From: Planctomycetota bacterium
GTDB taxonomy: Bacteria; Planctomycetota; Planctomycetia; Pirellulales; Pirellulaceae
Length of the DNA stretch: 44,423 bases
Assembly: GCA_014381825.1 (NCBI GenBank)
Contig: JACNKX010000057.1
Location: 1-44,423, forward strand
Direction of reading: 5' to 3'
The translations under genes were made by a program, and so were the position numbers. Every line of letters starts with the position of its first letter. The stretch's first letter is position 1. Positions 1 to 44,423 of the stretch are shown here, piece by piece. The notes beneath the pieces are model-generated. The model was not told the DNA's origin and searched no databases. It saw nothing but the letters and a program-made list of their open reading frames with translations.

Positions 1-183
1 GAACAGTACCTACGTACGCCGTTCTTTGGCTCGCGTCAGATGGCGACCTGGCTGATGGAACTGGGAGACTTCGAAGCTCAAACGCCGGCGCAAGTGCTCA
101 GTAGGCTTCCGGGCGAAGCCGCGTTTGCTGGAAGGACGTGCTGTCGGCGCTCGTCGGATTCAATCCAGACCGCTTCACGCTGA
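1..183 (+). pseudogene. IS3-family transposase remnant, cut by the window edge
   Basis: Frame 1 is open from the window edge to a stop at 181-183. Residues 1-18 include TPFFGSRQMATWL, which resembles the (F/Y)(F/Y)GSR-x-M-x-x-WL stretch of the IS3-family OrfB transposase, between its HTH_21 region and the DDE core. The expected continuation (a VNRKRV-like motif, then the DDE domain) is absent. After about residue 19 the reading turns into unrelated sequence, so only a short scar of the element remains. The assignment rests on one short motif. The rest of the element could lie to the left of the window, but the abrupt loss of similarity suggests decay. Confidence 0.4.
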
Positions 184-542
184 TCTTAGAATTCCAGCGC
201 ATTGGAAGTGCATAACATCGGGTTTATTGGCGTGGAGTCGCTCCGCCTGGCGGTACGTCTTTACGTATCCGCGCTCACTTGGAAGTCTCTGACCTTGAGC
301 GATGCATGGGACGTCCCGGTAGCCAAGACATCCAGGCTCGGTGACAGTATGGAAAGGTGGCTGAAAGTTCTACGCCAAGCAACTCCAGCAGTGGTTCCTA
401 TCTATGTTGGTTGAATCCGCAACCGCTTTTCCAAAAAAATAATGAGGATTCTGTCAAACACCGACTTTGTTTCGGAATTCACCTTCCAGAAGAAACCGGC
501 AATCACCATCGAACCGAAAAAGAACAAAGCTAGGATTAAAGA
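184..542. other. Gene-free stretch, about 360 bp
   Basis: Short ORFs here overlap on both strands and show no recognisable motif, signal peptide or convincing ribosome binding site. The 70-codon plus-strand frame at 202-414 has no family resemblance that I can see. The stretch is probably degraded insertion-sequence DNA plus the upstream region of the next gene; AGGA at about 531-534 is a possible ribosome binding site for that gene. Confidence 0.4.
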
Positions 543-1265
543 ATGTGCAAGTATCCAACCCGACGGGCATTTCTCTCGACAACTGGCGCAATCGCATCTG
601 GGATGTTGTTCGCCCCAAGTAACTGCTTGGCGGAAAAACAAGGTTGGTCCATCCACTACACTTTTGACGGGTTTACTTCACCTCAGGAGCGTCTCGTTCG
701 CGATTCGCTCGACTACGCGGTGACGCGTATGCTTGACTTCTCTTCGATCAATAAGTTCATGACTGAAAACAGGGGACAATGGCACTTGGATCTGAATTCG
801 TGGTGCCGCTCGAACCTCCCTGAACAACGTCCAGCCGATCGCCTGGACTCCCTTGTGCCGGGAAAATCCAAACTCCTACCATTTCAGTTGATTGCACTAC
901 GCGAATTCAATGCCTTACCAAACATGAAGGTTACCGCATTCCATGAACGAAGCGATGTCTGGGGTCGCGCCCCCGTAGGAACACTTGATGTCACCTTTGA
1001 CCCTAAGAGCAGAGTCAAAGGCAACTTCGAAATTGAATTGAATACGTACAACATGAACCGATCTAATCCGAAGACCGCCAGCACGAGGACATGGGGTGCG
1101 GTGATTGCCCACGAGTTCCTTCACAACCCTGGCCATAAACGCGCTGTTGATAACTATCGTGATGATGAGGCGATTAACCTCTTCGAAAACTTCGTTGCCT
1201 ACGACGGCCGCTATCAACGTGGTAATCCCAGGCACTTTCAGTGGCGTTGCGAAGGCTGCTACTGA
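543..1265 (+). CDS. Secreted HExxH metallopeptidase-like protein
   Basis: A 240-residue protein of unknown family. It opens with an arginine pair and a hydrophobic stretch ending in a small-residue site (TRRAFLSTTGAIASGM... to about residue 30), consistent with a Tat or Sec export signal. The key motif is HEFLHNPGHKR near residue 190: HExxH followed four residues later by another His. HExxH supplies two zinc ligands and the catalytic Glu in zincin peptidases. In classic metzincins the third ligand lies six residues beyond the second His (HExxHxxGxxH), so this spacing is unusual. The C-terminus contains a Glu/Asp/Asn-rich segment and ends in CEGCY. The gene stands alone in accessory DNA and is followed by a 10-bp hairpin. 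Protease activity is inferred from the motif only. Confidence 0.6.
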   Translation: MCKYPTRRAFLSTTGAIASGMLFAPSNCLAEKQGWSIHYTFDGFTSPQERLVRDSLDYAVTRMLDFSSINKFMTENRGQWHLDLNSWCRSNLPEQRPADRLDSLVPGKSKLLPFQLIALREFNALPNMKVTAFHERSDVWGRAPVGTLDVTFDPKSRVKGNFEIELNTYNMNRSNPKTASTRTWGAVIAHEFLHNPGHKRAVDNYRDDEAINLFENFVAYDGRYQRGNPRHFQWRCEGCY

Positions 1266-1301
1266 TTGCCCCTTGGAACGTCGTACGACAATCCCTCTTC
1301 A

Positions 1302-1332
1302 AACGCCGAAGTGGCCGTAGCCCTTCGGCGTT
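1302..1332 (+). terminator. Hairpin after the HExxH protein gene
   Basis: Arms AACGCCGAAG (1302-1311) and CTTCGGCGTT (1323-1332) form a perfect 10-bp stem with an 11-nt loop, 36 nt after the stop codon. There is no long T-run behind it, only TTCTTG, so it is a weak intrinsic terminator at best. Confidence 0.5.
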
Positions 1333-1648
1333 CTTGCGTGCCACCGCGCACGGTGAACGTTGGATCAACTGACTACAGGACTCCGTCAGCATTGGCGTCG
1401 AACTGTACTACTTCCATTACGGTCGCTTTGTTCCCCTCGTTCCAGCAGCACAGTCCGGAAGACTGTTCACCACGCATGACCCAAAACTTACTCTCAGAAC
1501 TCCAGGACAGAAAGCCGCGACATTCCAACATTGAGGCTGGTTGAACTCGATGAAAGAAATCTTGAATCTCTGTCAATGCCGCGCCGGAAGCGCAATTTAC
1601 CGTGTGTAATCGATCGCAGTTGACTCAACACACGTATTGGAGAAAGCC
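1333..1648. other. Gene-free stretch, about 315 bp
   Basis: No convincing gene. On the minus strand, 1373-1576 encodes a frame ending FDANADGVL, which resembles an EF-hand calcium loop (DxNxDGxL), but it stops immediately after the motif and has no other support. Confidence 0.3.
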
Positions 1649-1894
1649 ATGAAGACTACTTCTAATCGCGAAGCGGGCAAGTCTGAAGAGGCCGGAAAAT
1701 CAACTGGTTTCATCACCGCCGGCATGGTGATGTGCGCCGCCACCTTGGTGAGGTCGCTTTTGTCCTCTCAATACTCGCAAGAGCTGAAAGAGCCCAGCAC
1801 CCCTCAGCAGATTGAGTTCTTGGATGAAGAAGAAAGAGCTCCGCTTGTGATTCCCTGGTCGCGTCTTGATGTGCCAGACCGTTCCAGAAGCTAG
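1649..1894 (+). CDS. Small uncharacterised protein, doubtful
   Basis: An 81-residue frame starting at ATG 1649, chosen because GGAGAAAG ends only a few bases upstream; an in-frame TTG at 1637 is less likely. The product has a charged N-terminus rich in Lys and Glu, a hydrophobic segment at about residues 22-38 (GFITAGMVMCAATLV), which could be a membrane anchor, and an acidic C-terminal half. I do not recognise a family. The good ribosome binding site is the main argument for a real gene; the short length and gene-poor surroundings argue against. Confidence 0.35.
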   Translation: MKTTSNREAGKSEEAGKSTGFITAGMVMCAATLVRSLLSSQYSQELKEPSTPQQIEFLDEEERAPLVIPWSRLDVPDRSRS

Positions 1895-2893
1895 GCCTCT
1901 GTGTACCACCAGGACTACCTACAGCGCTGCCGTCAGTTCTTACAGATCGCCAAACCCGAGGCCGAACCGCGGTCACAACGCGAAGCAGCAAAGTTCAACT
2001 ACCGGACGGAATTTCCACCAGCAAGGTTCCTACGAAGGGTCTCAAAGCTGGTTCCTTACATCTCATCCGCCTTTCCTCAGCTTTGCTTGGCACAATGAAA
2101 CAAACCGAAAGCAGGCAATGCGTGAGGTCATTCTGATTTCCGCACCCTTTGATGTCGCCTGATCGAGTGTGGCCAAGGTGAAGCACTCGCGAATCGGATA
2201 AGTGACTCAGGTGGACGGGCGGACGATAAAAGTCAATTTGGTTAAGTAATGAATCGCGTAACACCTAACATGGCCTCGGTAGTCAAGAGAGCGCACCGAA
2301 AGTTTCTCGTGTTGTTTTTGCTTTTTGACTTTTTTCTTTCGTGGCCCCGGGAGTTGACGTGGCTCCACGACCGAACGTTGTCGTAAAGGGTGTGGGGCGA
2401 GGATTCGCGGGATCAAAACGGTTGTCGATTGCGCGAGCGTTTCACGGAGCGGTTACAGCACGCCAGCAGCGAGGATCGCGTGATGCACCAAACACCTACC
2501 TGACGGTCTGCCTCGGGCGGCGCGTACCCGTCGTGATGGGGCACGGATTTCCTAACACGATCCGCCACGACTCGCTCGATCCGAGCGGGAGTCGATCGTA
2601 TGGCACGCCGTAGAAGCTCATCGTTTCCCTGAACGCCGTCCAGGCAATGGAGGGAACTCATCCCACAAGTGGGAGTCTCAGTTATGTCGGGGCTAGGGGC
2701 AAAGCGGTGAACTCGAGCGGCTGATCGGGCGCGTTGTGAAATAGAAGTCCCTTGGCCGCCACCGGCTAACTTGATTGTAAGCTCCACCTTCGGGCGTATG
2801 GTCGGCACAGATGGTCAATTTCCGACTACACATTTCCAGGTCGTCTTACAGAAGAGGGCGCGGAAGCGTCGCCCGATGGTTAGAATTATCTCA
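1895..2893. other. Approximately 1 kb without a recognisable gene
   Basis: Several short frames exist on both strands, the longest being 131 codons on minus at 2413-2808. None shows a motif, signal peptide or good ribosome binding site, and they overlap each other in conflicting frames. I checked for tRNA T-loop signatures, RNase P and tmRNA core motifs and integron attC-like ends and found nothing convincing. A T-rich patch at about 2311-2340 may be promoter-proximal or terminator-like, but no stem accompanies it. Confidence 0.35.
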
Positions 2894-5431
2894 ATGAGAA
2901 CTATACTTTGCATACCACTGGCCCTGTTGTCAGCCTGTGTTTCTAACCACGCCGTCGGTGACGACCGTATCGACTTCAATCGCGACATTCGGCCGATCCT
3001 GTCGGACAATTGTTTCTATTGTCACGGACAGGATGCAAACAAACGGAAGGCGGAATTGCGACTCGACTTGCGCGATGCGGCTGTCGAAGCGAGAGTGATC
3101 GTACCGCGTGAGATCGCAGCGAGCACGTTGATCGAGCGAATCAACTCGGATGATCCTGATGAGATCATGCCGCCACCGAATTCCAATCGCCGATTGACGA
3201 CCGACCAGAAGAACACACTCCAGCGATGGATCGCCGCGGGAGCTGCGTACGAATCGCACTGGGCGTTCGTGACACCCGTGCGTCCGGTCGAACCGAATGT
3301 TCAAAATCAGGAGTGGGCACGCAATGCGATCGACCGGTTCGTGCTGGCAAAGCTGGAAGCGAACGACCTGTCGCCTTCTCCAGAAGCAGATCGAGCCACA
3401 TTGATTAAGCGGCTCTCGATCGACCTGACCGGTCTGGCGCCGACGCCTCAGGAGGTAGACGCCTTTGTGGCCGATCCCGATCAGCAAGCATACGAAACCC
3501 TGGTTGCGAGCTTGCTCGACAGCCCACATTATGGCGAGCGGTTGGCGCTGCCGTGGCTCGACGCGGCCCGCTACGCCGACAGCAACGGATTCCAGCAGGA
3601 CGGTGATACTTGGCAATGGATTTGGCGGGATTGGGTCGTGAGAGCGTTGAACGACGACCTTCCCTTCGACCAATTCACGATCTGGCAGTTGGCGGGGGAT
3701 CTGTTGCCAAACGCGACCATCGATCAACAAATCGCCAGTGGATTTAATCGCAATCATCTGCTCAACGGTGAAGGAGGCGCGATCCCTGAAGAACAGCGTT
3801 TCGTGATTCTGTTCGATCGCATCGACACCACGGCGACAACGTGGCTCGGGCTAACGATGGCGTGCGCGCAGTGCCACGATCACAAGTACGATCCGATTAC
3901 GCGACGTGACTATTACGGATTGCTCGACGCGTTCAACCGTGTCCCGGAGAGCGGTACGCCGCAACGCCAGTCGACGCGCATCCGCGTGGCCGCGCCGTTC
4001 ATCGAACTGCCGACCGAAGAGAACAAGGCTCGCATCGCTGAGTTCGATGTACAGATCGCGGCGACCGAAGCCGAAGTGAAAGTCGCTACGACCGCGGCCT
4101 TCGTCGTCTGGCGCGCCAGCATCTCCGCCGATGGCAAACCAGCCGAAGGGAAAGAGTTGCCCGAATCGCTGGTCGAAAGACTTCGCAAGCCAGAAAGTGA
4201 CCGGACGGAAGAGGAGAAGAAGAGTCTCGAATCCGACCTGCGAAAGCACTTTGACGAAAAGGTAGGCCCTGAGCTTCTCAACAAACTACCCGCCGTCAGC
4301 AAGCTCGATAGCTTAAAGAAACAACTAGCTAATTACCGGGGCGATCAGATACCACGCGTCATGGTGATGAGCGACGCCCGACCTCGGGAGACCAGCATTC
4401 TGGAACGGGGCGAGTACCTGAAGCCAACCGAAAAGGTCTCCTTCGCCACACCCGAATTCCTCCCGCCGCTTGCTGAGGGTGCGCCCGCCAATCGGCTGGG
4501 GTTCGCACAGTGGCTGGTCTCGCCCGAGCATCCGTTGACCGCGCGCGTGCAAGTGAACCGCATGTGGCAATACTTCTTCGGCACGGGGATTGTGAAGACT
4601 TCAGAGGACTTCGGAGTCCAGAGCGACTATCCGGTTCACAAAGACCTGCTGGACTGGCTCGCCGTCGAATTCCAGGAGCGTGGCTGGAGCATGAAGGAGA
4701 TGCACCGGCTGATCGTCACCAGCGCCACGTATCGGCAATCCAGTCGTCTGACCGAGCAGGTGCGGCAGCAGGACCTGGAAAACCGTTTGTATGCGAGAGC
4801 GGCCCGATTCCGAATGCCGACGATGATACTGCGTGACTGGGCACTCACGTCTTCCAATCTGCTTGAACCTCGCGTCGGCGGAGCACCTGTTTATCCGTAC
4901 CAGCCCGGCGATGTGTGGGAAGCGCTAGCGATTACGAAGGAAAGAGATTTCACTTATCCCGCATCGTCCGGCGAAGATCTCTATCGACGAAGCCTCTACA
5001 CATTCTGGCGACGAACGGTCAGCCCGGCGAATATGTTCGACGCATCGAATCGGCAGGCGTGTCGAGTGAAGCCGGGCACAACCAGCACGCCACTGCACGC
5101 CCTGACGACGCTCAACGATCCGACGTGGGTCGAAGCAGCGCGCGTGCTTGCCCAACGGAGCATGAAGGCCGGCGCGACGCTCGACGAGCAACTTACCGAC
5201 GCTTTTCGCCGCGTGATTTGTCGAGTACCCACCGAAGCCGACATGGCGATGTTGCGTCGCGCCTACGAGAAACAGGTGGAGATCTACAAGACCGACCTCG
5301 ACGGTGCAAAGGCTTTGCTAGAGGTGGGGGCCACTCCACGCGATGAAGCACTGAATGCTTCGGAGTACGCTGCGCTCACCGCGGTCTGTCTCGGAATTCT
5401 GAATCTCGATGAGGCTCTCACACGCGAATGA
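2894..5431 (+). CDS. PSD1-type cytochrome c / DUF1549 / DUF1553 protein
   Basis: 845 residues from ATG 2894; ATG 2876 is an alternative that adds six residues. I prefer 2894 because it puts a compact signal directly at the N-terminus: MRT, a hydrophobic run, then LLSAC, which reads as a lipobox, so the protein is probably an exported lipoprotein. Next comes a cytochrome-c-like domain with one haem-binding CxxCH (NCFYCHG, about residue 38), then a DUF1549 domain including CAQCHDHKYDP, a charged coiled linker, and a C-terminal DUF1553 domain. This architecture is highly expanded in planctomycetes and is commonly paired with a DUF1501 gene, as here 72 bp downstream. The families are linked by genome context to degradation of complex polysaccharides, but the biochemical role is not established. 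Confidence 0.9.
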   Translation: MRTILCIPLALLSACVSNHAVGDDRIDFNRDIRPILSDNCFYCHGQDANKRKAELRLDLRDAAVEARVIVPREIAASTLIERINSDDPDEIMPPPNSNRRLTTDQKNTLQRWIAAGAAYESHWAFVTPVRPVEPNVQNQEWARNAIDRFVLAKLEANDLSPSPEADRATLIKRLSIDLTGLAPTPQEVDAFVADPDQQAYETLVASLLDSPHYGERLALPWLDAARYADSNGFQQDGDTWQWIWRDWVVRALNDDLPFDQFTIWQLAGDLLPNATIDQQIASGFNRNHLLNGEGGAIPEEQRFVILFDRIDTTATTWLGLTMACAQCHDHKYDPITRRDYYGLLDAFNRVPESGTPQRQSTRIRVAAPFIELPTEENKARIAEFDVQIAATEAEVKVATTAAFVVWRASISADGKPAEGKELPESLVERLRKPESDRTEEEKKSLESDLRKHFDEKVGPELLNKLPAVSKLDSLKKQLANYRGDQIPRVMVMSDARPRETSILERGEYLKPTEKVSFATPEFLPPLAEGAPANRLGFAQWLVSPEHPLTARVQVNRMWQYFFGTGIVKTSEDFGVQSDYPVHKDLLDWLAVEFQERGWSMKEMHRLIVTSATYRQSSRLTEQVRQQDLENRLYARAARFRMPTMILRDWALTSSNLLEPRVGGAPVYPYQPGDVWEALAITKERDFTYPASSGEDLYRRSLYTFWRRTVSPANMFDASNRQACRVKPGTTSTPLHALTTLNDPTWVEAARVLAQRSMKAGATLDEQLTDAFRRVICRVPTEADMAMLRRAYEKQVEIYKTDLDGAKALLEVGATPRDEALNASEYAALTAVCLGILNLDEALTRE

Positions 5432-5503
5432 CCGTGGTTTTAAGTGGCTCGCCTTAAACATTGACGAGCCGTCTGGGCTACAAAAACATCAGCAGGAACT
5501 ATC

Positions 5504-6979
5504 ATGATGCTCGACCTCCACCGTGAAAACGTCGCCCGCGTGACTCGGCGGCAACTCTTTGGTTCTGCGGCCAGTGGAATCGGGGCTGCGGCGCTCGCGT
5601 CGCTGCTGAAACCGGAGAACGCCCAAGGCACGGATGCACACCAAACGCCACGGCGTGGTAGTCCGGGATTGCCGGGACTTCCCCATCACGCGCCGAAAGC
5701 GAAACGGGTCATCGTGTTCTGGCAAGGCGGAGGACCCTCGCACGTCGATCTATTCGATGATAAGCCAGTGATGAGAGAACTGGCCGGGAAAGACATTCCC
5801 AATTCCGTGCGTGGAACCACTCGTCTGTCCACGATGTCCGCTGGTTACGGGAAATGGCCCTGTGTGCCCGCAATCAAGCCACACAAGGCTTATGGTGAGT
5901 GCGGCATGACCATGAGCGAGATGCTCCCAAATGTCGGCGCGTTGGCGGACGACATCTGCCTCGTCCGCAGCATGCACACCGAGGCCGTCAACCATGCTCC
6001 CGGCGTGACCCTGTTCATGACCGGAGCACAAGTTCCCGGCCGGCCAAGCATGGGAGCCTGGCTGTCTTATGGTTTGGGGAGTGAGACCGACAATTTGCCG
6101 ACATTTGTGGTGATGACGTCCAGCGACAAAGGGAAAACTTGCGGGCAACTGTTCTTCGATTACTACTGGGGCAGCGGCTTTCTCCCGAGCCGATTCCAAG
6201 GCGTGCGATTTCGAAATACGGGTGACCTTGTTCCATATCTCACTAATCCACCTGGCATCAGCCCCGCCGGGCGGCGAGCATTGTTGGACGACATCGCTGC
6301 CATGAACAGCGCGCATCTGGCAGACTATGGAGATCCCGAAATCGACACTCGCATCGCCCAGTACGAAATGGCCTTCCGCATGCAAACCAGCGTCCCGGAC
6401 CTGGTCGACTTCTCAGGAGAAACGCAGGCCACCATCGAGCGGTATGGCGCAGACGCGCTGAATAAAGGGACGTACGCCAACAACTGTCTGATTGCCCGTC
6501 GATTGCTGGAGCGCGGCGTTCGCTTCGTGCAGTTGATGCACTCCGGCTGGGATCAGCACGGCAACTTGTTTACGCAACTCCAGCAGCAATGCATTGACAC
6601 GGAAGGCCCATCGGCGGCGCTGGTCCGGGACCTGAAAGACCGTGGGATGCTGGACGACACGCTGATCGTGTGGGGCGGTGAATTCGGACGCACACCGTTC
6701 GGTCAAGGCGACCCGGCCAACCCCAAAGGCCGCGACCACTTCGGCAAAGCCTACAGTTGGTGGCTCGCAGGGGGCGGAGTCAAGCCCGGTACCGTTTACG
6801 GGTCGACTGACGAGTTCGGCTGGAATATTACAGAGAATCCGGTTCATGTGCATGACATGCAAGCCACGATGCTGCACCTCTGCGGCGTCGATCACACCCG
6901 CCTGACATTCCGTTACCAGGGCCGCGAATACCGCCTGACCGACGTGCATGGGAAGGTGGTCGAAGGCATCCTGGCCTAG
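5504..6979 (+). CDS. DUF1501 protein with Tat signal
   Basis: 491 residues. The N-terminus carries a twin-arginine motif (TRRQLFG at about residue 14), then a hydrophobic Ala/Gly/Leu stretch, indicating Tat export. The body has DUF1501 hallmarks: a VIVFWQGGGPSHVDLFDDKP segment after the signal, an HAPGVTLFMTG segment, VWGGEFGRTPF, and a His/Asp-rich C-terminal part (GRDHFGKAYS, VHDMQATMLHLCGVDH). The family is alkaline-phosphatase/sulfatase-like in fold and carries probable metal-binding His and Asp residues; its substrate is unknown. It follows the PSD1-type gene on the same strand by 72 bp, the usual planctomycete arrangement, and the two are probably co-transcribed. ATG 5507 is an equally possible start. 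Confidence 0.9.
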   Translation: MMLDLHRENVARVTRRQLFGSAASGIGAAALASLLKPENAQGTDAHQTPRRGSPGLPGLPHHAPKAKRVIVFWQGGGPSHVDLFDDKPVMRELAGKDIPNSVRGTTRLSTMSAGYGKWPCVPAIKPHKAYGECGMTMSEMLPNVGALADDICLVRSMHTEAVNHAPGVTLFMTGAQVPGRPSMGAWLSYGLGSETDNLPTFVVMTSSDKGKTCGQLFFDYYWGSGFLPSRFQGVRFRNTGDLVPYLTNPPGISPAGRRALLDDIAAMNSAHLADYGDPEIDTRIAQYEMAFRMQTSVPDLVDFSGETQATIERYGADALNKGTYANNCLIARRLLERGVRFVQLMHSGWDQHGNLFTQLQQQCIDTEGPSAALVRDLKDRGMLDDTLIVWGGEFGRTPFGQGDPANPKGRDHFGKAYSWWLAGGGVKPGTVYGSTDEFGWNITENPVHVHDMQATMLHLCGVDHTRLTFRYQGREYRLTDVHGKVVEGILA

Positions 6980-7310
6980 CCAGAGGGCTCGTCTGGATGC
7001 ATGACGCTCTGGCAATTGTGTCGATGGCCAGCAGAAAGGGCGCGCATCGCCATACCGACTCGGATTGACACAGCTCACAGGTAACTACGCACATTTCTCT
7101 CCAGACTATCTTTTACCAGCCAGCTAGCGCTACAATCAGGCGAGTTCCGAGGCCGAGCGACGCAATGCTCACACCAAGCGCGGCTTCGGAATCGAAATCA
7201 AACTGTTTTCATGTAACGTGTTTGCGTTCTTTTGGAATAGCGGTGATCGGCTCACGACTAATGAGTGATCGCTCGAACTGGCTGCATCTACCCAAAACAA
7301 GGAGATTTCC
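6980..7310. other. Intergenic, about 330 bp
   Basis: No gene on either strand that I can support. TTGACA at about 7065 could be a -35 element, but no matching -10 hexamer is clear. AAGGAG at 7299-7304 is a strong ribosome binding site for the gene at 7311. Confidence 0.4.
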
Positions 7311-8870
7311 ATGACTGCTCCGAATCGTCGCGCGTTTCTTTCAGACGTCGGTCGCGGCATGCTGGCCGCCGGACTAGGTGCTTCGCTGGCCAATGACCTC
7401 GGGTTCTCGACGGCCTTTGCCGCGCAGGGTTCGGATTCAATCCCGCTCGGTGAGTATACAAGTCTTGTCGAGTTGATGCGTAACACGCCCGCCGAAAAGC
7501 TGCAACCTGTACTCGCCGCGAAGATAGCGAAGGGTGAAACCAATCTGAAGCAACTTATTGCCGCCGGTGCTCTGGCAAATGCGGTCACATTCGGCGGATG
7601 TGACTACGTGGGATTCCACACCGCGATGGCAATGCTTCCTGCACTAGAGATGAGCGGCCAGCTTCCATCGGGTCGCCAGCCGCTGCCTGTGCTAAAGGTC
7701 TTATACCGCAACTCGCAACAGATTCAGAACGTTGGAGGTGCCTCGCAGACAACGCTCCACGCGTTAGACGCGTTGGAGGCAGTCGAGCATGCCGCGGAAG
7801 GGGACGTCGGCGAGCAGATCCGTGATGCCTGTCGTCAAGTCAATGTCGACTTGGGAGAAAACCTCTTGGCGACGGTTGGCGACTCGCCGCTCAAGGCGTT
7901 TAACGCGTTGCAGCCCGCGATGCAGGACGATCTTAACGTCCACCGCTTTGTATTTGCTCATCGCACCTACGGGCTCGTTGGGCTATTGGGCAAGGAATAC
8001 TCCTATTCATTGTTGCGGCAGTGTGTACGGTTTTGCGCCAACCATGAGCAGATGCGGATCGATCACGATCGACCCGAGTCTCCAATTCGCGCGCTGGTTC
8101 CGAAACTGCTCGACCAATACAAACTTGCTGGAAAGAAAGTCGGTAAGCGCGATCCCGGTGATGCCGCCGTCGATGAATTGAGCCGCGCGATCTATCAGTT
8201 GCCGCGCGATCAAGCCGCCGAGGCTGCCGCTGCGGCGATTGCCGACGGTATCGATCCCGAAGTCGTCGGCGAGGCGATCTCTCTTGCCTCGAATCTGTAT
8301 GTGCTTCGCCAGGGGACAGACAAATGGCGTACGCATGGTGACTCAGCCGGCGTCCATTCGTCCGACGCAACCAATGCCTGGCGGAATATGGCGCGAGTGG
8401 CCGAGTCGCGGCACGCCATATCAGGGCTCATCGTCGCAGCCTACCACGCCGGCATTCAGTCGGCTCCTTTCCAAACACCGGCCTATCCGACGGACGCGCA
8501 TCGTGCCCTCGTCAAGGTCTCGGATGCTCCGGGCCTACTGGCAGAAACCGAAGACGCGATACGCCACAATGACCAAGGACGCGCAGCTGCCGCGATCCAG
8601 ATCTACGGTGATCGCGGCTATGCAGTCCAACCTGTGTTCGATCTGATGCTGAAATTCGCGGTTAGCGAGGATGGTCGCCTACACGGTGAAAAGTATTACC
8701 ATACCGTTCGCGAGGAATACGCCACGATCCGTCCGGCATTCCGGTGGCGGCAAGTCGTGGGGTTGGCACGCGTGACGACCAGCGCCTACGGGTACAACCG
8801 TGAAGACAAGCACGGCTTTCGCGCTGCCGGCTACGAAGATGCCTGCAAATTGCTCGGAGTCGAAGCCTAG
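7311..8870 (+). CDS. Tat-exported planctomycete protein of unknown function
   Basis: 519 residues. ATG 7311 is fixed by AAGGAG six bases upstream. The N-terminus has a twin-arginine-like NRRAFLSD followed by an Ala/Gly/Leu run ending in an AFA-AQ signal-peptidase site, so it is exported by Tat. The mature part is largely helical in composition, with recurrent segments rich in Ala, Leu, Arg and His. It includes a conserved-looking GVHSSDATNAWRN motif at about residue 345 and a GHxxYxH-like HGEKYYHTV near the C-terminus, which may bind a metal. I recall similar proteins in planctomycete genomes near PSD1/DUF1501 pairs but know of no assigned function. The 330-bp gap suggests its own promoter. 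Confidence 0.75.
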   Translation: MTAPNRRAFLSDVGRGMLAAGLGASLANDLGFSTAFAAQGSDSIPLGEYTSLVELMRNTPAEKLQPVLAAKIAKGETNLKQLIAAGALANAVTFGGCDYVGFHTAMAMLPALEMSGQLPSGRQPLPVLKVLYRNSQQIQNVGGASQTTLHALDALEAVEHAAEGDVGEQIRDACRQVNVDLGENLLATVGDSPLKAFNALQPAMQDDLNVHRFVFAHRTYGLVGLLGKEYSYSLLRQCVRFCANHEQMRIDHDRPESPIRALVPKLLDQYKLAGKKVGKRDPGDAAVDELSRAIYQLPRDQAAEAAAAAIADGIDPEVVGEAISLASNLYVLRQGTDKWRTHGDSAGVHSSDATNAWRNMARVAESRHAISGLIVAAYHAGIQSAPFQTPAYPTDAHRALVKVSDAPGLLAETEDAIRHNDQGRAAAAIQIYGDRGYAVQPVFDLMLKFAVSEDGRLHGEKYYHTVREEYATIRPAFRWRQVVGLARVTTSAYGYNREDKHGFRAAGYEDACKLLGVEA

Positions 8871-8923
8871 TGATTTGCCAAAGCTAAGATGCGCATCTTC
8901 GAGCGTCCGGAATTCTAGTCGTC

Positions 8924-8986
8924 GGGTGCTGGCGTCAGCCGCACCAAGGGTGTTTCGGATGCAAGGTGCGGCCAGCGCCGACACCC
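8924..8986. repeat. Long interrupted hairpin between the Tat protein gene and mgsA
   Basis: Three nested paired blocks share a 19-nt loop: GGGTG/CACCC (8924-8928 with 8982-8986), GGCG/CGCC (8931-8934 with 8976-8979) and GCCGCACC/GGTGCGGC (8938-8945 with 8965-8972). The unpaired steps between blocks are symmetric (2 nt against 2 nt, 3 nt against 3 nt). This gives 17 strict pairs. No T-run follows, so a standard intrinsic terminator is not indicated. It starts 53 nt after the upstream stop codon. Confidence 0.55.
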
Positions 8987-9183
8987 TACCTACCGCTTCG
9001 TTCCTACCCAAAATCAAACTCCGGCATTGCACTAGAAGAACCAAGCGTTCGTCTCGATCCAGCGCTGTCTTTCCCGGCAACTGAGCCGCCTGGGGCGCTA
9101 TTGCGCGCTGCGAAGTTATCGTTTATCGATCAATCGCACCAGCGCGAGATCCGCGGAGGACAGCATTGATCGCCCGTGGCTAG

Positions 9184-9213
9184 TTGTCCGGTACCGCGTG
9201 CCCCAGGTATAAC
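9184..9213 (+). promoter_or_regulatory. Candidate sigma-70 promoter of the NMG operon
   Basis: TTGTCC (9184-9189) and TATAAC (9208-9213) are separated by 18 bp, matching the consensus at 4 of 6 and 5 of 6 positions. Transcription from here would give a leader of about 50 nt before mgsA. It is the best match in the 400-bp gap, but this was judged by eye. Confidence 0.35.
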
Positions 9214-9272
9214 GGTGCGGTCATCTGTCTTTTGCAGCCTCATGACCAAAGCTGAACCTTTGGAGCATTAGC

Positions 9273-10169
9273 ATGTGCGGGATCGTCGGACTCTTGGTTA
9301 AGAGAGACGAATTGCGGGACCAACTAGGCCAACTCGTAACTCCAATGCTTGATTGCATGGGGACGCGAGGGCCGGATTCCGCAGGCCTCGCAGTGTTTCA
9401 TGAACCGGTCGCCGAATCGCATCGCCGCTTCGGTTTGTTCTCGCCACAATTCGGCTTTGACTGGCCGCAGTTTCACCAGCGTTTTGTGCGCGACACGGGA
9501 AGCGATGGTGTAATTCGATGTATCGATAGCCACGCGACCGAGACGGCAACGATTGCGGTGAACGACTTCAAGGAGTGGTTGAAGGATACGTATCCGAACG
9601 TGCATCTGATCTCTGTTGGCCGTGCTATCGAGATGTACAAGGACGAAGGGCATCCAGGTGAAATCGCCGCGCGGTTTCACTTCTCGGAACTCACCGGCAC
9701 GCATGCGGTCGGCCACACGCGCATGGCAACCGAATCCGCCATCTCGCCCGCCCACGCCCATCCCTACACAGCCGGCGAAGATTTCTGCCTCGTCCACAAC
9801 GGCTCACTTTCCAATCCCTATAGCATCCGGCGAAAGCTCGAAAGGCGCGGGATCGTTTTCGAAACCGACAACGACACCGAAGCCGGGTGCCGGTTTTTGG
9901 AGTGGCGGATGCGCGAAGGCGATACACTCGAGCAGGCGATCGAAACGTCGTTCGACGAACTCGACGGATTCTTTACGTTTCTCATGGCAACCGATGACCG
10001 CATGGTGCTCGTGCGAGATGCGTTCGCGTGCAAACCGGCGGTGGTGGCCGAGACGGACGATTACGTGGCTGTCTCTTCCGAGTTCCGCTCGCTGGCACAC
10101 CTCCCCAACATCAACGCGGCGAACGTCTTTGAGCCCGCGCCGGAACAAATCTACTCCTGGACGCTGTGA
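9273..10169 (+). CDS. mgsA: N-methylglutamate synthase subunit A (class II amidotransferase)
   Basis: 298 residues. ATG 9273 is supported by GGAG seven bases upstream and by the requirement that Cys2 become the N-terminal nucleophile: the protein begins MCGIVG, the class II (Ntn) glutamine amidotransferase signature. Other family residues are visible: RGPDSAG near 33, GHTRMATES near 147, HNGSLSN near 173 and a DNDTE segment. It resembles the GlxB/PurF-type domain of glutamate synthase. In the NMG pathway this subunit works with MgsB and MgsC to make N-methylglutamate from glutamate and methylamine. It is the first gene of an eight-gene block; mgsB begins 3 nt after its stop. Without the neighbours, GlxB would be an equally good name. 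Confidence 0.8.
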   Translation: MCGIVGLLVKRDELRDQLGQLVTPMLDCMGTRGPDSAGLAVFHEPVAESHRRFGLFSPQFGFDWPQFHQRFVRDTGSDGVIRCIDSHATETATIAVNDFKEWLKDTYPNVHLISVGRAIEMYKDEGHPGEIAARFHFSELTGTHAVGHTRMATESAISPAHAHPYTAGEDFCLVHNGSLSNPYSIRRKLERRGIVFETDNDTEAGCRFLEWRMREGDTLEQAIETSFDELDGFFTFLMATDDRMVLVRDAFACKPAVVAETDDYVAVSSEFRSLAHLPNINAANVFEPAPEQIYSWTL

Positions 10170-10172
10170 ACC

Positions 10173-10865
10173 ATGGCTCGCGCGCTGCAACTTGATTTGG
10201 CGAAGCTGAGTGTCCGCGAGGTCAATCAGTTCTTGCACGACGAACTGTCGGCAAGTGGTGCGGATCGGATCGAGATTCTCAATCCTGATGGCAACCATAG
10301 CATCGCGGCTGGCTTGGATGCCGACGTTGTGATCGATATCCTCGGGCACGCGGGCTATTTTACGGCTGGAATGAACAAGCGTGCTTCGGTCACCATCCAC
10401 GGAAATGCTGGCTGGAGCGTGGCAGAGAACATCATGTCTGGCGTTGTGCGCGTCAAAGGATTTGCATCGGAAAGCGCAGGCGCATCGGGGCACGGCGGAC
10501 TTGTTATCATCGAAGGAGACGCGTCCTCTCGATGCGGGATCTCCATGAAGGGTTGCGATATCGTCGTCGGTGGTAGTGTCGGGCATTTCTCTGCGTTCAT
10601 GGCACAAGCCGGCACGCTCGTCGTGTGCGGGGACGCGGGGCCGAATCTTGGCGATTCGATCTACGAGGCGACGATCTATGTTCGCGGTAAGATCCACAGC
10701 CTCGGAGCCGACGCCCAGGAAGAGGAATTGAAAGGCACCGACGTGGAGCATATTTCGCATTTGCTGGCCGCTGCCGAGATCGACGGCGACGCGCGCGAGT
10801 TTAAACGAATTGCTTCAGCGCGCAAGCTTTATCACTGGAATGCCGAAGCACATCAGGAGTATTGA
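10173..10865 (+). CDS. mgsB: N-methylglutamate synthase subunit B (GXGXG domain)
   Basis: 230 residues, starting 3 nt after mgsA. It is made almost entirely of the right-handed beta-helix GXGXG domain found at the C-terminus of large glutamate synthases. The repeated Gly-rich turns are clear (IEGDASSRCGISMKGCDIVVGG, then VGHFSAFMAQAGTLVVCGDAG). In glutamate synthase this domain is structural, linking the amidotransferase and FMN domains; as a separate subunit (GlxC/MgsB) it is expected to scaffold MgsA and MgsC. Its C-terminal YHWNAEAHQEY ends one base before the mgsC start codon, indicating translational coupling. Confidence 0.8.
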   Translation: MARALQLDLAKLSVREVNQFLHDELSASGADRIEILNPDGNHSIAAGLDADVVIDILGHAGYFTAGMNKRASVTIHGNAGWSVAENIMSGVVRVKGFASESAGASGHGGLVIIEGDASSRCGISMKGCDIVVGGSVGHFSAFMAQAGTLVVCGDAGPNLGDSIYEATIYVRGKIHSLGADAQEEELKGTDVEHISHLLAAAEIDGDAREFKRIASARKLYHWNAEAHQEY

Positions 10866-10866
10866 G

Positions 10867-12216
10867 TTGTCTCGTCCCATTCACCGTGAAGAGAGCGCTT
10901 CGATCGGCCGCAACGCGATCAACTACATTCGCGAGGCGGCGCAGCACGGTCTGTACGACATTCGCGGCATGGGGGCCAAGCGTGCGGTGCCCACGTTCGA
11001 CGATCTTGTCTTTCTCACCGCATCGGCCTCGCGTTATCCACTGGAAGGATATCGCGAGAAGTGTGAATCGAAGACGCTGCTCGGCACTCGCTACGCGAAA
11101 AATCCTATCGAACTCGACATCCCGATCACCATTGCCGGGATGAGCTTTGGGGCTTTGTCCGCAAACGTGAAGGAATCGCTCGGTCGAGCAGCGACAGAAA
11201 TGGGCACGTCGACGACAACGGGTGACGGTGGAATGACACCGGAAGAACGCGATTCGTCAAAGACGCTAGTCTATCAGTGCTTGCCCTCGCGTTACGGATT
11301 CAATCCGGACGACTTGCGAAAGGCCGACGCGATTGAGATGGTTCTCGGTCAGGGTGCGAAGCCAGGCGGCGGCGGCATGCTGCTGGGCCAAAAAGTCAGC
11401 CCTCGGGTCGCCGAGATGCGAACGCTACCTGAGGGAATCGACCAGCGCTCCGCGTGTCGGCATCCGGACTGGACAGGCCCGGACGACCTGAAGATCAAGC
11501 TTGACGAGTTGCGCGAAATCACGGACTGGCGAATTCCCATCTACGTGAAGATGGGAGCAACGCGCGTGCGATCAGACGTGAAACTCGCGGTTCAAGCTGG
11601 TGCAGACGTTGTCGTCATCGACGGTATGCAAGGGGGAACGGCCGCGACTCAACAAGTCTTCATCGAACACACCGGCATCCCTACGCTCGCGGCGTTGCGA
11701 CAAGCCGTTGAAGCACTTGAGGATATGAATGTTGTGGGTGAAGTGCAATTGATTATCTCGGGTGGAATTCGCACTGGAGCGGATGTGGCGAAGGCGTTGG
11801 CATTGGGAGCCGATGCGGTCGCGATCGGGCAAGGTGTACTCGTTGCCTTAGGTTGCAACCACCATTCGTATGTCCAAGAAGGCGCGAACATCGACGCCAC
11901 GGAAGACTATACGACACTTGGTACTGCACCTGGCTATTGCCATCATTGCCACACAGGCCGGTGCCCCGTTGGCATCACGACACAAGACGCCAATCTCGAA
12001 CGCCGATTGACGCCAGACGTTGGCGCGAAGCGATTGAAGAATTATCTGCAAGTGCTGGACATGGAAGTCACGACGCTCGCTCGAGCTTGCGGCAAGTCGA
12101 ACATTCATCATCTCGAACGGGAAGACGTTGTAGCACTGACGATCGAAGCCGCCGCCATGGCGAAAGTGCCGCTGGCGGGGACAGATTGGATTCCGGGGAC
12201 GTTACCTTCCGAGTAG
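10867..12216 (+). CDS. mgsC: N-methylglutamate synthase subunit C (FMN glutamate synthase domain)
   Basis: 449 residues from TTG 10867. I chose this start because AGGAG lies at 10855-10859 and it begins one base after the mgsB stop; the longer frame from 10810 would run back into mgsB. The protein is the FMN-binding (beta/alpha)8 domain of glutamate synthase. GMSFGALS is near residue 95, GGGMLLGQKVS near 175, and the flavin phosphate region reads IISGGIRTGADVAKALALGADAVAIG. The cluster CHHCHTGRCPVG (C-x2-C-x4-C) marks the 3Fe-4S-type site. It is expected to carry out the synthase half-reaction on glutamate and methylamine. The stop codon lies inside an 8-bp palindromic hairpin. Confidence 0.82.
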   Translation: MSRPIHREESASIGRNAINYIREAAQHGLYDIRGMGAKRAVPTFDDLVFLTASASRYPLEGYREKCESKTLLGTRYAKNPIELDIPITIAGMSFGALSANVKESLGRAATEMGTSTTTGDGGMTPEERDSSKTLVYQCLPSRYGFNPDDLRKADAIEMVLGQGAKPGGGGMLLGQKVSPRVAEMRTLPEGIDQRSACRHPDWTGPDDLKIKLDELREITDWRIPIYVKMGATRVRSDVKLAVQAGADVVVIDGMQGGTAATQQVFIEHTGIPTLAALRQAVEALEDMNVVGEVQLIISGGIRTGADVAKALALGADAVAIGQGVLVALGCNHHSYVQEGANIDATEDYTTLGTAPGYCHHCHTGRCPVGITTQDANLERRLTPDVGAKRLKNYLQVLDMEVTTLARACGKSNIHHLEREDVVALTIEAAAMAKVPLAGTDWIPGTLPSE

Positions 12217-12240
12217 GTCACGTTCGGCAAAAGTGACCTA
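12214..12240. repeat. Perfect hairpin spanning the mgsC stop codon
   Basis: TAGGTCAC (12214-12221) and GTGACCTA (12233-12240) pair perfectly over 8 bp around an 11-nt loop. The first three bases are the mgsC stop codon. It lies at the widest gap of the operon (54 nt), so it may act in mRNA processing or stability or in differential expression of gmaS; alternatively it is an operator-like palindrome. No T-run follows, so simple termination is unlikely. Confidence 0.55.
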
Positions 12241-12270
12241 GTAAGAACACGAAACGCGAGAGTATACAAC

Positions 12271-13629
12271 ATGGCCGATCCAGAACAAATCCGCAAACAG
12301 ATGAAGAAGGATGGCATCGAGTTCATCTTGGCCCAGTTTGTTGACATCCATGGTGCCGCCAAAGTGAAAATGGTCCCCGCGTCGAGTTTGGACAGCATGC
12401 TTGACGACGGTGCCGGATTTGCCGGGGCCGCCGTGTGGGGTGTGGGACAGGGGCCGCATTCGCACGACATGATGGCCCGCATCGACCTCAACAGCTACAC
12501 GCCGCTGCCTTGGATGCCGAACACCGCCCGCTTCGCCGCCGATCTTTTCGTTGATGAACAGCCTTATGCCTTTTGCCCACGCACGAATCTAAAACGAGTC
12601 TTGCAAACGGTTCGCGACAAAGGCTACATCTTCAACGTCGGCATGGAGCCCGAACATTTTTTGGTTACTCGAAATGAAGACGGGTCGATCGCGCCGTGGA
12701 ACCCGGACGACGTCGATCAATTGGCCAAGCCTTGTTACGACTTTCGATCGATGGCACCGGCGATGGCGTACCTACAAGAATTGACAAGTTCATTGAATGG
12801 ACTCGGCTGGGGCGTTTATCAGACGGACCACGAGGACGCGAACGGTCAATACGAAGTTAATTTTGACTACAAAGACTCGCTGACGACGGCCGACCGCGTT
12901 ACTTTCATCAAGATGACGACTTCGCAACTCGCCAAGAAGTACGGTGCCATCGCCACACACATGCCGAAACCATTTAGCGATCGGACGGGAAGCGGCTTGC
13001 ACGTTCATTTCCACCTCGCCGACGCGGTGACCGGCAAATGCGTGTTTGATGACGCAGCGGATGCGCGGGGGCTTGGATGTTCCGAACTGGGCTATCACTT
13101 TGTGGGCGGCGTCTTGAAGCATGCTCGTGCTTTATGCGCGGTGACCAGCCCTACCGTGAATTGCTATAAGCGTCTGAAGCTCGGAGCGGGTCTGCAAGAG
13201 ACACGTAGCGGCTTCACCTGGACACCAGCGTTCATCACTTATGGCGACAACAATCGCACCCAGATGATTCGGACCGCCGGGCCGGGCCACTTCGAAGATC
13301 GAACCGTCTCGGCAGGTTGCAATCCCTACCTGGCACTTGCTGCATATGTGGCCGCTGGGATTGATGGAATTGAGAACAAGATCGATCCCGGCGATCCCAA
13401 TCTCGAGAACATGTACGAGAAGTCGTTGGGAGAACTCCTCGCGCAAGGAACACAAATCCTGCCTCAGTCGCTGCTCGAAGCAATCGGTGAACTTCGTCAA
13501 GACGAAGTGATACAAAGCGCGCTCGGTGTCATTGCCCCCGAGTTCATCGATCTGAAGACCAAGGAATGGGAAACGTACGACGCGCAGGTTTCGCGGTGGG
13601 AAGTGGATCAATATCTAACATTCTTTTAG
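12271..13629 (+). CDS. gmaS: Gamma-glutamylmethylamide synthetase (glutamine synthetase family)
   Basis: 452 residues of the glutamine synthetase family, closest by eye to the GlnT/GmaS branch. The N-terminal beta-grasp part reads EFILAQFVDIHGAAKVKMVP followed by DGAGFAGAAVWG. The catalytic domain shows an EPEHF metal-site segment near 130, DHEDANGQYEVNF near 190, SGLHVHFHL near 250 and the NCYKRLKLGAG ATP/glutamate-binding stretch near 297. GmaS joins methylamine to the gamma-carboxyl of glutamate using ATP. The GmaS assignment over ammonia-assimilating GlnT rests on its place between mgsABC and mgdABCD. An ammonia-using enzyme with low methylamine activity cannot be excluded from sequence alone. 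Confidence 0.75.
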   Translation: MADPEQIRKQMKKDGIEFILAQFVDIHGAAKVKMVPASSLDSMLDDGAGFAGAAVWGVGQGPHSHDMMARIDLNSYTPLPWMPNTARFAADLFVDEQPYAFCPRTNLKRVLQTVRDKGYIFNVGMEPEHFLVTRNEDGSIAPWNPDDVDQLAKPCYDFRSMAPAMAYLQELTSSLNGLGWGVYQTDHEDANGQYEVNFDYKDSLTTADRVTFIKMTTSQLAKKYGAIATHMPKPFSDRTGSGLHVHFHLADAVTGKCVFDDAADARGLGCSELGYHFVGGVLKHARALCAVTSPTVNCYKRLKLGAGLQETRSGFTWTPAFITYGDNNRTQMIRTAGPGHFEDRTVSAGCNPYLALAAYVAAGIDGIENKIDPGDPNLENMYEKSLGELLAQGTQILPQSLLEAIGELRQDEVIQSALGVIAPEFIDLKTKEWETYDAQVSRWEVDQYLTFF

Positions 13630-13682
13630 TCGCGTACACCACAATTATCGGCTTGACTCTCACCCCTTGATGCGTGACTCCG

Positions 13683-14927
13683 ATGCCCCATCGTCTGCTG
13701 AAGTTCGCGCTGAGCAAGAAGCATCCAGAGCCGCGGATGTTTCGCGCGCCCACGGAACTAAAGAGTGAATACGATGCGGTGATCATCGGCGGTGGCGGTC
13801 ACGGTTTGGCGGCCGCGTACTACTTGGCGAAGGACCACGGAATCACCAACGTGGCGATCCTCGAAAAGGGCTACATTGGCGGCGGTGGAACCGGACGCAA
13901 CACTGCAATTATCCGCTCGAACTATCTGACGCCTGAAGGAATCCGGTTCTATCAGGGCAGTGTCGAGCTGTTTCAAGATCTCTCGCGAGAATTGAATCTC
14001 AACCTGTTCTATTCCAAGCGAGGTCACTTCACCCTCGCGCATTCACCCGCGTCGCTGCGAACGCAGCGTTGGCGTGCCGAGGTCAACAAGCATCTTGGTA
14101 TCGACAGTCGCGTCGTTACGCCCGAGTTCATTAAAGAGACAGTGCCTGAGATCGACCTGCATGTCGGCGGGCATCAGGCTCCGATCCACGGCGCTCTTTA
14201 TCATCCGCCAGGCGCAGTCGCGCGGCACGATGCCGTCGCCTGGGGCTATGCTCGAGGGGCCGACCGCCGCGGAGTCGAGATCCATCAACGAACGGCTGTC
14301 ACCGACATCGAAATTCGTGACGGTGCGGTGGCTGGTGTTCACACGGACAAGGGGTTCATTAAGACTCGAAAAGTGCTGTCAGCAGTCGCCGGCTGGACCA
14401 CACATATCACGCCGATGGTCGGACTTCGTACACCGTTGGTGATTCATCCATTGCAGGCTATGGTGACCGAACCGCTGAAGCCGTGGCTCAACAGCATCGT
14501 CGTTTCGGCGAGCTTACACCTGTATGTCAGCCAGTCGTCGCGGGGCGAACTGGTGGCTGGTGCATCGCTCGACCCCTACGAACTGATTTCGATGCGGTCG
14601 ACGCTTGACTTTGCCGAAGGTATGAGCACGGGCCTGTTGGATCTGTTTCCCTGTCTGGGCGATATCAAAGTATTACGGCAATGGGCAGGTCTATGCGACA
14701 TGACACCCGACTTCTCGCCAATCATGGGAGTCACGCCGATCAAGGGGTTTTATATCGACGCTGGTTGGGGGACGTGGGGATTCAAGGCAACGCCCATCAG
14801 TGGAAAGACGATGGCCTTCACCATGGCTGAGGATCGCGACCACAAACTGATCGAGGCGTTTAGCCTCTCGCGATTCAAGCGGCTTGAACTCGTAGGTGAG
14901 AAGGGTGCCGCTTCGGTCGGGCATTAG
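13683..14927 (+). CDS. mgdA: N-methylglutamate dehydrogenase subunit A (SoxB-like flavoprotein)
   Basis: 414 residues from ATG 13683; an in-frame GTG at 13674 is possible and neither start has a strong ribosome binding site. This is the beta subunit of the heterotetrameric sarcosine oxidase family. The FAD-binding DAVIIGGGGHGLAAAYYLA motif is at about residues 31-49, followed by EKGYIGGGGTGRNT, and a C-terminal DAGWGTWGFKATP flavin-contact segment. In sarcosine oxidase this subunit oxidises an N-methyl amine. Here, with mgs and gmaS next door, N-methylglutamate is the expected substrate, giving glutamate plus a formaldehyde-level C1 unit. It is followed 4 nt later by mgdB. Confidence 0.82.
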   Translation: MPHRLLKFALSKKHPEPRMFRAPTELKSEYDAVIIGGGGHGLAAAYYLAKDHGITNVAILEKGYIGGGGTGRNTAIIRSNYLTPEGIRFYQGSVELFQDLSRELNLNLFYSKRGHFTLAHSPASLRTQRWRAEVNKHLGIDSRVVTPEFIKETVPEIDLHVGGHQAPIHGALYHPPGAVARHDAVAWGYARGADRRGVEIHQRTAVTDIEIRDGAVAGVHTDKGFIKTRKVLSAVAGWTTHITPMVGLRTPLVIHPLQAMVTEPLKPWLNSIVVSASLHLYVSQSSRGELVAGASLDPYELISMRSTLDFAEGMSTGLLDLFPCLGDIKVLRQWAGLCDMTPDFSPIMGVTPIKGFYIDAGWGTWGFKATPISGKTMAFTMAEDRDHKLIEAFSLSRFKRLELVGEKGAASVGH

Positions 14928-14931
14928 CATC

Positions 14932-15198
14932 ATGAAGATAATCACCTGCCCCATCAACGGGCCCCGTCCGCTGCAGGAGTTTCACTTCGGGGGCGAGGTG
15001 CGCACGATGCCGGATCCGAACAGTGCAACCGACGAACAGTGGGCCGACTATGTGTTCAATCGCGAGGGCGAGCCAGGCCTGAAACGCGAGTGGTGGTATC
15101 ACGTGCCGAGCGGAACGTGGTTCATCGCGGAACGCGACAATCGCACCGACGAGTTTGTGCGGACATTCCTTTACGGCGCGGAGGAATGTGATGGATAG
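14932..15198 (+). CDS. mgdB: N-methylglutamate dehydrogenase subunit B (SoxD-like)
   Basis: 88 residues from ATG 14932, which lies four bases after the mgdA stop; an earlier in-frame start at 14896 would overlap mgdA. It matches the small delta subunit of the sarcosine oxidase family: KIITCPINGPRPLQEFHFGGEVR at the N-terminus, then a central WADYVFNREG and a C-terminal WWYHVPSGTWF. Classical SoxD begins with a CPxCG motif whose two cysteines help bind zinc; here it reads CPING, so the second Cys is replaced. I associate that variant with the dehydrogenase rather than the oxidase branch, though from memory only. The gene overlaps the start of mgdC by 8 nt. Confidence 0.8.
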   Translation: MKIITCPINGPRPLQEFHFGGEVRTMPDPNSATDEQWADYVFNREGEPGLKREWWYHVPSGTWFIAERDNRTDEFVRTFLYGAEECDG

Positions 15199-18109
15199 AC
15201 GTTTGCCGCCGCGCGACGGCGAATGGATCGATCGCAGCCAGTCGGTTGAGTTCCGATTCGAAGGAGCAACTTACCGCGGCTTCGAGGGTGATGTGTTGTC
15301 GAGCGCCCTCTGGGCCAACGACGTGAGATTGCTCGGTCGCAGTTTCAAGTACCACAGGCCACGGGGCGTCTACAGCCTGGCCGGCCATGATGCCAACTTG
15401 ATCGTCGAAGACGGCATTCGAACCAATATGCGAGGCGACATGCTGGCCGTCTCATCGGGCCTCGACGTTCGTTCGGTCAACACGCTCGGAGGACTCGACC
15501 GCGACCGTCTAAGTATCACCGGACGGTTCGGCGAATTTCTCCCCGTTGGATTTTATTACAAAGCCTTTCACACGCCACGACGGCTATTCCCGTTCTACGA
15601 AAACCAGATGCGGAAGGTGGCCGGCCTCGGTCGTATCAACTCGGCAAATCAACGCGCAAATTCGCCGAAGGACTATGCGTTCTGCGATCTACTCGTTGTC
15701 GGAGCGGGACCGGCGGGGCTAGCGGGAGCAATCGCTGCCGCGGAACAGGGATTAGATGTGCTAATTGTCGACGAGCAACAGCGCCCAGGAGGCAGCTTGG
15801 TTTGGCAATGGGCGGACGCTGCGACCGCGCGCGAACATCTCGAAGGTCTGTTGGAGCAACTCGCCGCGCATGACAATGTTCGCTTGTGGTGCGGAACGCA
15901 AGCTGCCGGATATTATGGCGATTACTGGGTTGCGCTGGTCGATGACACGCATCTCACAAAACTCCGCGCCAAGTCAATGCTCGTCGCGACGGGCTGCTTC
16001 GAGCAACCGGCTGTGTTTCAGAACAACGACTTGCCAGGCGTGATGCTCGGCTCGGCGGCACAGCGATTGATTCAACTCTATGCCGTCAAGCCATTCGATC
16101 GAGCTATCGTGCTTGCCGCCAATAGCGAGGGATATCGAGTGGCGCTCGATCTGAACGAGGCTGGTGTTGATGTTGCGGCAATCGCCGATTTGCGTCGCGA
16201 CGGCGAAGCTACGGAACTAGCCCAGCGAGTCGATGACGCTGGAATCAGAGTATACCGTGGCTATTGTGTTTACGAAGCCGTTCCAGCCGCAGGAAACAAG
16301 CGGATTCGAGGCGCGACGATCTGTGCATTGGACGAGAAAGGCGTTCCACGCTCTGAGGCGCTGACTCGTATCGATTGCGACGGAATCGCGATGAGTATCG
16401 GCTGGACTCCCAACGGTGGGTTGATCTACCAAGCGGGTGGCCGATTCACGCATGCCGAACACGTCGAGCAACTGATACCGCAAACTCTTTCGCCGGGCAC
16501 GTTTGCCGCCGGTCGTGTCAACGGGGTGTTTGGCCTAGAGAGCCAGATCGATGACGGATATCGAGCCGGGTTGGCTGCCGCTGCACACTTAGGCAGCTTC
16601 ACTGGCGACGTGCCACCGTCGCCGAGCCATTACGAATCGCCTTCAAGTCATCCTTATCCGATCATCGCACACAAGGGCAAGAAGAACTTCGTCGACCTTG
16701 ACGAAGATCTACACCTCGCCGACTTCGAAAACGCTCATCAGGAAGGGTACGACAATGTCGAGTTAATGAAGCGATTCTCGACGGTTGGAATGGGTCCAAG
16801 CCAGGGCAAGCTTTCGAATATCAACGCAGTACGAATCCTGGCACGGCTCAACGGCGCAACCATCAACCAGACCGGCACAACGACCTCGCGGCCATTTCAC
16901 CAACCAGTCCCGATCCGTCACTTGGCTGGCAGGTCGTTCCATCCGCAACGCCGCACGCCAATGAACCACTGGCACGTGCGACACAATGCGGAGATGGTGT
17001 ACGCGGGCGCGTGGCTCCGCCCGGAATACTATCGAGTCGATGGCGAATCTCGCGACGACTCGATCCTCCGCGAAGCAACCCACGTGCGCAATAATGTTGG
17101 TCTGATCGATGTCAGCACGCTGGGCAAACTCCAAATCAGCGGCCCGGATTCCGTCGAGTTTCTCGAACGCATCTACACTGGTCGCTTCGCGAAGCAACAA
17201 GTTGGTCGGCTGCGTTACGGATTAGCATGCGACGAGACCGGTGTCATTATCGACGATGGTGTCATCGGTCGATTCTCCGAGGACCGGTTCTACGTGACGG
17301 CCACTAGCAGCGGGGCCGCCGCTCAATATCGGGAGATGCAACGGTGGGCGCAGATTTGGAACATGGACGTGACGCTCGTCAACGCCACCGGTCATCTCGC
17401 GGCGATAAACCTTGCGGGGCCATGTTGCCGTGACGTGCTACAAGAATTGACTTCAACGGATCTTTCGGCTACGGCATTCCCTTATTTGGCTCTCGGCGAA
17501 GCAATCGTCGCGGAAGTCTCAGCCAAGTTGATGAGAGTTGGTTTTGTCGGCGAACTTGGCTATGAAATACACGTCCCGGCGTCGCAAGCCATGCACGTCT
17601 GGGAGGCTCTAATGCAGGCAGGCGAGCGATTCGGAATCCGGCCATTTGGCGTGGAGGCGCAGCGTTTATTGCGTCTCGAAAAAGGACATCTCATCGTCAG
17701 CCAGGATACGGATGCTTTAACAAGTCCGTTCGAAGCAGATGTTGCCTGGGCGATCGGAAAGAACAAGACGTTTTTCGTCGGCGCGCGCAGCTTGGCCATC
17801 CTTCGCAAGAAACCGTTAACGCGACGTCTCGTTGGTTTGATGTTTGCGGCAAGCGATGCAGGGACGTTGCCCGAAGAATGCAACCTCATCATTGCCAACG
17901 ACGAACTCGTCGGTCGGATCACGAGCATCGCTCCGCGATCGACGCTCGGTTACCCGATCGCAATGGCGCTGCTGAGTCCCGACTTGGCAAAAATTGGCAC
18001 GACCGTGAAGATTCGCGTCGATGGTGGCAGTCTCGTCGAAGCCGTCGTCGCCAGTATGCCCTTCTATGACCCTGAGAATTCCCGCCAGAACGTCCAAGCG
18101 GAGTCGTAA
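15191..18109 (+). CDS. mgdC: N-methylglutamate dehydrogenase subunit C (SoxA-like)
   Basis: 972 residues from ATG 15191, overlapping mgdB by 8 nt. This is the large alpha subunit of the sarcosine oxidase family. An N-terminal ferredoxin-like domain (FEGATYRGFEGDVLSSALWA, about residues 23-42) precedes a Rossmann domain with GAGPAGLAG at 171-179 and VDEQQRPGGSL just after. A second nucleotide-binding half follows. From about residue 590 there is a GcvT (aminomethyltransferase)-type domain, with LLRLEKGHLIVSQDTD near 835 and a C-terminal SxxxxxTLGYPIA segment. In relatives the GcvT part binds tetrahydrofolate and captures the released C1 unit as methylene-folate. Its stop and the mgdD start share one base (TAATG), so translation is coupled. 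Confidence 0.85.
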   Translation: MDRRLPPRDGEWIDRSQSVEFRFEGATYRGFEGDVLSSALWANDVRLLGRSFKYHRPRGVYSLAGHDANLIVEDGIRTNMRGDMLAVSSGLDVRSVNTLGGLDRDRLSITGRFGEFLPVGFYYKAFHTPRRLFPFYENQMRKVAGLGRINSANQRANSPKDYAFCDLLVVGAGPAGLAGAIAAAEQGLDVLIVDEQQRPGGSLVWQWADAATAREHLEGLLEQLAAHDNVRLWCGTQAAGYYGDYWVALVDDTHLTKLRAKSMLVATGCFEQPAVFQNNDLPGVMLGSAAQRLIQLYAVKPFDRAIVLAANSEGYRVALDLNEAGVDVAAIADLRRDGEATELAQRVDDAGIRVYRGYCVYEAVPAAGNKRIRGATICALDEKGVPRSEALTRIDCDGIAMSIGWTPNGGLIYQAGGRFTHAEHVEQLIPQTLSPGTFAAGRVNGVFGLESQIDDGYRAGLAAAAHLGSFTGDVPPSPSHYESPSSHPYPIIAHKGKKNFVDLDEDLHLADFENAHQEGYDNVELMKRFSTVGMGPSQGKLSNINAVRILARLNGATINQTGTTTSRPFHQPVPIRHLAGRSFHPQRRTPMNHWHVRHNAEMVYAGAWLRPEYYRVDGESRDDSILREATHVRNNVGLIDVSTLGKLQISGPDSVEFLERIYTGRFAKQQVGRLRYGLACDETGVIIDDGVIGRFSEDRFYVTATSSGAAAQYREMQRWAQIWNMDVTLVNATGHLAAINLAGPCCRDVLQELTSTDLSATAFPYLALGEAIVAEVSAKLMRVGFVGELGYEIHVPASQAMHVWEALMQAGERFGIRPFGVEAQRLLRLEKGHLIVSQDTDALTSPFEADVAWAIGKNKTFFVGARSLAILRKKPLTRRLVGLMFAASDAGTLPEECNLIIANDELVGRITSIAPRSTLGYPIAMALLSPDLAKIGTTVKIRVDGGSLVEAVVASMPFYDPENSRQNVQAES

Positions 18110-18780
18110 TGCCGAACGCTGTGACACGAAGTAGTCCAATTCAACACTTGCTGGAATCACGCGGTGCCAAGTTCCGTGACGTTGGCGGCAGTTCGTACGC
18201 TGTACATACCGATTCGGAGGAAGATGACCTGCGAACTTTGGAACGCTTGGGGCTTTGCGACCTAAGCGGACTGCACAAACTCGGCGTGAAGGGCCCCGAC
18301 TCAGAAACTTGGCTCACCAGCAAGGGGCTCGATGTACCGAGCGACGTCTTCGCATCTTGCTCGCTTCCTAACGGTGGAACGATCGTGCGGCTAGGCGCCG
18401 GCGAGTTCTTCTTGGAAGACGACATCAACAACACGACCTTGCTCGCATTGGCCGACCGGCTCGACACGCACAAAGGCAAGTTGGTTCGCGTCGAGCATCA
18501 AGAGGCGACATTCTTACTGACCGGTCGTCGCTCTTTGGAAGCATTGGCGCAAACTTGCGGAATCAATTTTCGCGAAGTGACAAGTCGCAAAGTCGTCTTC
18601 ACGCGCGTAGCGGGCGTCAGCTGTGGGATCCATCCGGAAACTTTCCGCGAAGTACCCGCGTACCGTCTTTGGGTCGATCCAAGCTATGCCGTCTACGTTT
18701 GGGAAACAGTTGCGGAGATTTGCCAAAGTTTGGACGGGGGTGAAATCGGCGCTGGATGCATCTATTTTGAATTGTTGTAG
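18109..18780 (+). CDS. mgdD: N-methylglutamate dehydrogenase subunit D (SoxG-like)
   Basis: 223 residues, starting within the mgdC stop (TAATG). It resembles the gamma subunit of the sarcosine oxidase family, a small GcvT-like fold. Visible features are LGLCDLSGLHKLGVKGPDSETWL near residue 45, LGAGEFFLEDD near 95, VEHQEATFLLTGRRS near 128, and a C-terminal VDPSYAVYVWETVAEICQ. It is the least conserved subunit of these complexes, so identification leans on position as well as sequence. It is the last gene of the block; the next gene is convergent with a 65-bp gap, so the transcript must end within that gap or run on antisense. Confidence 0.78.
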   Translation: MPNAVTRSSPIQHLLESRGAKFRDVGGSSYAVHTDSEEDDLRTLERLGLCDLSGLHKLGVKGPDSETWLTSKGLDVPSDVFASCSLPNGGTIVRLGAGEFFLEDDINNTTLLALADRLDTHKGKLVRVEHQEATFLLTGRRSLEALAQTCGINFREVTSRKVVFTRVAGVSCGIHPETFREVPAYRLWVDPSYAVYVWETVAEICQSLDGGEIGAGCIYFELL

Positions 18781-18845
18781 TGAGCGTCTTCGCCGTCGCG
18801 CGAATGCATGACTTCGGTTACGAAACCACCGTACACCTCTATCGA

Positions 18846-20411
18846 CTACCAGTTCAACCCAACGCCTTCACCACCGGTGGGTCGATCGAAGCCGCCTTTG
18901 AGCGGGCCTTTGTGTTTAGCAACCGCAAGTTCTCGCGGTCCTTCTTCGGCTTCCTCTTCCTTCGTAGCCTCCGGCTCTGGCAACGTTGCCTTCAATGACA
19001 GGGCAATGCGCTGAGCCTCACGGTCAATTGATAGTATCTTGACTTCAACGTCTTCCTCCTCGTTGACGACGTCACTGACAGCCCGAATTCGCTGGTGTGC
19101 CATTTCAGAAATGTGGATCAGTCCCTCGACACCGGGTGCAACCCGCACGAACGCGCCGAATTTGGCGATTCGCGTCACTGCTCCTTTCACAACCGTGCCA
19201 ATAGGCAGCTTCGCCTCGATTCCGTCCCAGGGATGATCGAGAAGGTCGCGATACGAGAGGCTGATCTTACCCGTCTGTTGGTTAATCTTCTCGACTTTCA
19301 CTCGGACTTTCTGACCGACTTGGACAACATCACTAGGATGCTTAACGCGTTCCCAGCTCAGCTGGCTGATGTGAATCATGCCATCGACGCCGCCAAGATC
19401 GACGAAGCAACCAAAGTCCTTGACGTTGCTGACCACACCGTCGCGGATGTCGCCGGCCGAGATTTCTTCGAGAATCTTCCGACGAGATTCCTCGCGCTCT
19501 CGTTCAAGCAGCGCGCGATGGCTAAGGACGAGATTTCGTTTGCGTTCGTTGACTTCCATGACGACACATTGCAGCTTCTGGCCGAGGTACTCGGAAAAGT
19601 CTTCGACTCGAAACATCGCGACTTGGCTGGCCGGCATAAAGCCTCGGATGTTGTTCACCATACATTCGAGGCCGCCCGTGTTGACCGCAGACACGCGAGC
19701 TTCGATGACAGTGCCTTCGGCCAAGTCGGACCAATCGGCAACATCTACGGACGCTCCGGGCACGGCAACTTCGTACAAACCATCGTCGGCATTGTAGCGT
19801 TTGAGGACGACTTCTAATTGTGCACCAACCGCAGGGGGTTCTTTGAAGTTGCGAATCGATGTGAAGCCCTGGTTGCGTCCGGTCAAACCGAAGAACACAT
19901 TGTCGCCTTCGACTCGCATTACCGGGGCACGCACCTTCGTGTCCAGCTCAATCATCTTGCTGGCTTGCTCGGTTGCATCCTCTTCGACGACACCATCGAG
20001 CGAAACGGTGGCCATTGATGCCAGAAGTTCGGCTTCCATTTCGGGAGTTAGCGGGTCGCGTCTTGAAGGCTTTGGAACGTTGGCGCGTGTCGGTGCGACG
20101 ACCTCGATCGGAATTGATTCAACGATCGTCTTCGGCAGACTGTCGGCTGCGACCGCCGCAGCTTGAGCAGTTTCGTCCGCGATGGGCTGATCCTTGCGAG
20201 CGACGATCGGCTTGCTCGATCTGACGGGCGTGGCGAGGTCGCTTCGACGCGACCCCACCTGAATCTTTGGCCGTATTGGCGCGACGACCGCGGGTTCACT
20301 GGGTGTCGCATCATTCGTCGTTGGCTCAGCGGGTTGCATGTCGGTGGAGTTGTCTTGCGGATCGGCAGGTGGCTGAGCGTCCGAAGGAGTCGCGGCTGAA
20401 TCACTATTCAT
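18846..20411 (-). CDS. S1-domain RNA-binding protein (ribosomal protein S1-like)
   Basis: 521 residues. The first 140 are low-complexity (Pro, Ala, Asp, Thr), with no S1 fold evident. They are followed by a degenerate S1-like unit (about 145-215) and three clear S1 units (about 231-300, 319-390 and 404-475). The third and fourth have the typical pattern: GxVxxVxDFGxFVDLGGVDGMIHISQLSW and VTRIAKFGAFVRVAPGVEGLIHISEM. A Glu-rich linker and basic Gly-rich tail end the protein. Such proteins bind mRNA at the ribosome, and this is probably the S1 homologue of the organism. Bacterial S1 often has four to six units, so the long disordered N-terminus in place of extra units is notable. No strong Shine-Dalgarno precedes the ATG. 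Confidence 0.85.
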   Translation of the reverse strand: MNSDSAATPSDAQPPADPQDNSTDMQPAEPTTNDATPSEPAVVAPIRPKIQVGSRRSDLATPVRSSKPIVARKDQPIADETAQAAAVAADSLPKTIVESIPIEVVAPTRANVPKPSRRDPLTPEMEAELLASMATVSLDGVVEEDATEQASKMIELDTKVRAPVMRVEGDNVFFGLTGRNQGFTSIRNFKEPPAVGAQLEVVLKRYNADDGLYEVAVPGASVDVADWSDLAEGTVIEARVSAVNTGGLECMVNNIRGFMPASQVAMFRVEDFSEYLGQKLQCVVMEVNERKRNLVLSHRALLEREREESRRKILEEISAGDIRDGVVSNVKDFGCFVDLGGVDGMIHISQLSWERVKHPSDVVQVGQKVRVKVEKINQQTGKISLSYRDLLDHPWDGIEAKLPIGTVVKGAVTRIAKFGAFVRVAPGVEGLIHISEMAHQRIRAVSDVVNEEEDVEVKILSIDREAQRIALSLKATLPEPEATKEEEAEEGPRELAVAKHKGPLKGGFDRPTGGEGVGLNW

Positions 20412-20625
20412 CAGGTCAGGTCCAAGTGCAAATGTCGTTAAATGAAGCCGGGGGCCACTATCGCGTCCTCCCTCACACTTTCAAGCCTTACAGTGTAACA
20501 ATCGCCTGCGAAAAACGGTAGACTCGCCATCCGAGTGTCCCGATATCGCATCGGCTGATTTGGCAGCCTGTTCTACCGATAATCTCCATTTCACCGTTGC
20601 TGCAATTACTCACGAAGGAAGTTGA

Positions 20626-21201
20626 ATGGTGTTTTCTTTTAACCCACGATCGTTTGGACCGGTGTGCGAGGCGCTGCTCGACTCTGATAACGCTTTCGAT
20701 CTCGGCCCCGGTCGGCCGAACCAAGCTGCCGCAGAGCGGCTGCGCGACCTAAACGAAGTCGCTCTCTTTAGCGGACAATCAATTGTAGATCATGATATGG
20801 CGGCCTGCTGTATATCGGGATTGTGGCTTCGACATGACTTTCTCGACGACTCGCACACGATTAGCCAGGATATTCACACCACCACGGGGAGCTACTGGCA
20901 CGGCATTATGCATCGTCGCGAGCCGGACTTTTCGAATGCGAAGTATTGGTTTCGGCGAGTCGGTGACCACGAGATCTTTCCTGTATTGCGAGACGCGGCA
21001 CGCCCGATTGTTATCGAAGCGAACGCGGACAACGCATTCGAATTTCTTGCGACCCAGGCCGCTTGGGACGCCTTTGCGTTCGTGGACCTTTGCGAAGCAG
21101 CGATACGCGGTCAGGCGGACGAAGCTCTTTGCCGAAAGATCTCGCGACTGGAGTGGCAAGTGTTGTTCGAGTACTGCTATCGCCAGGCAATCGGCGAGTG
21201 A
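20626..21201 (+). CDS. Conserved protein of unknown function
   Basis: 191 residues; ATG 20626 is supported by AAGGAAG about eight bases upstream. No signal peptide or membrane segment is seen, so it is cytoplasmic. A striking central block near residue 85 reads GSYWHGIMHRREPDFSNAK and is followed by YWFRRVGDHEIF. It is dense in His, Arg, Trp and Tyr and looks like an active site or ligand pocket. I recall similar short proteins in planctomycetes and some other phyla but no assigned function. It is transcribed divergently from the S1-domain gene across a 214-bp gap and converges on the Gly/Tyr-rich protein with a 7-bp gap. Confidence 0.75.
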   Translation: MVFSFNPRSFGPVCEALLDSDNAFDLGPGRPNQAAAERLRDLNEVALFSGQSIVDHDMAACCISGLWLRHDFLDDSHTISQDIHTTTGSYWHGIMHRREPDFSNAKYWFRRVGDHEIFPVLRDAARPIVIEANADNAFEFLATQAAWDAFAFVDLCEAAIRGQADEALCRKISRLEWQVLFEYCYRQAIGE

Positions 21202-21208
21202 TGACAGG

Positions 21209-21694
21209 CTATTCACCCGCCTGAGCAACGACCGCTTCAGCCTTCGCGTAGTGCGGATTATAGATCAACTTCGAGGCAACGAATGCCTCCGGATTGTCAC
21301 CGTAGAACGGATTTTGAATCACTTTTGCGACCGAATCCGTGGCCTTAGAAATCTGTTGTGGGCCTTCATCCTCGACTGGATCGGGGACGAAGGGATTCAA
21401 AGCGAATTGCCGATTTGTCTGCGGGGCCGGACGTTGTGGTAGATAGGCGAACGGGCTATCGCCAATTGGACGACGACGAATCTCGTGACTGTAGTACACT
21501 GGTGGATGCAACGCGAAGTACGGAGGAACCGGGACATAGCCGAGACCATATACCGAGCCCCCAAAACCAGAATTGCCGTAACCAAACCCCTGCCCAAAAT
21601 GACTTCCGCCACGATATCCGTATTGTGCTTGCGATTCATTGGTGAACATCAGGCTCGCAACTAACAACGTCGCACAAATTATCACAGCTCTCAT
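21209..21694 (-). CDS. Secreted Gly/Tyr/Pro-rich protein
   Basis: 161 residues. A Sec signal peptide is clear: a short charged start, a hydrophobic run (VIICATLLVASLMF), and a cleavage site around SQAQ-YG at about residue 23. The next 50 residues are rich in Gly, Tyr and Phe (YGYRGGSHFGQGFGYGNSGFGG), then Pro-rich (VPVPPYFALHPPVYYSH). The C-terminal third is more ordinary, with NPFVPDP and two NP-x-Y motifs (NPFYG, NPHY). AGAGGA lies upstream of the ATG. Proteins of this composition are common in planctomycetes and are presumed cell-envelope or surface components; no enzymatic motif is present. Confidence 0.7.
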   Translation of the reverse strand: MRAVIICATLLVASLMFTNESQAQYGYRGGSHFGQGFGYGNSGFGGSVYGLGYVPVPPYFALHPPVYYSHEIRRRPIGDSPFAYLPQRPAPQTNRQFALNPFVPDPVEDEGPQQISKATDSVAKVIQNPFYGDNPEAFVASKLIYNPHYAKAEAVVAQAGE

Positions 21695-21803
21695 CGTGGC
21701 ATCCTCTTAAGCCGACACGGATCGAAACACGGTTGTACTTTCACCTTCCACACTAATTGCCGTCATTAAGCATTACAACTGTCACCATCCGACAACTCCG
21801 CCA

Positions 21804-22880
21804 ATGGACGCCAAGCAACTGACCAAGGATTTGAAGCGAGAAGCTCACAGCTTGGGCTTCTCGCTGGTTGGCGTCTGTCCCGCCGTAAATGCCAGTGGTT
21901 TCAGTAAGTTTCAAGAGTGGCTAGCCGCAGGGTATGCCGGCGAAATGCGCTACCTTAACGAGCGAGAATCGGCTTACGAGCATCCTCGTTCAGTTCTGGA
22001 AGGCGCACGCAGCGTCGTGATGCTGGCGATGAACTACAGAAACGAAACGCCCACTGAGCCAAAATGTGGGCAGGGTCGAGTGTCGCGGTATGCCTGGGGG
22101 GAAGTGGACTATCACGACATAATTCACAAACGACTGAAGCAACTCGCAGCAGCGATGTGCGATTGGATGCCCGATGCGAACGTCCGCGGAGTAGTCGATA
22201 CAGCTCCGTTGCTCGAACGAGAATTTGCGGAACTTTCGGGACTCGGTTGGATCGGCAAGAACACGTTGTTATTGAACCAGACGTTCGGCAGTTGGTTCTT
22301 CCTCGCTGCGTTGCTCACCGATCAGGAATTGGATTACGACGAGCCTCATGAGACGGATCACTGCGGCACCTGCCGAGCGTGTCTCGACGCCTGCCCCACC
22401 GATGCCTTTCCGCAACCCTATGTCCTCGACGCGACGAAGTGCATCAGCTACTTGACCATCGAGCTTCGCGAGCAAGTGCCCGACGCACTGCGCGCGGGAA
22501 TCGGCGATTGGATGTTTGGTTGCGACGTGTGCCAAGACGTCTGCCCGTGGAACAATCGAGTTCCGGATTGCGACGAGCCCGCGTTCACGCCGCGCAAGGA
22601 TAACAACCCGATCGAACTAGCGGAACTATTCTACCTAACCGACGAGCAGTTTCGCACTCAATTCCGCAAGACACCTCTGTGGCGTTCCAAACGAAGAGGC
22701 ATCCTGCGTAATGCCGCAATCGTACTCGGCAATCAACGCGCTACGCTGGCGATCGCGGCTCTGACTCGTGGTGCATGCGATTCTGAGCGGATAGTGCAAG
22801 AAGCTTGTAGATGGGCGCTCCAGCAGATTGGCGGGAACGGCGAGCGGTCGTTGTTGCCAGAGAGGCGCGACGCCGAGTAG
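21804..22880 (+). CDS. queG: Epoxyqueuosine reductase
   Basis: 358 residues. QueG reduces epoxyqueuosine to queuosine, the last step in making the modified base at tRNA position 34, using cobalamin and two 4Fe-4S clusters. The N-terminal cobalamin-binding part includes LGFSLVGVCPA and RSVVMLAMNYR. The ferredoxin part shows CGTCRACLDACPTDAF near residue 185, then CDVCQDVCPWNNR near 240, which together carry the cluster-binding cysteines. The C-terminus has a HEAT-like stretch (RRGILRNAAIVLGNQR). The length matches the family. It is transcribed divergently from the Gly/Tyr-rich gene; hicB starts 42 bp downstream. Confidence 0.92.
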   Translation: MDAKQLTKDLKREAHSLGFSLVGVCPAVNASGFSKFQEWLAAGYAGEMRYLNERESAYEHPRSVLEGARSVVMLAMNYRNETPTEPKCGQGRVSRYAWGEVDYHDIIHKRLKQLAAAMCDWMPDANVRGVVDTAPLLEREFAELSGLGWIGKNTLLLNQTFGSWFFLAALLTDQELDYDEPHETDHCGTCRACLDACPTDAFPQPYVLDATKCISYLTIELREQVPDALRAGIGDWMFGCDVCQDVCPWNNRVPDCDEPAFTPRKDNNPIELAELFYLTDEQFRTQFRKTPLWRSKRRGILRNAAIVLGNQRATLAIAALTRGACDSERIVQEACRWALQQIGGNGERSLLPERRDAE

Positions 22881-22922
22881 AATTAACGTTAGTCCGGTTC
22901 TGTTCGAGTACAGAGGAAGATC

Positions 22923-23114
22923 ATGCAAGTTGTTAAGATTGTGGTTTGGCAGGAAGACGATGCGTGGTTGGGCTACTTGCAGGAGTACCCTGATTACTGG
23001 ACGCAAGGATCGACGCCGGATGATCTCAAAGAGCACTTGAAGGATCTTCATGCTGATCTATCCTCCGGTGCTATTCCTGGTGCCCGGCGTGTCGAGGATC
23101 TCGTGTTGTCATGA
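22923..23114 (+). CDS. hicB: HicB-like antitoxin
   Basis: 63 residues; GAGGAAG lies just upstream of ATG 22923. It matches the short HicB family: a partially degraded RNase-H-like fold with WQEDDAWLGYLQEYPDYWTQG, then a helical DLKEHLKDLHADL segment. It is too short to carry the C-terminal DNA-binding domain of longer HicB proteins, so autoregulation through its own HTH is not evident. It overlaps the toxin gene by 4 nt (ATGA). It should bind and neutralise HicA. Confidence 0.85.
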   Translation: MQVVKIVVWQEDDAWLGYLQEYPDYWTQGSTPDDLKEHLKDLHADLSSGAIPGARRVEDLVLS

Positions 23115-23308
23115 AGCGGGTCGAGTTGATCAAAGCAATCGAAGCTTTCGGATGTGTCTTGATCCGACACGGTGGAAAACACGATTGGTATCGCAACCCA
23201 AGCACTGGCGTTTCACAACCAATCCCACGCCATCGAGAGATCAAAGAACATCTTGCCAAGCGCATCATCAAAATGCTTGACGACAAACCAGGCCAGCCGG
23301 GTTCATGA
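23111..23308 (+). CDS. hicA: HicA-like mRNA interferase toxin
   Basis: 65 residues. It has the double-stranded-RNA-binding-like fold of HicA: KRVELIKAIEAFGCVLIRHGGKHDWYRN at the N-terminus, with the catalytic His in GGKHDWY, then PRHREIKEHLAKRIIKML. HicA toxins cleave mRNA during stress and are held in check by HicB. The order here is antitoxin first, the reverse of the more common hicA-hicB layout. The genes overlap, so synthesis of toxin is coupled to antitoxin. The last few residues (KPGQPGS) are not typical of the family. Confidence 0.85.
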   Translation: MKRVELIKAIEAFGCVLIRHGGKHDWYRNPSTGVSQPIPRHREIKEHLAKRIIKMLDDKPGQPGS

Positions 23309-23341
23309 ATGCCGCATTCCAGCGTTCTGGAGAATCAGCCT

Positions 23342-26300
23342 CTACGATTGTTTTCGCAACTCTTCGAGTGACTTCTGAACTGTCGCAAGTTGTTCTTCAA
23401 GTTGCGTAAGGCTTTTGCGTTCTTTCTCGACGACGGCGGCTGGCGCTCGATCGATAAAGCTCGCATTCTCGAGTTTTTTCTTCTTACTTTGGATCAAGTT
23501 CTGCAGCTTGGGTCTTTCCTTTTCGAGACGTTCGATCTCGGCCGAAACATCAATCAAGCCCGCGAGATCAACGAAGACGTCAATGCCTTGCAGACTGATG
23601 TGTGCGTTGGTCGTCGGAGGCTCGGCCTCCGGTCCCCAAGCGGCGACGGACGCGTTCGCCATCCCGGCGAAGTACGGTTTCAACGGCTTGAGGAGAGCGA
23701 TCGTCTCCGAGTCTGCTCTTACCTTGAATTCGATCGCCTTCTTCGGCGCGATGTTCTGACGACTCCGGATCTCGCGAACTGCGCCCAGCACCTGTTGGAA
23801 CGTGGCGAATTGCGATTCGATCTCGGCGTCACGTCGAGCCGGATCTGCGACCGGCCAAGACGCAACAATGATCTTCTCCACGCCCGATGTCAACTCGGTG
23901 AGACCGCGCTCGGGAGCGAACTCGTTCAGCAAGCCCCAGATCTCTTCCGTGATGAACGGAATGACCGGATGCAGTAGTCGCAGCAGCGTATCAAGCGAAT
24001 GAGCTAGTACTCGTTGAGCCGTCGCGCGAGTCGCATCGTTCTGCAATCGCTCTTTCGCGATTTCGATGTAGAAGCTGCAAAAGTCGTCCCAAGCGAAGTC
24101 GTACAAGGACCGCATCGCATCGGCAAAGTGATAAGTTTCAAGCGAATCCGTCACTGCTTTCGTTACTGTTGCCAGGCGGCTAAGTAACCAACGATCTTCG
24201 ACTGCCAGATCCTCGTCGGCGACAACGCCCGCCTCGTAACCTTCGAGATTCATCAACGCAAAACGAGAGGCGTTCCAAAGCTTGTTACAAAAGTTGCGAG
24301 ACTGCTCGAAACGCTCACTAACAACCGGGCCGCGAGGCAACGTCTTGTCCTCGTCCTTGCGAGCCCATTGCGTCGAGAACTCTTCGCCGCATTTCTTGCA
24401 CGCAACGCGAGCCAGTTCACGATTCTTTTTGGTTTGCTCGGTTAACGACTCGCAGTGTGGGCATTCAAATTGAACTGGCATCCTAACGTCTTGCGTTTCT
24501 GTCGTCAGATAAGCCAAACCGAATCGTAATGCATCGGGGCCGAACTTCTCAATAACGTCCAGCGGATCAACGCCATTCCCTTTCGACTTCGACATTGTCT
24601 CGCCGTAGCCATCGAGGATCTTCGGGTGGATGAATACTTCGTGGAACGGAATCTCGTTCATGTTGTTCAGCCCAGTCAGCACCATCCTCGCCACCCACAG
24701 AGTGATAATATCGCGGCTGGTGATCAGCACACTCGTCGGATAGAAGTAGTCGAGTGCTTCGTTGCCATCGGGCCAACCTAGTGTGGAGTGAGGCCAGAGC
24801 GCCGAACTGAACCACGTGTCGAGGACGTCTTCTTCCTGGACGAACCCTTGCTCCTCGATCGTCTTCTCATGGGACTCGTAGCCCGGAGCAATGGAGACCA
24901 GGAGCATGGCAGGCTGCTCTTCGGTCGCTTCAAGCTTGTGAATAGAGACCTGCGCTGCGTCTCCGAAGGCGGCCGACGCTTGGCTCTCTCCTGCTAAACT
25001 CCATTCCTTCGACCAGATTGGAATGCGGTGCCCCCACCACAACTGGCGTCCGACAGGCCAGTCCCGTTTCTCTGACAGCCAGTCGAGATAGCTCTTCGTG
25101 TATCGAGATGGAAAGATCTTCACACGCTCGTCGTCAACGGCATCCATTGCCGATTGGGCCAGGTCTCCCATCTTTACAAACCACTGATCTGCCAGCAGTG
25201 GCTCGATCGGAGTCTTACTGCGATCCGAGTGCGCGAGATCGATCTCACGGTCTTCGATATCGCCGAGTAATTCCAGCTCTTCCAGATTCGCGACAACTCG
25301 TTTACGAGCCTGCTTCATCGTCTGGCCTTGATACGGGCCAGCATGTTCGTTCAGCGTACCTTCCGGATTCAGGATGTTGATCATCGGAAGTTTTTGTCGT
25401 AGGCCTACTTCGTAATCGTTCGCGTCGTGCGCTGGTGTGATCTTCACGCAGCCGCTACCGAGTTCCGGCTTGGCCCATTCGTCGGTGACCAAGGGAATCT
25501 CACGATTAACCAACGGCAGCATCAACATGCGTCCATCGCTCGCCATATCACGAAGCTGCTCCAACGCGGGCAGCATCTCCATTCGCCGCTGCTGGACATT
25601 GTCGAGCTGCTTTTGCACGGCGTCTTTCTCTTTGGCTGGAGCAGCGGCGAGCCGCTCCTTGAGTTCGGCTTCAACCTTATCCAACGCGCCCGCTGGATTA
25701 GGATGTACCGCAACCGCTGTATCACCAAGCATCGTCTCGGGGCGCGTCGTGGCGATCGTGACGTGTGTGGGCTCGCCGGGCTTGGGATCGATCACCGGAT
25801 AGCTGAAGTGCCAGAAATAGCCTTTGACAACTTCGTGAAAGACTTCGTCGTCGCTAACCGCTGTTTGTAAGAAGGTGTCCCAATTCACCAGGCGTTTGCC
25901 GCGATAGATTAGCCCCTTGCTGAACAGATCGTAAAAGGTCTGTCGCACGGCCTTCGCACAAACTTCGTCGAGTGTGAATCGCGTGCGCCGCCAATCGCAG
26001 CTGCAACCCATTTGCTTGAGCTGGCCCAGAATCCGCTCGCCGTACTCTTCCTTCCACTGCCAAATCCGCTCGACGAGATTCTCGCGCCCCAGATCATGTC
26101 GCGTCAGACCCTCCTCTTCCTTCAATCGCCGCTCGACAACCGCTTGCGTCGCGATCCCCGCATGGTCCATTCCCGGCATCCAAAGCGTCTCGAAGCCCTG
26201 CATCCGCTTCATGCGAATCATCGTGTCTTGCAGCGTGTTGTTCAACGCATGCCCAAGGTGCAATGCTCCTGTGACGTTCGGCGGGGGAATGACGATCGAG

Positions 26301-26446
26301 TATGGTTTGCGATCCGAATTCGGCTCGGCGTTGAAGTAACCACCCTCTTCCCACGCTTGGTAGATGCGCGGTTGGGCTGTTTGATAGTCAAAGCGATTAG
26401 GGAGTGAATCAGACACAGTTTGAATCCGTTCGCGACTTGCCGTCAC
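23342..26446 (-). CDS. valS: Valyl-tRNA synthetase
   Basis: 1034 residues, a class I synthetase that charges tRNA-Val. The HIGH motif appears as PPPNVTGALHLGHALN near residue 55 and the KMSKS motif as TMSKSKGNGVDP near 620. The CP1 editing domain lies between, with TTRPETMLGDTAVAVHP. A Cys4 zinc-ribbon-like insert (CPHCESL to CKKCGEE) follows the KMSKS region. The tRNA-binding alpha-helical domain and a C-terminal coiled coil (ERLEKERPKLQNLIQSKKKK) complete the usual architecture. The GTG start at 26446 begins 3 nt after the upstream gene's stop; a second GTG at 26416 is possible. It is the distal gene of a run led by cimA, so it may fall under the Val/Ile attenuator at 28836-29034. Confidence 0.95.
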   Translation of the reverse strand: MTASRERIQTVSDSLPNRFDYQTAQPRIYQAWEEGGYFNAEPNSDRKPYSIVIPPPNVTGALHLGHALNNTLQDTMIRMKRMQGFETLWMPGMDHAGIATQAVVERRLKEEEGLTRHDLGRENLVERIWQWKEEYGERILGQLKQMGCSCDWRRTRFTLDEVCAKAVRQTFYDLFSKGLIYRGKRLVNWDTFLQTAVSDDEVFHEVVKGYFWHFSYPVIDPKPGEPTHVTIATTRPETMLGDTAVAVHPNPAGALDKVEAELKERLAAAPAKEKDAVQKQLDNVQQRRMEMLPALEQLRDMASDGRMLMLPLVNREIPLVTDEWAKPELGSGCVKITPAHDANDYEVGLRQKLPMINILNPEGTLNEHAGPYQGQTMKQARKRVVANLEELELLGDIEDREIDLAHSDRSKTPIEPLLADQWFVKMGDLAQSAMDAVDDERVKIFPSRYTKSYLDWLSEKRDWPVGRQLWWGHRIPIWSKEWSLAGESQASAAFGDAAQVSIHKLEATEEQPAMLLVSIAPGYESHEKTIEEQGFVQEEDVLDTWFSSALWPHSTLGWPDGNEALDYFYPTSVLITSRDIITLWVARMVLTGLNNMNEIPFHEVFIHPKILDGYGETMSKSKGNGVDPLDVIEKFGPDALRFGLAYLTTETQDVRMPVQFECPHCESLTEQTKKNRELARVACKKCGEEFSTQWARKDEDKTLPRGPVVSERFEQSRNFCNKLWNASRFALMNLEGYEAGVVADEDLAVEDRWLLSRLATVTKAVTDSLETYHFADAMRSLYDFAWDDFCSFYIEIAKERLQNDATRATAQRVLAHSLDTLLRLLHPVIPFITEEIWGLLNEFAPERGLTELTSGVEKIIVASWPVADPARRDAEIESQFATFQQVLGAVREIRSRQNIAPKKAIEFKVRADSETIALLKPLKPYFAGMANASVAAWGPEAEPPTTNAHISLQGIDVFVDLAGLIDVSAEIERLEKERPKLQNLIQSKKKKLENASFIDRAPAAVVEKERKSLTQLEEQLATVQKSLEELRKQS

Positions 26447-26449
26447 GTT

Positions 26450-26884
26450 CTATTTAGATCGAATGGAGTAGGAATGGTTTCCGCCCAGCAGCGTTAAGAC
26501 GTCGCCTTCACGATCCGCTACAAGAGTGAACATGTCGATGATATCGCGTCCCAGGACGCTCATATCCAACAGCTGGTCGTCGGCACAGGCGGCGACTTCC
26601 GCCCGAAAAATGACCATTTGCCCGCCGTTTCGCGCAAACGCGAGTATCACTCGGAGACGAACGGCATCGATCAGGCCACCAATTCCTCCCAGCTTTGTTT
26701 CTGGTTCGCTTGTTCGCAGACTGAGTGACTTCCAAACATCGGCACTCAAAACCGTTCGATCCGCGCCGGTATCGACCAGCATCTCGAAGCCGTGCCATTC
26801 ACCACTCTCAGCTTGGATTTCGGCCAGCAACAAGGGGCGTACAACGCCGTCCTTGCATTCTTCCCACCTACCGTCAAACCGCAT
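26450..26884 (-). CDS. Retropepsin-like aspartyl protease
   Basis: 144 residues from ATG 26884, which overlaps the upstream DUF5678 gene by 11 nt; earlier in-frame starts would extend far into that gene. The single active-site motif is MLVDTGADRTVLSAD near residue 40, the D-T-G of retroviral-type aspartyl proteases, which work as dimers. A LGGIGG flap-like segment follows, then MSVLGRDIIDMFTLVAD, which matches the ILG-x-D motif of the fold. No signal peptide is seen, so it is cytoplasmic. The substrate is unknown; the partner gene is the obvious candidate interactor. The pair sits between cimA and valS, 3 nt from the latter. Confidence 0.8.
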   Translation of the reverse strand: MRFDGRWEECKDGVVRPLLLAEIQAESGEWHGFEMLVDTGADRTVLSADVWKSLSLRTSEPETKLGGIGGLIDAVRLRVILAFARNGGQMVIFRAEVAACADDQLLDMSVLGRDIIDMFTLVADREGDVLTLLGGNHSYSIRSK

Positions 26885-27173
26885 AAATCCTGGGCACCTT
26901 TTCGCGGGGAATGATTCGCGTAAACCAGCCCTTGTCCTCCGGATGGGCCGCCCGCGCCGCTGCGATGGCGGCTTCGGCAGAATCGGCGACAAATAGCTCT
27001 TCACCGGCAACACAGATTACTTTGCCGCGACACTTGTCAAACAAATCCGGCACGTTGTCACGTAGCCATTCACGATTTCGGTCAAACTCGCGTCGCCGCT
27101 GCTTCGCCTCCCGGATTTCGTCGGGGTCCGTCACTTCAACCAACTCAATTTTCGAGGGAATCGCTCGGATCAT
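26874..27173 (-). CDS. DUF5678-type small protein
   Basis: 99 residues. The C-terminal half matches the DUF5678 pattern as I recall it: LRDNVPDLFDKCRGKVICVAGEE, then LFVADSAEAAIAAARAAHP and a GWFTRIIPRE end. The N-terminal half is highly charged (EIREAKQRRREFDRNREW), probably one helix. The start codon overlaps the cimA stop by 4 nt (ATGA) and its own end overlaps the protease gene by 11 nt, so all three are translationally coupled. The family is often encoded beside retropepsin-like proteins; its function is unknown. Confidence 0.75.
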   Translation of the reverse strand: MIRAIPSKIELVEVTDPDEIREAKQRRREFDRNREWLRDNVPDLFDKCRGKVICVAGEELFVADSAEAAIAAARAAHPEDKGWFTRIIPREKVPRIYAV

Positions 27174-28762
27174 GCTGTATTACCTCCATCGCTAATCGCA
27201 TCCTTGTATAGTTTATACTCAATCGCGTCATTCAACGCGATCCAGCTGGCTTCGATGATGTTCTCGCTGACACCGACAGTGCCCCAAACATCATGTTCAT
27301 CAGCGCTTTCGATGATGACGCGGATGCGAGCGGCCGTGCCAGCTTCGGAGTTTACCACGCGCACCTTGTAATCGACTAGCCGCATCCCTTGAAGGTTCGG
27401 AAAGTTTCCGTTCAGCGCTTTGCGCAGAGCTGCATCCAACGCATTGATCGGACCGTCTCCTTCTCCGACCTCGTGTCGCAACTCGCCGCCGACATTCAAT
27501 TTGACTGTGGCTTCGGTCACAACGCTTTCGTTTTGTGCCGCACCAACTTCGACGTGGTATTTGAGTCGCTCGAAATGAGGCTCGAATGTGCCCGCACACT
27601 TCTTGACCAATAAGTCAAACGAACCTCCTGCGGCTTCGAATTGGTATCCACGATTCTCCATCTCGACAACTTGGTTCAAGATACGGTCCATCAGTTCGCG
27701 GTCTTCCTCGATGTTGTGCTTCGTCGTCAACGCAATGATGTTGGAACGGCCCGAGAGTTCGCTGACCAAGATCCGACGTTCGTTGCCGACCAGCGCCGGG
27801 TTCATATGCTCGTAGCTCTCGGTCGCCCGATTGATCGCGTGGACATGCATCCCGCCTTTGTGAGCGAACGCGCTCTGGCCGACGAATGGTTGGTTGTTGC
27901 GATAGAGCATGTTCGCTTCTTCATAGACGTAGCGAGATAGCTCGGTGAGATGGTCGAGATTCGTTCCACCGAGAACTTCATAGTCGCTCTTTTTGAACGC
28001 GAGATTGGCAACGACAGAGATCAGATCGGCGTTTCCACATCGCTCGCCAAAACCGTTAATGGTTCCTTGCACTTGGACTGCGCCGGCATCTACTGCGGCA
28101 AGTGAGTTTGCTACGGCGAGATCACAGTCGTTGTGGCAGTGAATCCCGACCGATACGCCATGTGGCTGTAACGCGGCTTGAGCTTCCTTCACGAACTTTG
28201 CAATCTCTTCCGGCAGCGAACCACCGTTTGTGTCGCACAGTACAACGAGTTGCGCCCCTGCCTTGGCAGCGGCCTGGATTGTCTTGGCAGCGTACTCGGG
28301 ATTTGCTTTCCACCCGTCAAAGAAATGCTCGGCGTCGTAGATCACCTCGCGACCGGATTCAGCCAGGAACCCAACGCTGTCCGCAATCATGTCGAGGTTT
28401 TCTTCGAGCGAGACTCGCAAGACCTCTGTCGCATGAAAGTCCCACGTTTTGCCGACGACTGTACAGACAGGGGCCTCCGATTCGTAGAGCGCTCGCATCC
28501 CGGGATCATCTTTCGCGGCCATGCCGCGTCGGCGAGTCATGCCAAACGCACAGACTTTGGCATGCTTCAATCCAAGTTCGCGCACGCGCTGAAAGAACTC
28601 AACATCCTTCTCGTTCGAAAGTGGGTACCCACCTTCCACATAATCGACGCCGATTTCGTCGAGCCGCTGTGTGATCTGCAATTTGTCCTGCAGAGACAGG
28701 CTAATGCCTTCGCCTTGAGTACCGTCACGGAGCGTTGTGTCGTAAATCTGGATGGATCGCAT
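27170..28762 (-). CDS. cimA: (R)-citramalate synthase
   Basis: 530 residues of the DRE-TIM/HMGL-like family. It condenses pyruvate and acetyl-CoA into citramalate, which enters isoleucine synthesis through 2-ketobutyrate. The first strand reads YDTTLRDGTQGEG, where the Arg and Asp bind substrate and metal; a metal-binding HCHNDCDLAVANS lies near residue 210 and GTINGFGERCGNADL near 236. The C-terminal LeuA-type regulatory domain (about 390-520) is where end-product inhibition usually acts. The length and the DGTQGEG motif favour the long CimA subgroup over 2-isopropylmalate synthase. No Shine-Dalgarno is visible: the 14 nt before ATG are mostly pyrimidines. Upstream lie five tandem heptamers and a complete attenuator. 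Confidence 0.88.
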   Translation of the reverse strand: MRSIQIYDTTLRDGTQGEGISLSLQDKLQITQRLDEIGVDYVEGGYPLSNEKDVEFFQRVRELGLKHAKVCAFGMTRRRGMAAKDDPGMRALYESEAPVCTVVGKTWDFHATEVLRVSLEENLDMIADSVGFLAESGREVIYDAEHFFDGWKANPEYAAKTIQAAAKAGAQLVVLCDTNGGSLPEEIAKFVKEAQAALQPHGVSVGIHCHNDCDLAVANSLAAVDAGAVQVQGTINGFGERCGNADLISVVANLAFKKSDYEVLGGTNLDHLTELSRYVYEEANMLYRNNQPFVGQSAFAHKGGMHVHAINRATESYEHMNPALVGNERRILVSELSGRSNIIALTTKHNIEEDRELMDRILNQVVEMENRGYQFEAAGGSFDLLVKKCAGTFEPHFERLKYHVEVGAAQNESVVTEATVKLNVGGELRHEVGEGDGPINALDAALRKALNGNFPNLQGMRLVDYKVRVVNSEAGTAARIRVIIESADEHDVWGTVGVSENIIEASWIALNDAIEYKLYKDAISDGGNTA

Positions 28763-28783
28763 GAGAGTGGAAGGAGTTTTCAG

Positions 28784-28818
28784 TATTCGATGTTCGATGT
28801 TCGACGTTCGATGTTCGA
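28784..28818 (-). repeat. Five tandem heptamers upstream of cimA
   Basis: On the minus strand the unit TCGAACA occurs five times in a row with three single-base variants (one ends in G, one reads TCGAATA). It lies between the attenuator terminator and the cimA start, inside the 5' untranslated region. I recall similar TCGAACA strings elsewhere in planctomycete genomes. The role is unknown; expansion or contraction would change the leader length. Confidence 0.8.
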
Positions 28819-28829
28819 CTCACCTTCAA

Positions 28830-28865
28830 TAAAAAAGCCCCGAAACCCGCTTGGGCTTCAGGGCT
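28830..28865 (-). terminator. Attenuator terminator before cimA
   Basis: On the minus strand the arms AGCCCTGAAGCCC (28865-28853) and GGGTTTCGGGGCT (28848-28836) pair over all 13 positions, with two G-T wobbles, around a 4-nt loop AAGC, and run straight into six T. This is a textbook intrinsic terminator, but it lies before cimA rather than after a gene. The 5' arm can instead pair with GGGCTTAGGGC at 28901-28891, which overlaps the leader ORF stop codon. Confidence 0.9.
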
Positions 28866-28890
28866 GTAAAGTTCGTTTCCGACACTCAGT

Positions 28891-28960
28891 GCCCTAAGCC
28901 CGTTCCTCCGTAATGCTAATAATCGCGACGCCGACGATTACGTCGCGGTTGGAACTGGCT
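28891..28960 (-). promoter_or_regulatory. Alternative pairing segments of the cimA attenuator
   Basis: Segment 1 is AGCCAGTTCC (28960-28951, leader codons 5-8) and segment 2 is GGAACGGGCT (28906-28897); they pair at 9 of 10 positions. A segment overlapping segment 2, GGGCTTAGGGC (28901-28891), pairs with the terminator's 5' arm through GGGCT/AGCCC and GGGC/GCCC. Pairing 1:2 would leave the terminator free to form; antiterminator pairing would block it. Segment 1 lies upstream of the Val/Ile codons rather than within them, so the exact stalling geometry is uncertain. Confidence 0.6.
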
Positions 28961-28974
28961 GGCTGGGACATCAT
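28894..28974 (-). CDS. Val/Ile-rich leader peptide of the cimA operon
   Basis: A 26-codon ORF with two consecutive ATG codons at its start, preceded by AGGAAA about nine bases upstream. Residues 12-21 read VIVGVAIISI, seven of ten being Val or Ile (three Val, four Ile), with no Leu. The ORF ends at TAG inside the segment able to form an antiterminator, and a strong terminator follows before cimA. This is the organisation of ilv-type leader peptides: starvation for charged Ile or Val tRNA stalls the ribosome and permits read-through. The downstream gene makes an isoleucine precursor, which fits. The element was found by reading the intergenic sequence; the regulation itself is inferred. Confidence 0.8.
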   Translation of the reverse strand: MMSQPASSNRDVIVGVAIISITEERA

Positions 28975-29005
28975 CTTAAAGTTTCCTAAAGGCAGTTAAG
29001 CCTCA

Positions 29006-29034
29006 ACGATAAGCAGAGTCGCGGTCTGTGTCAA
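29006..29034 (-). promoter_or_regulatory. Sigma-70 promoter for the cimA leader transcript
   Basis: On the minus strand TTGACA (29034-29029, perfect -35) is followed by a 17-bp spacer and TATCGT (29011-29006, 4 of 6 match to -10). It starts 7 bp beyond the asnS stop codon and would begin transcription about 25 nt before the leader ORF. Confidence 0.65.
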
Positions 29035-29041
29035 TTGGAAG

Positions 29042-30424
29042 TCAGAACTCCGCGTTTCCGGGAGTTCGCGGGAAGGGGATGACATCGCGGATGTTGGTCA
29101 TCCCGGTGATGAATTGGACTGCGCGTTCCAGCCCAAGTCCAAAGCCGGCATGCGGCACGGTCCCGAACCGCCGTAGATCGCGATACCACCAGTATTCGTC
29201 CAGATTTAGATCCTGTTCTTGCATGCGATGTTCGAGGACATCGAGTCGCTCTTCGCGTTGGCTGCCGCCGATGATCTCGCCAACTCCCGGCATCAGCACG
29301 TCCATCGCACGAACCGTCTTATCGTCGGCGTTCACTCGCATGTAGAACGGCTTGATCGAACGTGGATAATCGTACAGGATCACTGGGCAATTGAACTTCG
29401 TCTCGGTCAGATAGCGTTCGTGTTCGGACTGCAGATCCGTACCCCAAGTGACTGGATACTCAAACTTCTCGCCACAGGTTTCGAGAATCGTAATCGCTTC
29501 TGTATACGGTATCCGGATGAACTCGCTGTCTACAATCTTCTCGAGTCGCGTGACGGCTTCCTTCTCGATCCGCTGAGCAAAGAAGTCCATGTCTTCAGCA
29601 CAGTGTTCCAACGCGTCGCGGAACAATCGCTTCAGAAATCGTTCGGCAAGATCCATGTTGTCCGTTAGCTCGAAGAAAGCCATCTCCGGCTCGACCATCC
29701 AAAACTCAGCGAGATGTCGCGACGTGTTCGAGTTCTCGGCGCGGAAGGTTGGTCCGAACGTGTAGACTTTGCCTAATGCAGTGGCATAGATTTCGGCTTC
29801 GAGTTGGCCACTCACTGTGAGGTAGGACGGGCGGTCAAAGAAGTCAAAAGAATAGTCAACCTTCTGGTCCTGCGCGGCGAGCTTATCCAGGTCGAGCGTC
29901 GTCACGCGAAACATTTCGCCTGCACCTTCGCAGTCGCTAGCCGTGATGATCGGTGTGTGAGTGTAGAGGAATCCGTCTTCTTGGAAGAAGTTATGAATCG
30001 AGGCGCACGCCTGGTTCCGCACGCGGGCGACCGCTCCAAACGCGTTGGTCCGCGGTCGAAGATGAGCCCATTCGCGAAGCTTCTCGAACGAGTGGCGTTT
30101 CTTTTGCAGCGGAAACTCGTCTGCCCAACCGTGAACAACAACGCTCGAGGCAAGTAGCTCCGTCGCTTGTTGGCCGCCCGATTCTTTGATCTCTCCTTCG
30201 ATCGAAACACTACACCCCGTAGTAATTCGCTTGATATCAGTCTCGTAGTTCGGCAACTCGGCATCAGCAATGACTTGCAAATTACCTAACGAACTGCCGT
30301 CATTCACTTCGAGAAAGCTGAAACCGCCTTTCGAATCGCGGCGAGTCCGAATCCAGCCCTGCACACAAACTTGCTGTCCAATAACGTTCGCAAGTCGGGC
30401 TTTTACAACCGAGAGTTTCTCCAT
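29042..30424 (-). CDS. asnS: Asparaginyl-tRNA synthetase
   Basis: 460 residues, a class IIb synthetase charging tRNA-Asn. The N-terminal OB-fold anticodon-binding domain reads [25 protein letters not shown]. Motif 2 is [21 protein letters not shown] near residue 225, and motif 3 is [13 protein letters not shown] near the C-terminus. The choice of AsnRS over AspRS follows from the overall length (AspRS has a large GAD insert and is about 590 residues) and the [10 protein letters not shown] wording of motif 2. The ATG start lies 3 nt after the stop of the Nramp-like gene, suggesting co-transcription with it. The cimA promoter begins just past its stop. Confidence 0.92.
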
Positions 30425-30427
30425 GGC

Positions 30428-32113
30428 TCAGCTCGCTGATTCCACATGTTTTCGGTGCTTTGCAATGAACGAGGCGAGACCAAGGATAAATAGTACGAGC
30501 AATGCAACAATCGCGACCTTTCCGATTGGGAACCCGTATAGCGACTTGTCAATTAGACCCCAAGCCGACGCAAAGGAGGCGACCAACGTGGCGAACAACA
30601 TCAGAATGTTCCATCTCCAGCGACTAGCGCCCCGGGGCATCGCTTCGCCGAGCAAAGAACGGCAGTTCATGAGCAAGAAGAATGACACGTAAGCGATTGG
30701 TAGCATTGCCCCGCCAAATACCGAAGTCGGGGTTGCCAACGCAGGTGCTGCTTTGCTCCAGACGAACGGCCCGAGAATGCCTATTGCCGGAAACAGCGAG
30801 CCGATCCGATGATACTTACCCTCCGCCGGTACACCGAGCATCTCGCAGAACGCAAAGCCGTTGATCAACATCAATATGATGATCGTCGACAGCGCCATCC
30901 CGACGACTCCTATTCCAAAAACCTTTTGAGCTACCTGCTGTCCAACCAATGGTTGCAACGTTTTTGCCAATGCCAGATTGTCACGTGCAGCGAGCATCCC
31001 GGCCATGCGGCGATCCGCTTCCGGGAGATTCTTCCTCGCATCAGCATGTCGGCCTACGTCTTGTTGCAACTCTGCGAATTCCGATCCCATTTCGTGCGCA
31101 AGACGTTTGTCAAGGAGCTTGTTGTAGGCACCGACTTCTTTACCCTTGCCCGTTTCAAGCATGGCAAACACGTCTTCGGGATGCCCGTGAAACTGACTTG
31201 CAGAGGCAATGACTACACACCCCGTGGCAAGAACAAAAGGCACGATAAGTCCAATCGAGAGATCGAAGATCGCAAGCCCTCGGTGATCGCGTCCCCAGCC
31301 TTTGCGCAACATTGAATACGGCAGTAAAAACGTCATATTGATTCCGACGGCGGTCGCGAATGCTGTAATGATATTGTCCTTCTGAGTCGTCGCAACGAGA
31401 TTGTGCCACCAACCCGCATGCGCCCCAGTCGCGTTGATATGAATTTCGAGCGAGGGGACAGGATTAAACAAATAGGATGGCCGAGGGACCAAGCCTCCGA
31501 GAATATTTCCCCACGGGAGCGCGCCCTCCAACGTCATTGCGATTACCACACCGAAGAAGCTAAGTACGACAACACCAACGAGTAGCTTCAGGATGATCTC
31601 AAACAGCTTGATCCCCCAGTTGCCCGAGTTGTAGAACCAAACAACTACCGTCGCTACGACAAGAAGTCCAACAGCCGCGGCCACCTTGCCAGCACTGTTA
31701 TTCAACGACGGGGCGAGATTCTGCTGAATCGCCGCTGTTCCCAACGCAAACTGAGGCAGGCACCAGACGATATTTGCCATAACTGTAGCGATCAGCCAAC
31801 CCCAGCCTAGGAGCGGGCTGATATGTTCGTTGATGGCCTGAAAAGGTCGCTGACCAGTCGAGAGCGTGACATAGCTGATTGCACTGAGCATGATCACACC
31901 GAGGATCATCGCCACAGGCTGTAACCACATCAATTCATATCCCATCACGACACCCAGGTACAACGATCCAGCGAGCGAACCGCCACCCAGCGTTATTGCT
32001 CCTTGGAGCCAACCGGGGCCCGAGAGCTTCGTGTATGTGGCGATCGTTGCGGCCGTGCCGCTTTCGCGAGCTTCAAGGATGAGTTTGAGTTCGCGTTCAG
32101 CAGATGTTGTCAT
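30428..32113 (-). CDS. Nramp-related membrane transporter without the metal-binding motifs
   Basis: 561 residues from ATG 32113; the frame is open further upstream but would run into trxB. About eleven hydrophobic segments are visible, with a large charged loop near residues 330-400 (KGKEVGAYNKLLDKRLAHEMGS onwards). The fold looks like the Nramp/SLC11 family: the first segment starts GPGWLQGAITL, as in Nramp GPG-F. The DPGN motif of TM1 is replaced by GGGS, however, and the MPH of TM6 is missing (the region reads INMTFLLPYSM). Both sites bind the metal ion in true Nramps. Mg2+ or another substrate, or a non-transport role, is therefore possible. It sits 3 nt upstream of asnS. Confidence 0.7.
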   Translation of the reverse strand: MTTSAERELKLILEARESGTAATIATYTKLSGPGWLQGAITLGGGSLAGSLYLGVVMGYELMWLQPVAMILGVIMLSAISYVTLSTGQRPFQAINEHISPLLGWGWLIATVMANIVWCLPQFALGTAAIQQNLAPSLNNSAGKVAAAVGLLVVATVVVWFYNSGNWGIKLFEIILKLLVGVVVLSFFGVVIAMTLEGALPWGNILGGLVPRPSYLFNPVPSLEIHINATGAHAGWWHNLVATTQKDNIITAFATAVGINMTFLLPYSMLRKGWGRDHRGLAIFDLSIGLIVPFVLATGCVVIASASQFHGHPEDVFAMLETGKGKEVGAYNKLLDKRLAHEMGSEFAELQQDVGRHADARKNLPEADRRMAGMLAARDNLALAKTLQPLVGQQVAQKVFGIGVVGMALSTIIILMLINGFAFCEMLGVPAEGKYHRIGSLFPAIGILGPFVWSKAAPALATPTSVFGGAMLPIAYVSFFLLMNCRSLLGEAMPRGASRWRWNILMLFATLVASFASAWGLIDKSLYGFPIGKVAIVALLVLFILGLASFIAKHRKHVESAS

Positions 32114-32153
32114 GGTTGTCCTAGCAATGGTGTTGGGATCGATGGCCGAACCC

Positions 32154-33212
32154 TTACAATCCCAACTCGGCGATGTAGCGTTCTGAGTCAAGCGCAGCCA
32201 TACAGCCGGTTCCGGCGGACGTGATCGCTTGGCGGTAGTAATCGTCAGCAACGTCCCCGGCGGCGAACACACCTTCGGCACTCGTATTGGTCCGGAACGG
32301 CTTGGTCCACTTCAGGTATCCCTTCTCGTTCATATCTAACTTGCCGTTCAGGAACGCGGTGTTCGGTGTGTGTCCGATGGCAGCGAACATACCGCCGACT
32401 TCCAGCTCGCGAGTCGAGTCGTCGACCGTACTCTTCAGTCGCAGGCCTGTAACTTTCTCGCCATCGCCGAGTACTTCATCGACGGTGCTATTCCACACGA
32501 GTTCGATGTTGGGATGATCGAACGCCCGTTGCTGCATAATCTTCGAAGCACGAAGTTGATCACGTCGATGAATGATATAAATCGTCGCTGCGTTCTTGAG
32601 ATTTGCGAGATAAGCCGCCTCTTCTACGGCCGAATCACCTCCACCGACGACGGCAAGCGGCTGGCCGCGAAAGATCGGGAGCGCTCCGTCACAGACGGCG
32701 CACGCACTTACCCCCTTGTTCTTGTACTTCTCTTCCGACTCCAAGCCGATGTAGTTAGCACGCGCTCCCGTCGCCACAATGACGGTGTGTGCCTCGACCG
32801 GCTCACCACTTGCCGGGATCACCCTGCGCAGGCTGCCATCGAAGTCGACATCAACGATATCATCGCTGATCACACGAGTGTCGAAATTGAGAGCCTGTTG
32901 CTTCATCAACTCCATTAACTCGACGCCCTGAACCGCGTAATGGAGCTGGCCGTCTCGCATGTGATCCGGCGCGGGCGGAAGATTGTAATGGCGATCTTTG
33001 TCGACAGCACTCTCGATGAACGCTCGGACATTACCGAACGGAAAGCCGGGATAATTCTCGACTTCGGTCGTGAAGGCGAGCTGACCGAGCGGGATCATTT
33101 CTTGGCTGATTGTGCCCTCGAACAACAATGGTTCAAGGCTCGCGCGCGCCGCGTAAATTGCGGCGGCCCATCCCGCGGGACCGCTTCCGATGATGACAAC
33201 CTTTTCTGGCAC
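32154..33212 (-). CDS. trxB: Thioredoxin reductase
   Basis: 352 residues from GTG 33212. I chose this start because AGGAG precedes it by seven bases and because the FAD motif [20 protein letters not shown] then falls at the N-terminus as in the family; the frame is open much further but without family similarity. The redox-active disulfide is SACAVCDG (CxxC) near residue 143 and the NADPH-binding motif is [15 protein letters not shown] near 165. The C-terminal FAD segment reads [23 protein letters not shown]. The protein reduces thioredoxin with NADPH in the cytoplasm. It is about 30 residues longer than the E. coli enzyme, mostly through insertions in the FAD domain. Confidence 0.93.
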
Positions 33213-33303
33213 CAAAAACTCCTCTCGCGCAATCCCTTTTGCGGATTGTTCAAACGGCGGCAAACGCCGTGATTGCTTACAGTTGCGATGATACGAAGCG
33301 GAC

Positions 33304-33331
33304 ATTATAGGCAGCCGTTGGGCGAAGTCTA
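33304..33331 (-). promoter_or_regulatory. Candidate sigma-70 promoter of trxB
   Basis: On the minus strand TAGACT (33331-33326, 4 of 6) and a perfect TATAAT (33309-33304) are separated by 16 bp. This would give a 5' leader of about 85 nt, which contains the small stem ACGGCG/CGCCGT (33254-33270). Confidence 0.45.
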
Positions 33332-33460
33332 CTGTAGCGCAGCGGACATTGTGGCACGGGGCGCGGTTGATATGATGGAGCCCAGACTTACCACCGGCCT
33401 TTGCTAATCCATTACTTGGTAATTTGGCCGCAACTGCTTTCCCAACCATCGGACAAATGC

Positions 33461-35323
33461 ATGACCACTCTACTCGTGGCGATCGGTTCCTTCGTCGGCT
33501 TCATCATCGCGTACCACACGTACGGCCGTTGGCTCGCGCGGAAGATCTTTGGACTCGACAAGGACGCAATCGTTCCGAGTCAACAACTTCGCGACAACGT
33601 CGACTTTGTTCCGACAAAGAAGGAAGTGATCTTCGGCCATCACTTTACGAGCATCGCAGGAACCGGTCCGATCGTTGGCCCCGCAATCGCTGTGTTTTGG
33701 GGTTGGCTGCCAGCGTTGATTTGGGTCGTACTCGGCTCGATCTTCATCGGAGCCGTTCATGACTTTGGAGCGCTGGTGGTTTCGCTGCGAAACCGTGGCC
33801 AGACGGTTGGAGAAGTGGCGGGACGACTGATCGCGCCGCGAGCCCGTGTCCTCTTTCTGTTGATTCTATTTTTCTCACTCACGATTGTCTTGGCGATCTT
33901 TGGGCTCGTGATTGCGTCGATCTTCAAGATGTATCCCGAATCGGTTCTGTCGGTTTGGATCGCGATGCCGGTTGCCATTGGAGTAGGGTTTTGGGTCTAT
34001 CGGTGTGGTGGCAACTTGCTAATTCCCTCGCTACTCGCGTTAGGTGCCCTCTATGGAGCTGTGTGGACTGGAGTATATGTGATGCCGATCGAGTTAAACG
34101 TCAGCAATCCCATCATCGTCTGGACGCTTTTGCTGATGGTCTATTGCTTCATTGCGTCAGTGCTTCCCGTGTGGGTCTTGCTTCAGCCACGTGACTTTAT
34201 CAACAGTCATCAGTTGGTCGTCGCGCTTGTATTGCTAGTGGCCGGCCTTGGTGTCGCGGGACTGACCGGAAAGGCCGATTTAGTTGCGAGCGCGCCCGCG
34301 ATCGCCGAAACGCTTCCTTCGCATGCACCACCGATCTGGCCGTTCTTATTCATTACGATCGCTTGCGGCGCGTGCAGTGGGTTTCACTGTCTCGTCAGCA
34401 GCGGTACGACAAGCAAGCAAATTGCGAACGAGGACGATGCGCAATACGTCGCCTACGGATCAATGCTTCTCGAAGGAGCCCTCGCCGTTCTGGTGATCCT
34501 TGCCTGTTGTGCGGGATTGGGAATGGGAGTTACGACGGAGGAAGGCACATCACTTGTCGGACGCGAAGCCTGGCTATCTCGATACAGTGCCGAGGGTACG
34601 TGGGATTCGTTCAAGCTTGGGGATAAGGTCGGTGCTTTCGTCGACGGTGGTGCAAACTTCCTAACGGCACTAGCAATCCCACAAGAGTTGGCGGTTGGCA
34701 TCATCGCAGTGCTCGTGGCTTGTTTCGCGGCCACGACTCTCGACACGGCAACTCGGTTACAGCGATATGTGATTCAGGAACTTGCCGGAACTTTTCGTAT
34801 GACTCCGATGACTAATAAGTATGCTGCGACTGGTCTCGCGGTTGGCCTTGGCTTAATGGTCGCCATGATTCCGGCGAAATCTGGTGCCGCCGTCGGAACG
34901 GGCGGCTTGATTCTCTGGCCACTGTTCGGGGCAACAAATCAATTGCTGGCTGGCTTAGCGTTTATGGTAACGGTCTTCTACCTTTGGCGTCGCAACAAGC
35001 CGATCTGGTTCGCCGCGATTCCGATGGTGATCATGGTCGTCATGCCAGCTTGGGCGCTGATGTGGCAGATGTTTAACGACGCGACCGGTTGGTTTTGGCC
35101 GCTGGCGGCGATGGCGAAGGGCGATGAAGCGTGGGCTTGGGCCAACACGCATCTCCTCTTTGCAGTTGGGCTGACGACCTTTGGACTGCAAATCTGGATG
35201 GTCGTCGAAGCGATAAATATGTTCGCGAGAGCGAAGGGTGTTTTGGAAGAAGGTCTCCCGCCGCTGCCGAGCGATTCGCAAAACGTAATCGCCGGAGTTG
35301 GTGCCGATGCTCGTTCTTGTTGA
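33461..35323 (+). CDS. cstA: CstA-family carbon-starvation / pyruvate transporter
   Basis: 620 residues from ATG 33461; the longer frame from 33401 adds residues with no family match. At least fourteen hydrophobic segments are present. CstA hallmarks include [17 protein letters not shown] near the start, [25 protein letters not shown] near residue 64, [17 protein letters not shown] near 305 and [16 protein letters not shown] near 425. Known members (E. coli CstA, BtsT) import peptides or pyruvate in the inner membrane, so the substrate here is uncertain. It is transcribed divergently from trxB with a 248-bp gap and converges on fliM with a 24-bp gap. Confidence 0.9.
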
Positions 35324-35347
35324 TTCGGCGCACAGAATTCGTGCTAA

Positions 35348-36382
35348 CTACGCCATACCGGCATCGACTTTGCGAGAGTCGACTGTGCCTTCGACTTCGA
35401 TCGCCTTCTGGCCTTTAAAGGCACCGGGCTTTGCGAGAAACTTCGTGATGCCTTCGACCGCGACTTGTAACGACCGGTTGCGATCGTGATCTGTCGTGAT
35501 GATATCACCAACACGAAGGCCAATTAGATCGGCTGTTTTGATCGTACTTTCTGCGAGTGTTACAACGAGTTCGACGTGAGAGCGATCGAGGCGATTACTA
35601 ATCGTCCCGATACTCTCGCTGGTTGCGCCACCTCGCGAATAGCCGACCCAACTGTTGGAAGTCAGCTGACCGCTAAACCGTTCGATCGCGTTAAACGGAA
35701 TGCACAGATTCATCATTCCGCGAACATCGCCAAGCGTCAGCTCGAAACTCACCAGGACAACGACTTCGTTCGGCGGCACGATCTGTACGAGTTGTGGATT
35801 GCTCTCCACGCGTTCGACGCTGAGATCAAGATCGAGAACATTTTCCCAGGCTCGCCGCAGCTCGATCATAAACAGAGCCGTGATGCGGGAGACCAATCGA
35901 AGTTCGATCTCGGTAAGCGGGCGTCGCGAGGGTGGCCCGGGTTGCTTGCCGCCGCCGAGTAATCGGTCAATGATCGGGTACAATACCGCAGGATTGATAT
36001 CAAGAATCAAATTGCCTTCAAGCGGCTCGGCTCGAAGCAAATTGAAGCAAGTCGGGTTCTCGAGGCTAAACACAAACTCGCTATACGTCAGTTGATCGAC
36101 ACTCGTCAGCTTCACTTCTACGATCGTCCGCAATAAGGCCGACAAAGCCGCGCCAAAGTTCCGACCGAACCCTTCGTGCAACGACTGAAGAGCCCGCATT
36201 TGCTCTTTGCCTACGCGTTCTGGGCGTTTGAAATCGTAGGGAGTCACCTTCTCGCGCGAACGCGCCACTGCAGCGGGCGGACGATTCTGCCTTGGGGTGG
36301 GTGCCGACGCCGCTGCAGCCGCTGGGTCCATAGCACTCAGCAGGCTTTCGACTTCGTCTTGACTTAGGACTTCGTCTGGCAT
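35348..36382 (-). CDS. fliM: Flagellar motor switch protein FliM
   Basis: 344 residues. The N-terminus MPDEVLSQDEVESLLSAM carries the conserved LSQxEIDxLL segment; the CheY-P-binding helix normally around it appears fused into this stretch. A Pro/Ala linker follows, then the CheC-like middle domain (DLTYSEFVFSLENPTCFNLLRAEPLEG region, GGKQPGP, MNLCIPFNAIE) and a C-terminal SpoA domain (LVVTLAESTIKTADLIGLRVGDIITTDHD). It forms the switch ring of the flagellum. No other flagellar gene is in the window. GGAG lies in front of the ATG. A 15-bp hairpin separates it from proA upstream. Confidence 0.92.
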   Translation of the reverse strand: MPDEVLSQDEVESLLSAMDPAAAAASAPTPRQNRPPAAVARSREKVTPYDFKRPERVGKEQMRALQSLHEGFGRNFGAALSALLRTIVEVKLTSVDQLTYSEFVFSLENPTCFNLLRAEPLEGNLILDINPAVLYPIIDRLLGGGKQPGPPSRRPLTEIELRLVSRITALFMIELRRAWENVLDLDLSVERVESNPQLVQIVPPNEVVVLVSFELTLGDVRGMMNLCIPFNAIERFSGQLTSNSWVGYSRGGATSESIGTISNRLDRSHVELVVTLAESTIKTADLIGLRVGDIITTDHDRNRSLQVAVEGITKFLAKPGAFKGQKAIEVEGTVDSRKVDAGMA

Positions 36383-36417
36383 CTGTCACTCCATCGACAT
36401 TTGCGATTTGGATTATC

Positions 36418-36451
36418 GATTTGTGATCAGGTACGACCTCGATCACGAATC
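36418..36451. repeat. Long hairpin between proA and fliM
   Basis: GATTTGTGATC (36418-36428) pairs with GATCACGAATC (36441-36451) with one wobble; the loop itself pairs AGGT (36429-36432) with ACCT (36436-36439), giving 15 pairs with one bulged base. It sits 15 nt past the proA stop. No T-run follows on either strand, so it may be a Rho-aided terminator or an mRNA 3'-end stabiliser for proA. Confidence 0.6.
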
Positions 36452-36465
36452 TACCGTCCTTGCCC

Positions 36466-37740
36466 CTATTCTCGTATGTGACCATCTCCGTAGGCCACGT
36501 ACTTGTAGCTGGTTAACTCCTTCAGCCCGCATGGACCACGAGCGTGGAACTTATCCGTGCTGATCCCAATTTCCGCGCCCAATCCAAACTGGCCGCCGTC
36601 ATTGAATCGTGTACTCGCATTGATCATCACGGCCGCGCTATCGACGCACGCAGCAAACCGCCTTGCCGCTGATAAATCGTTCGTAACAATTGCGTCGGTA
36701 TGATGTGATCCGTGACGATTAATATGCGCAATCGCCTCGTCGACGGAACTGACGACTTTGACGGAAATAATCGGACCGAGGAATTCTGCACCAAAGTCTT
36801 CGTCACTTGCGGCGATCGCGTCGGCGACTAATTCGCAAGTCTGTTCGTCACCTCGAACTTCGATACCGTTGTCCAGCAATGCCTTTGCCAATCGTGGGAG
36901 GTACTCGGTCGCGACGTCGGCATGAACTAACAGCGACTCGCACGCGTTGCAGACTCCCAGCCGATGGCACTTTGAGTTAACCGTCACAGCTTCCGCCATC
37001 TCGATGTCTGCGGCTGCGTCGACATAAACGTGGCAGTTTCCTTCAAAATGTTTGATCACGGGCATCGTTGCTTCATCGCTAACACGCCGGATCAGCCCTT
37101 CGCCGCCTCGCGGAATTGCAACGTCGATCAGATCGGCCAACGAAAGGAAGTGCCCAACCGCCTCGCGGTCCGTCGTGCTGACGAGTTGTACCGCGTCGCA
37201 CGGCAACCCGAATTCCATCGCTACTTCATTCAGAATATCGACGATCGCTCGGCTCGAGTAAGCTGCTTCCTTGCCGCCACGCAAGATTACGGCGTTGCCG
37301 CTCTTGATGCAGATGGCTGCTGCGTCGGCAGTGACATTCGGTCGCGACTCGTAAATAAAAAACACCACGCCCAAAGGAACACGAACTTTGGAAATCTCCA
37401 AGCCGTTCGGACGAATCGAGGATTCCATTACTTCGCCGGTCGGATCGGGAAGTGCGGCGACCTCTTCGAGCCCAATCGCGATGCCATCAATGCGGTCGGT
37501 CGTCAATCGCAGTCGATCAACTTGCGCGTCGGTGAGTCCAAAGCCGGGCGCGGCAGCAAGATCCTGATCGTTCGCTGCGGTGAGGTCCGCCTCGCGTGCG
37601 CGAAGACGTCGCGCTGACTCCTTGAGCCAGTCGTTCTTGGCTGCGCCAGTGACCATCGCGAGTTCAGCGGAAGCAGCTTTCGCGCGCCGCGCGGTATCGA
37701 GGCAATAGGCTTTGAGGTCCTGCTTTTCGACGACGGACAT
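36466..37740 (-). CDS. proA: Gamma-glutamyl phosphate reductase
   Basis: 424 residues from ATG 37740; an in-frame TTG two codons earlier is less likely. ProA reduces gamma-glutamyl phosphate to the semialdehyde with NADPH, the second step of proline synthesis. Features of the aldehyde-dehydrogenase-like fold are [38 protein letters not shown] near residue 110, the catalytic Cys in [12 protein letters not shown] near 262, and a C-terminal [22 protein letters not shown]. Its usual partner proB is not in the window. Confidence 0.94.
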
Positions 37741-37897
37741 GCGCAATCACTCTGGACGATAAACAGCTGAGACAATTCACGGAAGTATCGGCCAAAGTGC
37801 GGCCCGAGTCAATCTCACTCGGTGGCACTGAGATAACCGGAATTGCGTCGTAAGTAACTGCAACAAATAACTTTACGGGCCATTACTTTCGATCAAC
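37741..37897. other. Gap between folP and proA
   Basis: 157 bp without a gene. A small hairpin (CCGAGT 37806-37811 with ACTCGG 37819-37824, 7-nt loop) lies 74 nt past the folP stop and could mark the end of the folP transcript; no T-run accompanies it. Confidence 0.35.
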
Positions 37898-38797
37898 TCA
37901 CTCCAGTTGCAACGGTTGGCCGTCGAGGCCGCCAACTGCCGCGAACAACTTCAGTGCTTGCATCGTTTCAGCCACATCGTGGACACGGATCACTTGGATA
38001 CCCTGAAGCGCAAGAGCCACCGAGATCCCGACTGAAGCGGTGGCGCGATCGCTCGCCTTGTCATCCAAAACGCGTCCGATGAAGCCTTTCCTGGAATGTC
38101 CGACCAACAGCGGACAGCCAAGACCGTGGAAACGATCGCAGTTGGCTAGCAGAGTCAGGTTGTGTTGATGTGTCTTTCCGAAACCAATACCTGGGTCGAG
38201 GCATATCCGCTTCGGATCGATTCCGGCGGCGATTAAGCTGTCTCGGCGCTGGGCCAGATAACCGTGAATATCGGCGACGACATCGGCGTAGGCTGGCGCG
38301 TCTTGCATCGTTTGCGGTGTGCCTTGCATGTGCATCGCACAAATGCCCGCGCCACTCTCCAACGCGAGCGGCACCATGCGGTCGTCGCCCTCGAGCCCCG
38401 TGACATCGTTGATAATCTCGACGCCCGCTGCGATCGCTTCTCTAGCAACTGTCGCCTTCGAGGTATCAATAGAGACGGGCACTTCGACCCGCTCGCAGAT
38501 GGCTTCGATGACTGGGAGGACGCGTCGGCGCTCTTCGTCAGCCTCGACCGGTGTCGAATAGGGGCGAGTGCTCTCGCCTCCAATATCGAGAATGCCAGCA
38601 CCAGCATCGACCATTAGAAGTGCTTGATCGACCGCAGCTTGCGTATCGAGAAAGCGACCGCCATCCGAGAAGCTGTCGGGTGTCACATTGATGATTCCCA
38701 TCAGGACGGGCAGCGAGCCAAAGGTCAACTCGCGAGTACGCAGCTGCCAACTTGTCGCTCTCTGTTCGTTCAAGGATCTCGCCGTGGGTTCAGACAT
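37898..38797 (-). CDS. folP: Dihydropteroate synthase
   Basis: 299 residues from ATG 38797; the open frame continues upstream into the LptE-like gene but similarity starts here. FolP condenses p-aminobenzoate with the pterin pyrophosphate in folate synthesis and is the sulfonamide target. Typical motifs are MGIINVTPDSFSDGG near residue 35, DIGGESTRPYS near 70, and LDPGIGFGKTHQHNLTLL near 210. The C-terminal SRKGFIG follows. The gene begins 19 nt after the LptE-like stop, so they are probably one transcript. A folate-linked gene near an NMG operon is suggestive, but this is an ordinary housekeeping gene. Confidence 0.94.
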   Translation of the reverse strand: MSEPTARSLNEQRATSWQLRTRELTFGSLPVLMGIINVTPDSFSDGGRFLDTQAAVDQALLMVDAGAGILDIGGESTRPYSTPVEADEERRRVLPVIEAICERVEVPVSIDTSKATVAREAIAAGVEIINDVTGLEGDDRMVPLALESGAGICAMHMQGTPQTMQDAPAYADVVADIHGYLAQRRDSLIAAGIDPKRICLDPGIGFGKTHQHNLTLLANCDRFHGLGCPLLVGHSRKGFIGRVLDDKASDRATASVGISVALALQGIQVIRVHDVAETMQALKLFAAVGGLDGQPLQLE

Positions 38798-38816
38798 CGA
38801 ATGACTCGTCTTGAGT

Positions 38817-39350
38817 CTACCAGCGGCTTTCCATTTGCGAAACAATCTGCTCGGCGAGACGCTGGATGGCTTCTTGGTGAGCCGTTGCGACAGACTGACC
38901 ACCCTCCGGCGTGAAGTCCGCGCTTTGCGCGACCGAGAATGCAACGGGCGAGAAGTTGAACTGCGCGTCTTGCATTAAATACTCGCCGCGTCGATCGTAC
39001 CAATTCACTTGCACGGCCAAATCCGCTTCAAGATTGCGCGGAATGTCGTCGACTTGTTCTGACACGACGCGTTTGGTCTCGGAGGTGATACGAGCGCTGA
39101 GGACGCTGTCCGCATCGGGGCGATGGACGACTTTGTAAGGCGTCTTTAGTTCGATCTCTTTCGCGACGGCTTCCGTTAGCCGCTCGCCGAGGTTACGACG
39201 AAAGCTGTCCGACTCGAACATCGGTACATAGACAGTTTGGATGTCAGGGCGATAGAGCGAACGCGTGCCGATTTGATACCCGGCGCAGCCTGTCGCAATC
39301 GCTAAAAGGCCAAGAGCAAGCGACAACCCAAACTGCAAGCGTTGTGCCAC
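38817..39350 (-). CDS. LptE-like outer-membrane lipoprotein
   Basis: 177 residues. A lipoprotein signal is clear: hydrophobic LALGLLAIATGC with Cys at about residue 22 followed by AGYQIG. The mature protein resembles the LptE family (LPS-assembly lipoprotein B): Y-x-x-G-x-x-S-L-Y-R-P-D-I-Q-T-V-Y-V-P-M-F-E near the start, then NLGERLTEAVAKEIELKTPYKVV. In Gram-negative cells LptE plugs LptD, which inserts lipopolysaccharide. It lies 6 nt after the BamD-like gene and 19 nt before folP. The resemblance is by eye, and LptD is not in the window. Confidence 0.75.
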   Translation of the reverse strand: MAQRLQFGLSLALGLLAIATGCAGYQIGTRSLYRPDIQTVYVPMFESDSFRRNLGERLTEAVAKEIELKTPYKVVHRPDADSVLSARITSETKRVVSEQVDDIPRNLEADLAVQVNWYDRRGEYLMQDAQFNFSPVAFSVAQSADFTPEGGQSVATAHQEAIQRLAEQIVSQMESRW

Positions 39351-39356
39351 GAGTAA

Positions 39357-40637
39357 CTATCTCCGCAAGGTCGGCGTGCTACTACTGGCATTCATCAACG
39401 TCTTGACGACGTCGTCTTCGGGGAACATTGCGACAACCCAGCCGAGAGGAGGCTCAGGAACGTCCGGTTCACCGCCGATCTCGCGAATGCGTTGCTCAGC
39501 CCGCTCGCCAAACGGAGTATCGGGGTACTCCGCGATCAATGCGGCGTAGTAGTGCTTCGCAGCACCGTATTCCGCGCGGCGGTCGAAGCGTTGAGCCATC
39601 AACCAATCGCGTTCTGATTTGAGATAGCGAATGCGTGCGGCTTCGCGATCAAGATACTCTCTCTCGCGCTGAGACTCTTGAGGGAACTGTTTGCGAATTT
39701 GATCGACGAGTTTTTCTGCGTCGATGATTGCGACGGCAGAATAGTCAGGGCCTTGGTACGCTTCCAGCTTCGACTTCAAACCAAGGAAGTGAGCTTGAAA
39801 CTGATGCTCGCTGCTCGGAAACGTCTTTCTAAGGTCGGTGTAGTACTCGTCCGCCTTCATGAATTTGCCGGCAGCAAAGTAAGCGTTACCCAAAGCCAGC
39901 GTCGCATCATCCGCCAACTCGCCTGTCGGATCGTCGAGCCGAATACGATCAAAAACGCGCATCGAATGCCCAAACGCATCGCGAAGCGGAGTGCTTTTAT
40001 CAAACAAGTTCAGCTCATAGAACGCCCTCGGATTCTCGCGATGGAGCGCCAACCAGTATTGTGCGATTGCAAAGCGTCGTCGCTGGACGGTGTCAATGTG
40101 TTTTGAGTTCTGATACTTCTTCAGCAGCATCTCGTAGCTCTCTTCGGCATCCCAGTAGTGGTCAGCGAAGAAATAGCTCTCACCGGCCATGTGCAGCCCG
40201 TCCTGCTCCAACTCTGAATCAGGCCAACTCGCTGCAGCCGACTCGAACAACTCGCCTGCCGCCGCAAACTGCGATCGAACGTCAGCGTTGGGATCTTGTT
40301 GCTTTAGCTGCGTGGCGGCGGTGTAAGCTTGCTGAGCCAGCGCATACAATTCCTTTGCTTCCGGCGGATCGGGGCCATTGCCCGAGAGCGTGCGCACCGT
40401 CGAACCGATGTTGTCTGGAGAAAAATCGCTTGCTGTAAATCCTTCGTCAGCGACTTCTTCCGCGTATTGCGTGGCTTCGACCGAGGAGCCGGCTCCCGCA
40501 AGCTCTTGGCGAGTGCGTTCGTAATTTGCCAGCGCGCTCTCGCGCGGCTTCATTAACGAACAACCCGTGCCCGCAGCGACCAGTTGTGCGACCGCTAGCA
40601 GCGACATTGTGTGTAAGACTCGTTGCATCCGCGACAT
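39357..40637 (-). CDS. BamD-like TPR lipoprotein
   Basis: 426 residues. The lipobox is VAAGTGC at about residue 26. The mature part is mostly helical tetratricopeptide-like repeats: pairs such as LYALAQQAYTAATQLKQQ and FAAAGELFESAAASWPDSE recur, then ALGNAYFAAGKFMKADEYYTDLRKTFP. A C-terminal YPDTPFGERAEQRI segment matches the end of BamD/ComL proteins. BamD is an essential part of the outer-membrane protein insertion machine; this protein is nearly twice its usual length (about 245), with an extra N-terminal region, so it may be a paralogue with another role. It is followed 6 nt later by the LptE-like gene, giving an envelope-assembly pair. Confidence 0.7.
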   Translation of the reverse strand: MSRMQRVLHTMSLLAVAQLVAAGTGCSLMKPRESALANYERTRQELAGAGSSVEATQYAEEVADEGFTASDFSPDNIGSTVRTLSGNGPDPPEAKELYALAQQAYTAATQLKQQDPNADVRSQFAAAGELFESAAASWPDSELEQDGLHMAGESYFFADHYWDAEESYEMLLKKYQNSKHIDTVQRRRFAIAQYWLALHRENPRAFYELNLFDKSTPLRDAFGHSMRVFDRIRLDDPTGELADDATLALGNAYFAAGKFMKADEYYTDLRKTFPSSEHQFQAHFLGLKSKLEAYQGPDYSAVAIIDAEKLVDQIRKQFPQESQREREYLDREAARIRYLKSERDWLMAQRFDRRAEYGAAKHYYAALIAEYPDTPFGERAEQRIREIGGEPDVPEPPLGWVVAMFPEDDVVKTLMNASSSTPTLRR

Positions 40638-40691
40638 CCTTGTCGAAGTTACGACATCATTTCCTCGGCTCCCGATAAAATCGAGTCCGAG

Positions 40692-41459
40692 CTATTCAGC
40701 AAGCACTCCCAAGTATCGGTGCATGCGCAGCTTTTTACCCAACATATTCGTTAAGTAGTGGTTCAATACGCCACGTAGCTCCCCGCGTAAACCCCGATCT
40801 AGTTCCGTACGTCGCCACGATTCACTTGGGTCAGCGAATTCTCGAAATGCTCGAATTACTCCCGAACTCACGCTTACCACCTGCCGCTGACCGGCTCGGC
40901 ACTCACGACACAACACCCCACCAGCAAGTTGACCAAATGCGATTCGTCCTTCCGCTGGTAACTCGCCACCACACCCAACACACCGATCAAACGACGGCAA
41001 ATGCCCAAGCTCACGCAACGCAATCATCTCGAAACGTAGGATGGTCCTCGCAACATCGCAAGCATCGTCATCGCAAGCATCGTCCAATTCGGTCAAGGTT
41101 TGATTCGCAGCCTGAAACAGCTGAGGATGAGGGTCACCGTCGTCGGTCAGATCTTGCAAAAGCTCCGCCACATAGTAACCCGCGTAAAGATGAGACAAGT
41201 TGCGAGTCGCTGCGCGAAACCGCCGTTCGAGTTTTGCTTCAGTGAGCAAGTCGAGGGCGTCGGAGGATTTGTGAATGAACACTATTCGACAGGCAGCCAG
41301 CAGGTCAAGAGCAGCCTCGAACGGACCCTTGGGTCGGCGAGCACCCTTGGCAAGTGCCGTGATCTTGCCAAAGTCCTCTGTGAACAGCGTCGCAATGACG
41401 CTCGTTTCCGAAAACTCGACGAGACGCAAGACAATCGCAAGTGATTTTTCAGATGACAC
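40692..41459 (-). CDS. recO: DNA repair protein RecO
   Basis: 255 residues. RecO loads RecA onto SSB-coated DNA with RecR in the RecF pathway. The N-terminal OB fold reads AIVLRLVEFSETSVIATLFTEDFGKITALAKGARR. A helical region follows, and a Cys4 zinc site is complete: CVGCGGELP near residue 168 and CRECRAG near 192. The C-terminal part ends with the NHYLTNMLGKKLRMHRYLG segment typical of RecO. The length is normal. The BamD-like gene begins 54 nt downstream. Confidence 0.9.
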   Translation of the reverse strand: MSSEKSLAIVLRLVEFSETSVIATLFTEDFGKITALAKGARRPKGPFEAALDLLAACRIVFIHKSSDALDLLTEAKLERRFRAATRNLSHLYAGYYVAELLQDLTDDGDPHPQLFQAANQTLTELDDACDDDACDVARTILRFEMIALRELGHLPSFDRCVGCGGELPAEGRIAFGQLAGGVLCRECRAGQRQVVSVSSGVIRAFREFADPSESWRRTELDRGLRGELRGVLNHYLTNMLGKKLRMHRYLGVLAE

Positions 41460-41564
41460 GAATCGGCTGCTAGCGGGTTGGCGGGCGAGTCTACAGCGAG
41501 TTACAGATTGTGACCGCAGTAGAAACGTTCTGGCAAGGCCGGTAAACGATCCACGGATGCGTGG

Positions 41565-42581
41565 CTAGATGCTGCCAGCTTCTTCTTCGCCAGACTCGGT
41601 GATCTCGTACAGCAATCGCTTGATCACCCGATCCACGGTAACGCCAGTCGAGCTAGCATTGCGATTCGTAACAATTCTGTGCCGCAAGATTGGATGTGCA
41701 ACGCGGCGGACATCTTCGGCGGAAACTTGCTCTCGGCCGTACAGAGCCGCGCGAGCTTTCGCGGCCAGAGTCAAATGATGCGTCGCCCGAGGTCCAGCGC
41801 CAAAGTCGACCCACTCGTAGATAAAGTCCGGCGTCTCGCCTTCGTGAACCCGCGTTGCGCGGACGAGTCGAAGGACGTAATTGATGATCTCAGCGGACGC
41901 CTCGACTTGAGCTACTAAGGGACGAAATCGGCGAACTTCGTCCGTGCTGATGACTTGCTCTAGCGGCTCGATTGAATGGGCTGGCATCGAGGGCGACATC
42001 GATTCCGCGAGCGCGAACTCATCGGCTTCGTCGGGGTAGGCGATCTTGATTTTGAACATGAATCGATCTTCGTGATACTCGTCAACGACCGTTCGTTCGG
42101 CGCTGAGTTCGACTCCGTCATGCATCGGATATTGGGTCGCCACGATCATAAACGGCTCGGGCAATGTATGCCGTCTGCCTTCCCATACAACCTGCTGTTC
42201 TTGAATGGCCTGTTGGATCAACGAATCTGTTCGCGGCGACAAACGCTCCAGATCCGCCACCATAACCAGATTGGCAAATAGTGGGCCAGGAACGTCAGTA
42301 TTGTTCTTGGGGCGGGCACCAAGTCCGATAAGATCCGCTGGGGTGAAGTCGGGCGTACAGCGCACTTGATCGAAAGAGAGTCCAGCGACGCGAGCGAAGC
42401 TTGCGGTGGCGAGAGTCTTTGCCGTGCCTGGTGGTGACTCGACCAAACAGTGCCCGCCCGCCAACAGCGAAATCATCAGCTGTTCGATCAGCGCATCGCA
42501 CCCGACGAGGCACTTCGTGAGTTCGCCGCGAATTCTCTCGAATGCCGACTGTAGGAGCGCGAATTCCGATTGCGTACTCAT
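41565..42581 (-). CDS. MoxR-family AAA+ ATPase
   Basis: 338 residues from ATG 42581; an earlier in-frame start adds eight residues. Walker A is ESPPGTAKT near residue 47 (usually EGVPGLAKT in the family), Walker B/sensor 1 runs through VMVADLERLSPRTDSLIQQAIQEQQV, and RCTPDFTPADLIG carries the pore-loop signature of MoxR. The C-terminal lid includes YVLRLVRATR and GAGPRATHHLTLAAKARA. MoxR ATPases are chaperones that activate metal- or VWA-domain proteins. The DUF58/VWA partner that usually lies next to it is not in the window, and 93 nt separate it from the anti-sigma gene. Confidence 0.88.
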   Translation of the reverse strand: MSTQSEFALLQSAFERIRGELTKCLVGCDALIEQLMISLLAGGHCLVESPPGTAKTLATASFARVAGLSFDQVRCTPDFTPADLIGLGARPKNNTDVPGPLFANLVMVADLERLSPRTDSLIQQAIQEQQVVWEGRRHTLPEPFMIVATQYPMHDGVELSAERTVVDEYHEDRFMFKIKIAYPDEADEFALAESMSPSMPAHSIEPLEQVISTDEVRRFRPLVAQVEASAEIINYVLRLVRATRVHEGETPDFIYEWVDFGAGPRATHHLTLAAKARAALYGREQVSAEDVRRVAHPILRHRIVTNRNASSTGVTVDRVIKRLLYEITESGEEEAGSI

Positions 42582-42674
42582 CGTTGAACAGCCTCGATGT
42601 CTCAATCAATAAGCGTTGACAAAGAGAGCGTCGCAATTTGGCGAAGCGACCGCGAATCGACATGTGATGACGAA

Positions 42675-43139
42675 CTACAAGTAATCGTCGTCATCATCAT
42701 CGTCGTCGTCCGGGGGTGGAGGTGCGTCGAGATCTTTTTCCATGAAGACTCGATTGCCCTTCTCGTTGTAGTCGACCGTCGTCATGAACGTCTTCATGAG
42801 CATCAGGCCGCGACCTGACGGCAACTCGAGATTCTCTTCTAGCGTTGGATCCGGAACATCGTTCGGGTCGAAGCCATCACCCTCGTCTTCGATGACCATT
42901 TGCATGATCTTTGCGTTAGATCGAAACTCGACCGTGACGTACTTCTCTGGATTCCGTTGGTTACCGTGTTTGATGGCGTTCATCAACGCCTCCTCCACTG
43001 CCAAGTGAATCCCGAACGTATACTCTTCACCCCATCCGTTGTCGCCCAAACTTGCCAGAATCTCGTTAAGAATCTCGCGAGCTTCCGCCGTGTCACTGGC
43101 GGTCTTCCATTCTTTCGAGCAAATCCAATCGTGTGACAT
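42675..43139 (-). CDS. RsbW-like anti-sigma regulatory kinase with poly-Asp tail
   Basis: 154 residues of the GHKL ATPase fold. The N box is EEALMNAIKHGNQRN near residue 50, the G1 box DEGDGFDPNDVPDP near 95, and the G2 box SGRGLMLMKTF near 118, all as in RsbW/SpoIIAB-type serine kinases. Such proteins bind sigma factors, or phosphorylate an STAS-domain partner, to control gene expression. The C-terminus is odd: a Pro run followed by nine consecutive Asp residues and YL, encoded by GAC/GAT repeats at about 42680-42706, which may be slippage-prone. The STAS gene at 43364-43717 is a likely partner. Confidence 0.85.
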   Translation of the reverse strand: MSHDWICSKEWKTASDTAEAREILNEILASLGDNGWGEEYTFGIHLAVEEALMNAIKHGNQRNPEKYVTVEFRSNAKIMQMVIEDEGDGFDPNDVPDPTLEENLELPSGRGLMLMKTFMTTVDYNEKGNRVFMEKDLDAPPPPDDDDDDDDDYL

Positions 43140-43363
43140 TAGCTTAATGCAACGCTTGTATCGCGATACTCTCCAAGGTCCGCTCGCCCGTCACGCCCTG
43201 TGACTGGTACCCCGCTAGATTGCGGAACGATCGGTTCGACAAGTGAAGACTGTAATTTGTTTAGATCTACGATCAATGCCCAGTCCACGAAGCACATCTA
43301 CTTTTAACACAATCCAATCGACATAACACCCACACGCTTAGGGGATCATCAGTTCGACCCCGA
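43140..43363. other. Gap between anti-sigma and STAS genes
   Basis: 224 bp without a gene. I see no clear promoter hexamer pair or terminator stem with a T-run; the AT-rich patch at about 43250-43330 is the likeliest promoter site for the anti-sigma gene. Confidence 0.3.
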
Positions 43364-43717
43364 CTAGAACTCTGTTAGTGCCGATTGTTCGGAATCGGAG
43401 ATGGTGAACAGTTGGTCGAGCCGAGTAATTGCGAAGACTTCGTTGATCTCTTGGCGGAGGTCACAAAGCGCGAGCTTGCCGCCATTCGATTTAACTTTTT
43501 TGTCCAAAATAATCAACTTGTTCAGCGCCGCGCTGGAGAGGAACTCGACGCCGGTAAAGTTTAACAGCAGGTTTTTTTTACCATCGTTTTCGACCAATCC
43601 AAACAGTTCGTCACCGAGTTCTTCGATGTTCGAGGCGTCGAGAATGCGTCGATCCACAAATCGAACCACGGAGACCTCGCCAACTTCCGAAACATCCAGC
43701 CGATGATGACTAGCCAT
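43364..43717 (-). CDS. STAS-domain anti-anti-sigma factor
   Basis: 117 residues from ATG 43717, which has GGAAG upstream; a longer frame from 43741 adds eight residues. The fold is the STAS domain of RsbV/SpoIIAA: VSVVRFVDRRILDASNIEELGDELF, then LLLNFTGVEFLSSAALNKLIILDKKVKSNGG. The conserved Ser that is phosphorylated by the cognate kinase is in FLSSAALN at about residue 58. Dephosphorylated, such proteins bind the anti-sigma kinase and free the sigma factor. The RsbW-like gene 224 bp downstream on the same strand is the natural partner. Confidence 0.88.
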   Translation of the reverse strand: MASHHRLDVSEVGEVSVVRFVDRRILDASNIEELGDELFGLVENDGKKNLLLNFTGVEFLSSAALNKLIILDKKVKSNGGKLALCDLRQEINEVFAITRLDQLFTISDSEQSALTEF

Positions 43718-43844
43718 GAGCCCAACTTCCTGACGTAACACGTCTTAAGTTGAATGAATTAACGTTCCAACGTCGCGGTCTCCATGATATTCGTCTCGTT
43801 AACGGTGTCAACCAAGCGATTGGATCGATGGCTGATTTGGGGTT

Positions 43845-43895
43845 TCAATATCTGGCGTTCCTATCATTTTTCCGGAAAATGTTAACTTTTGCGCG
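43845..43895 (-). mobile_element. Short conserved tract beside the integrase remnant
   Basis: Read on the minus strand in one frame this encodes RAKVNIFRKNDRNARY and a stop. I recall almost the same phrase (AKVNFFRKNDRNA) recurring in many bacterial genomes near tyrosine-recombinase genes. The element is most likely a conserved non-coding or degenerate part of a mobile element rather than a translated peptide. Recognition is from memory. Confidence 0.35.
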
Positions 43896-43953
43896 CAAAG
43901 TGGATAGGGTCGCCGGTGCATTAGATCGTAGGAGGCAAATTGCCCCTCATACC

Positions 43954-44423
43954 TCATTGCACTTTGCTCAATCTGGCCGGCGAGAGACCATGATAAAGCT
44001 GCGCTCCAAGTCCGCAAATTCCTAACGTCTTCGGAAAAGGCAAACACGCAGATATGGGTTTGAACAGTTCGAAGACCGACGAAGGTTGGCGATAGGCCAG
44101 TGACTGGCCAGCCTGTGGATATTTCGCAGCGAGAGCATAGGGCAACCAAACATTGACTGTGCTCGTTGCCAAGTCCTTGGCGTGCAGATCGGTCACGAAC
44201 TCCACTTGCCGCTTCAATGCCGACATCAGTCGTTGTGGCAACGGAACGGCGCGGTCCTTCGCACCCTTCCCATCACGGACCATGATTTGGCAGCCATCGA
44301 AATCAACATCTTTCACCCGAATGCGGCACGCTTCCATCAATCGCAATCCGGCGCCATACATCAGTCCCGCTGAAGTGGACCCCATGCGCTGGGCGCAGAA
44401 CGGGGTTGTATAGTGAGTAGTGC
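43954..44423 (-). pseudogene. Integron-type tyrosine recombinase (IntI-like), truncated
   Basis: Minus-strand frame, open to the window edge at 44423 and with an ATG at 44385. It contains the IntI/XerC core block: AGLMYGAGLRLMEACRIRVKDVDFDG, then IMVRDGKGAKDRAVPLPQRL and a VWLPYALAAKYPQAGQS segment typical of integron integrases. The first catalytic Arg is in LRLMEACRIR. After AYRQ, where FVFPS and then the HxxR and Tyr boxes should follow, the sequence becomes unrelated, so the C-terminal catalytic His, Arg and Tyr are missing. It is therefore a broken gene; the N-terminal half lies to the right of the window. No attC-type array was seen here. Confidence 0.7.

Follow-up and report, generated by a model that had tools for sequence, protein, structure and literature searches.

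Ribosome-mediated attenuation is well known in Proteobacteria, and its enterobacterial ilv/leu representatives include the leaders of ilvGMEDA, ilvBN and leuABCD. In Actinobacteria, leader peptides with terminators have been predicted for ilvB, trp and leuS (Seliverstov et al., 2005, PMC1262725). Passages of the same paper report that codon mutations in the ilvB and leuA leaders of Streptomyces coelicolor did not act as classical attenuation predicts, so that the anatomy of an attenuator alone can mislead. A further study counts leader genes close to structural genes, Planctomycetes included, and cites the leader survey of Lopatovskaya et al. (2010); it mentions neither cimA nor citramalate (PMC4833913). 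The initial annotation of the DNA analyzed here knew of no described cimA attenuator in planctomycetes, and our full-text literature search likewise retrieved no description for planctomycetes or for cimA, with most subscription papers outside its scope and an earlier prediction therefore possible.

The window, that is, the whole stretch of 44,423 nucleotides that was analyzed, comes from a planctomycete of the family Pirellulaceae (contig JACNKX010000057.1). The initial annotation had proposed a promoter, the motif AGGAAA, a 26-codon ORF with the residues VIVGVAIISI, a segment holding the stop codon and a 13-bp hairpin in the gap between asnS and cimA, and each of these was recovered in its place on the minus strand:

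29034–29006, minus strand: promoter-like site TTGACA-17-TATCGT, with 10 of 12 matches
28987–28982, minus strand: AGGAAA, candidate ribosome-binding site for the leader ORF, from the sequence
28974–28894, minus strand: leader ORF of 26 codons, MMSQPASSNRDVIVGVAIISITEERA followed by a stop, from the ORF listing and related ORFs at other loci
28912–28941, minus strand: control codons 12–21, Val Ile Val Gly Val Ala Ile Ile Ser Ile (VIVGVAIISI)
28902–28891, minus strand: segment 2, CGGGCTTAGGGC, which contains the leader stop codon and is the 5' strand of the antiterminator
28865–28853, minus strand: segment 3, AGCCCTGAAGCCC, which serves the antiterminator as its 3' strand and the terminator as its 5' arm
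28848–28836, minus strand: segment 4, GGGTTTCGGGGCT, 3' arm of the terminator
28836–28831, minus strand: run of six T, the first of which doubles as the last base of the stem
27170–28762, minus strand: cimA, citramalate synthase, the gene under control (TIGR00977, 669.7 bits against a cut-off of 450)
29042–30424: asnS, the gene on the other side of the element

The ORF, whose C-terminal part reads VIVGVAIISITEERA before the stop in the minus-strand translation, lies behind its own promoter and ahead of the structural gene, and its translation is predicted. It carries clustered codons for the product of the pathway and is followed by an intrinsic terminator and by an antiterminator that shares a strand with it. 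The terminator hairpin (28865–28836) consists of 13 pairs, eight of them G-C, around a loop of four and runs into the T run. About 70 nt separate it from cimA, and it falls within the 131 nt between leader stop and cimA start. Overlapping 7-base repeats, CGAACAT/CGAACGT, were also seen between the terminator and the cimA start, at 28786–28817. The pairing between the stop segment and the 5' arm of the terminator turned out to be stronger than first claimed: GGGCTTAGGGC forms 11 bp with that arm around one bulge, GGGCUUAGGGC pairing with GCCCU(G)AAGCCC around a bulged G, and the sister species has 12 pairs. When the leader from 28990 to 28760 was folded, the predicted energy was −74.9 kcal/mol compared with a shuffle mean of −61.0 kcal/mol (z −3.0), more stable than all 200 dinucleotide shuffles.

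The initial annotation had tied its reading to a leader ORF and compensatory stem changes that are conserved in close relatives, and both are found. A search of 199 Pirellulaceae genomes gave cimA-like matches in 196; upstream DNA was taken from 90 of these genomes, 89 of which could be oriented. Loci were scored for an ORF with at least four (or, more strictly, at least five) Ile/Val codons within eight codons, ending before a terminator. The resulting count covers 155 planctomycete loci; it omits one locus with <300 nt of upstream DNA (L005) and three with an unrecognised gene start (L062, L239 and L376), and excludes the 30 best-scoring loci (L091–L120, mostly from other families of the phylum) and 80 loci from named records. 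A terminator was present upstream of cimA at 118 of the 155 loci, against 30 of 775 shuffles and six of 155 reverse complements. An ORF with at least four Ile/Val codons preceded it at 94 loci, against one shuffle and no reverse complement, and the stricter threshold was passed by 73 loci and by none of the 775 shuffles or 155 reverse complements. Of 44 Pirellulaceae leaders, 40 have a promoter-like pattern, TTGAC-15..19-T(A/C)nnnT, located 100–200 nt ahead of their stop codon, compared with 1.2% of base shuffles. Loci from the same genus (L002) and from other genera (L003, L004 and L007) have a similar promoter, stop region and terminator around a peptide that differs but ends in a like manner: AIVGVVIISILEERA, NVGIVIISEEKRA, AIGVVVSMIIISEARA and GAVVVSIITEVRA, respectively, each followed by a stop. 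Relative to the sister species, the leader peptide shows eight nonsynonymous and three synonymous codon changes, a drift that lies outside the control codons; such drift would be expected of a leader peptide, short of being proof of translation. The element does occupy the asnS–cimA gap in the window. Among 30 loci with up to 1500 nt of flank (less in some), however, asnS lies upstream only in L001 and L002, so the element goes with cimA rather than with asnS.

Broken down by family, a leader with at least four Ile/Val codons was found at 53 of 88 loci in the Pirellulaceae (f1), 2/2 in f2, 14/14 in f3, 13/18 in f94, 1/3 in f97, 1/2 each in f95 and f87, 2/3 in f89, 1/1 each in f90 and f92, 0/1 in f91, 3/3 in f58, 1/2 in f65, 1/1 in f49, 0/1 each in f12 and f53, and 0/12 in f93. 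The 61 of 155 loci that failed the test include 35 of the 88 Pirellulaceae loci, 21 of which, L019 and L021 among them, still have a terminator and 14 of which lack one, and all 12 of f93 (L244, L245, L252, L253, L255, L258, L259, L261 and L389–L392). Among the 30 best-scoring loci set apart above, 29 were readable and held no leader of this layout, four having a weak hairpin; a mechanical pass at L103 was discounted, its Ile/Val signal being the end of a 190-codon ORF. Other Pirellulaceae loci show a second layout, with a motif like II.RV.G and a stop 73–95 nt before the terminator (L065, L068, L074, L079, L080, L083, L084, L085, L088 and L324).

We also scanned named genomes with a slightly laxer leader test, keeping 80 loci. 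An ORF with at least four Ile/Val codons preceded a hairpin in 22 of 33 records with planctomycete titles and in three of the 47 others. Several MAG titles are doubtful: some records titled Kuenenia or Singulisphaera carry a CimA that groups with other planctomycetes. In two of the three other passes, L339 and L358, the ORF looks like the tail of an upstream gene. In the third, the deltaproteobacterial MAG L370, cimA is preceded by an ORF ending MEIIVVIVGIIISLLPAGGLVMA and a stop, then by a hairpin and T run; this may be an independent instance of a cimA leader. By name, the leader is present before cimA in Stieleria sedimenti (L324, of the second layout); under the laxer test, no cimA leader was found in Bythopirellula polymerisocia (L309), Singulisphaera sp. 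GP187 (L306) or an Isosphaeraceae MAG (L312). The results for L306 and L312 suggest that f93, the family whose loci all fail, is probably the Isosphaeraceae. The CimA of Gemmata sp. IIL30 (L293) is 95% identical to that of genome G461, which identifies f94 as the Gemmata family. Gemmata-like cimA leaders (L235, L240, L246, L250, L251, L256, L297 and L298) have in common a peptide motif similar to I(A/T)I(I/T)AAQGVR, which could be a nascent-chain or RNA element.

The codons that the leaders favour were compared over 74 upstream regions with a clear terminator, taking the densest eight-codon stretch of any ORF ending shortly before it. Ile and Val together averaged 4.45 against 1.71 in dinucleotide shuffles (z 20.8), the highest value among 20 single residues and 15 pairs; taken singly, Ile reached z 19.9 and Val z 9.7. 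Pairs containing either residue scored 6.0–10.0, Gly and Ala about 4 and Phe −3.6, with D, K, N, Q and H near zero. At least five Ile/Val codons in eight were found at 43 of the 74 loci, against 0.3 expected. Runs of Ile (III, IIII) are common in the leaders of relatives. The product of CimA feeds isoleucine, so such runs suit CimA; Ile is probably the main signal of the cimA leader.

The match between control codons and product, which the initial annotation had pointed out for cimA, recurs at leuA and at DAHP synthase, in the window's own genome too. Upstream of its leuA (L215, on G000:C58) lie a leader rich in Leu codons, MRSKNLALLLLLSLGCHRP followed by a stop, and a terminator. ORFs with at least four Leu codons preceded a terminator at 23 of 34 leuA loci (13 + 21), compared with two of 340 shuffles, and the two signals hardly cross: at least four Ile/Val codons were found at two of the 34 leuA loci, and at least four Leu codons in eight of the 155 cimA leaders. 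We then searched nine genomes with a model built from cimA leaders, R1, in which eight of the nine are represented, scoring 150 candidates per genome. The best match was the cimA leader in all nine, by construction for eight of them, and among the candidates scored were at least six leuA leaders and at least eight DAHP synthase leaders. In the window's genome the latter reads MANLHFYFFWFLFSPTVRRAGGGL and a stop, with a terminator, before a DAHP synthase gene (NF006421, TIGR01361; L439, around 1464–1600 of G000:C107). Leaders with Phe/Tyr/Trp codons and a terminator preceded DAHP synthase in eight of the nine genomes, the others being at L438, L440, L441, L442, L444, L446 and L452, and G016 showed none among the candidates listed. 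The gene downstream of L444 and L452 was recognised as DAHP synthase by tblastn with the L439 enzyme (80 and 76% identity). Leaders with Leu codons at leuA, Phe/Tyr/Trp codons at DAHP synthase and Ile/Val codons at cimA indicate that the codons follow the product in three pathways.

Other candidates did not extend this set. Eleven further R1 matches (L443, L445, L447–L451 and L453–L456) contain no ORF with product codons and look like plain terminators. A wider ilv regulon was rejected: in 18 genomes, the regions upstream of ilvB (18 loci), ilvC (17) and ilvD (19) held nine terminators, two ORFs with at least four Ile/Val codons and one with at least five, of 54. No Trp or His leader was found at 15 trpE and 18 hisG loci, with the gene start approximated at base 1500. 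Loss of coupling was considered as a reason for the missing cimA leader in f93 and was discarded, since seven of 13 leuA loci in that family have a terminator and a Leu-rich ORF.

The alternative helices were examined in an alignment (A1) of 31 of the 47 loci in which 25–50 nt separate stop and terminator; it describes the window-like type and leaves out L008, L014, L015, L022, L027, L031, L032, L035, L051, L052, L057, L058, L064, L067, L082 and L087. The predicted antiterminator was paired in 77.8% of cells, with 17 cells changed on both sides compared with 9.0 in shuffles, and its covariation score (0.151 against 0.112) was reached by none of 500 column shuffles. On two of the five measures, double-changed pairs and further pair types, the antiterminator did not rise above shuffles, 149 and 147 of 500 of which were as high. 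Shifted registers were at most 57.5% paired with a score of 0.114, one of them having six double-changed pairs against five. For the terminator, 87.8% of cells were paired, with 16 double-changed cells against 5.5 and six double-changed pairs against 2.9, neither equalled in 500 shuffles; further pair types were not above shuffles (204 of 500). Double-sided changes in both helices thus exceed those of all 500 column shuffles, and by eye GGCTT/AAGCC is replaced by GGCGT/ACGCC in L030, L038, L041 and L044 and by GGGCGT/ATGCCC in L011. In an alignment-free comparison of 74 loci, native duplexes between segments 2 and 3 averaged −18.2 kcal/mol against −16.2 kcal/mol with swapped partners, a difference reached by none of 5000 permutations, and the native duplex outperformed the mean foreign partner in 53 of the 74. 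Covariation counts may be inflated by relatedness and the tests were weighed jointly; taken together, they indicate that the predicted antiterminator and terminator covary across leaders. The initial annotation had also paired AGCCAGTTCC, inside the ORF, with the stop segment. Such a 1:2 stem does appear in the predicted fold of the window, but comparison lends no support to it as a pause stem: in 30 of the 31 A1 leaders (L037 omitted), native pairing (−21.0 kcal/mol) was close to swapped pairing (−20.5 kcal/mol), and 835 of 5000 permutations were as good.

A ribosome covers 12 nt beyond the first base of the A-site. When the Ile21 codon occupies the A-site, the transcript is therefore free from 28901 onwards, a position that is the first G of GGGCUUAGGGC, and the antiterminator is predicted to fold in the nascent RNA (−26.0 kcal/mol); once the leader stop is in the A-site, the antiterminator is lost (−3.2 kcal/mol) and the terminator is predicted to form. 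Taking this footprint, a ribosome at the control codons leaves segment 2 free and one at the stop hides it. Over 73 leaders, the distance to segment 2 from the first base of the final Ile/Val codon in the cluster has a median of 14 nt (quartiles 11–16); by construction it cannot fall below 3, and it was measured in native leaders only. In 69 of them the start of segment 2 comes at most 14 nt downstream of the stop's first base, and segment 2 reaches that base or extends past it. With all segments present, folding gave the terminator for each ribosome position tried, which means that the switch must be kinetic, set by the order of synthesis, as is assumed for known attenuators.

From these results the element is very probably a ribosome-mediated transcription attenuator of cimA, in which translation of the leader, stalling and read-through on starvation are predicted from sequence. 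Transcription would start at the promoter at 29034–29006 and yield a leader RNA with the 26-codon ORF. When charged Ile-tRNA (or Val-tRNA) is scarce, the ribosome would stall on the Val/Ile codons 12–21 and leave segment 2 exposed, able to pair with segment 3 once the latter has been transcribed; formation of this 2:3 helix would block the 3:4 terminator, and cimA would be transcribed. When Ile and Val are plentiful, the ribosome would reach the stop and cover segment 2, the 3:4 helix would form and transcription would end near 28831.

Several other explanations were weighed against this one. The hairpin does lie downstream of asnS in the window and might simply terminate that gene, with the Ile/Val-rich ORF arising by chance, 5 kb of this DNA holding 88 ORFs of at least 20 codons. 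The ORF–terminator pair nevertheless precedes cimA in relatives with no asnS upstream, and chance gave it in one of 775 shuffles compared with 94 of 155 loci; unless genes were wrongly assigned, the comparison refutes this explanation, which is extremely improbable. If the ORF encoded a functional small protein, such as a membrane peptide, this would account for its shortness, its hydrophobic product and its plausible start signal, but residues other than Ile/Val are poorly conserved, nonsynonymous changes to the sister species outnumber synonymous ones by eight to three, the length varies and the stop codon sits inside a base-paired strand, so that we give this reading next to no probability.

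Two further explanations accept a translated leader. In one, the peptide itself arrests the ribosome, through a metabolite or its hydrophobic sequence, and charged tRNA is not sensed. The hydrophobic peptides and the motif that recurs in Gemmata-like leaders would accord with this; however, the window's group does not conserve sequence beyond the Ile/Val cluster, and the layout is shared with the Leu leaders of leuA and the Phe/Tyr/Trp leaders of DAHP synthase, which fits sensing of codons better and makes arrest by the peptide very unlikely. In the other, control is exerted in some different way, such as by Rho or by re-initiation at cimA, and the hairpin is a plain terminator. Leader genes near structural genes have been proposed to aid re-initiation, Planctomycetes included, in passages of PMC4833913, and the Streptomyces codon mutations reported in parts of PMC1262725 did not fit attenuation. 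Yet the 131 nt from leader stop to cimA start, with a terminator between, are too far for re-initiation, and the 2:3 helix covaries and is spaced from the control codons as a ribosome would require; the chance that such control explains the element appears exceedingly small.

Attenuation by a translating ribosome also bears on planctomycete cell biology. Ile/Val leaders with terminators precede cimA in Gemmata sp. IIL30 (L293) and at L373, from genome G450, of the same genus as G461. For Gemmata obscuriglobus, a spatial separation of transcription and translation was proposed in 2014 (cited in passages of PMC6212462 and PMC5394234), and nucleus-like compartments in planctomycetes are disputed (PMC6554331). 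Since this kind of attenuation requires that a ribosome be on the RNA while it is being made, the Gemmata leaders bear on this separation: a conserved attenuator argues for coupling, at least at these genes, with the predicted leaders coming from L293 and L373 and the proposal concerning Gemmata obscuriglobus. We consider it reasonably likely, with clearly less assurance than for the cimA element itself, that planctomycetes belonging to the window's taxonomic class regulate entry steps of amino acid pathways through a set of product-matched attenuators (CimA with Ile/Val, LeuA with Leu and DAHP synthase with Phe/Tyr/Trp), accompanied by coupling in Gemmata. If true, coupling at these genes would contradict the spatial separation proposed for Gemmata obscuriglobus, and cimA leaders would offer a genetic handle on a debated aspect of planctomycete cell biology.

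The element is of a known kind, ilv/leu/trp-type attenuation; for its gene and its phylum we found no description of such a system and no Rfam family. Searches of the window, L215, L439, L440, L293, L002, L003 and L324 against Rfam 15, with its T-boxes and leader families, gave no match at the gathering score; a match to NsiR1 (E 0.22) fell below that score and was taken as chance. Like the enterobacterial ilv/leu attenuators, the planctomycete element has runs of product codons, a stop close to segment 2, 2:3 and 3:4 hairpins that exclude each other, a U run and a gene of branched-chain biosynthesis downstream. It differs in its target, cimA of the citramalate route to isoleucine, in its codons, Ile with Val, and in having no Rfam match and no pause stem backed by comparison. 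With the actinobacterial leaders described in passages of PMC1262725 it shares a leader peptide and terminator found comparatively in a phylum with few experiments; those leaders belong to other genes and another phylum and are reported often to lack some components, whereas promoter, ORF, antiterminator and terminator are all present in the window. Further counterparts are the planctomycete leuA and DAHP synthase leaders, which have the layout of the cimA leader and occur in the same genomes but carry Leu and Phe/Tyr/Trp codons in place of Ile/Val. Classical attenuation would thereby extend to the citramalate pathway and to Planctomycetota, with a natural specificity set of three leaders and three codon types in one genome.
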